A stretch of DNA of 64,000 nt, from NCBI RefSeq assembly GCF_007164525.1, contig NZ_AP019791.1, positions 1,413,501 through 1,477,500 on the forward strand. Reading direction: 5' to 3'. Source of the DNA: Rubrobacter xylanophilus (GTDB taxonomy: Bacteria > Actinomycetota > Rubrobacteria > Rubrobacterales > Rubrobacteraceae). Of this stretch, positions 1-64,000 are shown in pieces; within the stretch, counting starts at the first letter, position 1, and each line of letters begins with the position of its first letter. The position numbers were made by a program, and so were the translations under genes. The notes beneath the pieces are model-generated. The model was given only the letters and a program-made list of their open reading frames with translations. It had not been told where the DNA came from and did no database searches.

Positions 1-595
1 AGGTGCTGATCGCCGCCACCACCTCACGCAGCGAGACGGCCCCGTCGTACTCGTGGACGGTGAGGATGCGAGCCTCCTCCCGCAGCCGCCGGGTGAACTT
101 GTCCAGGGTAGCCAGGGCGGAGTTGGCCTTGTTGAGGACCACCCCGATGTCCTCCAGCACGTGCGGTCCGTAGGGTCCCTGGTAGAGGGTGACCACCCGG
201 CGCCGCTCGGAGACGGCGATCACCAGGTCCCCGGTCTGCTTGGCGGTGCGGTTGGCCGCGCGGTGGCGCATCCCGGTCTCCCGCGACTCCAGGTTGGGGT
301 CCGGGTTGAGCTGTACGTTGGCGTAGTGGATCGTCGAGATGTCCGGAGAGACCACGATCGCCCCGTCCATCTTCGCCAGCTCGTAGAGCCGCATGGGGGC
401 GAACTCTATCTCGATCTTCATCCCGCCCGAGATGAGCCCGAGCCGCTCCAGCTTCTCGGGGCTGGAGATTACGATGAGGGCCCCGTTGTGGGCCCTTATG
501 ATGTTCTCTATGCCCTCCCGAAGCTCGGTGCCGGGAGCCACGAGCTCCAGCGCCCGGCTGAGCTCCTCGGGAAGTTTTCTCCTGGCAGGACTCAC
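1..595 (-). CDS. disA: DNA integrity scanning diadenylate cyclase DisA (3' part cut off)
   Basis: Reading the reverse strand from a GTG at 595 gives about 198 codons running off the window. The protein shows the DAC-domain landmarks: DGA in KMDGAIVVS and RHR in GMRHRAANR, which bind and condense two ATP into the second messenger c-di-AMP. Full DisA is about 350 residues, so the C-terminal helix-hairpin-helix DNA-binding part lies outside the window. The GTG overlaps the radA stop codon (GTGA), and radA-disA is a common pair in Gram-positive bacteria. Role in DNA-damage and cell-wall signalling is family knowledge. Confidence 0.93.
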   Translation of the reverse strand, partial: MSPARRKLPEELSRALELVAPGTELREGIENIIRAHNGALIVISSPEKLERLGLISGGMKIEIEFAPMRLYELAKMDGAIVVSPDISTIHYANVQLNPDPNLESRETGMRHRAANRTAKQTGDLVIAVSERRRVVTLYQGPYGPHVLEDIGVVLNKANSALATLDKFTRRLREEARILTVHEYDGAVSLREVVAAIST

Positions 596-1980
596 AGCAA
601 CGCCACCGCCACGGCCTCTTCGAGCGTCCTCACCTCTACCACGTTGACCCCTCTTCTGGACTCGGCCCCATCGTCCGTCGGGCCACCGGAGGAACCTTCC
701 GGCATTATTATACGATCGAAGCCGAGCTTGATCAGTTCGCGCAGCCTGCGCTCCGTCCCGGGCACGAACCGCACGTCCCCCGTGAGGCCGACCTCCCCGA
801 AGCAGGCGGTGCCGCGCTCCAGCGGCCTGTCCCTCAGTGCGGAGGCTATGGCGAGCGCGGCCCCGAGATCGGCCGCCGGCTCCTCGACCCGCACCCCGCC
901 GGTCACGTTGACGTAGACGTCCTGGGAGCCGAGCGCGAGCCCGGCCCGGCGCGAGAGCACCGCGCACAGCATGTTGATCCGCCCGCCGTCGACCCCTCGG
1001 GCCACCCGGCGCGGGACGGCCAGCGGGCTCGGAGCCACCAGGCTCTCTATCTCCACGAGCATCGGGCGCGTCCCCTCCAGCAGACACACGGTGGCCACGC
1101 CCGGCGGCACCTCGGCCTCGCGGCGGGAGAGGAAGAACGCCGAAGGATCCTCCACCTCCTCCATCCCGCGGGAGGTCATCTCGAAGACCCCCACCTCGTT
1201 GGTCGAGCCAAAGCGGTTCTTGAGCGCCCGCAGGATGCGGAAGGCCTGGAACCTGTCCCCCTCGAACTGGAGCACGGTGTCCACCATGTGCTCGAGCACC
1301 CGCGGCCCGGCGATGGCCCCCTCCTTGGTGACGTGGCCGACGAGCACGACGGCTATCCCCTCGGCCTTCGCCAGCCGCATCAGGCGAGCGGCACACTCCC
1401 GCACCTGCCCCACACCCCCTGGAGCCCCGGCGAGCTCCGGCGAGTAGAGCGTCTGGATGGAGTCCACGACCACCACCTCAGGCCGCTCGCGCAGGATGGT
1501 GGCCCCTATGACGTCCACGTCGGTCTCCGCGAGCACCCCGAAGCCGGAGCCCGCGACCCCGAGCCGGCGGGCGCTCATGGCGACCTGCCGCGGCGATTCC
1601 TCACCGCTCACCATCAGACACCGGTCCCCGAGGTGCCCCATGACCTGCAGGAGCAGCGTGCTCTTGCCCACCCCGGGCTCTCCGCCCACCAGCACGAGCG
1701 AGCCCGGTACGAGCCCGCCGCCCAGGATGCGGTCGAGCTCTCCGATCCCGGTGCCCATCCGCCCCTCGGCCTCCCCGCCGACCTCGTCCAGCCTGAGGGT
1801 CTTCCCGGCGGAGGCCCGGGAGCCGCCCCCCCGGGCCCGGGCCGCGAAACCCGCAGCCTTCCTCTCGCCGCGCACCTCCTCGACGAAGGTGCTCCACGCC
1901 CCGCAGTCCGGGCAGCGCCCGAGCCACTTGGGTTCTTCGTGCCCGCAGTTGGAGCACACGTATACGGTCTTCGCAGCCAC
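592..1980 (-). CDS. radA: DNA repair protein RadA
   Basis: 462 residues, the normal length for RadA/Sms. An N-terminal zinc finger has Cys 9, 12, 23 and 26. A RecA-like core follows with Walker A (GEPGVGKS, about 100-106) and the RadA motif KNRFGSTNE in the middle. The C-terminal third is the Lon-like substrate-binding domain without protease function. RadA is a DnaB-type helicase that processes recombination intermediates. The start is GTG at 1978-1980. TACAAT at 1987-1992 lies 6 nt before it and no Shine-Dalgarno is seen, so the transcript is probably leaderless. It is translationally coupled to disA. Confidence 0.96.
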   Translation of the reverse strand: MAAKTVYVCSNCGHEEPKWLGRCPDCGAWSTFVEEVRGERKAAGFAARARGGGSRASAGKTLRLDEVGGEAEGRMGTGIGELDRILGGGLVPGSLVLVGGEPGVGKSTLLLQVMGHLGDRCLMVSGEESPRQVAMSARRLGVAGSGFGVLAETDVDVIGATILRERPEVVVVDSIQTLYSPELAGAPGGVGQVRECAARLMRLAKAEGIAVVLVGHVTKEGAIAGPRVLEHMVDTVLQFEGDRFQAFRILRALKNRFGSTNEVGVFEMTSRGMEEVEDPSAFFLSRREAEVPPGVATVCLLEGTRPMLVEIESLVAPSPLAVPRRVARGVDGGRINMLCAVLSRRAGLALGSQDVYVNVTGGVRVEEPAADLGAALAIASALRDRPLERGTACFGEVGLTGDVRFVPGTERRLRELIKLGFDRIIMPEGSSGGPTDDGAESRRGVNVVEVRTLEEAVAVALL

Positions 1981-1986
1981 GGTCTA

Positions 1987-1992
1987 ATTGTA
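1987..1992 (-). promoter_or_regulatory. radA -10 element, leaderless
   Basis: TACAAT read on the minus strand ends 6 nt before the radA GTG. A transcript starting about 7 nt downstream would begin at the start codon. No clear -35 box is visible. Confidence 0.55.
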
Positions 1993-2066
1993 CGGGATGA
2001 AAGCAGAGCCTCTCCGCCCCGGCGAAGCTGTACCCTAGAGGCCCGCGGCGGAGGGGCCGCACTCTC

Positions 2067-2087
2067 TCCGGACCTGCAAGGTCCGGA
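2067..2087. repeat. short perfect inverted repeat upstream of radA
   Basis: Two 9-bp arms (TCCGGACCT and AGGTCCGGA) with a 3-nt centre lie between radA and the clpC terminator. There is no T tract on either side. It could be an operator or a chance palindrome. Confidence 0.3.
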
Positions 2088-2173
2088 CGACACCCCCACC
2101 CCCGCTACGGGCGACCGGCCGCAACCCCGCAGGGGAACAGTCCTCCCGCAGCTCGACCCGCGAACCCGAATGC

Positions 2174-2202
2174 AAAAAGCCGGGGTCCTTGAGGACCCCG
2201 GC
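2174..2202 (-). terminator. rho-independent terminator of clpC
   Basis: A perfect 10-bp GC-rich stem (2179-2188 with 2193-2202) and 4-nt loop are followed on the minus strand by TTTTT. It lies 28 bp after the clpC stop. Confidence 0.9.
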
Positions 2203-2229
2203 CTCTCCGATCGGCTCCGGTTATATGCC

Positions 2230-4731
2230 CTACTCGGCCTTCACGACCTCCTTCGGCTGGGTGACCCTGATCGTCACGATCGACTCGTCCTCGCCGATCT
2301 CGTCGGCGCTCTTGTCGTTCGCCTCGATGGTCACCTTGGAGCCGTCCGGGATCTCCCCGCGGAGGATCATCTCGCTCATCGGGTCCTCCACCATCCGCTG
2401 CAGTACCCGCTTGAGCGGCCGGGCTCCAAAGGCCGGGTCGTACCCCTCCTCGGCCAGCTTGTCCAGCGCCTCGGGCGTGAACTCCAGGGTCACGTTCCGC
2501 TCGGCCAGCTGCTCGCGCAGCCGCTTGACCTGGATCTCGATGATCTGCCGGACGTGCTCCCGCTCCAGCTTGTGGAAGACGATGATCTCGTCGATCCGGT
2601 TCAGGAGCTCCGGCCGGAAGATCTTCCTCAGCTCGCTGGTGACCCGGCTCTTCATCTCCTTGTAGGAGAGGCCCTCCTCACCGGCGCCGAAGCCGAGCGT
2701 CTTGGTCTTGTTGATGTGCTGGGCCCCCACGTTGGAGGTCATGATGAGAACCACGTTCTTGAAGTCCACCGTCCGGCCCTGGGCGTCGGTGAGCTGGCCA
2801 TCCTCCAGGATCTGCAGCAGGATGTTGAAGACGTCCGGGTGGGCCTTCTCGATCTCGTCGAAGAGCACCACCGAGTACGGACGCCGCCGCACCTGCTCGG
2901 TGAGCTGGCCGCCCTCGTCGTAGCCCACGTAACCCGGAGGCGAGCCGACCAGCCGCGACACCGTGTGCCGCTCCATGTACTCGGACATGTCCAGCCGGAT
3001 CATCGCGTCCTGATCGCCGAAGAGGTACTCGGCGAGGGTGCGGGCGAGCTCGGTCTTGCCCACGCCGGTGGGCCCGAGGAAGACGAACGAACCGCTCGGA
3101 CGGTTCGGATCCTTCAGGCCCGCCATCGTGCGGCGGATGGAGCGGCTGACGGCCTTTATGGCCTCGTCCTGCCCAACCACCCGGCCGTGCAGCGCCTCCT
3201 CCATCTTCAGCAGGCGCGCCGACTCCTCCTCGGTCAGCTTCCTGACCGGGATGCCGGTCCACATGGAGACGATCTCGGCGATCTCGTTCTCGCCGATGGA
3301 GACCCGCCGCTGCTCCTCGCCCTTGCCCTCGCGCCACTGGCGCTCCAGCTCGCGCTTGCGCAGGGCCAGCTTCTTCTCGGAGTCGCGCAGCCGGGCCGCC
3401 TCCTCGTACTCCTGGCTGTCGATCGCGGCCTCCTTCCGGCGCCGGATCTCGGCCAGCTCGTCGTCGATCTCCTTGTAGTACGGCGGCTGGGACATGGTCT
3501 TGATCTTCATCTTGGACGCCGCCTCGTCCACCAGGTCTATGGCCTTGTCCGGCAGGAAGCGGTCCGAGATGTAGCGGTCGCCGAGCCGCGAGGCCGCCCG
3601 GAGCGCCTCGTCGGTGATCTCGATCTTGTGGTGCTCCTCGTAGCGCTCCCTGAGGCCCTTGAGGATCAGCTCGGTCTCCTCGACCGACGGCTCCCCGACC
3701 TGGATGGTCTGGAAGCGGCGCTCGAGCGCCTTGTCCTTCTCCACGTACTTCCGGTACTCGTCGATGGTGGTCGCACCGATGACCTGGATCTCACCGCGCG
3801 CCAGCGCCGGCTTGAGGATGGAGGCGGCGTCGATGGCGCCCTCGGCGGCCCCCGCACCGACGAGGTTGTGGATCTCGTCGATGAACAGGATGATGTCGCC
3901 GTGGTCGATGATCTCCTTCATGATCTTCTTGAGGCGCTCCTCGAACTCGCCCCGGTACTTGGAGCCGGCGACCAGCGCCCCCAGATCGAGCGTGTAGACC
4001 TCCTTGTCCGCCAGGATCTCGGGCACCCGGCCCGCGGCGATCTCGTTCGCCAGCCCCTCGACGATGGCGGTCTTGCCGACCCCCGGCTCGCCGATGATGA
4101 CGGGGTTGTTCTTGGTCCGCCGCACGAGGATCTGCATGATCCTCTCTATCTCCTGCGTGCGGCCGATGACCGGGTCGAGCTTGCCCTCCTCGGCCAGCGC
4201 CGTGAGGTTGCGCCCGTACTGGTCGAGCTGGCGGGTCTTGGGCCGCTTGCCCTCGACCCCCCGCCCGGCGGCCTCGGCCCGCCCGCGCTGCGCCCGGCCG
4301 CCCCCGAGCCGCCGCACGACCTCGCGACGCACCTTGTCCGGGTCGACGTCGAGGTTGCTGAGCACCCGCGCCGCAACCCCCTCGCTCTCACGCACCAGCC
4401 CGAGCAGGATGTGCTCGGTGCCGATGTAGTTGTGGCCGAGCTGCAGCGCCTCCCTCAAGGCCAGCTCCAGAACCTTCTTGGAGCGCGGGGTGAACGGGGC
4501 CTGGCTGCCCGAGCCCTCCTCGCCGTAGCCGACGATGCTCTCCACCTGCTCGCGCACGTCGTCGAGCGTGACGCCGAGGTGGTTGAGCGCCTGGGCCGCC
4601 ACCCCGTCCTCCTCGCGCAGCAGACCGAGCAAAAGGTGCTCGGTGCCGATGTAGTTGTGGTTGAAGTGTCGGGCCTCTTCCTGCGCAAGGACGACGACCT
4701 TGCGGGCCCTCTCCGTGAATCTCTCAAACAT
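2230..4731 (-). CDS. clpC: ATP-dependent Clp protease ATPase subunit ClpC
   Basis: 833 residues, typical of ClpC. Two N-terminal Clp_N repeats (about 1-145) bind adaptors. AAA+ module 1 has Walker A near 214-221 (GEPGVGKT) and Walker B in [14 protein letters not shown]-like middle segment contains [18 protein letters not shown]+ module 2 has [11 protein letters not shown] and ends in the Clp C-terminal domain. The hexamer unfolds substrates for ClpP. A strong GGAGGAGG site lies about 8 nt before the ATG. No ctsR or mcsAB genes lie next to it, and no CtsR box was recognised. It is a single-gene unit ended by its own terminator. Confidence 0.97.
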
Positions 4732-5121
4732 CAGCCGAAGCCTCCTCCGTGCCGAGGTCCTCTTCTCCGGGTCCGCCTCGGATCAGACATCGTCCGGGTA
4801 TGGTCTCTATACGGTTCTCTGATACGTACGGTTCAGAAATGGATAGCCGCAAAACCAACGGATGAACACCTCTCTCTAGCCCGCTGCTCGCCCCTGAGTA
4901 TACTAGGTCCGCCCGCGAAGAACGGCCGTCCGGGCTGCCCGGAGCGGTTTTGCGCTCTCAGCGCTACGCCCCCGAAGAACCTCCCGCTCATCGCCGCATC
5001 TCCCACGGGTGACCGCGCTCCCATCCACCCAATATATTATCCCTCACGGACCGCCTCTCTACATCGTCCGTTTGCTGTATTTTTTTATCCCGCAATCCGG
5101 TCGGTTCTTCTGTGTCCCGTC
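4732..5121. other. 390-bp intergenic region between lysK and clpC
   Basis: No convincing gene. On the minus strand there is a TATACT hexamer (4897-4902) about 165 nt before clpC and an AT-rich GATAATATATT stretch near 5033-5043, either of which could start a long clpC leader. A 63-codon minus-strand frame (4833-5024) has no recognisable motif and no Shine-Dalgarno. No clear terminator follows lysK. Confidence 0.4.
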
Positions 5122-6600
5122 CTACAGGGAGCGGGCCCCGGCCCCGAGCCTCTGCCGGACGGTCTCGACGGAGAGGGCGGCGATGAACGGCCCGGCTTTC
5201 GGCCCGCTCTTCTTGCCGAGCAGCACGGAGTACAGCGCGGCGAAGGCCCGCTTGGACTTGATGCCCTGCTCGCGGGCCGTCGTATAGAGCGCGTCCTGGA
5301 TCTCGTCGGGCCCCATACCCTCCTCGAGCCTGGTGGCGAGCGCGGCCAGGTAGCGGCGCTGGTCCTCGTCGAGCTCCTCGAACCGCGCCCGGGACTCCTC
5401 GACGGAGAGGAGCCGGAACCTCACCGACTCCGGAGCCCAACGCTCGGCCCAGTTGCGGGCATAACGCAACTCCCTCGCCAGCCTCTCCCGGTCCTCCGCC
5501 GCCCGTCCGTAACCGCCGCGGCGCAGCATCTCCGACGCGAGCTCCACGTCGTCGCCCACGGTCTGGGCCACGATGGCCAGGTGGCTGAAGGGCACGGGGT
5601 CCTCCCCCGCTCCGGCGCGGTAGTCGTCCATGAAGCGCGGAAAACCACCCTCCAGATCCAGATCGGCCCTGCGGGAGGGATCTCGCCCCAGCACCATCCT
5701 GCGCAGAGCGTCGGGGGGCATGATCTCGAGCAGATCCTCCGGAAGCACCACGATGCCTCGCGAGCTGCTCATGTCGCCCCGGCCCTTGAGCCCGATCCAC
5801 TCGTACTGGTAACGCCCGGGCACGGGGTAGCGGAAGACCTCCCGGGCCATCCGGTCGGCGGTGTCGGTGGACCCCCCACGGCTGGTGTGGTCCTTCCCGA
5901 AGGGCTCGAAGGTCACCCCGAGCGCCTTCCACCGGGCCGCCAGCTCGACCCGCCAGCCCAGCTTGCCCTCGCCCTTCGAGTAGTCGGCAAAGCCCTCGTT
6001 GCCCTCCCGGTCCACGAAGCGGACCTTGCTCTCCTCGGGCAGGTGCTCGAGGACCCGGTTGCCGGTGAGGTCCCCGGAGGCCGCCCGCGGCAGATACGGC
6101 GACCAGCCCTCGGGCATCTCGCGCCCCGTGACCTCCTGCATGATCCGCCGCAGCTCTTCGGTGTGCTCGATGGCCTCCCGCGTCACCTCCGCGTAGACCC
6201 CGCTCTCGTAGAGCTCGTGCGAGCGCAGAACCTCCACCTCCATCCCCATCTCCTCGAGCGCCCGCTCGAACGGCGCGAGGAAGTGCTCGGCGTAGGAGGC
6301 GTGACACCCCTCGGGGTCGGGGATGTGCGAGAGGCTGTGGCCCATGTAGCGCTCGAAGCTCTTGGGGATTCCCGGCGCGATCTTCCGCAGGGGGTCTATG
6401 GTATCCGCGTGGAAGACGAACCGGACCTCCTCGCCCCGCGCCCGGAGGGCGTTCGCCACGGCCTCGGCTACCAGCACCTCCCGCAGATTGCCCGCGTGGA
6501 TGTGCCCGGAGGTGCTGATCCCGGAGACGACCACGTGCGGGCCCTCCCCCAGCCTCTCGGCGACTCTAGCGGCCCAATCGGGGATGGTATCGCTCCTCAT
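5122..6600 (-). CDS. lysK: class I lysyl-tRNA synthetase
   Basis: 492 residues. This is the class I (archaeal-type) LysRS with a Rossmann catalytic core, not the common class II enzyme. The HIGH-like signature is SGHIHAGN (about 31-38) and the KMSKS-like signature is DMSSSRG in the middle. It attaches lysine to tRNA-Lys. The C-terminal helical part resembles class I anticodon-binding domains. The ATG at 6600 is preceded by a weak GAGGA. The gene follows greA by 51 bp on the same strand and may share its promoter. No second LysRS gene is in the window. Confidence 0.95.
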   Translation of the reverse strand: MRSDTIPDWAARVAERLGEGPHVVVSGISTSGHIHAGNLREVLVAEAVANALRARGEEVRFVFHADTIDPLRKIAPGIPKSFERYMGHSLSHIPDPEGCHASYAEHFLAPFERALEEMGMEVEVLRSHELYESGVYAEVTREAIEHTEELRRIMQEVTGREMPEGWSPYLPRAASGDLTGNRVLEHLPEESKVRFVDREGNEGFADYSKGEGKLGWRVELAARWKALGVTFEPFGKDHTSRGGSTDTADRMAREVFRYPVPGRYQYEWIGLKGRGDMSSSRGIVVLPEDLLEIMPPDALRRMVLGRDPSRRADLDLEGGFPRFMDDYRAGAGEDPVPFSHLAIVAQTVGDDVELASEMLRRGGYGRAAEDRERLARELRYARNWAERWAPESVRFRLLSVEESRARFEELDEDQRRYLAALATRLEEGMGPDEIQDALYTTAREQGIKSKRAFAALYSVLLGKKSGPKAGPFIAALSVETVRQRLGAGARSL

Positions 6601-6651
6601 GGCAGGTTCCTCAGGGATCCTCGCGGCCCCGCGGGGAGAAACGGAGAGCGG

Positions 6652-7143
6652 CTAGCCAGCCGCCTCGACGCTCACGATCTCGTACTCCGTGGATCCCCGC
6701 GGGGTGGACACCTTCACCTTCTCGCCGACACGGCGCCTCAGCAGCGCCTTGCCCACCGGCGAGGCGTGAGAGAGCTTGCCGCTCGCGGGATCGGCCTCGT
6801 TGGCGCCGACGATCTGGAACGTCCGCTCCTTGCCGTCGCCCACCACCCGCAGGGTGACCCGCGTGCCGAGATCCACGGCCCCCCGCTCCGCCGAAGAAGC
6901 GGGATCCACTATCTTGGCGTTGCGCAGGCGGCGCTGCAGCTCGCTGATCCTGCGCTCCAGCAACCCCTGCTCGTTCTTGGCGTCGTCGTACTCCGAGTTC
7001 TCGGATATGTCCCCGAACTCCCTGGCCTGCCGGATGCGCTCGGCAACTTCCTTGCGCCGAACCTCCGTCAGATACTTGAGCTCCTCCTGGAGCTTCGCAA
7101 AGCCTTCGGGGGTCATCAGTTCCTGGTTTCTGTCGGTAGTCAT
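6652..7143 (-). CDS. greA: transcription elongation factor GreA
   Basis: 163 residues. The N-terminal coiled coil carries the acidic tip motif DISENSEYDDAK, which reaches into the RNA polymerase secondary channel and stimulates cleavage of backtracked RNA. The FKBP-like C-terminal domain follows (residues about 80-160). The ATG is only 10 nt after a consensus TATAAT and has no Shine-Dalgarno, so the leader is probably 3-4 nt. lysK follows in the same direction. Confidence 0.97.
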   Translation of the reverse strand: MTTDRNQELMTPEGFAKLQEELKYLTEVRRKEVAERIRQAREFGDISENSEYDDAKNEQGLLERRISELQRRLRNAKIVDPASSAERGAVDLGTRVTLRVVGDGKERTFQIVGANEADPASGKLSHASPVGKALLRRRVGEKVKVSTPRGSTEYEIVSVEAAG

Positions 7144-7153
7144 GAGCGGCGAG

Positions 7154-7183
7154 ATTATACGGGCACCCTCCGAGGGTTGTCAA
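7154..7183 (-). promoter_or_regulatory. consensus sigma-70-type promoter of greA
   Basis: On the minus strand TTGACA (7178-7183) and TATAAT (7154-7159) are separated by 18 nt. Both boxes are perfect. The start codon lies 10 nt after the -10 box, so the mRNA is close to leaderless. Confidence 0.88.
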
Positions 7184-7215
7184 CGAGCCCAGGCCCCCCC
7201 TTTTGCCGGACTTTT

Positions 7216-8004
7216 TCAGCGGGCCCGGGAGGCGTTGAGGGCGTAGAGTACCTGCAGCCCCTTGAGGGTGAGGTCCGGGTCGAGCACCTCTATCTCCCTG
7301 CAGTAGCGCGAGATGACCGGCGAGAGCCCCCCGGTGGCGACCACGCGCAGCCCCTCCACGCTCCCCTCTGCGGCGAGCTCCTCCTTGAAGCGCCGGATGA
7401 GGGCGTCGATGGCCCCAGCGTACCCGTAGATGAAGCCGCTGCGGATGGAGTCCGGGGTGTTGGTGGCGATGGCCCGGGGCGGCTCCTCCTCCAGGTCGAC
7501 CCGGGGGAGCTTGGCGGTCCGCGAGGCGAGGGCGTCCATGGAGACGTACAAACCGGGCAGTATGGCCCCGCCGCGGTAGGCCCCACCGGCATCCACGGCG
7601 CAGACGGTCGTGGCGGTGCCGGAGTCGGCGATGATCGCCGGGGCCCCGTAGTGGCGGCAGGCGGCGACCGCGTTGACGAGCCGGTCGGCGCCGACGGCCG
7701 CGGGGTCGTCGTAACGGTTCTCCATCCCGAGATCCATCTCCGGCCCCACGGGGTAGAACGGAACCCGCAGAATGTCCCCGGCGAGGTGCCGGTAGGCACC
7801 GGTGAGGTCCGGCACGACGCTGGAGACGATCATGGCGTCCGCGTCCTCGAGGCTCATCCCCCGCAGCGCGAACAGAGCGGCGCAGGCGGCCCCGATCTCG
7901 TCGGGCGAGCGGTAGGGCTCGGTGGTCATCCGCCAGCTGGCCCGCAGCCGCTCTCCTTCGAAGAACCCGAGGACGGTCTGGGTGTTCCCTATGTCAACCG
8001 CCAT
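7216..8004 (-). CDS. coaX: type III pantothenate kinase
   Basis: 262 residues from ATG 8004. The N-terminal MAVDIGNTQTVLGFF holds the phosphate-1 DxGNT motif of the ASKHA fold. GADRLVNAVAA and DSGTATT are the other phosphate/adenosine motifs. It phosphorylates pantothenate, the first step of CoA synthesis. A longer frame upstream lacks family similarity, and the chosen ATG overlaps the folK stop (TGATG), so the genes are coupled. Confidence 0.95.
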   Translation of the reverse strand: MAVDIGNTQTVLGFFEGERLRASWRMTTEPYRSPDEIGAACAALFALRGMSLEDADAMIVSSVVPDLTGAYRHLAGDILRVPFYPVGPEMDLGMENRYDDPAAVGADRLVNAVAACRHYGAPAIIADSGTATTVCAVDAGGAYRGGAILPGLYVSMDALASRTAKLPRVDLEEEPPRAIATNTPDSIRSGFIYGYAGAIDALIRRFKEELAAEGSVEGLRVVATGGLSPVISRYCREIEVLDPDLTLKGLQVLYALNASRAR

Positions 8005-8501
8005 CAGCAAGGCTCCAGGACCTCCCCCAACGCTCTTATTCCTTCGAGGTCCGCCCCCCCGAGCAGCCCGGAGACGACCCCGCGCCCGGGAATATACAGC
8101 CCCGGGTCGAGGTCCGCGAGACATCGCAGGTTGAAGGCCCGTCCCACGCCGGGGTGCGGGACCGTGAGCTCAGGGTGCTCCAGACGCTCCTCCCCGAAGA
8201 GCAGAACGTCCAGGTCCAGCGTGCGGGGAGCCTTCTCCCCCTTCCTCTCCCGGCCGAGCGCCGCCTCCACCCCCTGGCAGTACCGCAGCAGCTCCAGCGG
8301 GCCGAGCCCGCACTCGAGCTCGACCACGCAGTTGAGGTAGGCCGGCTGCTCCCCCTCCACCTCCACCGGGTCCGTCTCGTAGACCGGGGAGACGGCGACG
8401 ACCTCCAGGCCCGGCCCCCGGCACAGAGCCCGGACCGCCGCCCGCAGATAACCGGCCCGGTCGCCGAGGTTGCTCCCGAGGCCCACGAAGACCCGCCTCA
8501 C
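8004..8501 (-). CDS. folK: HPPK (2-amino-4-hydroxy-6-hydroxymethyldihydropteridine diphosphokinase)
   Basis: 165 residues. The motifs VGLGSNLGD at the N-terminus and PRTLDLDVLLFG near 110 are diagnostic of HPPK. It transfers pyrophosphate from ATP to 6-hydroxymethyldihydropterin, just before dihydropteroate synthase. The GTG start at 8501 overlaps the folP stop (GTGA). No folB lies between folP and folK, unlike many actinobacterial clusters. Confidence 0.95.
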   Translation of the reverse strand: MRRVFVGLGSNLGDRAGYLRAAVRALCRGPGLEVVAVSPVYETDPVEVEGEQPAYLNCVVELECGLGPLELLRYCQGVEAALGRERKGEKAPRTLDLDVLLFGEERLEHPELTVPHPGVGRAFNLRCLADLDPGLYIPGRGVVSGLLGGADLEGIRALGEVLEPC

Positions 8502-9364
8502 GACAACTCCCTCAGGGGGAGAGCCTCCACCGCGGCGGCCACCTCCAGCGCCTCCCGGTTGGCCCGCACGTCGTGGACCCTGAAGGCGAAGGCCCCGCGC
8601 CCGTAGGCGATGACGCTGGTCGCCACCGTGCCGAAGACCCGCTCCTTCGGGTCTTCGGCGCCGGTGATCCTCCCGATGAACGCCTTGCGCGAGGTGCCCA
8701 CGAGAACCGGGAAGCCAATCTCCGCTATGACGTCCAGGCTCCCGAGGAGCCGGAGGTTGTGCTCCACCGTCTTCCCGAAACCTATCCCCGGGTCGAGCAG
8801 GATGCGCCCGGGGTCCACCCCGGCGGCGACGGCGGCCTCGGCCCGCCTGGCGAGGAAGTCGCGCACCTCCCCCACCACGTCCTCATAGCGGGGGTCGCGC
8901 TGCATGGTCTCGGGGGTGCCCCGCATGTGCATGAGCACCACACCGCAACCGGCCTCCGCCACGAGCCGTGCCATCCGGGGATCGCCGCGCAGCGCGGTTA
9001 TGTCGTTGACCATGAGGGCCCCGGCGTCGAGGGCGACCTCCGCCGTCCCGGCCCGGTAGGTGTCCACCGAGACGACGGCCCGAGGCCGCTCGGCGAGGAT
9101 CGCCCGCACCGCGGGCACCACCCGCCGGATCTCCTCCTCCTCCGAGACCGGCTCCGCCCCGGGACGGGTGGACTCACCGCCCACGTCTATCACGTGGGCC
9201 CCCTCGTCCAGCAGCTGCAGGGCTCGCTCCGCCGCACGCTCCGGAGAGAAGGCCTCCCCGCCGTCGGAGAAGGAGTCGGGAGTGACGTTCACGATCCCCA
9301 TGAGCACGGGCCGGGGACCCAGCTTCCGGTCCCCGGCCCGCACGGTTTCGGGACGTTGCCTCAC
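8498..9364 (-). CDS. folP: dihydropteroate synthase
   Basis: 288 residues forming a TIM barrel. MGIVNVTPDSFSDGG and DVGGESTRPGA are the two pterin/phosphate signatures, and LVGTSRKAFIG carries the sulfonamide-site Ser/Arg/Lys. It joins p-aminobenzoate to hydroxymethyldihydropterin pyrophosphate. The GTG start at 9364 lies 1 nt after the ftsH stop, so it is translated with ftsH. Confidence 0.96.
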   Translation of the reverse strand: MRQRPETVRAGDRKLGPRPVLMGIVNVTPDSFSDGGEAFSPERAAERALQLLDEGAHVIDVGGESTRPGAEPVSEEEEIRRVVPAVRAILAERPRAVVSVDTYRAGTAEVALDAGALMVNDITALRGDPRMARLVAEAGCGVVLMHMRGTPETMQRDPRYEDVVGEVRDFLARRAEAAVAAGVDPGRILLDPGIGFGKTVEHNLRLLGSLDVIAEIGFPVLVGTSRKAFIGRITGAEDPKERVFGTVATSVIAYGRGAFAFRVHDVRANREALEVAAAVEALPLRELS

Positions 9365-9365
9365 C

Positions 9366-11249
9366 CTAGTCCTGGCGACCGTTGCGGGAGCCGCTGCCGA
9401 GCTTCTCGATGCCCGCCCGGTCCACCGCGTACTCCTCGACCAGCCTCCTGAGGTGCTCGGCGTCCACCGTCTCGTACTCGATCAGGTCGGCGGCCAGCTT
9501 CTCCAGCAGCCGGCGGTTGCGCACCAGGAGATCCTCCGCCGTGTCGTAGGCCTCGTCCACCAGACGCCTGATCTCCTTGTCTATCTGGAAGGCGATCTCG
9601 TCGGAGTAGTCCGGCTGGGCGTGCAGGTCGCGGCCCATGAACACCTGACCGTCGTGCTGGCCCAGCGCTATGAGGCCGAGCTTCTCGCTCATCCCGTAGC
9701 GGGTGACCATCTGCCGGGCAACCTTGGTGGCCCGCTCGATGTCGTTGGAGGCGCCAGTGGTGATCTCGTCGAAGACCACCCGCTCGGCGGCCCGCCCACC
9801 GAGCATGTAGGAGAGCTGGGCCATCAGCTGTGCCCGGCTCATCATGAAGCGGTCCTCCTCGGGCAGGCTCATGGTCACCCCGAGGGCCTGTCCCCGCGGG
9901 ATGATGGTCACCTTGTGCACCGGGTCGGCCTCGGGCAACAGCGCCCCCACGATGGCGTGCCCGGCCTCGTGGTAGGCGGTGATCTCCTTCTCCCGCTCGC
10001 TGATGAGGCGGGTCTTGCGCTCGGGGCCAGCGATCACGCGGTCGATGGCCTCCTCCATCTCGGCCATCTCTATCTGGTCCTTGTCGTGCCGGGCCGCCAA
10101 GAGCGCCGCCTCGTTTACCAGGTTCGCCAGGTCGGCCCCGGTGAAGCCCGGGGTGCCCTTGGCGATGGTCTCTATGTCCACGTCGTCGCCCAGCGGCTTG
10201 CCCCGGGTGTGGACCTTGAGGATCTTGATCCTCCCCGGAAGGTCCGGCCGGTCCACCACTATCTGCCGGTCGAACCGCCCGGGCCTCAAGAGAGCCGGGT
10301 CCAGGATGTCCGGGCGGTTGGTCGCGGCGAGCATGATGATGCCGCTCTTGGAGTCGAAGCCGTCCATCTCCACCAGAAGCTGGTTGAGGGTCTGCTCCCG
10401 CTCGTCGTGGCCGCCCCCAAGCCCCGCACCCCTCTGGCGCCCCACGGCGTCTATCTCGTCCACGAAGATGATGCACGGGCTGTTCTGCTTGGCCTGCTCG
10501 AAGAGGTCGCGAACCCGGGAGGCTCCCACGCCGACGAACATCTCCACGAAGTCCGAGCCCGAGATCGAGAAGAACGGCACCCCCGCCTCCCCGGCCACCG
10601 CCCGCGCAAGGAGCGTCTTACCGGTCCCCGGAGGCCCCACCAGGAGCGCTCCCTTGGGGATGCGGGCCCCGAGCTTCTGGAACTTCTGCGGGTTCTCCAG
10701 GAACTCCTTTATCTCGGTGAGCTCCTGCACCGCCTCGTCGGCCCCGGCCACGTCGGCGAAGGTCACCTTGGGCTGGTCCTTGGTCATCCTGCGGGCCCGG
10801 CTCTTGCCGAAGCTCATCACCCGGTTGCCCCCGCCCTGCATGGAGCTCATGAAGAGCAGGAAGAACAGGATGATCAGGAGTATGGGCCCGAGCGTGCCGA
10901 GCAGGGTCAGCCAGAAGCCGGTGTTCTGAGGGTCGGTGGTGAAGGGAATGTTGGCCTCGTTGAGCACCCGGGCTATGTCGTAGTACTCGGGGTAGGAGTA
11001 CTCGAAGCGCTGCCCGTTCTTGAGGGTGCCCTCGACCGTCTGATCCTCGTCCCGGACCACCAGGGCCCCTTCCTGACCCTGCGGGATGTCGGTCTTTATC
11101 TCGTGGTTCTCTACGGCCCTCTGGAATTCCTGCGAGTTGAGCTTCTCGACGTCCGGGTTGCCCGCGGAGAGGAAGCGCACCAGGATCACCGCGAACACCA
11201 GGAGGACGATGAAGTACAGCAACCCGCCGTTTCTCAGGATTCTGCCCAA
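9366..11249 (-). CDS. ftsH: ATP-dependent zinc metalloprotease FtsH
   Basis: 627 residues, normal for FtsH. Two N-terminal membrane segments (about 10-28 and 110-135) flank a small extracytoplasmic domain. The AAA+ domain has [23 protein letters not shown] and an SRH region. The M41 protease domain has the zinc motif HEAGH. It degrades membrane and regulatory proteins. The start appears to be TTG at 11249, with GAGAGG 8 nt upstream. A TATAAT lies upstream near 11291-11298. The order tilS-hpt-ftsH-folP-folK matches a widely conserved cluster. Confidence 0.97.
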
Positions 11250-11290
11250 CGGTTCTACCTCTCGTAGTGAAATACGCTAGGGACGATCGA

Positions 11291-11298
11291 GATTATAC
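11291..11298 (-). promoter_or_regulatory. probable -10 element of ftsH
   Basis: TATAAT on the minus strand lies about 42-48 nt before the ftsH TTG start, giving an ordinary leader with a Shine-Dalgarno. No good -35 box is visible. Confidence 0.5.
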
Positions 11299-11330
11299 TA
11301 CCCGCCGCCCCCGCGGGAGCACATCCCTCC

Positions 11331-11900
11331 CTAGCTCGCCGCCCCGCCGAAGACCTCGGGCTTGAGGATGCAGATGTCGGGGAGGTTGCGGTAGCAGCCA
11401 GCGTAGTCCAGCCCGTAGCCGACGACGAACTCGTCGGGGATCTCGAAGCCCAGATATTTCACGTCGAGCTCGACCCGCCGGCGGGCGGGTTTGGAGAGGA
11501 GGGCGCAGATCTCCAGCGAGGCGGGCTTTCTGGCCAGCAGCGAGCGCCTGAGGTAGGAGAGGGTGAGTCCGGTGTCGATGATGTCCTCCACGATGAGCAC
11601 GTGGCGGCCGCTTATGTCCTCCTCGAGGTCTTTGAGGATGCGCACCACGCCGCTGGAGGTGGTTCCGGCCCCGTAGGAGCTGACCTCCATGAAGTCTATC
11701 TCGCAGGGCAGGTCTATCTGGCGCATCAGGTCGCCCATCACGATGACCGCGCCGCGCAGCACCCCCACGAGGAGCAGCCGCCGGTGCTCGCGGTAGTCCC
11801 GGGTGATCTGATCCCCGAGCTCCCGTACTTTCTGCTGGATCTCCTCGGACGGGATGAGCACCTCCTGCACGTCGGGCATCATGCTGGACATCTCGCTCAA
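11331..11900 (-). CDS. hpt: hypoxanthine phosphoribosyltransferase
   Basis: 189 residues. VLIVEDIIDTGLTL is the PRPP-binding signature of purine phosphoribosyltransferases, and GVLRGAVIVMGDL is the PPi loop. It salvages hypoxanthine and guanine to IMP and GMP. The TTG at 11900 overlaps the tilS stop (TTGA). An ATG three codons later (11891) is an alternative start. The tilS-hpt-ftsH order is conserved across many bacteria. Confidence 0.94.
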   Translation of the reverse strand: MSEMSSMMPDVQEVLIPSEEIQQKVRELGDQITRDYREHRRLLLVGVLRGAVIVMGDLMRQIDLPCEIDFMEVSSYGAGTTSSGVVRILKDLEEDISGRHVLIVEDIIDTGLTLSYLRRSLLARKPASLEICALLSKPARRRVELDVKYLGFEIPDEFVVGYGLDYAGCYRNLPDICILKPEVFGGAAS

Positions 11901-13234
11901 GCTCTCTCCACCTCCACCCTGAGCACCTTCTCCGTCGTCTCGCGCACGCGGAAGTCCTCCCCGAGCTCCCCGAGGAAGACCCAGGCCACCCTACCCTCCG
12001 GGTCGACCACCACCGGCGTCCTCCGCCGCAGGTCCTTGGGCACCTTGCGATCCATCATCGCGCGCATCACCTTCTTGGTCCCGCCGAGACCCAGTGGACG
12101 AATGGTATCCCCTTCCCGGACCAGGCGCACGCGGTAGGGTCCACCGCCGGCATCGAGGTAGGCGACCTCCGGCCTGCTGGCGTCCCGGGGGTCCAGCCTC
12201 CCCACCTCCTCGACCCTCACCCGCCAGCCGCCGAAACGAAATTCTTCTCCCGGGACGAGCGGCCGCTCCCCGGGATCTCCCCCTCCGCCACGCCGGTAGA
12301 GGACGAGCCGCTCCCCGAAGCGCGCCGCGGCCACCACCCCGCCCGGAAGGTCGAGCAGCCGGGTCCCGCCGCCCCCACGCGCCAGCTCCAGCACGCCCTC
12401 GACGAGCCTCCGGGAGAGGGGTGGTGCGCCGGGCGACACGGCGGCGTAGGCCCGGCGCACGGCGTAGCGCCGCAGCGCGGGCGGCAGCTTCCGCAATTCG
12501 GGGATCGAGACCTCTGCCCCACCCTCCGCCTCGCGCACCATCCCGGCGGCGAGCTCCTCCAGCACCGCCAGGTCCTCCCGGACGAGCTCGGCGGCGCGGG
12601 CCATGTTGCGCGCCGCCCCGGGATGGAGCTCTTCGAGCACCGGCATGACCTCGAGCCGCACCCGGTTGCGGGCGTACTTGGGCCGGAGGTTGGTGGAGTC
12701 CACCCGATACCCCTGCCCGAGCCCCCTCAGGTACTCCAGGATCTCCGCCCGCGTACGCTCGATGAGGGGCCGGCAGATCTTCCCCCTCACCGGCGGGATC
12801 CCGGAGAGCCCGCGCAGACCGCTCCCCCGCGCCAGGTTCAGGAGCAGCGTCTCGGCCACGTCGTCTGCGTTGTGCCCGACGGTGACCGCGCTGGCCCCGA
12901 GGCGGTCGGCGAGTTCCCCGGCGAGCCGGTAGCGCTCCCTGCGGGCCCGCTCCTGCAGGCCCGGCCCCTCCTCCAGCCGGAGCCGCCGCACCTCGCAGCG
13001 GAGCCCAAGCCCCCGGCACAGCTCCAGCACGAACCCGGCGTCCCCGCGGGACTCCTCGCCTCGCAGGCCGTGGTCCACGTGCAGCACGACGGGCTCGCGA
13101 CCCAGAGCGGTCAGCACCCGCAGCAGAGCCACCGAGTCCGGACCGCCGGAGACCAGCGCGAGCGGTCGGGAGAGATCCATCCCGTAGCGCCGGACGGTCT
13201 CGAGAACGGCCTCCTGAAACTTCCCGGGCTCCAT
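11897..13234 (-). CDS. tilS: tRNA(Ile)-lysidine synthase
   Basis: 445 residues from ATG 13234 (TTG 13243 is an alternative in the same frame). The PP-loop ATPase motif is VSGGPDSVALL near residues 28-38. The N-terminal ATPase domain is followed by a TilS substrate-binding domain and a C-terminal TilS_C domain. It converts C34 of tRNA-Ile(CAU) to lysidine so that it reads AUA. TAAACT at 13245-13250 lies 10 nt before the ATG and no strong Shine-Dalgarno is seen, so a short-leader transcript is likely. Confidence 0.94.
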   Translation of the reverse strand: MEPGKFQEAVLETVRRYGMDLSRPLALVSGGPDSVALLRVLTALGREPVVLHVDHGLRGEESRGDAGFVLELCRGLGLRCEVRRLRLEEGPGLQERARRERYRLAGELADRLGASAVTVGHNADDVAETLLLNLARGSGLRGLSGIPPVRGKICRPLIERTRAEILEYLRGLGQGYRVDSTNLRPKYARNRVRLEVMPVLEELHPGAARNMARAAELVREDLAVLEELAAGMVREAEGGAEVSIPELRKLPPALRRYAVRRAYAAVSPGAPPLSRRLVEGVLELARGGGGTRLLDLPGGVVAAARFGERLVLYRRGGGGDPGERPLVPGEEFRFGGWRVRVEEVGRLDPRDASRPEVAYLDAGGGPYRVRLVREGDTIRPLGLGGTKKVMRAMMDRKVPKDLRRRTPVVVDPEGRVAWVFLGELGEDFRVRETTEKVLRVEVERA

Positions 13235-13343
13235 CTCTCGCAAGAGTTTAGCCCTTGCAGCCGACCCGACGGCTTCTTAACATGCCAGGCAGAGAACGCA
13301 TCCGTCAGGAGGGGGATCCACAGGTGCAAACGAGAGAGGCTCC

Positions 13344-14597
13344 ATGAGAGCGCCGCACGCGGTCCGCCGCCTCGCAGTGCTGGTATGCCCGGCGCTCGCC
13401 GCTAGCCTGCTCGTGCTGCTCCTCTTGACGCCCGGGACGGTCCGCGGCGCACCGGAGGAAGTGGAGATAGACACGCTTCCTGGGGGCGCGCGCTACGTGG
13501 CTGGTGAGCTCCTGGTGGTCTACGAGTCGGTGCCCGGTCTGGAGCGGGCCCTGGAAGCGACGGGCGGCAGGGTCGAGGAGGAGCTCCCCGCGGCCGACGT
13601 CCGTCTCGTGGTCTTCCCGGATATAAAGGAACGACGCTCGGAGAAGCTGCGGGAGAGGCTGCTGGAGGAGAAGAAAGCCGCCCTGCAACGGAACCCAGCC
13701 GTGGAGGCGGTGAGCCTAAACTACGTGCGCGAGCCCCTCGTCCGGCCGAACGACCGGCACTTCGGCAGGCAGTGGGGGCTCCGGAAGATCCGGGCCCCCC
13801 TCGCCTGGAACAGGGCCCGGGGAGCCGGGGCCAGGATAGCCGTGCTCGACAGCGGCGTGGCCTCCAGACACCCGGACCTGAAAAAGAAGATCGCCGGCCG
13901 CTACAACACCGACACCCGGACGCGGGCGGCGGACGACCAGTACGGTCACGGCACCCACGTCGCCGGGATAGCCGCGGCCTCCACCGACAACCGAGTCGGG
14001 GTGGCAGGAACCTGCCCGCGGTGCCGGATCCTGGCGGTAAAGCTGGACGGGGACGGCTTCATCACCACGGCGGACCTGGTGCGCGGGATAAACTGGGCCA
14101 TCGGCCGCCGCGCCGCCGTCATAAACCTCTCGCTCGGGGGCGGGGGCTTCAGTCGCCCCGAAGCCGACGCGGTGGCGAAGGCCTGGCGCCGCGGGATAGT
14201 GGTCGTCGCGGCAGCGGGCAACGAGCGCACCAGCAAGAGGACCTACCCGGCTGCCTACCGGCAGGTCATCGCCGTCGCCGCCACCACCCGGAGCGACACC
14301 CGCGCCCGCTACTCCAACTACGGCAACTGGGTGGACGTGGCCGCCCCGGGCGGCACCCCGGGGACCGGCGGGATCTACTCCACGCTCCCCCCAAGGCGCT
14401 ACGGGTACCTGAGCGGCACCAGCATGGCCGCCCCGTTCGTCTCGGGGATCGCCGGGCTGCTCGCCGGCCAGGGCCGTTCGAACGTCGAGATCCGGCGCAG
14501 GATCCAGTCCACCGCCCGGGATCTGGGCCCGCGCGGCAAGGACCCCTACTACGGACACGGGCGGGTGGACGCGGCCGCCGCGGTGGGCGCCGGCTAG
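13344..14597 (+). CDS. secreted subtilisin-like serine protease (S8)
   Basis: 417 residues. A signal peptide (about 1-35, hydrophobic AALAASLLVLLLL) is followed by a propeptide-like region to about 125. The S8 domain has the triad Asp in VLDSGV, His in GHGTHVAGI and Ser in GTSMAAPF, with oxyanion Asn in AAAGNE. It resembles the thermitase/fervidolysin type of extracellular endopeptidase. A lone CPRC pair sits between the catalytic His and Asn. GAGAGG lies upstream of the ATG. The TAG stop shares CTAG with the convergent gene. Confidence 0.93.
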   Translation: MRAPHAVRRLAVLVCPALAASLLVLLLLTPGTVRGAPEEVEIDTLPGGARYVAGELLVVYESVPGLERALEATGGRVEEELPAADVRLVVFPDIKERRSEKLRERLLEEKKAALQRNPAVEAVSLNYVREPLVRPNDRHFGRQWGLRKIRAPLAWNRARGAGARIAVLDSGVASRHPDLKKKIAGRYNTDTRTRAADDQYGHGTHVAGIAAASTDNRVGVAGTCPRCRILAVKLDGDGFITTADLVRGINWAIGRRAAVINLSLGGGGFSRPEADAVAKAWRRGIVVVAAAGNERTSKRTYPAAYRQVIAVAATTRSDTRARYSNYGNWVDVAAPGGTPGTGGIYSTLPPRRYGYLSGTSMAAPFVSGIAGLLAGQGRSNVEIRRRIQSTARDLGPRGKDPYYGHGRVDAAAAVGAG

Positions 14598-15010
14598 CGG
14601 AGCCTTTGCGCCATCTCCTCCAAGGCCGTGGCCACGGTCCGAAGCCCGGCGCTGTTCGCCGGCTCCCGGTAGTGGCGCTCGAGCTCCCCGCTGCGGATGC
14701 CGCGCCGGGCGAACTGTTCCCTGAGCTCCTCGACCTCCGCGAGGTGCTCCGCGACATAGATCCTCTGGGTCCCCTCGTCGTGCAGCGTGACCCGTCGGTG
14801 CGGAATCTCGTGCTCAACGACCACCGCATCCCCCACCGGCCGGTTCGCCTCCCGCTCCTCCACGAGCTCAAAGAGCCTGGCCGCCTCCCTGAGCGCCCTC
14901 CGGCGCAGCCCGGCCCGAGTCATCCGGTGTCGGACCTTGCGCCGGCGCAGCAGGACTCCCGCCACGACAACCGCAGCCACCACCGCCACCAGCAGGAATC
15001 CGAGCTCCAT
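14594..15010 (-). CDS. membrane-anchored hypothetical protein
   Basis: 138 residues with no family I recognise. One N-terminal membrane helix (about 3-22) is followed by an Arg-rich stretch and a hydrophilic, probably helical, cytoplasmic part with many Glu and Arg. ATG 15010 lies 8 nt after a TATTAT hexamer (15019-15024). The stop codon overlaps that of the protease gene by 4 bp (CTAG). The hydrophobicity pattern and high GC3 support a real gene, but its function is unknown. Confidence 0.7.
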   Translation of the reverse strand: MELGFLLVAVVAAVVVAGVLLRRRKVRHRMTRAGLRRRALREAARLFELVEEREANRPVGDAVVVEHEIPHRRVTLHDEGTQRIYVAEHLAEVEELREQFARRGIRSGELERHYREPANSAGLRTVATALEEMAQRLR

Positions 15011-15034
15011 CTCTGCTAATAATAGATGAACGGG

Positions 15035-15080
15035 GCCGGACCGGGCATGGGAGGGGGGACGAAGATGCGACCGGTCCGGC
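15035..15080. repeat. inverted repeat upstream of the 138-residue membrane protein
   Basis: Perfect 10-bp arms, GCCGGACCGG at 15035-15044 and CCGGTCCGGC at 15071-15080, are separated by 26 nt. The repeat lies just upstream of the predicted -10 box, so it could be an operator or a hairpin. Confidence 0.35.
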
Positions 15081-15169
15081 TTCTTCCAAGGAGTACCAAC
15101 CGCACCGGGTAGTTGCGTTAACTGCCAAAGAAGCCCGCGTTAAGCCTTCTTAAGCATCTGGATGAGTAA

Positions 15170-15195
15170 GAGGCCCGGCTTTGCGGCCGGGCCTC
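15170..15195 (-). terminator. hairpin after tRNA-fMet
   Basis: A perfect 10-bp stem (GAGGCCCGGC with its complement) and 6-nt loop lie just downstream of the tRNA on the minus strand. The tail is only TTACTC, so it is a weak intrinsic terminator. Confidence 0.65.
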
Positions 15196-15202
15196 CTAGC
15201 AG

Positions 15203-15276
<74 letters not shown>

Positions 15277-15293
15277 TCGCTTTTGCGGTGCAG

Positions 15294-15321
15294 AGTTTAG
15301 CACGCAAGAGAGATTTGTAAA
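15294..15321 (-). promoter_or_regulatory. promoter of tRNA-fMet
   Basis: On the minus strand TTTACA (15316-15321) and TAAACT (15294-15299) are 16 nt apart, placing the start about 10 nt before the tRNA. Confidence 0.55.
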
Positions 15322-15352
15322 GGGCGGGTTGCACGTGATACGGTGGTCCCCG

Positions 15353-15727
15353 ATGATCACGTTGCTCGCAGCCCTGATCTTTCTCGGTGCAGCGGCCCTC
15401 CTGGTCTCGGCAGCGGCCGCACTTCGGGCCTGGCTCCGTTTCCGGCGAACCCGGCGGGAGCTCCAGGGGCGTCTTCTGGACGAGGTCGCCTCCGTGACCG
15501 GGAGGATCGGGGAGCTGGAGCGCAACCTCGGGTCGCTCGAGCGGCGCGCCGGGAGCCTGCCGGTACGCGTGGCCGAGCTGCAGCAGAGCCTCGCAACCCT
15601 GCGCCTGCTCTCGGGCACCCTCTCGATCTCGCTGCGACAGCTCCAACGGGCACTCTCCCCCTCCGGTCTGAAGCTGGGCCTCTCGGGATACTTGGCCACG
15701 CTGTCCCGAGGGAGGCGGACTGGCTAG
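15353..15727 (+). CDS. hypothetical protein, one membrane helix plus coiled coil
   Basis: 124 residues from ATG 15353 (GTG 15335 in the same frame is possible). An N-terminal hydrophobic helix (about 2-25) is followed by an Arg-rich membrane-proximal segment. A long amphipathic region with Leu/Arg/Glu heptads looks like a coiled coil, as in DUF948-type envelope proteins. The TAG stop is directly followed by the ATG of the next gene. No function can be assigned. Confidence 0.65.
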   Translation: MITLLAALIFLGAAALLVSAAAALRAWLRFRRTRRELQGRLLDEVASVTGRIGELERNLGSLERRAGSLPVRVAELQQSLATLRLLSGTLSISLRQLQRALSPSGLKLGLSGYLATLSRGRRTG

Positions 15728-15925
15728 ATGCTCGGTCCCCGGCCGCAGGACGATAGCCGAGCGGCGGAGGAGAACGGCACCGGCCGGCGGGATCCCCCGG
15801 CCGTCCGGGAGCCCGCGGGGCGGGAGAAGGAGGTGTGCGAGGTGTGCGGCGCCCGGATGTTCGGGCTGCACTGCAAGCTGGTGTGTTCCCGCTGCGGGTT
15901 CCGCAGGGACTGCTCCGACCCGTAG
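15728..15925 (+). CDS. small zinc-ribbon-like protein
   Basis: 65 residues. The N-terminal half is disordered and rich in Pro, Arg and Glu. The C-terminus has CEVCGARMFGLHCK, then CSRCGFRRDCSDP, so two CxxC pairs plus His and two more Cys could hold one or two zinc ions. I recall similar tails ending in DCSDP in small uncharacterised actinobacterial proteins. The start abuts the previous stop (TAGATG), so it is co-translated with the coiled-coil gene. Confidence 0.7.
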   Translation: MLGPRPQDDSRAAEENGTGRRDPPAVREPAGREKEVCEVCGARMFGLHCKLVCSRCGFRRDCSDP

Positions 15926-16477
15926 GCCTTCATGCTTCCGGAGCCCGACGAGCGCACGACCACCGTCGAGGAGGCGTGTGGGCGGTCACGGCCCCGCCCG
16001 CACGGGGAACCGGGCGGTCCTCCTGACGCCGGCCAGGCTTCTTGGAGGTTCTCGGCGGCCGCTTCAGACGCGAGCGCCGCACCGCTCGTCTCGTGCTCGA
16101 GGTACTCCCAGAGCGCGCCGGCCAGGGCGCGGGCAGAGCGTCCCCAGCACCCCCGCAAGCCGCTCGTCTCTTCTGCGGCCTCCTCCCGCCGGACGGGCTG
16201 GAGGCGTTCTCCCGGCAATCCCTCCCGAACCTCGAAGGTCTCGAAACGTCCCTGAGCAACCCCGGTGGAGGTCTCCGGCCCGGAAACGGCTGTCCGCGGC
16301 CCCAGAGACCCCGTACCGGTCTCCAGGACCTATGGCCTCGCCTTGCGGATACCCCCGGCAATGCGCGAGCAGACGATCCGGGAACCTTTGGCGGACACCC
16401 TCGGCTCCCCGCTCTGTGCCCCGCAGGCGGGGGTGGACCTGCGGAGGCAGGTCACGTAGACCCCTCTACCCTGGAAC
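15926..16477. other. 552-bp region with no assignable gene
   Basis: Several open frames exist on both strands. The most protein-like are minus-strand codons around 16060-16150 (an Ala/Leu/Glu-rich helix-like run) and a plus-strand frame 16042-16485. Neither has a convincing start or recognisable motif, and both turn into Arg/Pro/Ser-rich sequence typical of shadow frames. It may be a decayed gene. Confidence 0.4.
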
Positions 16478-17176
16478 CTACCTGAGAACGGTTTCGTCGC
16501 CGCGGACGACCTCCACGGCCTCCGGATCGGTGTGGAAGACCCGCACCCGGGCGGTCGAGGCGGCCAGCAGCAACCCCAGCAACCCACCCTGCAGGTCCTG
16601 CGGTCGCGCGGGCTCCACCCAGCCGACTTCGGCGTTGGAGAGATCCGCGTCGGTGGTCACGAAGCGCTGAAGCAGCAGGCTGAGCGGCACCCGCAACACG
16701 AACGCCAGCACGAGCCCCGCCACGATGAGCAGGTAAAGCCACGATCCACCCAGGTACAACCCCGCCCCAAGGGCACCGAGAAAGAAGACGGCGGCCAGCA
16801 GGTTGGCGGCCACTATGGTGGTCCCGCAGTTGCGGTGCACCGCGAGCCCCCTCTCCCCCGCCCGCAGGCGGCGCAAAGCCTCCCGGGCCGCCTCGTCCAC
16901 CTCCTCCAGGGAGCGCACTCCCTGAACGAAGAACCCCTCGTCGGTGGAGAAGCCGTTGAACCTCCGGCGCGGCTCCCGCTCCATCAGCACCGCTATCGTG
17001 GCGTGCTCCAGAGCATGGTTGCGGCGCAGGATCTTGTTGCCGAACATGGCCGCTAGCTGCCGCGGGTACACGAATAGGCTTCCCAGCGCCTGCAACGAGA
17101 AGATTATGGGCAGAAGGAACAGCGTGAAGACCACGAAGACCGCAACTGCAAATACGAACACCAAAGCCACGTCCAA
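16478..17176 (-). CDS. DUF6391-type integral membrane protein
   Basis: 232 residues. Hydrophobic segments lie near 5-30 and as a pair near 120-165. The motif RNHALEHATI near 53-62 and HRNCGTTIVAAN near 115 are the hallmarks I associate with the uncharacterised DUF6391 family. The start looks like TTG at 17176 after AAGGCGAGG. TATAAT near 17213 lies upstream on the minus strand. Function unknown. The conserved His/Glu/Cys residues suggest metal binding, which is inference only. Confidence 0.75.
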   Translation of the reverse strand: MDVALVFVFAVAVFVVFTLFLLPIIFSLQALGSLFVYPRQLAAMFGNKILRRNHALEHATIAVLMEREPRRRFNGFSTDEGFFVQGVRSLEEVDEAAREALRRLRAGERGLAVHRNCGTTIVAANLLAAVFFLGALGAGLYLGGSWLYLLIVAGLVLAFVLRVPLSLLLQRFVTTDADLSNAEVGWVEPARPQDLQGGLLGLLLAASTARVRVFHTDPEAVEVVRGDETVLR

Positions 17177-17259
17177 AAACCTCGCCTTGTGTCTTGCTTC
17201 GACGCTAAGAGATTATACGCGCCACACGGCCCCGGAAGGTCGGATTTCTCACGCGCTGC

Positions 17260-17299
17260 AAAACGACGGCCGCATCCCCTCAGAGGAGACGCGGCCGCC
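17260..17299 (-). terminator. terminator of the small surface-protein gene
   Basis: A 15-bp stem with three G-T pairs (17265-17279 with 17285-17299) and 5-nt loop is followed on the minus strand by GTTTTGC. It lies 26 bp after the stop at 17325. Confidence 0.75.
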
Positions 17300-17324
17300 C
17301 AACCTGCGGGAACCCTGCGAAGCC

Positions 17325-17564
17325 TTAGCCCCTGCGGCGCAGGATGGCGTAGGTGAGGATACCGGAGCCCAGTATCAGGGCGGCAGCGGGTATCAGGATG
17401 CCAGGACCGCCGCTCGGCGCCAAGGGCCCGGCCACCCCCGTCCCAGAAACCGTGGTCTCCTCCATCATCGTCTCCTGCGCCAGGGCACCGGAGACCAGCA
17501 GCAGCGCCAGCACCAGCGTGAGGCATACCAGATACACAGCCTTCCTCAGTAGCGCCCCGTTCAT
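17325..17564 (-). CDS. small secreted protein with C-terminal sortase-like sorting tail
   Basis: 79 residues from ATG 17564, which has a strong AAAGGAGG 7-8 nt upstream. An N-terminal signal peptide ends at SGALA|QE. The short Thr/Glu-rich mature part leads to LAPSGGPG, a hydrophobic helix and a terminal RRR. This order resembles LPxTG-like wall-sorting or LPxSGG-type tails. No sortase gene is nearby. A roughly 100-nt leader and own terminator make it a single-gene unit. Confidence 0.75.
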   Translation of the reverse strand: MNGALLRKAVYLVCLTLVLALLLVSGALAQETMMEETTVSGTGVAGPLAPSGGPGILIPAAALILGSGILTYAILRRRG

Positions 17565-17677
17565 CCCTCTCCTCCTTTGCTCTTCCACGCTCCGTTCATG
17601 CGAGCCGCTCTCACCCGTTACCCGCGTCCAGCGCTTTTGAAACTCCAGTATACAAGTTTGAACGCCCAGGATCTACT

Positions 17678-18367
17678 TTAAAATCCCCGGTAAGGTTTGT
17701 TTTTCTTTTGGAAGCCCTCCTCGTGGGGTTCCCCGGAGAGGAGGCGGACCTCCCCCGGTGCCTCCAAGGCGTGGAGCAGCCCGAGAGCCTCCAGCGCGAC
17801 CCGCCGGTGCAGCTCCCGGTCACCGGGGGGACCCATGGGCAGGTTGTAGGGGAAGGGTACCCGGGCGACCCTGGGAGCCTCGACTCCGTCCTCCATGGCG
17901 AGGGTGACGGTGGGGAGGCCGTTTCCCTCCAGGATGGCGCCCACCACCTCCACCGACCGGTGGCAAAGCGGGCAGGAGGGGGTCAGCAGCACCGCATCGG
18001 CACCGGCTGCGAGGAGCTTCGCGGCGACCTCGGGGGCGGTCTCTTCCTCCAGGGGTCCGTGGTCGTGGATCGCCCCCATGAAGCTGAAGTGCCTGGGGGT
18101 GAGCCCGCCGACCTTACCTTCGGCGACGAGCCTTCTGCAGGTCCAAAGCGGAAAGAGGACGTCGAGATCGTCCTCTCTATCCGGTGCGTGGTAGGCGTGG
18201 GTCCAGGTGAGTCTCTCGGCGTCCGCCGGGATCTCCCGGTAGGAGCAGTCCCCGAGGGGATCGTCGATGTCGAACGGAGGCTGTTCCGGCAGGTGCACCC
18301 CGCCGGTGGTGACCAGCGCCAGCCGGCAGCGCTCCAGGGGCTTCTCGGGGCGGGCAAAGGGAGTCAT
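17678..18367 (-). CDS. glycine/betaine reductase selenoprotein B-like protein (Cys form)
   Basis: 229 residues. The protein resembles the GrdB/PrdB family (selenoprotein B subunits of glycine, betaine and D-proline reductases) but is short and has no in-frame UGA. ADAVLLTPSCPLCHRSVEV probably marks the redox-active segment, with Cys where seleno-homologues carry selenocysteine. No grdA/grdC partners are near, so a Stickland reductase is unlikely and the reaction is unknown. It overlaps the stop of ychF by 4 nt (ATGA) and is coupled to it. Confidence 0.7.
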   Translation of the reverse strand: MTPFARPEKPLERCRLALVTTGGVHLPEQPPFDIDDPLGDCSYREIPADAERLTWTHAYHAPDREDDLDVLFPLWTCRRLVAEGKVGGLTPRHFSFMGAIHDHGPLEEETAPEVAAKLLAAGADAVLLTPSCPLCHRSVEVVGAILEGNGLPTVTLAMEDGVEAPRVARVPFPYNLPMGPPGDRELHRRVALEALGLLHALEAPGEVRLLSGEPHEEGFQKKNKPYRGF

Positions 18368-19446
18368 GCGTTGAAGCGGACCAGCATCACGTCCCCGTCC
18401 TGCATCACGTAGTCCCGGCCCTCCCGCCGTACTTTAGCCTCCTCGCGGGCTCTCGCCCAGGAGGAAGCCTCCACGATGTCCTCCCAGCGCCCGATCTCGG
18501 CGGCCACAAAGGCGCGCTCCATGTCGGTGTGGATCTTTCCGGCGGCCTCGCGGGCGGTCGCCCCGCGCCGCACGGTCCACGCCCGGCACTCCCTCTCGTT
18601 GAAGGTGAAGAACGTGATCAGGCCGAGCAACCGGTACGCCGCCCGGACGAACTCCTCGAAGCCGGACCCCTCCGCTCCGAGCACCCCCAGGTACTCGCGG
18701 GCCTCCTCCTCGGGCAGGTCGGCGAGCTCGGCGGCGAGCCGGGCGCAGAGGCGTACGACCTCCGCCCCCTCCCTCGCCGCGAGCTCCTCCACCGCCGCGC
18801 TGTATTCGTTGCCCGCCGCCACCGAATCCTCGTCCACGTTGGCCACGTACAGCGTCGGCTTGGCCGTAAGAAGCGTCCTGAGCACCTCCTCCACCTCGCC
18901 GGGCTCCGGGAAGGTGCGGGCCGGCTTTCCCCCAGACAGATGATCCCCGAGGCGTTCCAGCGCCGCCGCTTCGGCACGGCGCCTCGGATCCCCGCTCTTG
19001 GCGGCACGCAGGGCCTGCTCCAGTCGCCGCTCTACGGTCGCCAGGTCCGCCAGAAGCAGCTCGGTGTTCACCGTGGCGACATCCCCGGCCGGGTCCATCC
19101 TGCCATGCACGTGGGCCACGTTCCCGTCCTCGAAGCAGCGGACCACGTGCGCCACCGCGTCGCACTCCCGGATGTGAGCCAGAAAGCGGTTCCCCAACCC
19201 CTCCCCCCTGCTGGCCCCCTTCACCAGGCCCGCGATGTCCACGAACTCCACCGTCGCCGGCACGGCCCGTACACCCCCGACCGCCGCAGCCAGCCGCTCC
19301 AGGCGCCCGTCCGGCACCGCGGCCACCCCCACGTTCGGCTCCACGGTGGTGAACGGGTAGTTCTCCGCCTCCGCGCCCGCGCGGGTGAGGGCGTTGAACA
19401 GCGTGGACTTGCCGACGTTCGGCAGCCCCACGATCCCGACCTTCAT
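18364..19446 (-). CDS. ychF: redox-regulated ATPase YchF (Obg family)
   Basis: 360 residues from ATG 19446, matching the family's [20 protein letters not shown] start. G1 is GLPNVGKS. The G4 position reads NVDE rather than NKxD, the change that gives YchF ATP preference. A helical coiled-coil insert lies near 130-200 and a C-terminal TGS domain includes DVMLVRFNA. It binds ribosomes and is linked to stress responses. A TACGAT hexamer lies 7 nt upstream of the ATG. Confidence 0.95.
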
Positions 19447-19534
19447 GGGAGGTATCGTATCAGACGGTGGCAGGGGGCGGACGTGCGGTAGAATCGGTGA
19501 CTGGAGCACCGCGAGAGCGGGAGGTTGTAGCCCC

Positions 19535-20020
19535 TTGGATAGGCAGCTGCAGATACAGATACTGCTCGACCACTACGAGCGGCCCCGCCACAGGGGGGCC
19601 CTCGAAGAGGCCGACGTCAGGATGCCCGGCGGCAACCCGGGCTGCGGGGACGTGGTCACCATACACCTCAAGGGAGCAGAGGACCACAGCCACATAGAGG
19701 ATGTCACCTACGAGGGCGAGGGCTGCACCATAAGCATGGCTGCGGCCAGCATGATCCTGGAGGAGGTCCACGAGAAGAACCTGACGATGGACGAGGTCCT
19801 CCGGATGGACTACAACGAGATGATCGACAAGCTCGGCCGCCAGATAGTGGCCTCACGCCCCAAGTGCGCCACGCTCGGCCTGGGAACCCTGAAGGCGGCG
19901 ATCCGCAAGTACCAGAAGGACCGGCGGCTGGACGCCGCGGGGGTGGAGCGCCCGGACAGCGGCGACGGTCTGGTCTTCGGTGAGGGCGCCGAGGAAGCGG
20001 CCCGGCGGGACCGGGAGTGA
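19535..20020 (+). CDS. sufU: SufU-type iron-sulfur cluster scaffold/sulfur acceptor
   Basis: 161 residues from TTG 19535, which has GGAGG about 10 nt upstream. The three family Cys are present in NPGCGDVV, EGEGCTISMA and SRPKCATLGL. Asp in the first motif completes the zinc site of SufU, which accepts sulfur from SufS. The C-terminal 30 residues beyond the usual end are charged and probably disordered. No sufBCDS genes are nearby. The stop overlaps the next start (GTGA). Confidence 0.92.
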   Translation: MDRQLQIQILLDHYERPRHRGALEEADVRMPGGNPGCGDVVTIHLKGAEDHSHIEDVTYEGEGCTISMAAASMILEEVHEKNLTMDEVLRMDYNEMIDKLGRQIVASRPKCATLGLGTLKAAIRKYQKDRRLDAAGVERPDSGDGLVFGEGAEEAARRDRE

Positions 20021-20421
20021 GGATCTCGGGGGCCGACCACGCCAACTGGCGGGTGCGGGACCTCGACGCCTCGCTCCGCTTCTACCGGGACGCGCTGGGG
20101 CTCGAGCCTTTCGGGCTCGAAGAGTACGAGCGCGGCGAGCGTTCCCTCGTCTCCCTCCGCATCAGCGAGGACTTCATACTCCACCTCACCCCCGACCCGG
20201 GTTTCGATCGTCCCCCCACCGGCGGATACGACCATCTGGCGCTCGTCGTCGAAGAAGCCGGGATGGACGAGGTGGTCCGGCACCTGGAGAGCTGCGACGT
20301 GCGGATCGAACGCCGCTTCGAGAGCATCTTGGGCGCCCGGGGTCGGGGACCGGCGCTCTACCTGAGGGACCCCGACGGGTACCGGATAGAGCTCAAGTTC
20401 TACCAGCCTCCGAAGGAGTGA
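20017..20421 (+). CDS. VOC-superfamily protein (glyoxalase/dioxygenase fold)
   Basis: 134 residues with two beta-alpha-beta-beta-beta modules. GADHANWRVRDLDASLRFYR opens module 1 with the usual metal His, YDHLALVVEE opens module 2, and DPDGYRIELKFY is the closing motif with the metal Glu. The substrate cannot be told from sequence. Translation is coupled to sufU, an unusual partnership. Confidence 0.85.
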   Translation: MRISGADHANWRVRDLDASLRFYRDALGLEPFGLEEYERGERSLVSLRISEDFILHLTPDPGFDRPPTGGYDHLALVVEEAGMDEVVRHLESCDVRIERRFESILGARGRGPALYLRDPDGYRIELKFYQPPKE

Positions 20422-20515
20422 ACCCTCCGGCGTGCACCACCGCCGCGCCTGGTGCATAATGTGGTGCATCCAGGCGAGATAGACGATCGGACGTTCTTTC
20501 TCGGAGGGGGGATCC

Positions 20516-21988
20516 ATGAGGACGACGGCCATGGGGCTTCTGTCCCTTCTGGTCCTTGCTGTGGCCGGGGTGTGCGCTTCCGGTGCTCCGGCGGGGGCAC
20601 AGCAGGGCACGCTCGAGCGGGAGTTCCGGGCAGCGGCCGCCGAGTACGGGGTACCGGTGGAGATCCTGAAGGCCATGGGATACGTGAACACCCGCTGGGA
20701 GATGCCCTCCGAGGAGAGCAGGGACGGCGGATGGGGCATAATGCACCTGGTGCGCAACGAAACCACCGACACCCTGGGGGAAGCCTCCCGGCTCACCGGC
20801 CTCCCCGTACAGCGGCTCATGACCGACCGGGCGGCGAACATCCGCGGCGGAGCGGCGCTGCTCGCCCGGGCCCAGCGGGGCAGCCCTGAAGACCTCAACG
20901 CCTGGTACGAGGCTGTCGCCGAGGTCGGGGGCGGCAGGCTCTACGCCAACCAGGTCTACGAGACCCTGCAACGCGGAGCCAGCGCCACCATCTCCACCGG
21001 GGAGACCATAAGCCTCGCGTCCCAGAGTGGGGCCACGCCTCAGGGCGTGCTCTCCAGCCAGAGCACCGCCGACTACCCCGGTGCCGTCTGGTACCCGGCC
21101 TCTACCAGCAACTACACCGCCGCCAGCCGGCCGGGTTCCCATCCCATAGACAGGATCGTCATCCACGTCACCCAGGGCTCCTACGCCAGCGCGATGAACT
21201 GGTTCCAGAACCCGGCGGCGGGCGTCTCCGCCCACTACACCGTCAGATCGGCGGACGGCCTCGTCGGCCAGAGCGTGCGCGAGAAGGACATCGCCTGGCA
21301 CGCCGGCAACTGGGAGTACAACACCCGAAGCATCGGCATCGAGCACGAGGGCTTCGTCGACGACCCCAAGTGGTTCACCGAGGCCATGTACCAGTCCTCG
21401 GCCAAGCTGGTCGCCTACCTGTGCAAGAAGTACGGCATCCCCATCGACCGCGGGCACATCATCGGGCACAGCGAGGTGCCGGGGGCGACCCACACCGACC
21501 CCGGCCCCTACTGGGACTGGGACAAGTACCTCTCGTACGTCCGGCAGTACGCCGGGGGCTCCGCCGGCGGGTACCGCCAGGTCGTGGACAACGCCGACGT
21601 CGTGACCTCCGGGCGCTTCAGCGCCTCCTCCGGGTGGGGCTGGAGCCGGTACAGCGCCTCTAAATACTACTGGAACTACCGGTTCGCGAAACCCAAGGCG
21701 GTGAGCGACACGGCGAAGTACCGCTTCGACATCCCGGCTACGGGGGACTATGCGGTCTACGCCTGGTGGCCCTCCAACCCGGGATACAACCGCGCGACGC
21801 CAATCGGCATCAAGACAACCGCCGGTTGGCGCTGGGTGCGGGTGGACCAGACCCGCAACGGCGGCCGCTGGGTCTATCTGGGCACCTTCAACCTCGCGCG
21901 GGGAGATGAGTGGAAGATACAGATCTCTCGCTGGACCTCCGGCAGCGGGTACGTGATCGCCGACGCTATGAAGGTGGTGCGAAAATGA
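20516..21988 (+). CDS. secreted N-acetylmuramoyl-L-alanine amidase with golvesin-like C-terminal domain
   Basis: 490 residues. A signal peptide (about 1-28) is followed by a helical segment resembling a transglycosylase-like fold (about 30-150). The Amidase_2 domain (about 200-350) has zinc ligands His in IVIHVTQ and His/Asp in THTDPG. The last 130 residues resemble the golvesin C-terminal domain, with YAVYAWWPSNPGYN and GSGYVIADAMKV. It should cleave the amide between MurNAc and the stem peptide. A GGAGGGGGG site precedes the ATG. It overlaps the lipoprotein gene (ATGA). Confidence 0.92.
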   Translation: MRTTAMGLLSLLVLAVAGVCASGAPAGAQQGTLEREFRAAAAEYGVPVEILKAMGYVNTRWEMPSEESRDGGWGIMHLVRNETTDTLGEASRLTGLPVQRLMTDRAANIRGGAALLARAQRGSPEDLNAWYEAVAEVGGGRLYANQVYETLQRGASATISTGETISLASQSGATPQGVLSSQSTADYPGAVWYPASTSNYTAASRPGSHPIDRIVIHVTQGSYASAMNWFQNPAAGVSAHYTVRSADGLVGQSVREKDIAWHAGNWEYNTRSIGIEHEGFVDDPKWFTEAMYQSSAKLVAYLCKKYGIPIDRGHIIGHSEVPGATHTDPGPYWDWDKYLSYVRQYAGGSAGGYRQVVDNADVVTSGRFSASSGWGWSRYSASKYYWNYRFAKPKAVSDTAKYRFDIPATGDYAVYAWWPSNPGYNRATPIGIKTTAGWRWVRVDQTRNGGRWVYLGTFNLARGDEWKIQISRWTSGSGYVIADAMKVVRK

Positions 21989-22968
21989 TCATCAGGATCA
22001 GGCAGACTCCCGGCCTCGCCCTGTTTGGGTTGGCGCTGTTCGCCCTGCTCGTGCTCTCCTCCTGCGCCCGGCAGGGCGGTTCCGAAGAGTCGGCGGGCCG
22101 GCAGAACGACCGGGTGCGGGAAGACACGGCGGTGCAAACGGTCTCGGAGGAAAGCTCGCGCTCTCCCACAGAAGCAGCGCCCCGGGAAAAGAGCTTCGCG
22201 GAGCGAACGGTCGAAGAGAGCCCGGACCGCGGGAAGAAGGAAGAGCAAGCTACACCCTCCGCAGGGGAAGGGGGCTTCACGGCCGCCCCTGAGGCCTCCG
22301 GCGGAGAGGAGGGAGCCGCCCGGACCATCGCCGAGGTCAGGTTCGGCCGGCATCAGGGATACGAGCGAGCGGTCATAGAGTTCGACTCCCCTCGGGTGCC
22401 GCGGTGGAGCCTGAGCACTCCGCTCGGAGAAGGGTACAGCAGGATCTCGCTGCCCGACATCGAGACCGCCCGGCAGACCGGCGGCGACTTCGGCGGGCAG
22501 ATCATGGCCGACTACTACGTGGTCCGCAACCCGCAGGGCGGCTTCTTCGTGGACGTCTTCGCCACCGGGCCGTTCCGCTACCGGCTCCTGGAGCTGCAGA
22601 ACCCGGGACGGCTGGTCCTCGACTACGCCCCGGCGGGAGGGAGCCTGGCCCGGCCGCTGCCGGTGCGGGGCGAGAGGAACGTGGTGATGGAGCCGCGACC
22701 CGGGCAGGCCGTCTCCGGCACGCTCGTGGTGAGCGGCTACTCGCGCAACTTCGAGGCCCTGACGACCGTGCTGCTGCAGGGACCGGACGGGAGCGTCCTC
22801 GCCCGCAAGAACGTCACCGCGAGCGCCTGGAGCGAGGCCTGGGGCTACTTCGAGACCACCGTGGAGGTTCCCCCCTTCCGGGGGGAGGCAACCCTCCTCG
22901 TCGGAGCCGAGAGCCCCCGCGACGGAACCTTCCAGGGAATCGAGGTGCCGGTGGTCTACGGCGGCTAG
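21985..22968 (+). CDS. lipoprotein with AMIN-like and Gmad2 domains
   Basis: 327 residues from ATG 21985, which overlaps the amidase stop. The signal sequence ends in LLVLSSC, a lipobox with Cys about residue 27. A charged low-complexity linker (about 30-115) precedes an AMIN-like domain (about 120-225) and a C-terminal immunoglobulin-like Gmad2 domain with GYSRNFEALTTV. Both domains occur in cell-wall hydrolase and germination proteins. Co-translation with the amidase suggests it localises or regulates that enzyme (inference). Confidence 0.85.
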   Translation: MIIRIRQTPGLALFGLALFALLVLSSCARQGGSEESAGRQNDRVREDTAVQTVSEESSRSPTEAAPREKSFAERTVEESPDRGKKEEQATPSAGEGGFTAAPEASGGEEGAARTIAEVRFGRHQGYERAVIEFDSPRVPRWSLSTPLGEGYSRISLPDIETARQTGGDFGGQIMADYYVVRNPQGGFFVDVFATGPFRYRLLELQNPGRLVLDYAPAGGSLARPLPVRGERNVVMEPRPGQAVSGTLVVSGYSRNFEALTTVLLQGPDGSVLARKNVTASAWSEAWGYFETTVEVPPFRGEATLLVGAESPRDGTFQGIEVPVVYGG

Positions 22969-23423
22969 AGCCGGCCGCGCCTTTCGGCCCACGCCCCGGC
23001 GGCCGCGGAAGCACCTATCAGGGCGGCCGCCTGGAGCAGGGCGAAGAAGGCCACGCTGATCAGGAAGAGATCCCAGGCCTGCTCGGCGGAGACCTCCATC
23101 CCCATCCAGTCCGAGAGGCTGCGGGCCATGGCGGACGAGCCGATCTGACGAGCGGCGGCCACGGCCCCCGCCGAGGCCCCGAGGACGAAGACCGGGGCGG
23201 CCATCACGCCACCCACGAAACCCGCCACGGCGCCTCTCCGGCGGCCGCGCTCAGCCGCGGCCGCCCGCCGGCCGCACGAGAAGCCGATGAACGCGGCGGC
23301 AACCAACCCGGCGAGCGAGCCGAGCAGCGAGACCAGAAAGCCCACCACCCCGCCGATGCCGCCCCAGACCATGCCAACCCTCAGGGCATCGCCCTGTTTG
23401 GTCTCCGGTTCCACGGGTAGCAT
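22965..23423 (-). CDS. integral membrane protein, Ala/Gly-rich
   Basis: 152 residues from ATG 23423. Three or four hydrophobic helices include VWGGIGGVVGFLVSLLG, an alanine-rich pair and a C-terminal FFALLQAAALIGASAAAG. A basic RRAAAAERGRRRGA loop is probably cytoplasmic. I do not recognise the family. Its TAG stop shares CTAG with the convergent lipoprotein gene. Confidence 0.65.
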   Translation of the reverse strand: MLPVEPETKQGDALRVGMVWGGIGGVVGFLVSLLGSLAGLVAAAFIGFSCGRRAAAAERGRRRGAVAGFVGGVMAAPVFVLGASAGAVAAARQIGSSAMARSLSDWMGMEVSAEQAWDLFLISVAFFALLQAAALIGASAAAGAWAERRGRL

Positions 23424-23511
23424 TCTAGCGCCGGGCCGCCGACCGCGGGTGCACGCGGCGGCGCCGAGGCGGTAAAGTGTAGGGCCCGTAGGCCAACGGA
23501 AGGAGGGCCGC

Positions 23512-23709
23512 ATGAGCGAGACCATGCTGATGTGCCGTATCTGCCGTCACGTGTTCTCCGAGCGCGAGGCTCGCCTCAGGGCGGCCGTGGAGCCGGACGA
23601 CGAGCAACTCCAGTGCCCGCGCTGCGGCTCCTCCAGCTTCGAACCCTATGCCTTCGATCCCGATGCCCCGGCGATGGACCCCTTCGAGGAGGACGAGGAG
23701 GCCTACTGA
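23512..23709 (+). CDS. small zinc-ribbon protein
   Basis: 65 residues. Two CxxC pairs (MCRICRHVF and CPRCGSSSF) form a zinc ribbon or rubredoxin-like knuckle. The tail is very acidic (FEEDEEAY). A strong AAGGAGG lies about 8 nt before the ATG. No family name can be given with certainty. It is divergent from the membrane protein gene. Confidence 0.75.
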   Translation: MSETMLMCRICRHVFSEREARLRAAVEPDDEQLQCPRCGSSSFEPYAFDPDAPAMDPFEEDEEAY

Positions 23710-23720
23710 GATCGGCGTCC

Positions 23721-24107
23721 CTACCGGCGCTCGACGAACTCTATGCGGTAGCCGTCGGGGTCGCGGACGAAGAAGAGCCGGGTCCCGGTGCTGATGGCGT
23801 GCGGCCTGCTCTCGAACTCCACGCCACCGGCTCGCTCCAGGCGCTCGGCGAGCGCGTCGAGATCCTCCACGGCGAACGCGACGTGGCTGTAGCCCTCTCC
23901 CAGCTCGTAGGGGGTCTCCCGGTCGTGGTTCAGGGTGAGCTCCAGCCGCGGCTCCGGGTCCCCCGGCACCCCGATAAAGGCGTTGGTCGCCTCCTCCCCG
24001 ATGGGCACCTTGCGGACGAGCTCCAGCCCGAGCTTGTTGGTGTAGAAGTCTATGCTGCGGTCCAGGTCCAGCACCCGGTAGCAGGTGTGCAGATACCTCA
24101 CGGCCAT
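23721..24107 (-). CDS. gloA: glyoxalase I (lactoylglutathione lyase)
   Basis: 128 residues from ATG 24107. It aligns through its length with E. coli GloA: LHTCYRVLDLDRSIDFY (metal His), RLELTLN (metal Glu), YSHVAFAV (second metal His) and DPDGYRIEFVE (second Glu). All four metal ligands are kept. It isomerises the thiol adduct of methylglyoxal. The thiol in this organism is not necessarily glutathione. The upstream in-frame extension to 24194 lacks family similarity. Confidence 0.9.
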   Translation of the reverse strand: MAVRYLHTCYRVLDLDRSIDFYTNKLGLELVRKVPIGEEATNAFIGVPGDPEPRLELTLNHDRETPYELGEGYSHVAFAVEDLDALAERLERAGGVEFESRPHAISTGTRLFFVRDPDGYRIEFVERR

Positions 24108-24180
24108 CTCCCTTCCGCTCCGAAGCTCCCTTGCACGGGCGCATTCTACAGCAACCGGTAGCCGGCCGGAGGATTGCTGG

Positions 24181-24186
24181 TATGCT
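24181..24186 (+). promoter_or_regulatory. -10 element of the UbiB-like gene
   Basis: TATGCT ends 6 nt before the ATG at 24193, and no Shine-Dalgarno is present. This matches the leaderless pattern seen at radA. Confidence 0.45.
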
Positions 24187-24192
24187 TCGCCC

Positions 24193-25782
24193 ATGGACGA
24201 CGCAAGCCGCGGGCTCCCGGAAGGACCGGCCCGGAGAGCGGCCCGGATCGCCCGGGTCGGCGCCCGCTACGGATTCGGGTTCGTCTTCGGGCGGCGGCTC
24301 GGACCATTCCGGCGGGAGGATCCGGAGCACGTGGGTCCACGGCTGCGCCGCTCACTGGAGGAGCTCGGCCCGATCTTCACCGAGCTCGGCAGGTTCCTCT
24401 CGGCCCGGCGGGACCTCCTGCCACCGGAGATCGCCGCTGAACTCTCGCGGGCGGAGTCCCCGCCGAAGCCGGCGCCACCCGGCAAGGTGCGCGCGATCCT
24501 GCAGAGGGAGCTCGGCAACCAGGTGGAGCGCATGTTCGTACACTTCGAGGAGTTTCCGGTACGAATCGGCGTGTTCACCCAGGCGCACCGGGCCACGCTC
24601 CCGGGAGACCGACCGGCGCTGGTGGTGATCTCCCGCCCCGGTGTGCGGCGGGAGCTTCTGGCGATGCGGCCCGTGGCAGACGTGGTGCGCAGGAGGTTAG
24701 GGGATCGCCTGCCGCTGGACCCGGTGGAGGCGGTCTCGGAGTTCGCCGCTCACGCCGGACACCGCCGGGACATGCACCTGGCCGCCCAGAACGTCCGGCG
24801 GATGGGCGCGATGGACCTCCCGCTCCGGATGCCGGAGGTCTATCGGGACTACTCGACGGCCCGATGCCTCACGCTGGAGGCCCCCGGCGAATGGTCCGCA
24901 CCGGACCAGGAGGGCTACCACGCCTGCGCCGACGCACTGGTGCAGCTCACGGTGAGGGAGGGGGTCTTCCTGGCGGACCCCGCCCCCGAGCGGCTGACGG
25001 TGGACGGCAACGGAGAGCTCTGGCTCCTCGATCCTACGGAGGCCTTCTCGCTGGACCCGGAGCGGATGCGCGCCCTGGCCGAGGTGCTCGCCGCGGTCTG
25101 GCGGGAGGACGTGGACGGGATCATCCGCTCCCTGCCGCTCGTCGGGGCCTCGGTGCCCAGGAACGATGCTGCGCTCAAGCGCGAGCTGCGGGAGACCTTG
25201 GGGTCGCTGGGCGGGCCGCTGTGGCGCGAACACCCGCTCGTGCGGCTGAGAAACGCCTCGCTGGAGGCGCTGCGGAGGGGCGGTGCACGCCTACCGGACG
25301 AGCTCTGCCAGCTCTTGCGCTCCCTGGCCGACACCGAGGAGCTGGGCCGGACCATGTCCGGGGAGGACTACCTGGGCACCGTTCCCGCCGTCGAGGCCGC
25401 CCGGGAGCTGATCTCCCGCCGCCGCAACCCCCGCTACGTCCTGGAAAGAACGGCCCGCAGGCTCAACAGGCCCGAGCTCTACGCGGACTACCCCCGCCAG
25501 CTCCACGCCCTGCTCGAGGAGCTCAAGGACGGGGAGGTCGAGGTCCGCTTCCGGCACGGAGGACTGGACGAGCTGATCTCCAAGCTGGACATCCTGGCCA
25601 ACCGGCTGGTCTTCGCCCTCCTGATAGCAGCCCTGATCGTGGGCTCCTCGATGCTGGGGGTGTTCGTTCGGGGAGGCCCGCAGGTTCTGGGCCTGAGCAT
25701 CTTTGGCTTCGCCGGCTTCGTGGCGGCCGCCCTGCTGGGGCTCGCGCTGCTCGTCGGGATCATCCGCTCCGGCCGCCTGTAG
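24193..25782 (+). CDS. UbiB/ABC1-family protein, predicted pseudokinase
   Basis: 529 residues. The frame follows UbiB/AarF proteins: LGPIFTELGRFLSARRDLLP matches the family's LGPtfIKLGQ region, and two C-terminal helices (about 460-525) match the membrane anchor. The kinase motifs are replaced. The Ala-rich loop and lysine strand read IGVFTQAHRA and LVVISRPG (no Lys). HADPHPGN is LADPAPER, and the DFG triplet is DPT. It probably binds rather than phosphorylates its ligand. UbiB relatives act in isoprenoid-quinone or lipid handling. ATG 24193 fits the promoter spacing. Confidence 0.82.
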   Translation: MDDASRGLPEGPARRAARIARVGARYGFGFVFGRRLGPFRREDPEHVGPRLRRSLEELGPIFTELGRFLSARRDLLPPEIAAELSRAESPPKPAPPGKVRAILQRELGNQVERMFVHFEEFPVRIGVFTQAHRATLPGDRPALVVISRPGVRRELLAMRPVADVVRRRLGDRLPLDPVEAVSEFAAHAGHRRDMHLAAQNVRRMGAMDLPLRMPEVYRDYSTARCLTLEAPGEWSAPDQEGYHACADALVQLTVREGVFLADPAPERLTVDGNGELWLLDPTEAFSLDPERMRALAEVLAAVWREDVDGIIRSLPLVGASVPRNDAALKRELRETLGSLGGPLWREHPLVRLRNASLEALRRGGARLPDELCQLLRSLADTEELGRTMSGEDYLGTVPAVEAARELISRRRNPRYVLERTARRLNRPELYADYPRQLHALLEELKDGEVEVRFRHGGLDELISKLDILANRLVFALLIAALIVGSSMLGVFVRGGPQVLGLSIFGFAGFVAAALLGLALLVGIIRSGRL

Positions 25783-25835
25783 ACCGCTCTCGCCCGACCC
25801 GCCCGGGGAGAGCAGCGGGCCAGCGGGGATCCGGT

Positions 25836-25969
25836 TCAGGAGGGGGGAGTAAGGAAGAAACAGATTGCCGCCGGCCCCGTGCGACTAATTCTTACGCACA
25901 ACCCCCAGAGAAAGTTTCACCCGGGGAAGAAAAAGGCAGAAGACCGGACCGGAAGTCAGGAGGGGGGAG
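25836..25969. repeat. 14-nt direct repeat in a 247-bp intergenic region
   Basis: TCAGGAGGGGGGAG occurs at 25836-25849 and at 25956-25969, exactly 120 bp apart. Both copies resemble strong ribosome binding sites but neither precedes a credible reading frame. The rest of 25783-26029 shows no gene. Confidence 0.5.
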
Positions 25970-26029
25970 AAGATCTCCGGCCCGGCCGCCGTGCCTCTCG
26001 CTCGAATACCTACCCGGTCAGCGCTCCCG

Positions 26030-26242
26030 CTAAACCCGCGTCCCCCGCAGGAGCTCCCGGATGCGACGCCCCTCGCGGTGTCCGTAGTAGTAGGCCAGCC
26101 GGTCCAGATCCTCCCACTCCGCAAGCCGGGGATTCTCCGCGAAAGAGCCCTGCTGCCCGAAGCGCCCGTCGTGCCAGCCGCTCCTGTAGGCCGCCCGCTC
26201 CCGCAGATCCTCGGCGGATACCACAGCCCTCTCTCGGATCAT
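26030..26242 (-). CDS. small hypothetical protein
   Basis: 70 residues from ATG 26242, which has GGAGGGTGG upstream. The sequence is charged and aromatic (YRSGWHDGRFG, LDRLAYYYGHREG), with no signal peptide or known motif. A TTCAAT - 17 nt - TATATA pair on the minus strand near 26277-26305 could be its promoter. Function unknown. Confidence 0.6.
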   Translation of the reverse strand: MIRERAVVSAEDLRERAAYRSGWHDGRFGQQGSFAENPRLAEWEDLDRLAYYYGHREGRRIRELLRGTRV

Positions 26243-26314
26243 CTTCCACCCTCCCGAAGACCTTCTCCGACAACTCGTATATAGCACAATCATTTCATGA
26301 ATTGAACGGCAAAG

Positions 26315-27070
26315 TTAATTTTTCTTTAAAAAAGTAACACGGCGGCATCCTCTGGTTCCAGTTCTTTGCGGCAGCAACCCGGCCAGCAGCGCGAGCCCCA
26401 GGAGGGCGGGGACGGCGAGCCTGCCGGAGGCTGCGGCACCGGTCCAGAAGGCGAGGGACAGGATCACACCGTCGAGCAGGGCGGGGGGCCCTGAGCTATG
26501 GCGGGGCCAGAGGAGGACCAGGATGGTGGAGGAGAGGGCCCCCGAGAGCAACCAGCCCAGGTAGTTGCTGACCGGGACGCCGTAGTAGGGGCCGCCTTCC
26601 GGCCACTCCCAGAACCCGAGCAAGGCGGCACCGGGGTCGAGAACGCCGTCGACCAGGGTGAGGAGCGCGGCGGAGCGTAGGATCCAGGGTAGGCGGTTGC
26701 GGGGATGACGGGTGGCGGCCACCGCACCGACGACCAGCGGGATGTAGGAGGCGGGCAGCAAGTAGGGCACGAGGCCGAAGAGCCGGGGCCCGAGCGCTTC
26801 ACCGTAGTAGAAGCGGCCGTAGGGCCAGCCCGTCGCCACCCCGAACGACTCCACGGCGAAGGCGAAGGCGGAGAGCAGCACCAGTGCCGCGAAGGAGCGC
26901 GCGGGGCCGAAGAACCGCAGGAGCGCCACGAGGGGAGGTGCGGCCATCGCCGAGGTCGCGGCGAGCGAGAGGAGCCAGGCTTCCGGCGGGTGAGGGAAGC
27001 GCGCGGCAAACGCGCCCAGAACGGAGAAGACCAGGGCGGCCACGAGCAGGCGGGGGTGGAGGCCGGCCAT
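26315..27070 (-). CDS. cruF: carotenoid biosynthesis protein CruF-like (bisanhydrobacterioruberin hydratase type)
   Basis: 251 residues, six to eight membrane helices. The motifs ESFGVATGWPYGRFYYG, VLDPGAALLGFW and GGPYYGVPVSNYLGWLL are those of the CruF/DUF422 family, which hydrates terminal double bonds of carotenoids. In haloarchaea the homologue makes bacterioruberin from bisanhydrobacterioruberin. It is divergent from the prenyltransferase and CrtD-like genes that would supply its substrate. An AT-rich patch (26290-26340) follows the stop, without a classical hairpin. Confidence 0.88.
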   Translation of the reverse strand: MAGLHPRLLVAALVFSVLGAFAARFPHPPEAWLLSLAATSAMAAPPLVALLRFFGPARSFAALVLLSAFAFAVESFGVATGWPYGRFYYGEALGPRLFGLVPYLLPASYIPLVVGAVAATRHPRNRLPWILRSAALLTLVDGVLDPGAALLGFWEWPEGGPYYGVPVSNYLGWLLSGALSSTILVLLWPRHSSGPPALLDGVILSLAFWTGAAASGRLAVPALLGLALLAGLLPQRTGTRGCRRVTFLKKN

Positions 27071-27106
27071 GCAGCGATGTTACCGCTCCGGAGAGGCCTT
27101 CGCTGG

Positions 27107-27112
27107 TATATC
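27107..27112 (+). promoter_or_regulatory. -10 element of the carotenoid prenyltransferase operon
   Basis: TATATC ends 8 nt before the GTG at 27121. There is no Shine-Dalgarno, so the operon mRNA is probably leaderless. Confidence 0.45.
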
Positions 27113-27120
27113 CTGTCCCC

Positions 27121-27963
27121 GTGCTTGCCAGGCTCCTCCACATCTCGCGTCCCGTGCTGTGGGTCAACACCGTGGGCAGCGGGTTCGTAGGGATGTGGTT
27201 GGCCGGAGAGCTGTGGAGCCGGGACTTCCTCCCCGTGCTGCTGTGGCTCACGCTGCCGTTCAACCTCCTGATCTACGGCACCAACGACATCTTCGACCGG
27301 GAGACCGACGCCACCAACCCCCGGAAGGGTTCGCTGGAGGGAGCCCGGATACACCCCGGCGAGGTCCGCACCATCTGGCTCGCCGTGCTGCTCCTCAACC
27401 TCCCCTTCGCCACGTACTTCGCCCTCTCCCTCCCCCCCGCCGCCACGCTTTGGATGGCGGCGTACGCGCTCGTCTTTCTCGGCTACTCCGTACCTCCCGC
27501 GCGGTTCAAGGCCCGCCCCTACCTGGACTCGCTGAGCAACGCCGCCTATGCCCTCCCGCTCGTCTTCGTGCCGCTCGCGCTCGGGGAGGAGCCGGTCTGG
27601 CCCGCGGCTCTGGGGCTCATGGCCTGGAGCGTGGCCAAGCACGCCTTCGATGCGGTGCAGGACATCCGGGAGGACCGTCGAGCCGGGATCCCCACCACCC
27701 CCGTCCGGCTCGGGGTCCGCGGCACCGTGGTGTGGAGCGGGGCCTGGTGGGCGCTGGCCAGCGTCCTCTTCGCCCTCGCGAGCCCGCCGGTGGCGTTGCT
27801 CAACGCGGCGTACGCGGGCGCGCTGCTCCTCGCCCTGTGGAGGGAGCCCCGCCCGGCGACCGGGCACCGGCTCTACCCGTACTCCATAGCCTTCCCCTAC
27901 GTGGCCGGCACTGCCGCCGGGGTGCTGCTGGTAGGCGCCCTCTCTCTGGGGGTCTACCCGTGA
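27121..27963 (+). CDS. UbiA-family prenyltransferase, probable lycopene elongase
   Basis: 280 residues from GTG 27121. It has eight or nine membrane helices. The two Asp-rich UbiA motifs are NDIFDRETDATNP (about 57-69) and DAVQDIREDRRAG (about 177-189), which bind prenyl diphosphate through Mg. The context (CruF and a CrtI/CrtD-type desaturase) points to an LbtA/LyeJ-type enzyme that adds C5 units to lycopene. Its stop overlaps the next start (GTGA). Quinone or chlorophyll prenylation cannot be excluded from sequence alone. Confidence 0.88.
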   Translation: MLARLLHISRPVLWVNTVGSGFVGMWLAGELWSRDFLPVLLWLTLPFNLLIYGTNDIFDRETDATNPRKGSLEGARIHPGEVRTIWLAVLLLNLPFATYFALSLPPAATLWMAAYALVFLGYSVPPARFKARPYLDSLSNAAYALPLVFVPLALGEEPVWPAALGLMAWSVAKHAFDAVQDIREDRRAGIPTTPVRLGVRGTVVWSGAWWALASVLFALASPPVALLNAAYAGALLLALWREPRPATGHRLYPYSIAFPYVAGTAAGVLLVGALSLGVYP

Positions 27964-29387
27964 GCTGGGTGGTCGTGGTGGGCGGGGGCATCGGGGGGCT
28001 CGCTGCGGCCGCCCTGCTGGGCCGGGCGGGGCACGAGGTGACCCTGCTCGAGGCAGCCGGGCAACCCGGGGGGAAGAGCCGGCGCATAAGCCTGCTGGGC
28101 CAGCGGATGGACACCGGCCCCTCCCTCCTGACCTTTCCTGGGGTCTGGGAGGAGTTCCTGCGGCGCTACGACGCACTCGGCGGTGAGCCGGGAGCGGCGA
28201 AGGAGATCTCGGGCCTGAGCCTCCTGCGGCTGCCGGAGCTCGGCAGGTACCACCTGCGCGGGGAGGAGGTCCCGCTTCCCGTCCCGGAAGGCCACCACTG
28301 GCACCCGGCGTGGAGGCGCTTCTCGGAGGCACACTCCGGGCTGGGGAAGGAGGTGGAGCGGCTGCTCGTCTCGGACCCTCTCGACATACGGGTGCTGCCC
28401 GCGCTCCTCCGGTTGCTGAGGACCTACGGCCTCAGGGGGCGTCTCACGGCATCCGGATACCTGCGCACCCTGGGATGGCTCCCGGAGGGGCTTCGGGAGA
28501 TCATCGCCATCCACAGCCTCAACGCCGGCGTGGGTCCAGACCGGGTCTCGGCGCTGTACGCAAGCCTCCCCGCCATCGTGGCGGAGGAGGGAGCCTGGGT
28601 TCCCGAGGGTGGCATCCACGAGCTCGTGAAGGCCCTCGTGCGGCTCGCCCGGCACGCGGGGGTCCAGATCCGCACCCGGGAGCCGGCCCTGAAGGTCGCC
28701 CCGGGAGGCGTGGTCTCGGCCGGCGGCACCCATCCGGCGGAGGCGGTCGTGGGGGCAATCGACGCCGAGCGGCTGGAGCGACTGGAGGGGGCCGGAGCCG
28801 GAGGCTCCGGCCCCCTCTCCTGTTCGGGCGTCGGGATCTACGCCGTGCTCAAAGAGGAGCTTCCCCTCCCCACACACTCGGTCGTGCTCCCGGACGATCC
28901 CGGGACGCTCTATGCCGCGCTGGAGAACCTCAGGGACCCTCCGCAGACCATGGCCTTCGTCAACTACCACCGCCCCGGCGAGATCTACCCCAACCGCAGG
29001 CCCACGGCCGCGCTGCTGCTCACCGTTCCCGCCGACGGACGGAGCCGAAACCTCGAGGACCCGTTCGTCATGCGCGAGGTGGAACGCGTCTCGCTGGCCC
29101 TCGGGCTGAGGGAGCCGCTCACCAGGTTCGCGGCGGCGACAGAGGTGCTCGACCCCGGATACTTCGCGCTGTGGGGGAGCCCGGGAGGCGCTCTGTACGG
29201 GCGGACACGCCCCTTCTGGCGGACAGGTCCGCTCCACCGGCCGGGCTACTTCGAGCGGGGGCGGCCGTGGCTGTGGCGCGCCGGGGCGGCGGTTCATCCC
29301 GGCGGCGGCATCCCGGCCGTGCTCGGGGGAGCCATGATCTCCGCCTCCCGCCTGATGAGACGACTCGGGAGAAAGGAGGCACCGTGA
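27960..29387 (+). CDS. CrtI/CrtD-family carotenoid desaturase
   Basis: 475 residues. The FAD dinucleotide motif VVVGGGIGGLAAAALLGRAG opens the protein, followed by GGKSRRISLLGQRMDTGPS, the usual CrtI second motif. GAAVHPGGGIPAVLGGAM near the C-terminus is the carotenoid-desaturase FAD signature. The pairing with UbiA-like and CruF genes suggests a 3,4-desaturase (CrtD) acting on C45/C50 intermediates. GTG overlaps at both ends show that it is translated with its neighbours. Confidence 0.9.
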   Translation: MSWVVVVGGGIGGLAAAALLGRAGHEVTLLEAAGQPGGKSRRISLLGQRMDTGPSLLTFPGVWEEFLRRYDALGGEPGAAKEISGLSLLRLPELGRYHLRGEEVPLPVPEGHHWHPAWRRFSEAHSGLGKEVERLLVSDPLDIRVLPALLRLLRTYGLRGRLTASGYLRTLGWLPEGLREIIAIHSLNAGVGPDRVSALYASLPAIVAEEGAWVPEGGIHELVKALVRLARHAGVQIRTREPALKVAPGGVVSAGGTHPAEAVVGAIDAERLERLEGAGAGGSGPLSCSGVGIYAVLKEELPLPTHSVVLPDDPGTLYAALENLRDPPQTMAFVNYHRPGEIYPNRRPTAALLLTVPADGRSRNLEDPFVMREVERVSLALGLREPLTRFAAATEVLDPGYFALWGSPGGALYGRTRPFWRTGPLHRPGYFERGRPWLWRAGAAVHPGGGIPAVLGGAMISASRLMRRLGRKEAP

Positions 29388-30544
29388 TCCTCGAACCCCA
29401 GCGCGAGAGCTTCAGCGGTCTGGAAGACGGGATCGTCTACCTCAACTGCGCATACATGTCCCCGCAGCTCAGGTCGTCGTTAGAAGCCGCGGAGCGGGCG
29501 CTCTCGCGGAGGTCGAAGCCCTGGAAGATCTCCGCCAGGGACTTCTTCGAGGAGCCCGAGGAGAGCCGGCGGCTGTTCGCCCGGCTCGTCGGCGGCGACC
29601 CGGAAGGGGTCGCCCTCGTCCCCTCGGCCAGCTACGGCGTGGCCGTCGCCGCCAGAAACCTCGTCCCCGGCCCCGGCAGGAGGATGCTAGCGCTCGAAGA
29701 GGAGTTCCCTTCCAGCTACTACGCCTGGGCCGAGCTCGCCGCGAAGACCGAAGCGAGGCTCGAAACGGTGCCGAGACCCGCGGATCACGACTGGACCTCG
29801 GCCGTGCTGGAGCGCCTGGACGAAAGCGTGGACGTGGTCGTCGCTCCCAACTGCCACTGGACCGACGGCTCGCTCGTGGATCTGGAGCGCGTCGGCGAGG
29901 AGGCGCGGCGTGCGGGGGCCGCGCTCGTCGTCGACGCGACCCAGTCGCTCGGCGCTCACCCCTTCGACGTACGCCGGGTACGGCCGGACTTCCTGGTCGC
30001 CGCCGCGTACAAGTGGCTGCTCGGTCCCTACGGGGTGGCCTTCCTGTGGGTCGCCGAAGGGAGGAGGGAGGGAACCCCCATCGAGCACAACTGGATCAAC
30101 CGCGCCGGCAGCGAGGACTTCTCAGGTCTCGCGGGCTACGCCGCGGGATTCCAGCCCGGGGCCCGACGCTACGACGCCGGAGAGCGCAGCAACTTCATCC
30201 TGCTGCCCATGGCCAACGCTGCCCTGCGCCGGCTGCTCGAGTGGGGCGTGGAGAACGTCTCCGAGACGCTCGGGGCCCTGACGGACCTGGTGGAGGATGG
30301 AGCATCTGAGCTCGGGTTGCACCCCACACCCCGAGACCGCCGGGTGCGGCACATGCTGGGGCTGCGTCTCCCCCGAGGAGGGGCGGCGGAGATCGCCAAT
30401 CGGCTGGCGGAGCGGGGAGTATTCGTGAGCGCTCGGGGCGCCTGCCTGCGGGTCTCGCCACACCTGTACAACACCCGCGAGGACGTGCTGCGCCTGCTGG
30501 ACGAGCTCTCGTGGGTCCTCCGGCCGGGCCCTACCCGGCGCTGA
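29384..30544 (+). CDS. class V aminotransferase-like PLP enzyme
   Basis: 386 residues. The fold type I core is clear: DATQSLGAHPFDV holds the cofactor Asp, and AAAYKWLLGPYG holds the PLP lysine. The N-terminal YLNCAYMSPQ resembles isopenicillin-N epimerase and kynureninase-like proteins. AAAGGAGG lies upstream of the GTG, which overlaps the crtD-like stop. Its place in a carotenoid operon is unexplained. It is a distant paralogue of the gene at 55620. Confidence 0.85.
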   Translation: MILEPQRESFSGLEDGIVYLNCAYMSPQLRSSLEAAERALSRRSKPWKISARDFFEEPEESRRLFARLVGGDPEGVALVPSASYGVAVAARNLVPGPGRRMLALEEEFPSSYYAWAELAAKTEARLETVPRPADHDWTSAVLERLDESVDVVVAPNCHWTDGSLVDLERVGEEARRAGAALVVDATQSLGAHPFDVRRVRPDFLVAAAYKWLLGPYGVAFLWVAEGRREGTPIEHNWINRAGSEDFSGLAGYAAGFQPGARRYDAGERSNFILLPMANAALRRLLEWGVENVSETLGALTDLVEDGASELGLHPTPRDRRVRHMLGLRLPRGGAAEIANRLAERGVFVSARGACLRVSPHLYNTREDVLRLLDELSWVLRPGPTRR

Positions 30545-30773
30545 CCCGCTCCACGCTCGTCCAGGGCAGAAATTCGTAGCCGGCGGGATCGCCGCTCGGG
30601 TCCCGGACGTCCAGAAGCAGTCCGTTGCCGTCCCAGTCGCACACGTAGCCGCTCACGTCGTTGCCGATGCGGGCGGCCACGGAGACGAAGCTGCCCCGGC
30701 GGAGGAAACCCCGGATATCCGGGGCATCCCCCCTCATGTGGTGGGTTGCGGCGTCTGCTCCCTCGCCTCCCAA
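30531..30773 (-). CDS. small hypothetical protein
   Basis: 80 residues from TTG 30773, which has GAGGAGG at the right distance. ATG 30737 is an alternative without a ribosome site. The predicted beta-rich core (GSFVSVAARIGNDVSGYVCD, FLPWTSVERVS) resembles small SH3-like or Sm-like barrels, a weak inference. It overlaps the convergent aminotransferase by 14 bp. Confidence 0.55.
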   Translation of the reverse strand: MGGEGADAATHHMRGDAPDIRGFLRRGSFVSVAARIGNDVSGYVCDWDGNGLLLDVRDPSGDPAGYEFLPWTSVERVSAG

Positions 30774-30870
30774 AAGCGCCTCCTCTCCGCGAGAGACTCG
30801 CTCGCCTCAAGCAACTACAGCATACCCCAGAGGGAAACCAAACGGGCTCTCTCCGGCGGTGGTCGTCGGC

Positions 30871-32379
30871 TCACGGCAGGGGTTCGCGCTTCATAAAGTC
30901 CTCGGCCCTGCCTGCCGGAAAGAGCATCGAGACGACCAGCGCCGCCACTGCCAGCGCCGCCACGACCCAGAACGCCGGGGAGAGAGCCGCGGCGAGGGCG
31001 GCCGCGAGCTCCCCGTAGGCCTCCTCCGGGATCCGGGCCCGCAGCGCGGGCTGCAGCAGGGCGTTCGGGTCCGAGAGGAGCCGGGCCAGCGCGCCGTCTC
31101 CCCCGGCAGCCCGCTCCACCGCCGCCCGGTAGCGGTCACCGAGCGAGAGGTTCAGGATCGTCCCCATGACCGCCACGCCGAGCGACCCGCCGATCGTACG
31201 GAAGAAGACCACGGAGGAGGTGGCGATCCCGCGGCGGTGCCAGGGCACCGCGTTCTGGACGCTCACGAGGTAGCCCGTGCTCGAGAAGCCCATCCCGAGC
31301 CCTATCACGAAGACCGCGAGGACCGCGTACGCGAGCGGCGTGTCGGCGCCCAGTCGGAGGCACATGGCCGAGCCCGCAACCACCAGGACGGCCCCCAGAA
31401 GCAGCGCGCTCCTGTAGCCCACCCTCAGGAGCATCCTGCCCCCCGCGAAGGACCCCACCGGCCAGCCGATGGAGAGCGGGGCGACGACGGCCCCGGCGGT
31501 GAGAGCCGTGCCGCCGAGGGCCCCCTGCACGTACAGCGGCACGTACACCGAGACCCCGAGCAGCACCCCGCCGAGCGCCGCGTTGCCCGCGGAGGCGACG
31601 GCGAAGAGCCGCTCCCGGAAGAGCTCCAGCGGGACGATGGGATCCGGGGCGCGGGCCTCGGCGAAGACGAAGAGCGTGAGGGCACAGGCCCCGCCCGCGA
31701 ACAGGGCGAGGTCCGCCGCGGGCCCTCCCACCCCCAGCACGGCCAGCAGCACCGCCAGGAGCCCGCCGGTGAGCAGGAAGACCCCCGGGTAGTCCGCCCG
31801 GGAGGGGCGGCGCTCGAAGCTCTCGTGCAGCGCCAGGGCCAGCAGCACCCCGGCGGTCAGCCCGAAGGGCACGTTCACCAGGAAAACCCAGCGCCAGGAG
31901 AGGTAGTCCGTGATCAGGCCTCCGGCCGCGGGGCCGACCACGGCGGAGATCCCCCACACCGCGCCGAAGAGCCCCTGGATGCGCGCCCGAACCTCCAGCT
32001 CGAAGATGTCGCCGACGATCGTCACGGCCACCGGCTGCACCGCCCCGGCACCGAGCCCCTGGATGGTCCGGTAGAGGATCAGGGTGCCCATGCTCCCGGC
32101 CGTGCCGCACAACACGCTGCCCAGCAGAAAGAGAGCGACGCCCGTCAGGTAGACCGGCTTGCGTCCATAGGCGTCGGAGAGCCTGCCGAAGACCGGTCCG
32201 GTGATCGTGGCGGCCAGCAGGTAGGAGGCGAACACCCACGGGTACAGGCTGAGGCCGCCGAGGTCCCCGATCACCGTGGGCATCGCCGTGCCCACCACGG
32301 TGGAGTCCAGAGCGGCCAGAAACGTCCCGATGAGGGTGGCGAGGGTTACGAGGATCTTGCGTCGGCGGCTCAGGCCCAA
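30871..32379 (-). CDS. MFS drug exporter, DHA2 (14-helix) family
   Basis: 502 residues with about 14 hydrophobic helices. GRLSDAYGRKPV is the MFS motif A between helices 2 and 3. LDSTVVGTAMPTV and IQGLGAGAVQPV are typical DHA2 motifs (EmrB/QacA type). It should export toxic compounds using the proton gradient. The start appears to be TTG at 32379, 11 nt after the receiver-protein stop, so the two form an operon. Confidence 0.92.
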   Translation of the reverse strand: MGLSRRRKILVTLATLIGTFLAALDSTVVGTAMPTVIGDLGGLSLYPWVFASYLLAATITGPVFGRLSDAYGRKPVYLTGVALFLLGSVLCGTAGSMGTLILYRTIQGLGAGAVQPVAVTIVGDIFELEVRARIQGLFGAVWGISAVVGPAAGGLITDYLSWRWVFLVNVPFGLTAGVLLALALHESFERRPSRADYPGVFLLTGGLLAVLLAVLGVGGPAADLALFAGGACALTLFVFAEARAPDPIVPLELFRERLFAVASAGNAALGGVLLGVSVYVPLYVQGALGGTALTAGAVVAPLSIGWPVGSFAGGRMLLRVGYRSALLLGAVLVVAGSAMCLRLGADTPLAYAVLAVFVIGLGMGFSSTGYLVSVQNAVPWHRRGIATSSVVFFRTIGGSLGVAVMGTILNLSLGDRYRAAVERAAGGDGALARLLSDPNALLQPALRARIPEEAYGELAAALAAALSPAFWVVAALAVAALVVSMLFPAGRAEDFMKREPLP

Positions 32380-32390
32380 GCTCAGAAGGC

Positions 32391-32783
32391 CTAGAGCAGC
32401 GAACGGGGCCGGGCGAGCCCCCTCACCACCGACACCAGCTCCCCCGGATCGAGCGGCTTGCGCAGGATGCGTACCGAGCCCTGGGTCCTCTCAGCTATCG
32501 CCCGGGAGGCCGGATCCTTCTTCGAGGCCATGAGCACGACCGGGATCTTGGAGGTCTTGGGCATGGCCTTCAGGCAGTGGCAGGCCTCCACCCCGCCGAT
32601 GTGCGGCATGGAGACGTCCATGACGATGAGGTCCACCTTCTGGTTCAGGGCCTCCTGCAGGGCCCGCCGCCCGTCGGAGGCTAGGACGACCCGGTATCCG
32701 GCCTCGGTCAGCGCTCTGGTCGCGACGTCCAACGCGGCGGGGTCGTCGTCGGCGACCATGACCGTGGGTTTTCCTATCTCCAT
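32391..32783 (-). CDS. single-domain response regulator (CheY-like)
   Basis: 130 residues from ATG 32783. The receiver signature is complete: acidic pocket VADDDPAAL, phospho-acceptor Asp in LIVMDVSMP and Lys in LRKPLDP. There is no output domain, so it acts through protein contacts. No histidine kinase is adjacent. TAGAAT (32792-32797) lies 8 nt before the ATG, again without a Shine-Dalgarno. The MFS exporter follows in the same transcript. Confidence 0.92.
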   Translation of the reverse strand: MEIGKPTVMVADDDPAALDVATRALTEAGYRVVLASDGRRALQEALNQKVDLIVMDVSMPHIGGVEACHCLKAMPKTSKIPVVLMASKKDPASRAIAERTQGSVRILRKPLDPGELVSVVRGLARPRSLL

Positions 32784-32888
32784 GACAGCGTATTCTACAC
32801 CCTGCGGGTATGTGTGCCCGCCCACCCGACGGACGGCACCCGATGGGTTAAACTCCTGCCGGAGCACACCCTGAAAGAGAGGTGAGGC

Positions 32889-34124
32889 GTGCAGCAGGAG
32901 AGGTACTTCCGCAAGGGCTTCAAGATGCGGGGGCAGATCCAGCACCTTCTGGACCGGGACTACCGCTCCGAGATCGTGGACGAGATCCGGCGCCGCGGCA
33001 ACGTGCTCAGGGCCGGGGATCTCACCCTGCGCCTCGCCGACGAGTTCGGCTTCTGCTATGGGGTGGACCGGGCGGTGGACTACGCCTTCCAGACCCGGGA
33101 GAAGTTCCCGGACCGCAGGATCTTCCTGACCGGGGACATGATCCACAACGCCTCCATGAACGCCCGGCTCAGGGAGATGGGCATCGAGTTCCTCTCGCAG
33201 GGCTTCGACGGGCGGCCGGACGAGCGATTCGACGACCTGGGCGAGGAGGACGTGGTGATCCTCCCGGCCTTCGGCGCGCCGGTGGAGTGGGTAAAGAGGC
33301 TGCGCGAGCGCGGATGCATCATCGTGGACACCACCTGCGGCTCGGTGCTCTCGGTGTGGAAGCGAGTGACCAGATACGCCCAGAAGGGCTTCACCAGCGT
33401 CATCCACGGCAAGTACTACCACGAGGAGACCAAGGCGACCGCCTCCCAGACCCGCCGGGACGGCGGCAACGGGAAGTACCTGATCGTGCGCGACCTCAAA
33501 GAGACCGGCTACCTCACGGACTTCATCCGGGGCCGGATCGGCGCGGAGGAACTCAAGAAGAAGCTCGGCCACGGCATGAGCCCCGGTCTAGACCCGGAGA
33601 AGGATCTGGTACGCGTGGGCGTGGCCAACCAGACGACCATGCTGATGACCGAGACGATGAAGGTGGGCGAAGAGATCCGCAAGGCCATGGAGGACCGCTA
33701 CGGGCGGGAGAACCTATCCGAGCACTTCGAGCTGTTCGACACGATCTGCTCGGCAACCCAGGACCGGCAGGACGCCCTGATGCGGCTCCTGGAGCACCCG
33801 CTGGACGTCATGATCATCGTCGGCGGCTACAACTCCTCTAACACCAACAACCTGGCGATCATCGCCGCCGAGCGGGTGCCCCGCAGCTACCACGTGTCGA
33901 GCGGCGAGTGCATCCGGGGCGGCTCCATCCGCCACAAGCCGCCGGGCACCCCCCTCGACCCGCGGGAGGAGGTCGAGGAGGAGGCCTGGCTCCCGGAGGG
34001 ACCGGTGCGCGTGGGGCTCACCGCAGGGGCCTCGACCCCGAACTCCCAGATCGGACTGGCCGTCCGGCGCATCCTGGAGGCCCGGGGCATCCCGGTGGAG
34101 GAGGCTCTGGCCGCCACCTCCTGA
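32889..34124 (+). CDS. ispH: 4-hydroxy-3-methylbut-2-enyl diphosphate reductase IspH (long form)
   Basis: 411 residues, about 100 longer than E. coli IspH and closer to cyanobacterial/plant forms with an N-terminal extension. Three cluster-binding Cys are seen in FGFCYGVDRA, VDTTCGSV and DTICSATQDRQ. Substrate-site Ser/Asn are in YNSSNTNNL. It performs the last MEP-pathway step, giving IPP and DMAPP, the precursors of the carotenoids encoded 3 kb away. The GTG start follows GAGAGGTGAGGC. Confidence 0.95.
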   Translation: MQQERYFRKGFKMRGQIQHLLDRDYRSEIVDEIRRRGNVLRAGDLTLRLADEFGFCYGVDRAVDYAFQTREKFPDRRIFLTGDMIHNASMNARLREMGIEFLSQGFDGRPDERFDDLGEEDVVILPAFGAPVEWVKRLRERGCIIVDTTCGSVLSVWKRVTRYAQKGFTSVIHGKYYHEETKATASQTRRDGGNGKYLIVRDLKETGYLTDFIRGRIGAEELKKKLGHGMSPGLDPEKDLVRVGVANQTTMLMTETMKVGEEIRKAMEDRYGRENLSEHFELFDTICSATQDRQDALMRLLEHPLDVMIIVGGYNSSNTNNLAIIAAERVPRSYHVSSGECIRGGSIRHKPPGTPLDPREEVEEEAWLPEGPVRVGLTAGASTPNSQIGLAVRRILEARGIPVEEALAATS

Positions 34125-34131
34125 AAGAGCG

Positions 34132-34911
34132 TTGCTGCGCACGGTAACCGTCACCCGGTACGTCGCGCCGCTGCGCGAGGGCGGGTCGCTCCCGGCAATA
34201 GTGGAGGCCGACGATCTGGGCACCTACGTCCTGAAGTTCCGCGGCGCGGGCCAGGGCCGCAAGGCACTCGTCGCAGAGATAGCGGCCGGGGAGCTGGCCC
34301 GCTCTCTGGGCCTCGCGGTGCCGGAGATAGTCCTGGCCGAGCTGGACGCGGAGCTCGCCCGCCCCGAGCCCGACCCGGAGATACAGGACCTCATCCGGGC
34401 GAGCGCGGGGCTGAACGTGGCGCTGGACTACCTGCCGGGCTCCCTGGGCTTCGACCCCCTGGTCGACGCCCCCGATCCCCTGCTCGCCTCGCGCATCCTG
34501 TGGTTCGATGCCCTGGTGGCCAACGTGGACCGCACGGTGCACAACCCCAACCTCCTGGTCTGGCACGGGCGGCTGTGGCTCATAGATCACGGAGCGGCGC
34601 TGTACTTCCACCACGCGTGGAGGGGCTGGGAGGAGGCATCCCGCAAGCCCTACGTCGCGGCCCGGGACCACGTCCTGCTCCCCTTCGCCACCGCCCTGCG
34701 CGAGGCGGACGAGATGATGTCCGCCAGGATCTCCCCCGCCATGCTGGACGGCATCCTCGGCCTCGTCCCGGACGCCTGGCTCCAGGACGAGCCCGGCTTC
34801 GCAGACACCCAGGAGGTGCGCACCGCCTACCGCGAGTACCTGCTGAGCCGCCTGGAGGAGCCCAGGGAGTGGGTGGATCATCTGGAGGAGACGCGTGCGC
34901 AAGCTGTTTGA
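34132..34911 (+). CDS. HipA-like kinase-fold protein
   Basis: 259 residues. The fold has a nucleotide Lys in YVLKFRGAGQG and the catalytic signature NVDRTVHNPNLL followed by LIDHGAALYFHH, which match the D...N and metal Asp of HipA/PI3K-like kinases. The typical HipA N-subdomain 1 and a HipB antitoxin are missing, so this is the stand-alone HipA-like family often paired with DUF3037. The TTG start lies 8 nt after ispH. It overlaps the next gene by 17 bp. Substrate unknown. Confidence 0.8.
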   Translation: MLRTVTVTRYVAPLREGGSLPAIVEADDLGTYVLKFRGAGQGRKALVAEIAAGELARSLGLAVPEIVLAELDAELARPEPDPEIQDLIRASAGLNVALDYLPGSLGFDPLVDAPDPLLASRILWFDALVANVDRTVHNPNLLVWHGRLWLIDHGAALYFHHAWRGWEEASRKPYVAARDHVLLPFATALREADEMMSARISPAMLDGILGLVPDAWLQDEPGFADTQEVRTAYREYLLSRLEEPREWVDHLEETRAQAV

Positions 34912-35293
34912 GTACGCACTGCTACGGGTCGTGCCCCGACCGGAACGGGGCGAGTTCATCAACGCGGGGGTGGTTCTCTACTGTCCGGAAGAGGACTTCC
35001 TGGACGCCAGGATACACCTGGACCGCGAGCGGCTGCGGGCGCTGGACCCCGAGATAGACCGGGAAGCGGTGCTGGCCCACCTGGAGTCGGTGAGGCGGGT
35101 ATGCGCCGGCGGCGAGGATGCCGGGCCGCTCGGACGCCTCTCCGCGCGCGAGAGGTTCGGAAGGCTCGTGGCCCCGCGCAGCACGGTCCTCCAGCCCTCG
35201 CCCGTCCACACCGGCTTCACCGAGGACTGCGCGGCGGAGCTGGAGCGGCTGCTCGCAGAGATGGTCCTGCCGCCCGTCCGCCCGGGCGGCTGA
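34895..35293 (+). CDS. DUF3037 protein
   Basis: 132 residues. The opening FEYALLRVVPRPERGEFINA and the Cys-containing VVLYCPEEDFLDARI are the marks of DUF3037. The GTG start lies inside the end of the HipA-like gene, so they are made together. The pairing is common in actinobacteria. Whether it is an antitoxin, adaptor or substrate of the kinase is not known. Confidence 0.82.
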   Translation: MRKLFEYALLRVVPRPERGEFINAGVVLYCPEEDFLDARIHLDRERLRALDPEIDREAVLAHLESVRRVCAGGEDAGPLGRLSARERFGRLVAPRSTVLQPSPVHTGFTEDCAAELERLLAEMVLPPVRPGG

Positions 35294-35299
35294 GGTCTG

Positions 35300-36094
35300 C
35301 TACCGCTCGTCCCCGGCGGCCCGGCGGGAGGCGCGCCGGGCCTCCTCCTCGGCGCGGGCGCGCTCCCGGGCGGAGGACATCACCAGCTCGCGCACCTCCT
35401 CAGGGGAGTCCGTCAGCGCGAGGAGGTCCATGTCCGCCCGGGAGATCTTGCCGTCCTCCAGCACGACCTCCCGCAACCAGCGGCACATACCCCGCCAGTA
35501 ATCGCTGCCGAAGAGGATGACCGGGAAGTCGTGGACCTTTCCGGTCTGGATGAGGGTGAGCGCCTCGAAGAGCTCGTCCATCGTCCCGAAGCCGCCCGGG
35601 AAGATGACGAAGGCCTGGGCGTACTTCACGAACATGGTCTTGCGGACGAAGAAGTACCGGAACTCCACCGGCAGGTCTACGAAAGGGTTGCACCCCTGCT
35701 CGTAGGGCAGCTCGATGTTCAAGCCCACCGAGGGGACGCCGGCCTCCCGAGCCCCCCTGTTGCCGGCCTCCATGATCCCCGGCCCGCCGCCGGTGATGAT
35801 GGCGAAACCGGATTCTCCAAGCAGGCGGGCGGTCTCCACCGCCGCGGCGTACATCGGGTCCGAGGGATCCACGCGTGCCGAGCCGAAGAAGGTGACCGCG
35901 GGCCCCAGCCCGGCGAGCTCCTCGAAACCCTCGACGAACTCCCCCATGATCCTGAGCACCCGCCAGGTGTCGGTCCTGACGAAGGTCGCCTCCTCCGGAT
36001 AGGGCGGCCGGAGCATCCGCTCGTCCTCCGTGGAGCGCACCGGTCCGGAGGTCCTTCCGGGAAACCCTCTTCTTCCTTCTTCCTCGCGCGGCAC
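35300..36094 (-). CDS. LOG-family protein (lysine decarboxylase-like Rossmann fold)
   Basis: 264 residues from GTG 36094. ATG 36016 with GGAGG upstream is an equally good start. GGGPGIMEAGNRGA and PGGFGTMDELFEALTL are the signatures of LOG/TIGR00730 proteins, which release cytokinin-type bases from nucleoside monophosphates or act as nucleotide phosphoribohydrolases. The physiological substrate here is unknown. It ends an operon with two small upstream genes. Confidence 0.9.
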   Translation of the reverse strand: MPREEEGRRGFPGRTSGPVRSTEDERMLRPPYPEEATFVRTDTWRVLRIMGEFVEGFEELAGLGPAVTFFGSARVDPSDPMYAAAVETARLLGESGFAIITGGGPGIMEAGNRGAREAGVPSVGLNIELPYEQGCNPFVDLPVEFRYFFVRKTMFVKYAQAFVIFPGGFGTMDELFEALTLIQTGKVHDFPVILFGSDYWRGMCRWLREVVLEDGKISRADMDLLALTDSPEEVRELVMSSARERARAEEEARRASRRAAGDER

Positions 36095-36115
36095 GGCGAA
36101 GAGCCTCCGCGCTAC

Positions 36116-36325
36116 CTACAGCCCCAGCTCGACGAGCTTCCGGGCCACCTCGGAGATCTCCCTGCCCTCCACCGAACCACCGGCAAGCACGCGGCTGGAG
36201 CCGTCCTCGAAGGTGAGCTCGGCGACCTCCTCGCCTCCCCCCTCTCTCTCCAGGTACCGGCGCAGAACGGCAACGGCACCGGCAAGCGCGCCGAGCAGCA
36301 GCAAGCGACGGAAGAGCATCCTCAC
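36116..36325 (-). CDS. small membrane-anchored hypothetical protein
   Basis: 69 residues. An N-terminal hydrophobic helix (LLLLGALAGAVAVL) is followed by a short charged domain. The start overlaps the roadblock gene stop (ATGA), and the LOG gene follows 21 bp later. Function unknown. Confidence 0.65.
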   Translation of the reverse strand: MRMLFRRLLLLGALAGAVAVLRRYLEREGGGEEVAELTFEDGSSRVLAGGSVEGREISEVARKLVELGL

Positions 36326-36720
36326 CGCGCAACCTCCTCTATGGCCCGCTCGATCTCCGCTCTGGCGTTGCGCATGTCGTAGAGCGCAAGCCCCAACCGG
36401 GCGTCGAGCCCGGTGATCGCCGCGAGCGCAGCGCCCCCCTCCATGCGCACCACCAGCACGTAGCCGCCGTCGGCCCGAACCCTGGCCTGCACGACCCGCT
36501 CCTTGCCGTTCTCCCGGGCCACGCCGTCCAGAAGCCCGGTCAGAGCACCGAGCATGGCCTGCACCCGCTCGCGATCCACCCCCTCAGGGTGGGAAGTCCC
36601 CAGAAGCTTCCCCTCCCGCGTAAGCACTGCACAGGACCGGATGTCCGGGGAGAGCGCCCGGAGATCGGCCAGCACCTGCTCCAGATCCCTCCCCTCTCTT
36701 TCGCCAGACTTCTCGGTCAC
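36322..36720 (-). CDS. roadblock/LC7-domain protein
   Basis: 132 residues from GTG 36720, which has GAGGAGG upstream. The profile, beginning LEQVLADLRALSPDIRSCAVL and ending DMRNARAEIERAIEE, fits the roadblock/LC7 fold that pairs with small Ras-like GTPases (MglB type). No mglA-like gene is adjacent. TATAAT near 36759-36764 lies about 40 nt upstream on the minus strand. It heads an operon with the membrane protein and LOG gene. Confidence 0.8.
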   Translation of the reverse strand: MTEKSGEREGRDLEQVLADLRALSPDIRSCAVLTREGKLLGTSHPEGVDRERVQAMLGALTGLLDGVARENGKERVVQARVRADGGYVLVVRMEGGAALAAITGLDARLGLALYDMRNARAEIERAIEEVAR

Positions 36721-36800
36721 GAATCCTCCTCGGCTAGCTCCGCCCTCGAAGGAGGCATTATACTCCCGATTTTCCCGGCCCTGGCGCTCTTGCCAACCTC

Positions 36801-36829
36801 TTAACATCTCCTCCCAGGAGTGCTATATT
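36801..36829 (+). promoter_or_regulatory. promoter of tRNA-Val
   Basis: TTAACA (36801-36806) and TATATT (36824-36829) are 17 nt apart. The predicted start lies about 7 nt before the mature tRNA. Confidence 0.7.
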
Positions 36830-36842
36830 TTCAGAGCCTTCC

Positions 36843-36914
36843 GGGCGATTAGCTCAGTGGGAGAGCGCTGCCTTCACACGGCAGAGGTCGCTGGTTCGAA
36901 CCCAGCATCGCCCA
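36843..36914 (+). tRNA. tRNA-Val (CAC)
   Basis: 72 nt, no encoded CCA. The acceptor stem is GGGCGAT with ATCGCCC, the anticodon loop is TTCACAC and the T loop is TTCGAAC. It reads GUG, the main valine codon in this GC-rich genome. Confidence 0.95.
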
Positions 36915-37140
36915 CTCTGAAAAAGCGCCGATTCTGCAGGAAAAACCCATCGAGCGAGAGCAGGCCCCGGCATCGAATCGGAGTCTTTGTGCAGCAGCGC
37001 AGAGAATGATCAATCTCCATCCGATCACAGGTCTTGCGCACCGTGAGGTCGTCCATAATCCTCGAATCTTCAGCCGACTCACCTCAGAAGGCCAGAGACC
37101 TTTTTAGAGGCGGCTCCATGTGCTACCCTTTGTGGAGCTT

Positions 37141-37213
37141 GGGCCCGTAGCTCAGTTGGGAGAGCGCCGCCTTCGCATGGCGGAGGTCACGAGTTCGAGT
37201 CTCGTCGGGTCCA
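37141..37213 (+). tRNA. tRNA-Ala (CGC)
   Basis: 73 nt, no encoded CCA. The anticodon loop is TTCGCAT. The acceptor stem carries the G3-U70 wobble that identifies alanine tRNAs. A CTTCTTTTTT run directly follows and may end transcription. Confidence 0.95.
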
Positions 37214-37298
37214 CTTCTTTTTTCCCTGCAAATCCTGAGGAACCACAGAAAGCCCCGGAGCGTGTACGGGGCTCATGTGCAGCAACCCGGAGCAGAAC

Positions 37299-37500
37299 TC
37301 ATCCGATAACCTCGCCCATCGCGCTGGTTACGGCGCGGCCCATGGAGGGCAGGTAGCGGCTGTAAGCGTCGAAGGTCATGGCCACGGTGGCGCGCCCAGC
37401 AGCTCCTGTACGAGTCTGGAATGGGCACCCCGACTCAGAGGATCAGGGTAGCGCATGCGTATCTCAAGTTGCAAAAACGGATCTCCGGAAGACCGGCTCC
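37299..37500 (-). pseudogene. C-terminal remnant of a tyrosine recombinase/integrase
   Basis: On the minus strand three frames in succession give GLPEIRFCNLRYACATLIL, then SRGAHSRLVQELLG, then RATVAMTFDAYSRYLPSM and a stop. Together they match the end of phage-type integrases (IRFHDLRHTCATLLL, then GAHSRLVQELLGHATVAMTLD and a Tyr). Two frameshifts, the change of the catalytic His to Cys and loss of everything upstream show it is dead. It lies between two tRNA genes, common integration targets. Confidence 0.8.
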
Positions 37501-37937
37501 TATTTATTTAATGGAGACTCCGCTCATAAGCGTCGGAGCCCGAATCTGGATAAGCAATCCGCTCGAAGAGGACTGATGGCAGTCGCTACAGGGTATCCGC
37601 GGCAGCGACATTCTGGACTTTGCAGCTATACTGCAGGCGCTGCCCGCAGAAGTTCACCGCCTCAAGCCGCGCTTACATGTAAGAAAAAGAAGTCTCCGGC
37701 GCCCCGCAGGCCGCCATCCCCGCCAACCAACACCCGTGCTCCGTCCAAGCCCCCGGACAACCCTAACCCCCGGATCGCCCCGCGCCTGCCCTCAAGGTCT
37801 GGCCGGCCCCCGTTCGAGGGCATCGATGATCAACGCGTAGGCGTTGGGGTCGCAGCTATCCCCACATGCCCGGAGGGGTCATAGGGATGACGCTCCTGCA
37901 GGAGGATGTTGATCACCTGCTGCCGGAAACCGGCGAG

Positions 37938-37973
37938 AAAAAGGAAGAGGGCAAGAGGCCCAAAAGCCTCTTG
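37938..37973 (-). terminator. terminator of tRNA-Arg
   Basis: An 8-bp stem (CAAGAGGC with GCCTCTTG, 37952-37973) and 6-nt loop are followed on the minus strand by CCCTCTTCCTTTTTC. It lies about 11 bp after the tRNA. Confidence 0.75.
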
Positions 37974-37983
37974 TGGTGGGGAG

Positions 37984-38056
37984 CGGGCCTGGAAGGATTC
38001 GAACCTCCGACACGCGGCCCCGGAAACCGCTGCTCTATCCCCTGAGCTACAGGCCC
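37984..38056 (-). tRNA. tRNA-Arg (CCG)
   Basis: 73 nt, no encoded CCA. The acceptor stem is GGGCCTG with CAGGCCC, discriminator G, and the anticodon loop TTCCGGG gives CCG. It reads CGG. Confidence 0.94.
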
Positions 38057-38130
38057 GTGGAAACTGCGTGCAAGAATATACCGCAGGACGCCATGATCGG
38101 CAACGGGGATAGGTTCTTTCTTGCCTCTGC

Positions 38131-38136
38131 TATACT
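38131..38136 (+). promoter_or_regulatory. -10 element of the phosphoesterase gene
   Basis: TATACT ends 14 nt before the ATG at 38151, giving a leader of roughly 8 nt without a ribosome binding site. Confidence 0.5.
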
Positions 38137-38150
38137 AGCCCGACCTGTCA

Positions 38151-38912
38151 ATGTACGCGGTGATCTCGGACATCCACGGCAACCTGGAGGCGCTTGAGGC
38201 GGTGCTCGCGGACATGCCCGACGGGGTGGAGACCGTCTACTGCCTGGGGGACGTCGTGGGTTACGGGGCGAGCCCCAACGAGTGCTGCGAGCTGGTGCGC
38301 GAGAGAGGGATGCCGACCATCTCCGGGAACCACGACCTGGCGGTCACCGACCTCTCCACCGACCTCGACTGGTTCAACCCGGTGGCGGCAGCGGCCGTGC
38401 TCTGGACGCGGGAGCGGCTGAGCGAGGAGAACGCCGAGTTCCTGAGGACCCGGCCGCGGACCATCAGCACCGAGGGAGCGCTCTTCGTACACGGCTCCAT
38501 CCGGGATCCGGACGAGTACATCACCACCTCCTCGGCCGCCGAGGAGAACCTGGAGCTGCTCAAGAGCCGCCACCCCGGTCTGCCGGTGTGCTTCTTCGGG
38601 CACACCCACGTAAAGGCCGTGGCCCCTCCCCCGCCGGATGATGCGGTGCTGGACAAGGGGAGGTTCGACCTCGGGGTGGATGGTCCCTACCTGCTCAACC
38701 CCGGCTCCGTGGGCCAGCCGCGCGACGGCGACCCGTTAGCCTCCTACGTGCTCGTCGAGGCGGGGAACGTCGGGGCGGCCGAGAACGGCCGGCCGGCGGG
38801 ACCGGTCGTCACCTACCGGGCCGTCGAGTACGACATAGAGCGGGCGCAGGCCAAGATCCGGGCGGCCGGGCTTCCGGAGATGCTGGCCGAGCGGCTGGCG
38901 GTCGGCCGTTAG
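38151..38912 (+). CDS. calcineurin-like metallophosphoesterase (YfcE/MJ0936-like)
   Basis: 253 residues. All metal-binding motifs are present: SDIHGNLEAL, GDVVGYG, SGNHD and GHTHVKA. It belongs to the small YfcE-like class of phosphodiesterases/phosphatases with unknown natural substrate. dtd follows 6 nt later, so they are one operon. Confidence 0.92.
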   Translation: MYAVISDIHGNLEALEAVLADMPDGVETVYCLGDVVGYGASPNECCELVRERGMPTISGNHDLAVTDLSTDLDWFNPVAAAAVLWTRERLSEENAEFLRTRPRTISTEGALFVHGSIRDPDEYITTSSAAEENLELLKSRHPGLPVCFFGHTHVKAVAPPPPDDAVLDKGRFDLGVDGPYLLNPGSVGQPRDGDPLASYVLVEAGNVGAAENGRPAGPVVTYRAVEYDIERAQAKIRAAGLPEMLAERLAVGR

Positions 38913-38918
38913 GGGAAG

Positions 38919-39359
38919 ATGCGGGTAGTCCTGCAGCGGGTGAAGAGGGCCTCGGTCACGGTCGAGGGCGAGACCGTCGCGAGCATCGGGGAGGGCCTGC
39001 TGCTACTCGTCGGCGTGGGACGGGAGGACGGCGAGGCCGAGGCGGAGTGGCTTGCCGGGAAGGTGGCCAGCCTGCGCATCTTCGGCGACGAGCAGGGAAA
39101 GATGAACCTGAGCGTGCGGGACGTGGGGGGCGAGGTGCTCGCCGTCTCGCAGTTCACCCTGCTCGCCGACACCCGCAAGGGCAACCGCCCGAGCTTCATC
39201 CGGGCCGCCAATCCGGAGGAGGCCGAGCCGCTCTTCGAGTACTTCTGCGAGCGGCTGCGCGAAGCTGGGGTCTCCTCCGTCGAGACCGGCGTGTTCGGGG
39301 CGGTGATGGACGTCGAGCTCGTGAATGCCGGTCCGGTGACCATAGTGTTGGATCGCTAG
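38919..39359 (+). CDS. dtd: D-aminoacyl-tRNA deacylase
   Basis: 146 residues, full length. [17 protein letters not shown] and the C-terminal [10 protein letters not shown] (the Gly-cisPro-type region reads NAGPVT) are the DTD signatures. It removes D-amino acids, and glycine from tRNA-Ala. It follows the phosphoesterase gene. Its TAG stop shares CTAG with the convergent methyltransferase. Confidence 0.95.
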
Positions 39360-40147
39360 GGGACCCGACCCTCCACGTACAGGGTGGCGGGTCGGGTGTA
39401 GCCCTCGCGGCGAATGCGAGAGCACAGCTCTTCCCACCGGCGGCGGAAACGGGCGGCGTTGCGCGGAGGGAGGCGCAAGATCTCCTCCGGCTCACCTTCT
39501 GAGAGGACCAGCCTGTCCAGGTGGCGCAGGGGATGGGGCGGGAGCATCCTCCACCGGACGTCCCCCAGAAAGCGCTCGTGCAGGCGGATCAGGCGCTCCG
39601 GCGGACCCACACCGTAGAGCGTCTCCCCGCGCAGCTCGCGGTGGAGGTCCGCGCGCAATCGCTCCTCCTCCACCTGGACCGCCGGCACCCGGTCAACGAA
39701 GTCGTCGGTCGCGATCCGCCCGCCGGGGCGCACCAGGCGCACGAGGGCCGAGAGGGTCTCCTCCGCCCCGCGTTCCCCGCCATCGAGCTCGTGGAAGAGC
39801 CCGGAGGAGTAGGCCAGGTCGAAGCTCTCAGGCTCCAGCGGCGGTTCCCGCACGTCGCCCGCGACCAGCCGCACGCCCTCTATCCCGTCCCGCAGCAGTG
39901 CCTCGCGCGCCGCAAGCACGCGTCCGAGGTCAAGCTCCAGCGCCGTAACGCTCCCCCCCCTCTCCACGAGCCCTTCCAGCCACAGTGGAGAGACACCTCC
40001 GGCGTAGAGGACGTCCAGGCCGCGTAGGTCGCCGAGAAGGCTCAGGTGCCGGTCGCAGAAGGAGATCAGATCTTCGTGGTAGTCCTCCAGCTCCCGGCGG
40101 GTGAGCGGGGGAACCTCCTGCCCTCCCTGTATAATCTCGCGCGCCAT
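39356..40147 (-). CDS. SAM-dependent methyltransferase (class I)
   Basis: 263 residues from ATG 40147. [17 protein letters not shown] is motif [10 protein letters not shown] gives the ribose-binding acid, and [12 protein letters not shown] is motif post-I/III. The substrate is unknown. The ATG overlaps the ATG of the divergent ABC-F gene (CATG). No later start codon keeps motif I, so the overlap seems real. GACAAT lies 7 nt before the start on the minus strand. Confidence 0.82.
40130..40135 (+). promoter_or_regulatory. -10 element of the ABC-F gene
   Basis: A perfect TATAAT ends 10 nt before the ATG at 40146. It lies inside the first codons of the divergent methyltransferase gene. There is no -35 box and no Shine-Dalgarno. 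Confidence 0.6.
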
Positions 40148-42041
40148 GAAAGTGATTGTCGCAAGCAACCTCGTAAAGCACCAGGGAAACCTCCGGGTCC
40201 TCTCGGGGGCCTCGCTCGCCATAGAGGCCGGAGAGAAGGTGGGGCTCGTCGGGCGCAACGGGGCGGGGAAGACCACCCTGCTCGAGATCCTCGCCGGACG
40301 GCTCCGCCCCGACGAGGGCTCGGTGGAGTACCCGGGCGGCGCCCGGGTGGGGATGACCGACCAGAGCCTCTACGCCGGAGAGCGCGGCCAGATCACGCTG
40401 GAGCAGGAGATAGTCTCGGCCTTCGAGCCCCTCATGCGGCGCGAGGCGGAGCTCAGGGAACTCGAAGAGCGCCTCTCGGGAGAGCCCTCCAAGGAGCTGC
40501 TGGAGCGCTACGGGCGGCTGCAGGCCGAGTTCGAGCGCGACGGGGGCTACAGCTACCGGGCGCGGGCGGCCTCGGCCATCTCGGGGCTCGGCTTCGATCC
40601 CGAGGACTGGAAGCGCCCCTTGTCCTCCTTCTCCGGCGGGGAGCAGAGCCGCATAGCCCTGGCGCGGCTCCTGCTCGAGGAGCCGGACCTCCTCCTGCTC
40701 GACGAGCCGACGAACCATCTGGACCTGAAGGCCATGGAGTGGCTGGAGGAGTTCCTGAAGGGCATAAGGAGCGCGGTGCTCGTCGTCTCCCACGACCGGC
40801 ACTTCCTGGACGCGGTGGCCGACTGCATCCTGGAGCTCGAAGAGGGGCGCCTGGAGCGCTACTCCGGGAACTACACCCGCTACGCGGCCGAGAAGGCCGC
40901 CCGCCAGGAGCGTCTCGCCCGCAAGGCCAAGGCCAACGCCGAGCGCAGGGCCCAGCTCGAGCGCTTCATCGAGAGGAACCGGGCCAAGGCCCGCAAGGCG
41001 AGTCAGGCCAAGAGCAAGCAGAAGCTCCTGGAGAGGATGGAGAAGCTGGAACCCCCGAGAAAGGACCGCAGGGGAATGCGGCTGGAGCTCGGCGGGGCAG
41101 CGCGTTCGGGGCGGGTGGTCCTGGAGATGGAGGACGTCGAGTACGCCCACGGTGAAGATGGTGGCGAGAGCGCGCTATCGGAGGTCAACCTCGTCATCGA
41201 GCGGGGGGAGAAGGTCGCGCTCGTCGGCCCCAACGGGGCCGGGAAGAGCACTCTGATGCGCCTGGCCGCCGGAGAGCTCGCCCCCAGAAGGGGCAGCGTG
41301 AGGCTCGGGCACAACGTCCACCCCGCCTACCAGGACCAGCAGCTCACCGGTCTCGACGACCGCAAGACCCTCCTGCGGGAGACCGTGGACAAGACCGGCC
41401 TGGATGCGGAAGACGCCCGCGACCTGCTCGGGGCCTTCCTCTTCTCCGGGGACGAGGTCTTCAAGAAGGTCTCATCGCTCTCCGGCGGCGAGCGGAGCCG
41501 GCTCGCGCTCGCCGAGATCGTCGCCGGGGAGGCCAACTTCCTGCTGCTGGACGAGCCGACGAACAACCTGGACATCCCCTCCCGCGAGGCGCTCGAGGAG
41601 GCGCTGGCGGCATACGGCGGGACCGCCCTCATCATCTCCCACGACCGCTACCTCCTGCGCCGGGTCGCCGACCGCATCATAGAGCTGGAGGACGGCAAGC
41701 TCCACGACTACCCCGGCGGCTACGACTACTACCGCTCACACCGGCGGGTGGAGGCCAGGGAACCCGGCAGGAGAAAGGAGCGCCGGCGACGGGTCCGCCC
41801 GGGACAGAGCCCCGAGCAAAGCGTGCTCGCCGCCCGGCTCGTCGCCGTCGAGGGGGAGATAGAGGCCGTGGAGCGGAGGATCAGCCGGCTCGAAAAAGAG
41901 CTTGCCACCGCCGAGCTCTACGCCGACGGCCGGCGCTCGCGCCAGGTCGTCCTGGAGCACCGGGAGCTCAAGGGCATGCTGGAGCGTCTCTACGCCGACT
42001 GGGAAGGGTTGCTGGAGGAGGCCGAGCGCGCCGGCCTGTAG
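40146..42041 (+). CDS. ABC-F family ATPase (ribosome-associated)
   Basis: 631 residues. Two ABC domains have Walker A GRNGAGKTTL and GPNGAGKSTL, signatures SFSGGEQSRIAL and SLSGGERSRLAL, and Walker B DEPTNHLD and DEPTNNLD. The inter-domain linker (about 240-310) is Lys/Arg-rich (AKARKASQAKSKQKLL), and a C-terminal coiled coil follows. There are no membrane segments. Such proteins act on stalled ribosomes or give antibiotic resistance. The length and C-terminal coiled coil resemble the Uup/EttA group. Confidence 0.93.
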   Translation: MKVIVASNLVKHQGNLRVLSGASLAIEAGEKVGLVGRNGAGKTTLLEILAGRLRPDEGSVEYPGGARVGMTDQSLYAGERGQITLEQEIVSAFEPLMRREAELRELEERLSGEPSKELLERYGRLQAEFERDGGYSYRARAASAISGLGFDPEDWKRPLSSFSGGEQSRIALARLLLEEPDLLLLDEPTNHLDLKAMEWLEEFLKGIRSAVLVVSHDRHFLDAVADCILELEEGRLERYSGNYTRYAAEKAARQERLARKAKANAERRAQLERFIERNRAKARKASQAKSKQKLLERMEKLEPPRKDRRGMRLELGGAARSGRVVLEMEDVEYAHGEDGGESALSEVNLVIERGEKVALVGPNGAGKSTLMRLAAGELAPRRGSVRLGHNVHPAYQDQQLTGLDDRKTLLRETVDKTGLDAEDARDLLGAFLFSGDEVFKKVSSLSGGERSRLALAEIVAGEANFLLLDEPTNNLDIPSREALEEALAAYGGTALIISHDRYLLRRVADRIIELEDGKLHDYPGGYDYYRSHRRVEAREPGRRKERRRRVRPGQSPEQSVLAARLVAVEGEIEAVERRISRLEKELATAELYADGRRSRQVVLEHRELKGMLERLYADWEGLLEEAERAGL

Positions 42042-42063
42042 CAGGAAGGAAACAAAAAGAAAG

Positions 42064-42137
42064 TCGGGACGAGAGGATTTGAACCTCCGACCTCCTCGTC
42101 CCGAACGAGGCGCGCTACCAGGCTGCGCTACGTCCCG
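42064..42137 (-). tRNA. tRNA-Pro (CGG)
   Basis: 74 nt, no encoded CCA. The acceptor stem is CGGGACG with CGTCCCG, discriminator A, and the anticodon loop TTCGGGA gives CGG. It reads CCG. A CTTTCTTTTTG run directly follows the 3' end. Confidence 0.94.
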
Positions 42138-42148
42138 ACTGTCGGGAT

Positions 42149-42176
42149 ATTATAGCAGCGGGGCGGGTTCTGTCAG
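42149..42176 (-). promoter_or_regulatory. promoter of tRNA-Pro
   Basis: On the minus strand CTGACA (42171-42176) and TATAAT (42149-42154) are 16 nt apart. The start would lie about 5 nt before the tRNA. Confidence 0.75.
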
Positions 42177-42230
42177 CCTCGGGCACACCACTCGGAACGA
42201 AGAGCCGGGATCTCGTCCCGCAGGCGGGAG

Positions 42231-43301
42231 CTATACCGCTATGAACTCTCTGTCCCGGCTGGCGTAGAGCTCCAGGGCGTTGGTTATCGCCTCGGCCACC
42301 GTGGCCGGGTAGTAGGGGTCCGAGGCCAGACGCCGCTCCTCCGGGTTGGAGAGGTGGAGCAGCTCGATCATCACCGCCGGGATGTTTGTTTCGCGCAGGA
42401 TGTCGTAGGAGCGTCCGAACTCCCCGATGTCCTTCGTGCCCAGAGCCCGGCTCACCCCCCGTTGCAGGTAGGCGGCCGCCATCCGGCCCCGGTGCGAGCG
42501 GTAGCCGAGCCGCTCGAAGTAGAAGGAGGCGGTACCGCGGGCCGCCGGGTTCGGATGGCTGGCGTGGTGGAGCGAGACGATCATCTTCGCCCCAGAGGTG
42601 TTGGCCAGGAAGGCCCGGTCGACCTGCGATACCTCCTCGTCGTCGCTGCGGGTCAGCAACACCTGCCGGGCGGGCAGGATCTGGGCAAGCTCGTGGGCCA
42701 CGGCGAGGTTGAGATCCGCCTCCGAGAGCCCACCCGGGACTACGTGACCCCGGTCCGGTCCGCCGTGCGCGGCGTCTATGACGATCGTCCCGGAGAACAG
42801 ATCCTCCGGGAAGTAGCCGTCGTTCTTGTCCGGGATCTGGTGCGTGCCCAGCGTCTGCGCGGCGTAGATGCTCAGGGTCTTGAAGACCGCACCGTCCACC
42901 ACCCCGTCGGGTTGCAGCCCGGCGTTCTTCTGGAAGTCGCGCACGGCGCGGGCGGTACGCTCGTCGAAGAGGCCGTTGACCGCACCGGGGTCGAAGCCCA
43001 GATCGTTGAGCATCCGCTGCATCTCCATCACGTCGGCCCCCCGGAAGGGCGGCTGACGCAGGTAGAGCAGGCGCCCCCCGGGCCGGTAGCCGGCCTCCAC
43101 CAGCTCCCTCCAGGTCACCGGCCCCACCAGCCCGTCGGCCAGGATGCCCACCTTCTGCTGGAAGGCCCGGACCGCAAGCTCGGTCTCCTCCCGGAAGACG
43201 CCGTCGATGCCCCGGTTGCCGAGGTCGTAGCCCAGCGCCTGCAGGCGGGTCTGCAGGTCCACGACCTCCCGGCCCCGGTCTCCCCTCCTCAGCGTGCGCA
43301 T
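42231..43301 (-). CDS. N-acetylmuramoyl-L-alanine amidase with two PG-binding domains (CwlM-like)
   Basis: 356 residues from ATG 43301. Two N-terminal PG_binding_1 repeats (about 5-65 and 80-145; DGVFREETELAVRAFQQ and NGLFDERTARAVRDFQK) precede an Amidase_3 domain. Zinc/catalytic residues are kept: His in IDAAHGGPDRG, Glu in EADLNLAV, His in SLHHAS and Glu in MIELLHLSN. There is no signal peptide, as in mycobacterial CwlM, which is a cytoplasmic regulator of MurA. Here the catalytic set looks intact. Confidence 0.88.
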   Translation of the reverse strand: MRTLRRGDRGREVVDLQTRLQALGYDLGNRGIDGVFREETELAVRAFQQKVGILADGLVGPVTWRELVEAGYRPGGRLLYLRQPPFRGADVMEMQRMLNDLGFDPGAVNGLFDERTARAVRDFQKNAGLQPDGVVDGAVFKTLSIYAAQTLGTHQIPDKNDGYFPEDLFSGTIVIDAAHGGPDRGHVVPGGLSEADLNLAVAHELAQILPARQVLLTRSDDEEVSQVDRAFLANTSGAKMIVSLHHASHPNPAARGTASFYFERLGYRSHRGRMAAAYLQRGVSRALGTKDIGEFGRSYDILRETNIPAVMIELLHLSNPEERRLASDPYYPATVAEAITNALELYASRDREFIAV

Positions 43302-43338
43302 CTCACACCCTGCCGTCGACACCCGACCCAACGAGGGA

Positions 43339-43365
43339 GCGCCGGGTGCCTCGGCATCCCGGCGC
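43339..43365 (-). terminator. hairpin after groES
   Basis: A 12-bp stem with one bulged base and a 2-nt loop (GCGCCGGG..TGCC) lies between groES and the amidase on the minus strand. The tail TCCCTCGTTGG is a weak T tract. Confidence 0.5.
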
Positions 43366-43409
43366 CCGCCCCGCTGGTTATGTGGTGCCTCTCGCGGACC
43401 GGTGAGGCT

Positions 43410-43676
43410 CTACTCCTCGACCACCCCCAGGATGTCGTCGGCGTCGAGGATCATGTAGTCGTCGCCGTTGAGGCTGATCTCGGTCCCCGAGTACTTGGCG
43501 AAGACGACGACGTCGCCCTCCTTGACCTTGATGTCCTCGGAGTCGCCCACCGCGATGACCTCGGCCGTCTGCGGCTTCTCCTTGGCGGTGTCGGGGAGCA
43601 CGATGCCCGAGGCGGTCTTCTCCTCCCGCTCGACGAGCTTGACCAGCGCGCGTTCACCTAGAGGCTTGAACTTCAT
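43410..43676 (-). CDS. groES: co-chaperonin GroES, unlinked to groEL
   Basis: 88 residues, slightly short for GroES (94-100). KPLGERALVKLVEREEKTASGIVLPD holds the start and mobile loop (split here as KPLGERALVKL and TASGIVLPD), and DYMILDADDILGVVEE is the usual end. It caps the GroEL ring. No groEL follows: the next gene is a cell-wall amidase. A strong AAGGAGGT precedes the ATG, and TATACT lies near 43729-43735. No CIRCE element was recognised. Confidence 0.93.
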   Translation of the reverse strand: MKFKPLGERALVKLVEREEKTASGIVLPDTAKEKPQTAEVIAVGDSEDIKVKEGDVVVFAKYSGTEISLNGDDYMILDADDILGVVEE

Positions 43677-43787
43677 GCCGCATACCTCCTTCTGCCTGTC
43701 CTACCTTGCACTACCCCTTGGGCACCATAGTATACGGCCCGAGGATTTTCCGGTGCAGATTCTACCCCTACGGCACCGGCGGCGCAA

Positions 43788-44099
43788 TCAGAGGTCCAGC
43801 TGCTCCATGAGCTGCTGCTTGGGCAGCGCCCCGACGGCCCGGCGGGTGATCTGACCGTTCTCGAACCGGGCGATGGTGGGGATGCTGGTCACGCTGTAGT
43901 TGAGCGTGGTGTTCTGGTTGTCGTCTACGTTGAGCTTGACGAACTTCACGTCCTCGCGAGACTCGGAGAGCTCCTCGAGCACCGGGGCCACCCGCTTGCA
44001 CGGCGCGCACCACGGCGCCCAGAAGTCCACGATTACCGGCTTGTCGGAGTCGAGCACCTCGTTCTTGAAGGTGTCGTCGGTTACGTCCTTGACCGCCAT
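43788..44099 (-). CDS. trxA: thioredoxin
   Basis: 103 residues with the active site FWAPWCAPCKRV (WCAPC; the usual TrxA has WCGPC) and cis-Pro in SIPTI. It is a cytosolic disulfide reductase. The gene is 46 bp from the PfkB kinase gene on the same strand. Confidence 0.95.
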   Translation of the reverse strand: MAVKDVTDDTFKNEVLDSDKPVIVDFWAPWCAPCKRVAPVLEELSESREDVKFVKLNVDDNQNTTLNYSVTSIPTIARFENGQITRRAVGALPKQQLMEQLDL

Positions 44100-44144
44100 G
44101 CGCCTCTCTTACCTCCGTCGCTTCGACGATGGGTCCGAACCCGG

Positions 44145-45131
44145 CTATTCTAACACCGACCGGGACTCTCCCTGCGCCCTGTTCGCCCCGGGCTGGAAGG
44201 AGACGGTCTCCACCCTGACCACCCCGGCCAGCTCCTCGGCCCGGCGCACGTCGAAGACCCCCGCCCCCAGGGTCTCGGCGTTGGCCGCGGCACAGCCGGC
44301 GGCGAGCCTGACCGCCTCCTGCGGCGCGTAGTGCCGGTGCAGCAGCCCGGCCAGGAGTCCGGCCAAATATGCGTCGCCGCTGCCGATGGTGGAGACCCGC
44401 TCCACCATCGGAGCCCGCGCCGAGAGCACCCCATCGCGGGTGGTCAGGTAGGAGTGCCCCTCGCGGGAGGTTATGCAGGCGTGCCGGGCCCCCATCTCCA
44501 CCAGCCTCGCCAGCCCCCTCAGGTAGTCCTCCTCCTCTATGAAGTCGAAGCCGACCACGCTCTCGGCCTCGTGCTGGTTGGGGCTCACGAGCGAGGGACC
44601 GGCCTTGAGAGCGGCCTTGAGCACGGTGGGCGTGGAGTCGACCACGGTGTAGAGCCCCCGCTCCCGGGCCTCCTCCACCAGCTCGACGAGGAAGGCCTCC
44701 TCCATGTTGGGCGGGAGGCTCCCGGCGAAGACAACCGCGGTGGCGTACTCGAGCAGCTGCCCGAAATGCCGCCGGAACTCGGCCTGCTCCCCAGGCTCCA
44801 CCTCGGGGCCGTACTCGTTGATCTCGGTCTGGGTCTGGCCCATGGGGTCTATGAGGGCGATGGAGGTGCGCGACTGCCCCTTTATCTCGATGAGGTCGAA
44901 GGGTATGGCCGCGGCGGAGAGCCCGTCGCGGATGGCGTCGCCGTTGCGCCCGCCGGCGAACCCGGTGGCGATAACCGGCACACCGAGCGCCCTGAGGCTC
45001 CGGGCCACGTTTATCCCCTTGCCTCCGGCCAGCACGGCGCTCTCCCGGGCCCGGTGCCTGTGCCCGAGAGAGAGGTTTGGTACCACGAGGGTCCGAGCGA
45101 CGGCGGCGTTCAGGGTGACCGTCAGGATCAT
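44145..45131 (-). CDS. PfkB-family sugar kinase (1-phosphofructokinase type)
   Basis: 328 residues from ATG 45131, which has GGAGGGTGAG upstream. MILTVTLNAAVARTLVV is the usual start of the 1-phosphofructokinase/tagatose-6-phosphate kinase subgroup. AGGKGINVARSL is the first PfkB signature, and IGSGDAYLAGLLAGLL carries the anion hole and catalytic Asp. No fru PTS genes are nearby, so the sugar phosphate is uncertain. It follows dacA by 4 bp. Confidence 0.9.
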   Translation of the reverse strand: MILTVTLNAAVARTLVVPNLSLGHRHRARESAVLAGGKGINVARSLRALGVPVIATGFAGGRNGDAIRDGLSAAAIPFDLIEIKGQSRTSIALIDPMGQTQTEINEYGPEVEPGEQAEFRRHFGQLLEYATAVVFAGSLPPNMEEAFLVELVEEARERGLYTVVDSTPTVLKAALKAGPSLVSPNQHEAESVVGFDFIEEEDYLRGLARLVEMGARHACITSREGHSYLTTRDGVLSARAPMVERVSTIGSGDAYLAGLLAGLLHRHYAPQEAVRLAAGCAAANAETLGAGVFDVRRAEELAGVVRVETVSFQPGANRAQGESRSVLE

Positions 45132-45135
45132 GTAC

Positions 45136-46323
45136 TCACCCTCCCTCTTCCCCTCCTGCCTGCGGCTGATCCGAGAAGAAACCCTCAACTGTATACCACA
45201 GCTTCTCCCACAGCGAGGCCTCCTCGTAGCCCCGTGCCGCGACCAGCGGGGCGCTCCCCGCCCGCTCCCCGTCGACCCACACGACGATCCTCCCGAGCCG
45301 GTCCCCGCGCCGGGCGGCGCCGGGGAGCTCGTCGTCGACCTCCACCTCGCGCCGCACTTCGGAGCCGGGTCCAAGGAGCCCCTCCACGGACTCCCCGGCC
45401 ACGAGCGGCACCCGCTCGCCCCGCCGGTAGGGCACCTCCACGCTGGCGTAGCGCTCGCCGCGGCGGACGAGCTCCCGGCGGTCGTAGGCCGAGAAGCCGT
45501 ATTCGAGCAACTCCACCGAGGCGGCGAAGCGGTCCGCGCGGGCGTCGAGGACGACGGCCACGTACGACTCGTCACCCGACGCGGCCGAGGCGACGAGGCA
45601 GGGGCCGGCCTCCGGGGTGGTCCCGGTCTTTATCCCGGTGGCGGGCGGGTAGGTGAAGAGGAGCTCGTTGGTGTTGGCGAGGGGTATCTCGCGGTCTTGG
45701 GTCGAGATCACAGCGTACTCCGTCGCGACGATCTCCCGGAAGAGCGGGTACTGCATGGCCGCCCGGGACATCACCACGAGGTCCCGGGCGCTGGAGCGGT
45801 GCCCCCCATCGTCGAGCCCCACGGGGTTCCGGAAGCGGGTGTCCTCGAGCCCGAGCCGGCGGGCCACCCGGTTCATCTCTTCGACGAAGCGCTCCACGCT
45901 GCCTTCGCCGAGCGCCTCGGCGAGCGCGTAAGCCGCGTCGTCCCCGGAGGAGATGAGGGAGGCCATCAGCAGCTCCCGGACGCTCAGCACGTCTCCCGCC
46001 CGCAGCCCCACGTTGCTGTAGGGAGGGGCCGCGTAGGCGGCCGCCTCCGGCGAGACGACCACCTCCCGGTCGAGGTCGCCCTCCCGCAGGGCGACGAGGG
46101 CCAGCATGATCTTGGTCGTCGAGGCCATCGGGAGCCGCTCCCCGGCGTCGTGGGCGGCGAGCACTTCTCCGCTGCGCAGGTCCGCGAGCGCCCAGGCCTC
46201 GGCCCTCACTCCGGAGGGCTGAGCCCACGCCGCCGGCGCCGCCCAGAGCTGAGAGAGGAGCGGCGTGACGGCCGCGACGAGCGCGACGAGCAGGTGTTTC
46301 GGCAGCCAGGCTCTCTGAAGCAC
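45136..46323 (-). CDS. dacA: D-alanyl-D-alanine carboxypeptidase (PBP5 family)
   Basis: 395 residues. The signal peptide (about 1-34) ends in APAAWA. The S11 motifs are SxxK in MASTTK, SGD in LISSGDDAAY (where most have SGN) and KTG in GIKTGTT. A beta-rich C-terminal domain (about 285-385) follows. It trims the terminal D-Ala of stem peptides. The GTG start lies 9 nt after a perfect TATAAT, so the mRNA is probably leaderless. Confidence 0.94.
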   Translation of the reverse strand: MLQRAWLPKHLLVALVAAVTPLLSQLWAAPAAWAQPSGVRAEAWALADLRSGEVLAAHDAGERLPMASTTKIMLALVALREGDLDREVVVSPEAAAYAAPPYSNVGLRAGDVLSVRELLMASLISSGDDAAYALAEALGEGSVERFVEEMNRVARRLGLEDTRFRNPVGLDDGGHRSSARDLVVMSRAAMQYPLFREIVATEYAVISTQDREIPLANTNELLFTYPPATGIKTGTTPEAGPCLVASAASGDESYVAVVLDARADRFAASVELLEYGFSAYDRRELVRRGERYASVEVPYRRGERVPLVAGESVEGLLGPGSEVRREVEVDDELPGAARRGDRLGRIVVWVDGERAGSAPLVAARGYEEASLWEKLWYTVEGFFSDQPQAGGEEGG

Positions 46324-46332
46324 CGGGCACGG

Positions 46333-46375
46333 ATTATACCGGCGGAGCGACGGGTCGCCGCCCCGCCGGTATAAT
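46333..46375. promoter_or_regulatory. divergent pair of -10 elements in an inverted repeat
   Basis: TATAAT lies on the minus strand at 46333-46338 (for dacA) and on the plus strand at 46370-46375 (for the leader ORF). Both sit in mirrored GATTATACCGGCGG / CCGCCGGTATAATC blocks. Neither has a -35 box, and each start codon follows within 10 nt. Confidence 0.65.
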
Positions 46376-46385
46376 CGGCCGCGTC

Positions 46386-46421
46386 ATGCGGCCGGACGAG
46401 ATCTCACAGAACCACCGATGA
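46386..46421 (+). CDS. 11-codon leader ORF upstream of the TlpA-like gene
   Basis: ATG at 46386 lies 10 nt after TATAAT and encodes MRPDEISQNHR. Its TGA overlaps the ATG of the next gene (ATGA). The next gene has no Shine-Dalgarno, so it is probably translated by re-initiation after this peptide. No database family is expected for so short a peptide. Confidence 0.5.
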   Translation: MRPDEISQNHR

Positions 46422-46942
46422 GGCGGCTGGTGGCGGTGCTGCTGGTGGTCGCCCTCGCGGCCGTCCTCTACCGGACCTTCGGGAGCGCGGAGACCGGCAC
46501 CGGCACCCTCACCCTCCCGGAACCTGCCCCGACGGAGGGCGAGCGGGCTCCCACCTTCGAGGTGCACAGCGAGGAAGGCGGAACCTTCCGGCTGACGGAG
46601 AAGGGGATCTACGTCCTCACCTTCTGGAGCACCCTGAACCGGGGGTCGATGGAGGCCCGCCCGGCCTTCGAGGCGGTGGCCCGCCGCTACGGCGGCGAGG
46701 GCGTCAGGTTCGCCGCCGTCTACGTGAACAGCGCCCCCGATGACAGCAGCATCGCCTACACGGTGCTGCAGGACAGGACCGGAAGGCTCACCTCCCTGTA
46801 CAACGTCAAGCGGGTGCCCCGGCTGTTCGTCATCGAGAACGGCACCATCAGGCTGGTCCAGAACGGTTACTACGAGGGGAACCGCCGGCAGCTGGAGCAG
46901 GTGCTGGAAGAGTCGCTGCGCCGGGAGGAGAACCGCGGTTGA
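46418..46942 (+). CDS. membrane-anchored TlpA-like protein without redox cysteines
   Basis: 174 residues. An N-terminal signal anchor (about 3-20) is followed by a thioredoxin-like fold: FEVHSEEGGTFRLTEKG matches the AhpC/TlpA entry, IYVLTFWSTLNRGSMEARP the active-site region, and VPRLFVIENGTI the cis-Pro strand. The WCxxC of TlpA is replaced by STLNRGS and the protein has no Cys, so it cannot be a thiol oxidoreductase. It may be a binding or chaperone-like relative. Confidence 0.8.
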   Translation: MRRLVAVLLVVALAAVLYRTFGSAETGTGTLTLPEPAPTEGERAPTFEVHSEEGGTFRLTEKGIYVLTFWSTLNRGSMEARPAFEAVARRYGGEGVRFAAVYVNSAPDDSSIAYTVLQDRTGRLTSLYNVKRVPRLFVIENGTIRLVQNGYYEGNRRQLEQVLEESLRREENRG

Positions 46943-46979
46943 CCCCCTCCGCCGGGGGACGATAAACTTTCTCTTCAGC

Positions 46980-47078
46980 ATGAGCCGGGAGAAAGCAGTG
47001 CAGGCGCTGGGCGTGCTGGTGGCCGTGGGGACGGTTCTGGTCGCCGTCTTCGGGCTGGCGCACCTGATCGGCGCCTAG
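46980..47078 (+). CDS. 32-residue single-helix membrane protein
   Basis: From ATG 46980 the frame gives a short basic/polar start (MSREKAVQAL), one hydrophobic helix and a stop. TAAACT lies 11 nt upstream, with no Shine-Dalgarno. It might be a small membrane protein. Length alone cannot prove it. Confidence 0.4.
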   Translation: MSREKAVQALGVLVAVGTVLVAVFGLAHLIGA

Positions 47079-47094
47079 AGAGCCCAAAACCCCG

Positions 47095-47940
47095 CTACAC
47101 CTTCACTCCCGCCGTCCGCAGACGGTCTCTCATCCCGCGGGCGGCTTCCGCTGCGGCCTCCCGGTAGTCGCCGCCCCTCTCCTCGAAGGCGTAGAGTATC
47201 GCCCGGCTGCTCGCGATGAGCACCCCGCCGCCAGAGCCGCCGAGGAGCGCCCGCACCCCGGAGATCCCTCCCCCCTGCGCCCCGAAGCCGGGGGCAAGGA
47301 AGAGCGCACGCGGGAGCAGCTCGCGAACCCGTCGGCCCGCCTCGGGCCGGGTGACCCCGACCACCGCCCCGGCGTCCGGGTAGTCGCAACCCCGGACCTC
47401 GCCCAGATCCGCGACCAGCCGGGCGGCCAGCTCGGAGGCGGGAGGCTCCGAGGCCTCCTGGAAGGCTCCGGCCGAGGGATTGGAGGTCGCCACCAGCACG
47501 AAGACACCCCCACCGCGCCCCAGCCTCCGCGCCTCCTCCAGGAACGGGAGCACCGCATCGGCGCCCATGTACGGGTTGACCGTTACGCAGTGCGCCCCGT
47601 AGAGCCGCAGGTGGGCCTCGGCGTAGGCCGCGGCGGTCTCAGCGATGTCCCCCCGCTTGGCGTCGGCGATGACGGGTAGACCCATGTCGGCGGCCTCCCG
47701 GACGAGCTCCCCGTACGCCCGCATCCCCTCCGGTCCCAGCCGCTCGAAGTGGGCGAGCTGGATCTTCACCGCCGCGGCGTAGGGAACCACGGCCTCGAGG
47801 ACGCTACGACAGAACTCCCGCACCGCTTCGTGCTTCTCCCGTTCCGCCCGCAACCCGGGCGGCAGACGGTCCGGGACCGGGTCCAGCCCGACCACGAGCG
47901 CGCTGCCCTTCCTGCGGGCCGCCTCTACGAGCGCCCGCAT
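47095..47940 (-). CDS. pyrF: orotidine-5'-phosphate decarboxylase (subfamily 2)
   Basis: 281 residues, the longer subfamily-2 form. The active-site motif DAKRGDIAETA is intact, and VGLDPVPDRLP near the start and FLAPGFGAQGG near residue 220 are typical. It makes UMP from OMP. pyrE, the preceding step, lies 0.9 kb upstream on the same strand with hup between them. Confidence 0.95.
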   Translation of the reverse strand: MRALVEAARRKGSALVVGLDPVPDRLPPGLRAEREKHEAVREFCRSVLEAVVPYAAAVKIQLAHFERLGPEGMRAYGELVREAADMGLPVIADAKRGDIAETAAAYAEAHLRLYGAHCVTVNPYMGADAVLPFLEEARRLGRGGGVFVLVATSNPSAGAFQEASEPPASELAARLVADLGEVRGCDYPDAGAVVGVTRPEAGRRVRELLPRALFLAPGFGAQGGGISGVRALLGGSGGGVLIASSRAILYAFEERGGDYREAAAEAARGMRDRLRTAGVKV

Positions 47941-48019
47941 CCCGCGCGAAGAGAGAAGCCGCGCGGAGCGAGAGCGGCTCCTCCACGCGGCCGGCGCTCC
48001 GCGGACATCCGTCCGCGCT

Positions 48020-48292
48020 CTACCTTATGGCCTCCTTCAGGGAGTTCCCGGCGGTGAACTTCGGCACCTTGGAGGCCGGAATGTCTATCTTCTGCTTGGT
48101 CTGCGGGTTGATCCCCTGCCGGGCTTCGCGTTCCTGCACGTAGAACTTGCCGAAACCAGTGATCTGTACCGGCTCGCCCTTCTTGAGCGAATCCTTGACC
48201 ACCTCGGCGAACGCGTCGAAGAACCGCTGGGCTTCGCTCTTGGAGCCGTTGGTCTTCTCGGCGATCTCCTGGATCAACTCAGACTTGTTCAT
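48020..48292 (-). CDS. hup: HU-family DNA-binding protein
   Basis: 90 residues, standard HU length. GFGKFYVQEREARQGINPQT is the DNA-binding beta arm with its intercalating Pro, and AGNSLKEAI ends the protein. It is a histone-like nucleoid protein. AAAGGAGG lies upstream of the ATG and it has its own promoter. Confidence 0.97.
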   Translation of the reverse strand: MNKSELIQEIAEKTNGSKSEAQRFFDAFAEVVKDSLKKGEPVQITGFGKFYVQEREARQGINPQTKQKIDIPASKVPKFTAGNSLKEAIR

Positions 48293-48351
48293 CGGGTATC
48301 TGCCTCCTTTGTCGTGGACTCCTCTCCCACCCCCGGCAAGCCCTTCCGCGG

Positions 48352-48380
48352 ACTATACCAGAGGCTGGTTTTTGCCTCAA
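48352..48380 (-). promoter_or_regulatory. promoter of hup
   Basis: On the minus strand TTGAGG (48375-48380) and TATAGT (48352-48357) are 17 nt apart. The -35 box overlaps the pyrE stop. Confidence 0.65.
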
Positions 48381-48904
48381 TTGACGGGTTTAGCTGCCCG
48401 AAGATCCTCCATCCTAAACAGAGCCCCGAACGGGAAACCCTCCAGCTCCCCTCCCCGATCCTCCCTCCGGTCGATCACCGCCACCACCCCGCCCACCTCC
48501 GCCCCGGCCTCCACCAGCCGCCGGGCCGCCCGCACGGCCTGGGTTCCGGTGGTGATGACGTCCTCTATGAGGGCGACCCGCTCCCCACGTTCGAGCCGCC
48601 CTTCGAGGCTGCGGGCGGTGCCGTGCCCCTTGACCTCCTTGCGCACTATGACGTAGGGCATACCGGTCCTGAGCGCAACCGCGACCACCAGCGGCACCGC
48701 CCCGAGCTCCACCCCGGCGAGCCGGTTCACGCCCGGCGGCAGGAGCTCCTCCAGCCCGGCGGCGATGTCCTGAAGCAGCCGCGGGTCGGTGGAGAAGAGG
48801 TACTTGTCCACGTACAGGCTGCTGCGCCGGCCGCTGGAGAGCACGAAATCCCCCTCCAGAAGCGCCGCCTCCCGGATGCGGGCCGCGAGCCGCTCCCTAT
48901 CCAC
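48377..48904 (-). CDS. pyrE: orotate phosphoribosyltransferase
   Basis: 175 residues. The PRPP signature is VALIEDVITTGTQ, and IVRKEVKGHGTARSLEG is the catalytic flexible loop with its Lys/His. It makes OMP from orotate. The GTG start lies 8 nt inside the preceding small gene, so it is translated with the murE-led series. Confidence 0.95.
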   Translation of the reverse strand: MDRERLAARIREAALLEGDFVLSSGRRSSLYVDKYLFSTDPRLLQDIAAGLEELLPPGVNRLAGVELGAVPLVVAVALRTGMPYVIVRKEVKGHGTARSLEGRLERGERVALIEDVITTGTQAVRAARRLVEAGAEVGGVVAVIDRREDRGGELEGFPFGALFRMEDLRAAKPVN

Positions 48905-49193
48905 CTTCCTCCTCCCCGCGCTCCTCCAGCTCCCGCAGAGCCTCGTCGAACGGACCGAAGCTCATCCCGCCGAGCAGCTCCTCCAGGGCACGCTCCTCCT
49001 CCCCGGCCGCCCCGATCCCGGCCTCTATCCCGGCGTTGATCTCGCCGAGCAGCTCGACCGCACGCTCGAGGGCCTCCACGAGACCCTCGTCGGGCATCTC
49101 GTCCAGTGACTCGGCCAGCCGCTCGAGCTCCCCGACCCGTTCCTCGATCCTCTCTATGTCCGGCTCCTCGCCCACAAGCCGCGCACTATACAC
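48897..49193 (-). CDS. small acidic coiled-coil protein
   Basis: 98 residues from GTG 49193, which overlaps the preceding TAG (TAGTG). GTG 49175, 9 nt after TATAGT (49185-49190), is an alternative leaderless start. It is rich in Glu and Leu heptads (IERIEERVGELERLAESL), with no known family. It overlaps pyrE by 8 nt. Confidence 0.6.
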   Translation of the reverse strand: MYSARLVGEEPDIERIEERVGELERLAESLDEMPDEGLVEALERAVELLGEINAGIEAGIGAAGEEERALEELLGGMSFGPFDEALRELEERGEEEGG

Positions 49194-49402
49194 TATCTTT
49201 GCCCGTCGTCACGCCCTGCAGCCCGGCCGAGCCCGGCCCCGAGCAGCCCGACGACTACTAGCAGCACCAGCAACGGCAGCCCACCGCCGACGAGCAGCCC
49301 GTATCCGGACCTCAGCAGCACGAAGGCCGCAAGGGCCGCCCCGGCGACCAGCACCAGGACCGCCGCCACCAGCACCCCCAGCAACATCCCGGAGCGTCTC
49401 AC
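49193..49402 (-). CDS. small membrane protein with two helices
   Basis: 69 residues. Two hydrophobic stretches (LLGVLVAAVLVLVAGAALAA and LPLLVLLVVVGLLGAG) are followed by a basic tail. It overlaps the CsoR-like gene by 4 nt. Function unknown. Confidence 0.65.
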   Translation of the reverse strand: MRRSGMLLGVLVAAVLVLVAGAALAAFVLLRSGYGLLVGGGLPLLVLLVVVGLLGAGLGRAAGRDDGQR

Positions 49403-49659
49403 CGGGTCACCCGGTCCACGGCCTTGAGCATCTCCCGCACCGCCTCCTCCGAGGCCCCGTCGGATATCGCCCGCTCCTCAATGAAGTCCTTGAGCAGCAA
49501 CGCGTTTATCCTCCGCACCGCCGAGAAGACCGCGTTGGTCTGCTGGACCACCTCCGCGTAGGTGACGTCCTGCTCCTCCATCATCTTGACGATCCCCCGC
49601 ACGTGGCCCTCGACGCTCTTGAGGCGTCGGATCACTTCTCTTTTGTTCTCCCTCTGCAA
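49399..49659 (-). CDS. CsoR/RcnR-family regulator lacking metal ligands
   Basis: 86 residues from TTG 49659, inside the end of murE, with GGAGG upstream. GTG 49635, overlapping the murE stop as GTGA, is an alternative. RRLKSVEGHVRGIVKMMEE matches the helix 1 motif of CsoR. The Cys-His-Cys copper ligands of CsoR align with Thr, Phe and Arg (EEQDVTYAEV, LLKDFIEERA), so it should not sense copper in that way. It probably binds DNA as a tetramer. The signal is unknown. Confidence 0.82.
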   Translation of the reverse strand: MQRENKREVIRRLKSVEGHVRGIVKMMEEQDVTYAEVVQQTNAVFSAVRRINALLLKDFIEERAISDGASEEAVREMLKAVDRVTR

Positions 49660-51107
49660 GAAGCCAGCTCCTCCAAGATCTCACGTATCACGGTGGCGTC
49701 GTGGAACGGCACGTCGCCCTCCGGCAGGTGCTGTACCCGCTCGTGCCCCTTGCCCGCCACGACCACCACATCCCCCTCTTCCGCCTCCCACAACGCCCGG
49801 CGGATGGCCTCCCGGCGGTCGAGGACCACCTCGGCCCGTCCGTCCTCCACCCCGGCGGCCACCTCCCGGGCTATCTTCGCGGGATCCTCCGAGTAGGCGT
49901 CGTCGGTGGTGATGAAGCTGCAATCGGCGAGCCGGGAGGCCACCCGACCCATGAGCGGCCGCTTGGCCCCGTCCCGCTCCCCGGCCGCCCCGAAGACGCA
50001 GATGACCCGCCCCGAACTTCCCCGCCGGGCCACCTCGCGGGCCACCCGCAGGACGGCCTCGAGCCCCACCTCGGTGTGGGCGTAATCCACGATCACCTCG
50101 AAACCCAACCCCCCGACCCGCTCGAAACGCCCCGGAACCTGCGGCATCCCGCGCAGCGCCCGGGCCACCACCTCCCCCTTCACCCCGAGCTCCAGGGCAA
50201 GCGCCGCGGCCCCGGCCGCGTTCTGCACGTTGTACTCCCCGAAGAGCGGCACCTCGAGCGCCAGCGCCTCCCCCCCGTGCCGCAAAGCGAACCGCATGCC
50301 CGCCCGCGAGGGGCGCACGTCCTCGATCTTGTAGTCAGCTCCCTCGGCGAAGCCGAAGGTCCTCACCCCCTCGACCTCGCCGGCGAGCCGTCGGCCCCAC
50401 GCATCGTCGACGCCGACCAGCTTTGGCCCCTCGGCCCAGAGAAAGAGCCTCCGCTTGGTCCGGTAGTACTCCTCCATGGAGCCGTGGAGGTCCAGGTGAT
50501 CCCGGCTCAGGTTGGTGAAGATGGCCCCCGCAAAACGCACCCCGGAGACCCGCCGCAGCGCGATCCCGTGCGATGAGACCTCCATCACCACCCGCCTCAC
50601 CCCTCGCTCCCGCATCCCGGCGAGCTCGGCCTGCACCTCCGTAGCCTCCGGCGTCGTCCTGACCGCAGGACGACGCTCGTCCCCGGTGATCACCTCGGCG
50701 GTGGTCATCAGTCCGCAAGCCGCCTCCCCGAAGGCACCACCCAGCACCGCGTGAAGCGCATAGCAGGTGGTGGTCTTCCCGTTGGTCCCGGTCACCCCAT
50801 AGACCTCCATCGCCCGCGAGGGATGCCCGTAGAACGCACAAGCCAGACCGGCAAGCGCCGCCCGGGCATCGGATACGACCGCAACCGGGGCCCCGGGCAC
50901 CTCCCGCTCCGCGACCACCAGCACCGCCCCACGTCCGAGCGCCTCCGGCACGAACTCAACCCCGTCCCGCTTGAAGCCCGGCACCGCCACGAAAGCGAAC
51001 CCCGGTCCCACCTCCCGCGAGTCGTGGGTGACCCCGCAGATCCCCCCCACGCCAGCGGGAACCCTCGCCCCGAGGATCCTCTCGAGTTCCTCACGCTCCA
51101 CCTTCAT
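49632..51107 (-). CDS. murE: UDP-MurNAc-tripeptide synthetase MurE
   Basis: 491 residues. The Mur ligase motifs are GVTGTNGKTTTCYAL (P-loop), VMEVSSHGIAL and FTNLSRDHLDLHG, with IVDYAHTEVGL in the centre. MurE adds the third stem-peptide residue. The specificity loop reads TDDAYSEDPAKI instead of DNPR, which marks meso-DAP enzymes, so L-lysine or another diamine is more likely. ATG at 51107. It heads a series with the CsoR-like, two small genes and pyrE. No other mur genes are near. Confidence 0.95.
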   Translation of the reverse strand: MKVEREELERILGARVPAGVGGICGVTHDSREVGPGFAFVAVPGFKRDGVEFVPEALGRGAVLVVAEREVPGAPVAVVSDARAALAGLACAFYGHPSRAMEVYGVTGTNGKTTTCYALHAVLGGAFGEAACGLMTTAEVITGDERRPAVRTTPEATEVQAELAGMRERGVRRVVMEVSSHGIALRRVSGVRFAGAIFTNLSRDHLDLHGSMEEYYRTKRRLFLWAEGPKLVGVDDAWGRRLAGEVEGVRTFGFAEGADYKIEDVRPSRAGMRFALRHGGEALALEVPLFGEYNVQNAAGAAALALELGVKGEVVARALRGMPQVPGRFERVGGLGFEVIVDYAHTEVGLEAVLRVAREVARRGSSGRVICVFGAAGERDGAKRPLMGRVASRLADCSFITTDDAYSEDPAKIAREVAAGVEDGRAEVVLDRREAIRRALWEAEEGDVVVVAGKGHERVQHLPEGDVPFHDATVIREILEELASCRGRTKEK

Positions 51108-51254
51108 GCCCGGTAGTGTAGCAAGCGGCGCACACGCCGCCGAAACACGCGCGAAACATCTCCGAAACGCTCCCGAAATAACCCGGAGAGAGCATCGGAG
51201 GGGCGCAAATCCGCTCGCGCAGGCACAAGATGGGGCAAAATCCCGGTGACTACC

Positions 51255-51350
51255 AACATGTGGTGTGTTAACCTACTCCAGTCGTTTTTTACAGACATTT
51301 CATACAGTTATTGTAATTGGTAGTGTCGACGACATAACGGGGGAGAGCAG
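51255..51350 (+). promoter_or_regulatory. AT-rich upstream region of the principal sigma factor gene
   Basis: This stretch is far richer in A and T than its surroundings and should hold the rpoD promoter. TTTACA near 51292 with TATTGT 15 nt later is the best, imperfect, match. GGGGGAG lies 8 nt before the ATG. The preceding 51108-51254 shows no gene. Confidence 0.4.
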
Positions 51351-52448
51351 ATGGCGGCTGAGGACACCATGATGCTTGCGGACCGTGCCTACGAGCTTCT
51401 CAGCAAGGGCAGGAGTCAGGGTTTTCTCAGCGCGGAGGACGTGGCGGAGCTGGTAAGGGAGGAGGATCTCTCGCCCGACGAGGCGGAGGAGCTCTACGCC
51501 GCGCTTGAGGAGGAGGACATAACCCTCGTGGAGGAGGAGCTCGACGGCGCGCCGGAGGCGGCCCCGGGGCGTTCCGTCCGCGAGGGCGAGAACCCGGCCT
51601 CTCAGCTCGCCCACGCGGTGGCCACCGGGGACTCCATCAGGATGTACCTCGCCGAGATAGGCCGGGTACCGCTGCTAACCCACGCCGACGAGATCCGGCT
51701 GGCCAAGGCCATCTCGCGGGGCTGCAAGCGGTCCAAGGACAAGCTCGTGGAGGCCAATCTGCGGCTGGTGGTCTCCATCGCCAAGAAGTACCGCAACCGG
51801 GGGGTCTCCTTCCTCGACCTCATCCAGGAGGGCAACCTGGGGCTCATCCGGGCCGCCGAGAAGTTCGACTACCGCAAGGGCTTCAAGTTCTCCACGTACG
51901 CCACCTGGTGGATCAGGCAGGCCATAACCCGGGCCATAGCGGACAAGGGCAGGACCATCCGCATCCCCGTGCACATGGTGGAGAAGGTCAACAAGTACCA
52001 TCGGACCCAGCGCCGGATGACCCAGGCGCTCGGCCGCGAGCCAACCGACGAGGAGGTGGCCGAGGAGCTCGGGGTGCCGGTGGAGGAGGTTCTGCGGCTG
52101 CAGGAGATCAGCCAGCGCTCCATCAGCCTGGAGACCCCGGTCGGCGACGACGACTCCTCCTCGCTCGGGGACTTCCTGGAGGACCCGGGCAGCGTCACCC
52201 CCACCGAGGCCGTCAGCGAGTCGCTGCTCAAGCTGCATCTGCGGGAGGCGCTCGACGAGCTGCCCGAGCGGGAGCGGCAGATCATCGAGATGCGGTTCGG
52301 GATGAAGGACGACAGGCCCCGAACCCTCGAGGAGGTCGGCCGCGAGTTCGACATCACCCGCGAGCGGGTGCGGCAGATCCAGATGAAGACCCTCAACCTG
52401 CTGCGCGAGCAGCGTCGCACCCAGAACCTGCGTGAGTACCTCCACTAG
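51351..52448 (+). CDS. rpoD: principal RNA polymerase sigma factor (RpoD/SigA)
   Basis: 365 residues. A short region 1.1-like N-terminus (about 1-75) is followed by region 1.2 ([16 protein letters not shown]), region 2 ([36 protein letters not shown]), region 3 and region 4 ([13 protein letters not shown] and the helix-turn-helix [19 protein letters not shown]). This is a full group 1/2 sigma factor. The following gene starts 17 bp inside its end. Confidence 0.95.
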
Positions 52449-53250
52449 CGCCCGCGCAGAGGATCCCGAGGAACTCCACCGCTTCGTCTGCGAGATCGCC
52501 CGGCGAGCGGGGGAGCTGCAGCTCTCCCGCTACGACGATCCGGGCCGGGTCCGGGAGAAGGGCCCGAAGGACATCGTCACCGAGGTGGACCTGCTGTGCG
52601 AGGAGCTGCTGGTGGAGGCCATCCGGGAGCGCTACCCGCGCGATTCCATCCTGGCCGAGGAGCGCGGCGGGGAGATCTCCGAGACCGGCCGCACCTGGCT
52701 TCTGGACCCGGTGGACGGCACGGCCAACTTCTCCCGGGCGAACCCGCTCTTCTGCGCCTGCGTCTCCGTGGTCGAGGGCGGCACCGTGACGCACGCGGCG
52801 GTCGCCGCTCCCCGGCTCGGGGACCTCTACCATGCGAGGCTCGGCGGCGGTGCCTACCGGGACTCCGGGGGACGAAGCGAGCGGCTGCGCGTGAGCGAGA
52901 CCGAAAGGCTCGAGGACTGTTTCGTGGGGGCGGACCTCTCCTTCGCCAAGCTCGGCAGAAGTCCCCACGCGGCGGGGCTCGAAGCGCTCCTCTCTGCCTG
53001 CTGGCAGTTCAGGGCGCTCGGCAGCGCTGGCATCCGGGGGGCCTGGCTCGCTGCGGGGTATCTGGACGTCTCGGTGGGCACCAACAACACCCTCTGGGAC
53101 TACGCCACCACCGCCCTGCTGGCCGCCGAGGCCGGCGGCCGGGTTACCGACCTCTCCGGCGCCTCCTGGAACCTCTCCTCGGAGACCCTCGTCGCCACCA
53201 ACGGGAGGGTGCACGAGGAGGTACTGGAGCGGCTCTCTGTGCGCCGCTAG
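52432..53250 (+). CDS. inositol monophosphatase-family phosphatase (SuhB-like)
   Basis: 272 residues from GTG 52432 inside the rpoD end. The metal motifs are [21 protein letters not shown] (WIDPLDGT type) and [15 protein letters not shown]. The substrate could be inositol phosphate, fructose-1,6-bisphosphate or related compounds. Inositol-based solutes are known from Rubrobacter, which makes the first plausible (inference). Its TAG shares CTAG with the convergent PBP gene. Confidence 0.92.
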
Positions 53251-55559
53251 TCCTCGAAGACCCAGCTGTCGAAGGCGTCGTCTCCCGGAAAGCCCTCCCC
53301 GGGCTGCTGGGGTGCCGGCTGCTGCGGGGCGGGGGTCGGCACCGGTGATGGTTGGGGAGCCGGCTGTTGCGGAGCGGGCGCCGGAGGCGGTTGCTGTTGA
53401 GGAGGCGTGCCCCGGTTGTTGTTGCGGGGCGGCGTGGAAGCGGTGCGTCCGCCGGGGGCACCATCCCGTTCGTTTCCGGAGGAGCCCCGGCCGAGCACCC
53501 CGTCCAGCAGGTCCTTGACAGGGTTCGTGGTCTCCCTTCCCGACGTCTCTTCGCCGGTGGTCTCCAGCAGGCCTGCGTTCTTTACCCGCAGGTCGAGGTT
53601 CGGGCTCGGAACGTCGAACTGCTGGACGGGGAAGTACCGGACGGCCCCCTGCATGTACAGCGACCATATATCCAGCGGGAAGTTCTCGCCGTTGATCTCG
53701 GAGTAGCCCCGGATGTTCACCATCGGGCGCCGCTCGCCCGGGTAGCCCACCCAGACGCTCGTGGCCAGCTGCGGGATGTAGCCGACGTACCATGCATCGG
53801 CGAACTCCTCCGTCGTGCCCGTCTTGCCCGCCGAGGGGCGGCCGATCTCGGCGTCCAGATCGTGGAACTGGCTCGCCGTCCCCCGCTCCACCACGGCCCG
53901 CAACGTGTCGGTCACCACCGCCGCCTCGTCCCGGCTCAGCACCCGCTCGCCCTGGGGCTCGTGCTCCTCCAGAACGACCTCCCGGCCGTCCTCCTCGGTG
54001 GTGACCCTCTCGATCAGGTAGGGCTCCATGTGCACCCCCCCGTTGGCGAACGTCGAGTAGGCCGAGGCCATCTCCAGCGGGCTCACACCCCTGCCGAGGC
54101 CACCGATGGCCGTCGAAGGGTAGGGCTCGAGCTCGCTCTTTATCCCCAGCTCGTGGGCCATCTCCACCACGTTCTCGAGCCCCAGGTCCATGGCGAGCTG
54201 CACGAAGACCGTGTTGTCCGACTGAGCGGTGGCCTCCTCCACCGTGATCGGACCGCGGAAGACGTCCGCGTAGTTGGAGACCTCGTAGTAGGGCTCGGGC
54301 GAGCCCGGAGGCATCGGGATGCGCAGCGGCCTGGAGACGTAGACGCTCTGCGGTGAGTAACCCTGATCCACCATCTCCGCTAGCACGAACGGCTTGAAGG
54401 AGCTGCCCGGCTGCCTGCGGGCCTGGGTGGCCAGATTGAACTTCAGCCGGTCGAAGTCCGAGCCACCGACCATCGCCCGTACGGCCCCGGTGTTCGGGTC
54501 GACGGAGACCAGGGCCGCCGAAGGGTCTCCGGCCTCCGGATTCACCACCGCCTCCACGGCGCGCGAGGCAAGCCCCTGCAGGTCGGAGTCGAGGGTGGTG
54601 TAGATCTTCAGCCCGCCCTCGTAGACCATCTCGTCGCCGTACTCCCGGGCGAGCTCCTTGCGTACGGCGTCGAGAAAGTACTCGTTGTCGTTGCGCGGTT
54701 CTATCCGGCCGCGGCTGAGCTCTATGGGAGCCCTGACCGCCTGGTCGTGCTCCTCCTTCGTTATGTAGCCGTACTGGAGCATCCTGTCCAGCACCACGTT
54801 GCGCCGTTTCTTGGCGCTCTGGGGATCGGTGAACGGGTCGTAGGCGCTCGGGAGGTTGATGATCCCGGCCAGGAGCGCAGACTCGGAGAGGGTGAGGTCC
54901 TCGGCGCTCTTGTCGAAGTAGGTTCTCGCCGCGGCCTCCGCTCCGTAGGCCCCCCGGCCGAAGTACACGGTGTTCAGGTACTGCTCCAGGATCTCCTTTT
55001 TCGAGTGCTCCTTCTCGTACTGCCAGGCGAGCGCCGCCTCGTTGATCTTGCGCTGGAAGCTAGGAACGGCGCGCTGCTCCTGGGCTATGTAGGTGTTCTT
55101 TATGAGCTGCTGGGTGATGGTGGAGCCGCCCTCGCGGATGGACATGGTGGCGATGTTGGTCCGGGCGGCGCGCAGGATGGCCCGGAAGTCCACTCCCCGG
55201 TGCTGGTAGAAACGGTGGTCCTCGATGGCGACCACCGCGTTCTGCAGGGTCGGGGCTATCTCGTCGAGCTCCACCACGAAGCGGTTCTGTACCCCGTAGA
55301 GCTGGTCGACGACGTTGCCCTCGGCGTCGTAGACGACGGAGGTCTGGGCCAGCTCAACGGAACGGTAGTCGTCGAGGTCGGGAAGGTCGTCGGCCAGAGC
55401 GTAGTAGGCGTAGGAGAAGCTGGCCAGAAGCCCCGCGACACCGAGCGCAGCCATCCCCGTCACGACCAGCAGAACGACCCTGAGCCGCCCCCAGAGGCCA
55501 GACCTCTTGCGCATCCGCCGGCGCCGCCGGCTCATCCTGACGAGGCTCCCGCTATGCAT
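53247..55559 (-). CDS. class A penicillin-binding protein (PBP1A type)
   Basis: 770 residues. A basic cytoplasmic tail and one membrane helix (about 25-50) are followed by a GT51 glycosyltransferase with AIEDHRFYQHRGVD and EGGSTITQQLIKN. The transpeptidase has SSFK in PGSSFKPF, SDN in AQSDNTVF and KTGTT. A tail of about 100 residues is rich in Pro and Gln (repeats such as PAPQQPAPQ). It polymerises and cross-links peptidoglycan. TATAAT (55569-55574) ends 9 nt before the ATG, suggesting a leaderless mRNA. Confidence 0.95.
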   Translation of the reverse strand: MHSGSLVRMSRRRRRMRKRSGLWGRLRVVLLVVTGMAALGVAGLLASFSYAYYALADDLPDLDDYRSVELAQTSVVYDAEGNVVDQLYGVQNRFVVELDEIAPTLQNAVVAIEDHRFYQHRGVDFRAILRAARTNIATMSIREGGSTITQQLIKNTYIAQEQRAVPSFQRKINEAALAWQYEKEHSKKEILEQYLNTVYFGRGAYGAEAAARTYFDKSAEDLTLSESALLAGIINLPSAYDPFTDPQSAKKRRNVVLDRMLQYGYITKEEHDQAVRAPIELSRGRIEPRNDNEYFLDAVRKELAREYGDEMVYEGGLKIYTTLDSDLQGLASRAVEAVVNPEAGDPSAALVSVDPNTGAVRAMVGGSDFDRLKFNLATQARRQPGSSFKPFVLAEMVDQGYSPQSVYVSRPLRIPMPPGSPEPYYEVSNYADVFRGPITVEEATAQSDNTVFVQLAMDLGLENVVEMAHELGIKSELEPYPSTAIGGLGRGVSPLEMASAYSTFANGGVHMEPYLIERVTTEEDGREVVLEEHEPQGERVLSRDEAAVVTDTLRAVVERGTASQFHDLDAEIGRPSAGKTGTTEEFADAWYVGYIPQLATSVWVGYPGERRPMVNIRGYSEINGENFPLDIWSLYMQGAVRYFPVQQFDVPSPNLDLRVKNAGLLETTGEETSGRETTNPVKDLLDGVLGRGSSGNERDGAPGGRTASTPPRNNNRGTPPQQQPPPAPAPQQPAPQPSPVPTPAPQQPAPQQPGEGFPGDDAFDSWVFED

Positions 55560-55568
55560 GGAACGGCT

Positions 55569-55574
55569 ATTATA
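55569..55574 (-). promoter_or_regulatory. -10 element of the class A PBP gene
   Basis: Perfect TATAAT on the minus strand, 9 nt from the ATG at 55559, with no Shine-Dalgarno between. The same bases read TATTAT on the plus strand near 55568-55573 and could serve the divergent gene. Confidence 0.55.
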
Positions 55575-55619
55575 TCAGCGTGGTTTCGAAGTCCCCGCCC
55601 GACAAGAGGAGGTTGTGCC

Positions 55620-56744
55620 ATAGACCGCAGCGAGATACCGGCGCTGGATGGAAACGACTACGCGTACCTGAACAGCGGGGCGAGCGGTCCCCCGACCCGG
55701 CGGGTCCTCAAAGCGGCGCGCGCAGCCGAGGAGCTGTGTTGCGGGCCGGCTTACCTGGAGGGGCCGGGCTTCTTCGCCCGCTGCGCGGCCTTCGTCGAGC
55801 GGGCCCGCGAGGCGGCGGCCCACCTGCTGGGTGCCTCCCCGGAGGACATTGCCCTCACCACGAACACCACGCACGGGATCAACCTGGGGCTCGGGGCGCT
55901 GGACTGGAGGGCGGGGGACGAGGTGATCTCTTCCCTCACCGAGCATCCCGGGTGCCTGGTCCCGCTGCATGGGCTCCGGGAGCGCTACGGGGTGCGGCTG
56001 CGGCTTCTGGAGCCCCCGATTACGCCCGGCAGGGTGGCGGCGGAGATGAGGCCGCGAACCCGGCTGGTGGCCCTCTCGCACGTGGACTGGACCACGGGGG
56101 AGGCGCTGCCGGTAGAGGAGATCTCGACCCTCACCCGCCGCCGAGGAGTCCTCACCCTGGTGGACGGCGCCCAGTCGGTGGGCGCCGTCCCGGTGAACCT
56201 CCCGGAGATCGGAGCGGATCTCTACGCCTTCACCGGGCACAAGTGGCTGCTGGGCCCGGAGGGCATGGGCGGGCTCTACGTGCGGCCCGGCCTGGACCTG
56301 CCGAGCCCGAACCTGGGTTACCTCTCGGTGGAGGACCCGTCCTCATTCCGCCCGGAGGGCGGCTACCGGCTGCACCCGGGGGCGCGGCGTTTTGAGTCCT
56401 CGACCACGAGCCCGGCGCTGGCGGCGGGCTTCGCGGAGGCCGCCCGGGCGGCCTCAGAAAGGGGCGCGGACCTCTTCGAGGGCATCAGGAACCGGGCCGC
56501 CCTTCTCGCTGGCATGCTGGCGGAGCTTCCCAACGTCCGGCTGCGCACTCCTCTCCAGCCGGCCGCGGGGCTGGTGAGCTTCGAGGTGGAGGGCGTCGGG
56601 GCGGACGAGGCGGTGGCCCGGCTGCTGGAGCGGCGCTTCGTCCTGAGGCGACTGCCCTCGGGGAGCCTGCGGGCGAGCACCCACCTCTTCAACACCGAGG
56701 AGGAGCTGGAAGGTTTGGTCCGGGCGGTGCGGGAGCTCTCCTAG
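55620..56744 (+). CDS. class V aminotransferase-like PLP enzyme with apparent AUA start
   Basis: 374 residues if started at ATA 55620. The PLP motifs are clear: DGAQSVGAVPVNL (cofactor Asp) and FTGHKWLLGPEG (PLP Lys), as in isopenicillin-N epimerase and cysteine-desulfurase-like proteins. AGAGGAGG lies 7 nt before the ATA. The nearest in-frame ATG (55554) is 66 nt upstream, before the probable transcription start, and no ATG, GTG or TTG follows for dozens of codons. It is a distant paralogue of the gene at 29384. The stop shares CTAG with the HAD gene. Confidence 0.85.
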   Translation: MDRSEIPALDGNDYAYLNSGASGPPTRRVLKAARAAEELCCGPAYLEGPGFFARCAAFVERAREAAAHLLGASPEDIALTTNTTHGINLGLGALDWRAGDEVISSLTEHPGCLVPLHGLRERYGVRLRLLEPPITPGRVAAEMRPRTRLVALSHVDWTTGEALPVEEISTLTRRRGVLTLVDGAQSVGAVPVNLPEIGADLYAFTGHKWLLGPEGMGGLYVRPGLDLPSPNLGYLSVEDPSSFRPEGGYRLHPGARRFESSTTSPALAAGFAEAARAASERGADLFEGIRNRAALLAGMLAELPNVRLRTPLQPAAGLVSFEVEGVGADEAVARLLERRFVLRRLPSGSLRASTHLFNTEEELEGLVRAVRELS

Positions 56745-57406
56745 GAGAGGCTCTTCTTCCGGCGCAGGCTGAGGAGCAGCTCGGCGGCCTCCGGGACCCC
56801 CGGCACGAGATGATCGGGATCCGCCGCCCGCAGCGCGGCCTCCGGGAACGCTCCCCATCCGACGGCCACGCTCCTTATGCCCGCGGCCTTCGCGGCGGCC
56901 ACGTCGAAGGGCGAGTCCCCGACGTAGGCGGCCTCGCCGGGCCGGGCGCCGAGGAGCTCGAGCGCCCGCAGGAGCGGCTCGGGGTCCGGCTTGTGCCGGG
57001 AGGTGTCCTCCATGGTCACGAAGTGCTCCACGAGCTCGCCCAGCCAGGGGAAGAGCCGGAGCGCCATCTCCACGGCCACGCGGCGCTTGGAGGTCACCAC
57101 CGCCAGCCGCACGCCGCTCTCCGTCAGCCGCCGGAGAGCCTCCTCCACCCCGGGGAACTCCCGGATCAGGTCGTCGTGGTGAGTGTGGTTGTGCTCCCGG
57201 TAGACCTCAAGAAGCTCGGCGGCCCGCCCGGGATCGAGAAGCTCCATCTGGCGTGGCAGGGGCTGCCCCACGTTGGCGAGCAAAACCTCCCGCGGCAGCT
57301 CCCGGCCGAGGACCTCCCGCACGGCGTGGCGCATCGACTGGTGGATGAGCTCCGTGGTGTCCACCAACGTCCCGTCGAAGTCGAAGAGGGCGACCTCGAG
57401 CCTCAC
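56741..57406 (-). CDS. HAD-superfamily phosphatase (Gph/PpaX-like)
   Basis: 221 residues from GTG 57406, which overlaps the surE stop (GTGA). Motif I is FDFDGTLVDTT, motif II is VVTSKRR, and motifs III/IV are KPDPEPLL and YVGDSPFDVAAA. The helical cap and RHKPDPEPLLRAL loop fit phosphoglycolate phosphatase or pyrophosphatase PpaX. The divergent neighbour at 58341 needs a phosphatase partner for glycosylglycerate synthesis, but the link is only positional. Confidence 0.9.
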   Translation of the reverse strand: MRLEVALFDFDGTLVDTTELIHQSMRHAVREVLGRELPREVLLANVGQPLPRQMELLDPGRAAELLEVYREHNHTHHDDLIREFPGVEEALRRLTESGVRLAVVTSKRRVAVEMALRLFPWLGELVEHFVTMEDTSRHKPDPEPLLRALELLGARPGEAAYVGDSPFDVAAAKAAGIRSVAVGWGAFPEAALRAADPDHLVPGVPEAAELLLSLRRKKSLS

Positions 57407-58200
57407 CGGACCACCAGCCTCCCGATGTCCCAGCTCTCGAGCTCCTCGAGCCCGGCGGTGTCGGTGAGGTCCAGGTGTACGGGGGTGACGCTGATCTGGC
57501 GGTCCTTGAGCGCCGCGAAGTCGGTGCCCTCCTCGTCGTGGTGCCCGGGAGGGTTGTTGTAGATGTTGTAGCCGACCCGGCCGTTCTCGTCGCGCACCTC
57601 TATGAGCTCGTCCTGGTAGAAGCGCCGCCCGAGCCGGGTGACCCGCGCCCCCCGGAGCTCCTCCTCGGGGAGGTTCGGGGCGTTCACGTTCAGGATGCGC
57701 CCGGGCGGCAGCCCCTCGAGGGCGAGCTCCGCCAGCCGGGCGGTGAAGCGGGCCACCGGCTCGAAGTGCAGCTCCTCCCGCCCGTCCGCCCCGTGCCAGG
57801 GCCGGCCGGTGCTCAAAGAGACCGCGATCCCCGGCACCCCGATGACGATGGCCTCCAAGGCCCCGGCCACCGTCCCGGAGTAGGTGATGTCGTCCCCCAG
57901 GTTCTCGCCGTGGTTTATCCCGGAAACCACGATATCCGGCCTGAAGCCGTCCACCATCCCGAGCGCCACCAGCCGGACACAGTCCACCGGGGTGCCGCTG
58001 CACGCATAGCCCACCCCGCCATCGGCCATCCGGCGCTCCTCCACGTGCAGCTCCGTGCCGAACGTGATGCTCCTGCCCACCCCCGAGCGATTCCGGTCGG
58101 GAGCTATCGTGATGACCTCCCCGACCTCCTCCAGCGCCCGTCGCGCCGCGAGCAGCCCCGGAGCCTCTATGCCGTCGTCGTTCGTCAGTACGATCCGCAT
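57403..58200 (-). CDS. surE: 5'/3'-nucleotidase SurE
   Basis: 265 residues from ATG 58200, matching the family start MRIVLTNDDGIEAPGL (metal Asp pair). GVGRSITFG, SGTPVDCVRLV and VVSGINHGENLG complete the SurE active site. It dephosphorylates nucleoside monophosphates and is linked to stationary-phase survival. The upstream in-frame extension to 58311 lacks family similarity. It is coupled to the HAD gene. Confidence 0.95.
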   Translation of the reverse strand: MRIVLTNDDGIEAPGLLAARRALEEVGEVITIAPDRNRSGVGRSITFGTELHVEERRMADGGVGYACSGTPVDCVRLVALGMVDGFRPDIVVSGINHGENLGDDITYSGTVAGALEAIVIGVPGIAVSLSTGRPWHGADGREELHFEPVARFTARLAELALEGLPPGRILNVNAPNLPEEELRGARVTRLGRRFYQDELIEVRDENGRVGYNIYNNPPGHHDEEGTDFAALKDRQISVTPVHLDLTDTAGLEELESWDIGRLVVR

Positions 58201-58340
58201 ATCCAAAAACCTCTTCCGAAGGCAAAGCCTCCGCCAAGCAAATCCCGTCCGAAGGGTAGATGATTCTATCACCCGGATGCATGTAACAATCATGTTAAAC
58301 ATGGTAGACAAAGCCGGGAGTTTGGGTTAGCGTTACCCGC
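58201..58340. promoter_or_regulatory. divergent surE / mpgS control region
   Basis: This AT-rich stretch contains CATGTAACAATCATGTTAAACATG (58279-58302), with an inverted TAACA-ATCA-TGTTA core. On the minus strand TAGAAT near 58263-58269 may serve surE. It could hold an operator for either gene. Confidence 0.35.
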
Positions 58341-59348
58341 ATGAGTACTTATCATGAGAGGCCCGTGGGGCCGGCAAGCGCTGCAGAGTGGTTCAGGCAA
58401 AGGTCATATGACTACGGTCAGTTTCCGCCGGAGGATCTGGCCCGGCGGAAGCGTGAGCTGGGGCTGACGGTGAGCGCCGTTCTGCCGAGCCGCAACGTGG
58501 CGGACACGGTGGGCGGGATCATCGACGAGATTCACGCGCTCAACGAGCGGGCCCCGCTCATAGACCAGATACTGGTGGTGGACGCCGACTCGGAGGACGG
58601 GACGGCCGGGGTCGCCGCCTCGCGCGGCGCGGAGGTGTACTCGGAGAACGAGCTGATGGCCGGCTACGGCGACACCCACGGCAAGGGCGACGCGATGTGG
58701 CGGTCCCTCTCGGTGGCTCGCGGGGATCTCGTCCTGTACATCGACGCGGACACCCGGGACTTCCGGCCCCAGCTGGCCTACGGGGTGCTGGGCCCCGTGC
58801 TGGAGGTGCCCGGGGTGCGTTTCGTGAAGGCCGCCTACCGCCGGCCCTTCAGGAAGGGCGAGAGCATCGAGGAGGATGGCGGCGGACGGGTCACCGAGCT
58901 CACGGCCAAGCCGCTCTTCAACCTCTTCTACCCGGAGCTCACGGGCTTCGTGCAGCCGCTCGCCGGCGAGTTCGTGGCCGACCGTGAGCTGTTCTGCTCC
59001 ATACCGTTCCTCACCGGGTACGCGGTGGAGACGGGCATCATGATCGACGTGCTCAAGAAGGTCGGGCTCGGGGCCATGGCGCAGGTGGACCTCGGCGAGC
59101 GCCAGAACCGCCACCAGCACCTGCGGGATCTCTCCCGGATGTCCTACGCGGTGGTGCGGGCGGTGGCCCGGCGCCTGAGGCAGGAGGGTCGTCTGCAGCA
59201 GCTGCGGGAGCCGGGGCTGCCCGAGTCCTTCTTCCAGCTCAGCGACTACCTGCACGCGGTGGCCACGCCGGAGGGCCTGAAGCTGCAGGAGTACGTCGAG
59301 GAGCTCGTCGAACGCCCCCCGATAAACGAGGTGCTCAAGGTGAAGTAG
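58341..59348 (+). CDS. mpgS: mannosyl/glucosyl-3-phosphoglycerate synthase (GT81)
   Basis: 335 residues, GT-A fold. AVLPSRNVADTVGGII opens the domain, VVDADSEDGT binds the nucleotide sugar, and YIDADTRDF is the DxD metal site. HGKGDAMWRS and LAGEFVADRELF are typical of GpgS/MpgS. It transfers mannose or glucose from GDP/UDP-sugar to 3-phosphoglycerate, toward the compatible solute mannosyl- or glucosylglycerate. A dual-specificity GT81 enzyme is known from Rubrobacter xylanophilus. No dedicated phosphatase directly follows. Confidence 0.9.
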   Translation: MSTYHERPVGPASAAEWFRQRSYDYGQFPPEDLARRKRELGLTVSAVLPSRNVADTVGGIIDEIHALNERAPLIDQILVVDADSEDGTAGVAASRGAEVYSENELMAGYGDTHGKGDAMWRSLSVARGDLVLYIDADTRDFRPQLAYGVLGPVLEVPGVRFVKAAYRRPFRKGESIEEDGGGRVTELTAKPLFNLFYPELTGFVQPLAGEFVADRELFCSIPFLTGYAVETGIMIDVLKKVGLGAMAQVDLGERQNRHQHLRDLSRMSYAVVRAVARRLRQEGRLQQLREPGLPESFFQLSDYLHAVATPEGLKLQEYVEELVERPPINEVLKVK

Positions 59349-59378
59349 CAGCCCCGGCGGCGAACGCAGGGGCGTAGA

Positions 59379-59408
59379 GAGAGCCTCCCGGCGTTCCGGG
59401 AGGCTCTC
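59379..59408. terminator. bidirectional terminator after mpgS
   Basis: A perfect 13-bp stem (GAGAGCCTCCCGG and its complement) with a 4-nt CGTT loop lies between two convergent genes. The tail is TTCC on the plus strand and CTCTACGCC on the minus strand, so the T tracts are poor. Confidence 0.7.
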
Positions 59409-59422
59409 TTCCTGCCGGGAAC

Positions 59423-59962
59423 TCACCCGCGGACCGGCTCGTAGACGAGCGCCACGACCTCCGGGCCGAGGGTTCTGGATTCCAGCAGCCTGAGCGTCGC
59501 GAGGACGCCTTCGTCGAAGAGGCGCTTGCCCACCCCGAGGACCAGCGGGTAGACGAGGAGCCGGTAGCGGTCCACGAGGCCGTGGCGCATCAGCGTCCGC
59601 ACGAGCGTGGGGCTGCCGTGCACCGTGATATCGGCGCCCTCCTGCCTTTTCAGGCCGGCGATCTCCTCCACGGGGTCGCCCCCGACAAGGGTGGAGTTGT
59701 TCCACTCCAGCGGCTCCTTGAGGGTCCTTGAGACCACGTACTTGCGCACGCCGTTGAAGTACTCCGCCCCGTCGCCCTCCCTCTTCGGCCAGGCCGCCGC
59801 GAACCCCTCGTAGGTCACGCGCCCCAGCAGAAGGGCGTCGCTGGCGGAGGTCTCCTCCGCCTTGAAGGCGGCGATCTCGTCGTTCCAGTAGGGCAGGGTC
59901 CAGGACGGCTCCTCCACGACGCCGTCTAGCGAAACGAACTCGGTGACGACCAGTCTTCTCAC
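59423..59962 (-). CDS. dihydrofolate reductase-like (RibD C-terminal) protein
   Basis: 179 residues. VTEFVSLDGVVEEPS and LLLGRVTYEGFAAAWP match the RibD_C/YwjB-type NADPH-binding fold, with DITVHGSPTLVRTLM as the later motif. These proteins resemble DHFR but rarely reduce folate, and the substrate is unknown. The AraC-type gene lies 80 bp upstream on the same strand. Confidence 0.85.
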   Translation of the reverse strand: MRRLVVTEFVSLDGVVEEPSWTLPYWNDEIAAFKAEETSASDALLLGRVTYEGFAAAWPKREGDGAEYFNGVRKYVVSRTLKEPLEWNNSTLVGGDPVEEIAGLKRQEGADITVHGSPTLVRTLMRHGLVDRYRLLVYPLVLGVGKRLFDEGVLATLRLLESRTLGPEVVALVYEPVRG

Positions 59963-60042
59963 GGCTCTCTCCTTTCGCTCTCGGCCTACGGTCCTTGGAT
60001 CATAGAGCGGAGGCGTGAGAGAAGCTTGTAAAAAAGCGCAGG

Positions 60043-60723
60043 CTACCCCGCCGCATGCCTCCGCGCGATCCGCGCGGGCGTCTCTCCCACGAAGCGCCTG
60101 AGCGAGTTGGTCAGGTGCGCCTGATCGAAATACCCGAGCTTGAAGACCACCTCCGGGATGGCCGCACCCCTCTCGAGCAGCGAGACGGCGCTTCGGGCGC
60201 GCTCGATCTGCTGGATCAGCTTGCGCGTCAGCCCGGTCGTCCGCAAAAAGCGGTACTGCAGGGATCTCACCGACACCTGAGGCGGTCGCCCCCGCAACGC
60301 CGCCTCGACCACCGGGTCCCGCACGACCGTTCCCCGACGGACGAGCCTCTCCACGAACACATCGGCGTTCTCGTAGCTCGGGAGCTCCCAGACGGAGCCG
60401 TGCAGCCAGAAGGAGCCGCCGGAAGCCGCCGGCAGCACCGCATCCCGCCGGTCCAGCAGGTCGCTCAGGGGGAGATGTGGCATGAACGCACCCAGCCTGA
60501 AGGTGATGCCCAGGAACTCCGCGCCGGCGGGATACTCCGCCTCCGAGGCGCGCGTCTCCGGCCCCCGGGCGACCACCCGCGTCCCGCCGCCGCAGGCCGT
60601 GAACACCAGCTCCCAGTTGCTGGCGGCGGTCGAGGTGAAGGTGCCGGCCTCATCGCTGCGGGCACGCCAGATCATCTCCACGAACGGCGAGTCCGCCGGC
60701 CTCGTATCGAACACGAAACCCAT
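60043..60723 (-). CDS. AraC-family transcriptional regulator
   Basis: 226 residues. The C-terminal double helix-turn-helix includes SVRSLQYRFLRTTGLTRK, AVSLLERGAAIPEVVFKLGY and FDQAHLTNSLRRFVGETPARI (the standard AraC end). The N-terminal domain is a short cupin-like or ligand-sensing region. It probably controls itself and the RibD_C-like gene downstream. Confidence 0.9.
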   Translation of the reverse strand: MGFVFDTRPADSPFVEMIWRARSDEAGTFTSTAASNWELVFTACGGGTRVVARGPETRASEAEYPAGAEFLGITFRLGAFMPHLPLSDLLDRRDAVLPAASGGSFWLHGSVWELPSYENADVFVERLVRRGTVVRDPVVEAALRGRPPQVSVRSLQYRFLRTTGLTRKLIQQIERARSAVSLLERGAAIPEVVFKLGYFDQAHLTNSLRRFVGETPARIARRHAAG

Positions 60724-60845
60724 CCGCTCCTCCTATGCGGCGAGGACGGCCTGCCACGATCTTCGGCCCCAACGCGCAGCTGGTAGCCTCGAGAAGAGCT
60801 TACGGATGCGTCCCGGAGATCCAAGGGCCAAAAACGAGACCAGAC

Positions 60846-60871
60846 GCGCCCCCGGACTCGTCCGGGGGCGC
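60846..60871 (-). terminator. hairpin after the EF-G-like gene
   Basis: A perfect 11-bp stem (GCGCCCCCGGA and its complement) with a 4-nt loop starts 18 bp after the stop on the minus strand. A TTTTT run follows only about 11 nt later, so termination efficiency is uncertain. Confidence 0.6.
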
Positions 60872-60888
60872 ATCCGGGAGGATAAGTC

Positions 60889-62934
60889 CTATCCGGCCGC
60901 CTTCTCCTCCTCGCGCTCGTTCGCGGCGAGCACCTTCTCCACCAGGTTCGGCGGCACCTCCTCGTAGTGGCTGAACTCCGCGTGGAAGTTGGCCCGGCCA
61001 CCGGTTATGGAGCGGAGGTCGCGGGCGTAGGTCAGCATCTCCACCTGCGGGACCTCGGCGGTGATCACCTGCCGCTCTCCCCGCTGCTCCATGCCCATCG
61101 GCCGCCCGCGCCTCCCGGAGAGGTCGCCCATGATGTCGCCGACGAGGTCGGTGGGGGCGAGCACCTCCACCTTCAGGAAGGGCTCCAGCAGGATGGGACG
61201 CGCCTTCTCGACGGCGTCCTTGAAGGCGAGGGAGCCGGCCACCTTGAAGGCCATCTCCGAGGAGTCCACGGAATGGTACTGCCCGTCGTAGAGGCGGACC
61301 TTCACGTCCACCACCGGGTAGCCGGCGATGGGCCCCTCCCGCATCGCCTCCTGCACGCCCTTCTCCACGGCGGGGATGAACTGGCGGGGGATCGCACCGC
61401 CGACGATGGCGTCCTCGAACTCGAACCCCTCGCCGCGGGGCAGCGGGGAGATCTCGATCTTGGCGTCCCCGAACTGGCCGCGGCCGCCGGTCTGCTTCTT
61501 GTAGCGGCCGTGTCCGCGAGAGGAGGCGGCGATGGTCTCCTTGAAGGGAACCTTCGGGGTCTGCGTCTCGACCTCGACGCCGTAGCGCCGAAGGACGCGC
61601 TCCAGGGCCACCTCCACGTGCAGCTGGGAGAGGCCGGAGAGTATGTCCTCCCCGGTGGCCTCCGAGCGCTCCAGCCGGAGCGAGGGATCCTCGTCCACCA
61701 CCCGCCTTATGGCGTCGAAGACCTTCTCCTCCTCACCGCGAGACTTGGCCCGCACGGCGAAGGCGGTGGTCGGCTCCGGGAGGGGCACCGGCTCGTAACG
61801 CACCACGTGCTCCGGCTTGCACAAGGTGTCGAAGGTGGCGGTGTCCCTGAGCTTGGGGACGGCGATGATGTCCCCGGCCACCGCCTCGTCGGCACCCTGC
61901 CGCTCCCGGCCCACGAGGTGCGAGATGCCACCCAGCCGCTCCGAGGAGCCGGTGCGCGGGTTCACGAGCTGCTCATCGGAGCGGCAACGACCGCTCACGA
62001 CCCGCATGACGCTCAGCCGGCCGGCGTGGGGATCCACGTAGGTCTTGAACACGTAGGCCGAGAAGGGACCGTCGGGATCGCAGTCGACCTCCTCCCCGTC
62101 GACCGTCACCCAGCGGGAACGATCGGCGGGGCTCGGGGCGCTCCCGGCGAGCAGGTCCAGCAGGCGGTCCACCCCGATCATGCGCTCCGCGCTGGTGGCG
62201 AGCACCGGGATTATGACGCCGTCCACGATGCCCTTCTTGAGCCCCTCGAAGACCTCCTCGGTGCCGAGCTCCTCGTCGGCGAGGTACTTCTCGAGCAGGG
62301 TATCGTCGCTCTCGGCGATGGCCTCGAAGATCTGGACCTTCGCCGCCTCGACCTCCTCCTCCATGCCGGAGGGGATCTCCCGCCGCTGCTCACCGTCCGC
62401 GTAGTAGGCGGTGTCGGTGAGGAGGCCGTAGACCCCCCGCAGATCGCCCTCGCGGCCCACCGGGAGGTTGAGCGGCACCACCGCGTTCCCGAACCGCTCC
62501 CGCAGCCGCTCCACCACGGCCCCGAAGTCCGTCCGCTCGCGGTCCAGGTGGTTCACCGCTATGACGTGGGGGATGTCTTCCCGCTCTCCCCGACGCCACA
62601 CCCGCTCGGTGACGACCTGCACGGGATCCTGGGCGTGGACCACGAGGATGGCGAGGTCCGCCACCCGCTGCGCGACGAAGGCGTCGGCGATGAACCCGCC
62701 GTCGCCCGGGGTGTCGAGCAGGTTTATCTGACGCCCCTTCCACATGAACTGCACGACGCCCATCCCGAGGGTCATCCCGCGCTCGGACTCGTCCTCCGCC
62801 GCGTCCAGCACGCGCGAGGCCCGCCCGCTCCTGCCGGATGCAAGACCTAACATGCCCTCTGCCAGGGCGGTCTTGCCGCTGCCCCGGTGGCCGACGAGGC
62901 ATGCGTTCCGGATCACCGCCGGCTCAACCGCCAC
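60889..62934 (-). CDS. EF-G-like GTPase (EF-G2 / FusA2 type)
   Basis: 681 residues from GTG 62934, which has AAAGGAGG 6 nt upstream. The domain order matches EF-G (G domain, II, III, IV, V; for example HGRYKKQTGGRGQFGDAKIE in IV). The G motifs differ from true EF-G: G1 is GHRGSGKT, G3 is DTPGDGGF (not DTPGHVDF) and G4 is NHLD (not NKMD). It fits the paralogous EF-G2 group of actinobacteria and Thermus, whose role is unclear. No rps or tuf genes are adjacent. Confidence 0.9.
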   Translation of the reverse strand: MAVEPAVIRNACLVGHRGSGKTALAEGMLGLASGRSGRASRVLDAAEDESERGMTLGMGVVQFMWKGRQINLLDTPGDGGFIADAFVAQRVADLAILVVHAQDPVQVVTERVWRRGEREDIPHVIAVNHLDRERTDFGAVVERLRERFGNAVVPLNLPVGREGDLRGVYGLLTDTAYYADGEQRREIPSGMEEEVEAAKVQIFEAIAESDDTLLEKYLADEELGTEEVFEGLKKGIVDGVIIPVLATSAERMIGVDRLLDLLAGSAPSPADRSRWVTVDGEEVDCDPDGPFSAYVFKTYVDPHAGRLSVMRVVSGRCRSDEQLVNPRTGSSERLGGISHLVGRERQGADEAVAGDIIAVPKLRDTATFDTLCKPEHVVRYEPVPLPEPTTAFAVRAKSRGEEEKVFDAIRRVVDEDPSLRLERSEATGEDILSGLSQLHVEVALERVLRRYGVEVETQTPKVPFKETIAASSRGHGRYKKQTGGRGQFGDAKIEISPLPRGEGFEFEDAIVGGAIPRQFIPAVEKGVQEAMREGPIAGYPVVDVKVRLYDGQYHSVDSSEMAFKVAGSLAFKDAVEKARPILLEPFLKVEVLAPTDLVGDIMGDLSGRRGRPMGMEQRGERQVITAEVPQVEMLTYARDLRSITGGRANFHAEFSHYEEVPPNLVEKVLAANEREEEKAAG

Positions 62935-63036
62935 TTCTCCCTCCTTTCCTCTCCGACTCCTCCTCCGGCCGCAAATTTTCCTTACACCCCCGGCCGGAAT
63001 GCTTAGCTTAACGCACGCGGCGGCCGGACGCAGCAC

Positions 63037-63063
63037 GAAAAGGGGCCGGGATGTCCCGGCCCC
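63037..63063 (-). terminator. rho-independent terminator of the YugP-like gene
   Basis: A perfect 10-bp stem (63042-63051 with 63054-63063) with a 2-nt loop is followed on the minus strand by TTTTC. Confidence 0.85.
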
Positions 63064-63067
63064 TCTC

Positions 63068-63739
63068 CTACTGCTGCTGGCGACTCACGAAGAGGAGGTA
63101 GAGGAAGGTCAGCACAGCGGTGAGGGCCGCGGCTATGTAGGTGAAGGCCGCAGCCGTCAGCACCCGCCGGCTGCCCCCCGCCTCCACAGCCGAGAGCACC
63201 CCATAGCGCCCGAGTATCCCGTAGGCCCGCCGGGAGGCGTCTATCTCCACCGGCAGGGTCACCACGTGGAACAAGAGCACCGCCAAAAACATCACCACAG
63301 CAAGCTGGATCCAGAACTGCCCAAGCCCTATGATCCCAAGCAAGAATGCCATCGGCCACACCTGGCTGCTGAACATCACCAGCGGGAAGATCCCCGCCCT
63401 CAGCCGCATCGGTACGTACCCGCTGGCATCCTGGATGGCGTGCCCGCACTCGTGCGCCGCAACGCTCACCGCCGCAACCGAGCTGCCCCTGAAGTTGCCC
63501 TCAGAGAGCCTCACCGCCTTCGCCCTGGGGTCGTAGTGGTCGGTGAGGGTCCCCGGTACCGGCTCTACCCTCACGTGGGTGAGCCCGTTGCGGTCGAGGA
63601 TCATGCGGGCGACCTCCGCTCCGGTGAGGCCGCTGGAGCTGGGCTGCTTGGACCATCTGGCGTAGGAGCTCCGCACCCACAGAGCCGCAGCCCCGGAGAT
63701 GAGAGCCCCGACGATCATCACGAGCAGGTAGAGTCCCAT
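63068..63739 (-). CDS. membrane zinc metallopeptidase (YugP family)
   Basis: 223 residues. An N-terminal helix (about 3-22) is followed by a cytoplasmic protease part with the zinc motif AAHECGHAIQ (about 95-104) and two or three further helices (about 120-165 and 195-220). This is the neutral zinc metallopeptidase family typified by B. subtilis YugP. A perfect AAGGAGGTGA precedes the ATG. Its substrates are unknown. Confidence 0.93.
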   Translation of the reverse strand: MGLYLLVMIVGALISGAAALWVRSSYARWSKQPSSSGLTGAEVARMILDRNGLTHVRVEPVPGTLTDHYDPRAKAVRLSEGNFRGSSVAAVSVAAHECGHAIQDASGYVPMRLRAGIFPLVMFSSQVWPMAFLLGIIGLGQFWIQLAVVMFLAVLLFHVVTLPVEIDASRRAYGILGRYGVLSAVEAGGSRRVLTAAAFTYIAAALTAVLTFLYLLFVSRQQQ

Positions 63740-63783
63740 AGCTCATCTCACCTCCTTCCCCCGTAAAACCCCGTATTCGAAGA

Positions 63784-63811
63784 GGGCCGGGGCCCGCGCG
63801 GGCCCCGGCCC
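63784..63811. repeat. 28-bp perfect palindrome after the Hsp20 gene
   Basis: The 14-bp arms (GGGCCGGGGCCCGC and its reverse complement) meet without a loop. The tail TCTTCG on the minus strand is weak. It is probably the terminator of the Hsp20 gene. Confidence 0.55.
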
Positions 63812-63842
63812 GAGGCCGGTAACGGACGCCGGGTCTTCCGGA

Positions 63843-64000
63843 TCAGGAGCCCTTCGGCCCCTCTATCTGGATGCGGCGGGGCTCGGTCACGGCACCAGCC
63901 CCCTCAACCACTACCTCGAGCACCCCGTCCTCAAAGCGGGCGTGGATCTTGCTCTCGTCAACCCCCTCCGGCAGCCGCATGCTCCTGCGGAACGAACCGT
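63843..64000 (-). CDS. Hsp20/alpha-crystallin small heat-shock protein (5' part cut off)
   Basis: The minus strand reads GSFRRSMRLPEGVDESKIH, then ARFEDGVLEVVVEGAGAVTE and a C-terminal RRIQIEGPKGS. This is the end of the alpha-crystallin domain (FxRxxxLPxxVD, then GVLxV) with an IQI motif in place of the usual IxI tail. It is an ATP-independent holdase. The start lies outside the window. Confidence 0.9.
   Translation of the reverse strand, partial: GSFRRSMRLPEGVDESKIHARFEDGVLEVVVEGAGAVTEPRRIQIEGPKGS

What the first reader, a model, noticed from the sequence alone, without database searches (positions are those of the whole stretch)
46333..46942. Mirrored -10 boxes, 11-codon leader ORF and a cysteine-less TlpA-like protein
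Two TATAAT hexamers face outward inside an inverted repeat with no -35 boxes. The rightward one drives an ORF of 11 codons that begins about 4 nt into the mRNA and whose TGA overlaps the ATG of the TlpA-like gene, which has no Shine-Dalgarno. That protein has lost both redox Cys. This suggests leaderless entry followed by re-initiation, with a redox-dead thioredoxin fold co-regulated with dacA.
Basis: partly seen in the sequence, partly recalled or inferred. Interest (0 to 1): 0.55.

Follow-up and report, generated by a model that had tools for sequence, protein, structure and literature searches.

The report
Conserved tiny ORF before tlpA-like gene
In Rubrobacter and its relatives, a gene for a membrane-bound thioredoxin-like protein that has lost its active cysteines is preceded by a tiny open reading frame which starts almost at the first base of the mRNA and ends exactly on the gene's start codon; its position, but not its peptide, is kept across nearly the whole family, so it most likely exists to hand ribosomes to the gene.

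Summary
Window 46386-46421 is an 11-codon ORF 10 nt after TATAAT; its TGA overlaps the ATG (46418) of a Cys-less TlpA/ResA-like gene. Across Rubrobacteraceae, 34 of 39 genomes carry the protein. Of 33 with a readable start, 29 have a 9-14-codon ORF ending in the same NTGA overlap, and all 28 with a visible -10 start 7-11 nt after it. Peptides are not conserved. Length differs by multiples of three over at least 7 changes on the tree. The four loci without the overlap have stronger Shine-Dalgarno matches (one-sided p=0.007). The uORF persists where dacA is lost. Best reading: a leaderless, translationally coupled mini-ORF, the kind described in mycobacteria (PMC4633059), here kept through a family. 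Corrections: a -35-like GCGACG exists; the inverted repeat is best read as two back-to-back promoters; co-regulation with dacA is not general. The redox motif is N-x-x-S, with no Cys in aligned relatives. New member of a known kind; no transcript or ribosome data were available.

The parts
46347..46352 (+). -35-like element GCGACG, 17 nt before the -10
   Evidence: GAC at the same spacing in 16 of 27 family promoters
46370..46375 (+). -10 element TATAAT of the uORF-tlpA promoter
46383..46383 (+). likely transcription start (G, 3 nt before the uORF start); inferred
   Evidence: G at this place in 27 of 28 loci; -10 to start distance of 4-9 nt in Streptomyces lividans (PMC8079986, passages)
46386..46421 (+). 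leader ORF (uORF), 11 codons MRPDEISQNHR, TGA stop
   Evidence: equivalent in 29 of 33 family loci
46418..46421 (+). ATGA stop/start overlap
46418..46942 (+). tlpA-like gene: membrane-anchored thioredoxin-fold protein, 174 aa, no Cys; N74/S77 at the CxxC places
46980..47078 (+). 32-aa one-helix miniprotein MSREKAVQALGVLVAVGTVLVAVFGLAHLIGA, conserved after tlpA
   Evidence: a similar ORF in 31 of 32 readable loci
46333..46338 (-). -10 element of the divergent dacA promoter
45136..46323 (-). dacA (peptidase S11, D-Ala-D-Ala carboxypeptidase); GTG start 9 nt after its -10, so itself nearly leaderless
46332..46376 (.). imperfect palindrome formed by the two back-to-back promoters
   Evidence: also in the sister species (L003)

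Best explanation
A sigma-A-type promoter starts an mRNA about three bases before an RTG codon. Ribosomes load on this near-leaderless start, translate 9-14 codons of no fixed sequence, terminate at a TGA that shares two bases with the tlpA start codon, and re-initiate there without a Shine-Dalgarno sequence. The uORF is a ribosome-delivery device, not a functional peptide. Shown here: the anatomy, its family-wide conservation, lack of peptide conservation, frame-keeping length changes, stronger Shine-Dalgarno matches where the overlap is missing. Inferred: transcription start, translation of the uORF, re-initiation. The product is a membrane-anchored, redox-inactive thioredoxin-fold protein whose own function I cannot assign; it most likely binds a partner rather than exchanging thiols.
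For: 29 of 33 loci have the uORF ending exactly at +1 of tlpA, 28 of 33 RTGs lying 7-11 nt after a -10-like hexamer couple to tlpA, against 6 of 31 other RTGs nearby (several of the six nested in the same ORF). Gap -10 to RTG is 9 nt (19), 10 nt (6) or 7 nt (2) in 27 loci; G at -3 in 27 of 28. uORF lengths 9, 10, 11, 12, 14 codons need at least 7 changes on the tlpA tree, all multiples of three. Codon differences between close pairs are 17 synonymous, 47 not and look alike in all three frames (13/41, 10/44, 6/42): the peptide drifts. Arg at tlpA codon 2, where CGN would destroy the TGA, is AGR in 10 of 10 uORF loci against 19 of 39 Arg codons at codon 2 of Shine-Dalgarno genes of this genome (p=0.0024). 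The four loci without the overlap rank 1, 5, 7, 10 of 33 in Shine-Dalgarno strength (one-sided p=0.007). Nearly leaderless starts are common in this genome: TATAAT-N7-12-RTG occurs 47 times against 11 for the reversed pattern; 17 of the 30 fetched open long ORFs directly.
Against: No transcript ends or ribosome data. Species are related, so counts are not independent. Some uORF loci (G016, G022, G023) also have strong GGAGG before tlpA (-9.5 to -10.0), so coupling cannot be the only route there. AGR at codon 2 is also found in the three exceptions with Arg there. In the 30 fetched TATAAT loci only 2 of 13 short ORFs have the NTGA overlap, so it is not the rule in this genome.
Confidence: 0.75

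Rival explanations
1. The uORF is a sensing leader peptide (attenuator or stalling peptide) that regulates tlpA in response to an amino acid or stress.
For: Leaderless leader peptides of 12-18 aa are known in Streptomyces (PMC8079986, passages). Arg or Cys at codon 2 is common (codon 2 is CGT/CGC/TGT/TGC in 21 of 29).
Against: Peptide not conserved; no consistent residue run (list); the 5' mRNA is less structured than shuffles (mean z +1.4 over 29 loci), so no conserved attenuator hairpin; the uORF stop lies on the start codon, with no room for a terminator.
Confidence: 0.1
2. By-product: RTG happens to lie near the transcription start and tlpA is initiated independently; the TGA comes only from the Lys/Arg second codon of a membrane anchor.
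For: All 33 loci, also the four without the overlap, have A after the start codon, from Lys or AGR Arg. Translation of near-leaderless RTGs would be expected anyway.
Against: Frame kept through at least 7 length changes; no in-frame stop in 29 of 33; no Shine-Dalgarno in the window; stronger Shine-Dalgarno where the overlap is missing.
Confidence: 0.12
3. The inverted repeat with mirrored -10 boxes is an operator that co-regulates dacA and tlpA.
For: Perfect 14-nt arms in the window, and the repeat is also found in the sister species.
Against: The repeat search was made in these two only; spacing between the arms differs (3 against 8 nt); the arms contain just the two promoters; in other genera the boxes are 43 to 79 nt apart (read by eye) or the dacA-side box was not found (10 of 26 have it); tlpA keeps its unit where dacA is gone.
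Confidence: 0.08

Closest known systems
Leaderless 'coupled' small ORFs of mycobacteria (Shell et al. 2015, PMC4633059; passages read)
   Same: RTG at the 5' end of the mRNA, 5-50 codons, RTGA overlap with the downstream gene, architecture kept while peptide sequence is not
   Different: Here in Rubrobacteraceae, at one locus followed through 11 genera, with a different gene and with an apparent exchange for Shine-Dalgarno initiation; no ribosome profiling
uPPE2-PPE2 AUGA termination-reinitiation in M. tuberculosis (PMC11260477; passages read)
   Same: Out-of-frame uORF, AUGA overlap, no Shine-Dalgarno on the downstream gene; reporter mutants showed dependence on uORF translation
   Different: That uORF has its own Shine-Dalgarno and lies behind a B12 riboswitch; here entry is nearly leaderless, and the likely leader is 3 nt long (Rfam was not searched)
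ResA / TlpA / CcmG (DsbE) thiol-disulfide oxidoreductases (3gl3, ResA 1st9)
   Same: Predicted fold (target TM 0.74-0.81), N-terminal membrane anchor, kept cis-Pro place P134
   Different: CxxC replaced by N-x-x-S/T; no Cys at those places in the 20 aligned members

Membership tests
Leaderless coupled small ORF (PMC4633059) | RTG at or within about 3 nt of the mRNA 5' end | tested here: inconclusive
   Promoter geometry fits in the 27 loci selected by it and G at -3 in 27 of 28; no 5'-end data
Leaderless coupled small ORF (PMC4633059) | short ORF of 5-50 codons directly before an annotated gene | tested here: met
   11 codons in window; 9-14 in 29 loci
Leaderless coupled small ORF (PMC4633059) | RTGA stop/start tetramer | tested here: met
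   ATGA in window; NTGA in 29 of 33 loci
Leaderless coupled small ORF (PMC4633059) | linkage kept, peptide not | tested here: met
Leaderless coupled small ORF (PMC4633059) | ribosome occupancy | not testable with these tools
   no ribosome profiling; search 'Rubrobacter' + 'ribosome profiling' listed one unrelated paper
TlpA/ResA thiol-disulfide oxidoreductase | CxxC active site | tested here: not met
   N74 (19 of 20) and S/T77 (18 of 20) in its place
TlpA/ResA thiol-disulfide oxidoreductase | thioredoxin fold with cis-Pro | tested here: met
   AlphaFold model pLDDT 84.9, Foldseek to 3gl3, ResA; P134 in 20 of 20
TlpA/ResA thiol-disulfide oxidoreductase | ResA curated family score | tested here: not met
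   NF002854 34.4 bits against cut-off 170; Pfam AhpC-TSA 33.6 against 26 is met
Attenuator leader peptide | conserved codon run and terminator or anti-terminator hairpin | tested here: not met

The most novel reading that the evidence does not exclude
Promoter-borne ribosome delivery and Shine-Dalgarno initiation are interchangeable states at one gene: for as long as the family has existed a peptide-free 'ribosome ramp' (promoter, 3-nt leader, mini-ORF, NTGA) has been the normal start site of tlpA, and it was exchanged for a Shine-Dalgarno, with or without a remote promoter, in three lineages.
Probability: 0.5. Interest if true: 0.6.

Novelty: new member of a known kind. Interest (0 to 1): 0.42.

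Why it matters
Coupled leaderless mini-ORFs were described in mycobacteria from ribosome profiling; whether they are selected or are noise is hard to decide from two species. Here one such element can be followed through 11 genera of another actinobacterial family with frame kept, peptide drifting, and apparent replacement by a Shine-Dalgarno. That makes their role as a start-site device testable by comparison and by simple reporters, and warns that gene-start annotation misses such elements.

Tried and rejected
Inverted repeat as operator: perfect repeats of this length occur at 14 places in 464 kb of this genome, so alone it says little. Peptide-level selection: rejected. Conserved mRNA hairpin: rejected (mean z +1.4). 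Arg-codon argument: the first comparison (codon 2 against codon 3, p=1.7e-8) was too generous, because codon 2 of other genes is also AGR-rich (19 of 39); the weaker p=0.0024 is reported. deoC as a second conserved case: its uORF (14 codons, ATGA) is in G000 and a uORF with the same overlap is in 7 of 20 relatives fetched (20 of the 37 genomes matched, G000 being one of the 37); those without it mostly show Shine-Dalgarno-like sequence (by eye), so it is only partly conserved. Genome sample: 6 of 16 short RTG ORFs after a -10 couple to a long ORF against 636 of 7650 elsewhere (p=0.0013), but one of the six is the window's own and one is counted twice; not re-tested without them. Relatives outside the family: in 296 phylum genomes all 24 hits at E<=1e-12 were in the same family. 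Literature: 'Rubrobacter'+'leaderless', +'transcription start site', +'ribosome profiling', +'TlpA' listed nothing that, by title and abstract, treats this locus; only listings were seen for these. Further listings without a paper read: (of, PMC8079986 was then read in passages).

Full report
What was checked. The window is G000:C1:1413501-1477500 of a complete 3.02-Mb genome. Its same-genus relative G014 has 3,225,748 bases, the size I recall for Rubrobacter xylanophilus DSM 9941; loci named are Rubrobacteraceae, among them R. taiwanensis and R. marinus.

The protein. The 174-aa product matches AhpC-TSA and, as a profile, DsbE/ResA structures. The model (pLDDT 84.9) has an N-terminal helix 2-21 and a thioredoxin fold closest to 3gl3 and ResA. 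In the alignment to 3gl3 the CGPC lines up with N-x-x-S. Of 20 aligned members, 19 have N and 1 D at the first Cys place, S/T in 18 at the second, P134 and R135 in all. Of the 30 proteins translated only one holds a Cys at all, in its membrane helix. The loss is old and fixed, not decay. At E<=1e-12 the profile finds it only in this family (24 of 296 phylum genomes, all in the family).

The leader ORF. The protein was found in 34 of 39 family genomes. One (G026) is cut before its start; two second hits (G004 contig 15, G029 contig 629) were not used. In the remaining 33, 29 have an ORF of 9-14 codons ending in TGA at +1 of the tlpA start (lengths). For one of these (G016) the promoter lies off the contig. 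G011 and G012 also have ORFs that end there, but far from any -10, and I count them as lacking the element. G009 keeps the spacing (35 nt) but has an earlier TAG. G010 and G011 have their nearest TATAAT 100 and 147 nt upstream. Starts are GTG 18, ATG 11; stops all TGA.

Why selection. (i) The 3n+2 spacing is kept through at least seven length changes on the tlpA tree (only 9 of 26 inner branches well supported). (ii) Peptide differences look neutral in all frames, and GC by codon position (0.56, 0.67, 0.62) lacks the high third-position GC of tlpA (0.86). (iii) Arg at codon 2 always uses AGR in uORF loci (10 of 10 against 19 of 39). (iv) The four loci without the overlap have stronger Shine-Dalgarno matches (medians -6.7 against -3.2 kcal/mol). 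Against: three uORF loci also have strong Shine-Dalgarno sequences, and four exceptions in three genera are few.

The promoter. Columns aligned on the uORF start show the -10, G at -3 (27 of 28), RTG, then a pyrimidine-G-pyrimidine tendency, and little inside. With a -10 to start distance of 4-9 nt, as in S. lividans (PMC8079986, passages), transcription would begin at that G. The GAC-type -35 at 17 nt is seen in 16 of 27. dacA on the other strand starts 8-12 nt after a -10 in 10 of 26 genomes (the 7 loci with dacA absent, reduced, or off the contig were left out). The palindrome in the window and its sister is the sum of two such promoters.

Neighbours. The order groES-trxA-pfkB-dacA / tlpA-pyrF-hup is widely kept. 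In G018, G030, G034, G035, G036 no dacA match was found and in G022 only a C-terminal piece; all six keep the uORF. Directly after tlpA, 31 of 32 readable loci encode a 30-37-aa hydrophobic miniprotein; in genera g1 and g7 a TAAACT precedes its ATG, elsewhere often a Shine-Dalgarno (by eye).

How common is it here. TATAAT-N7-12-RTG occurs 47 times, control 11; of 30 loci read, 17 open ORFs of at least 163 codons and 13 short ones, two of the 13 being NTGA-coupled (tlpA, deoC).

Known or new. Shell et al. 2015 (PMC4633059, passages) describe 'coupled' leaderless small ORFs with RTGA in mycobacteria and note that the linkage, not the peptide, is kept. A 2024 paper (PMC11260477, passages) shows termination-reinitiation at an AUGA overlap in M. 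tuberculosis with reporters. A 2025 review (PMC12548453, passages) names ribosome delivery by short ORFs as a proposed function. This locus is therefore a new member of a known kind, with unusually deep conservation.

Noticed in passing
46980-47078 (+), and the same place in L003-L036: Unannotated 30-37-aa single-helix miniprotein, consensus like MSRExxVQxxGVVVAxATVxVTVxAxxHLF, after tlpA in 31 of 32 readable family loci; no NCBIfam match.
   Followed up: partly
L070 (own genome, 785.5 kb): deoC has a 14-codon uORF 7 nt after TATAAT with ATGA overlap; a like uORF is present in 7 of 20 relatives fetched.
   Followed up: partly
46389-46391 and equivalents: The second uORF codon is CGT/CGC/TGT/TGC in 21 of 29 loci although the rest of the peptide drifts; may be a promoter or leaderless-initiation signal. 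The window itself has CGG.
   Followed up: no
L058-L087: Many long ORFs in this genome start 7-10 nt after TATAAT without a leader (for example in L059, L075, L076, L078).
   Followed up: partly
L090 (G022) 3721-3855: Only the C-terminal piece of dacA remains next to pfkB; five other genomes have no dacA match there.
   Followed up: partly
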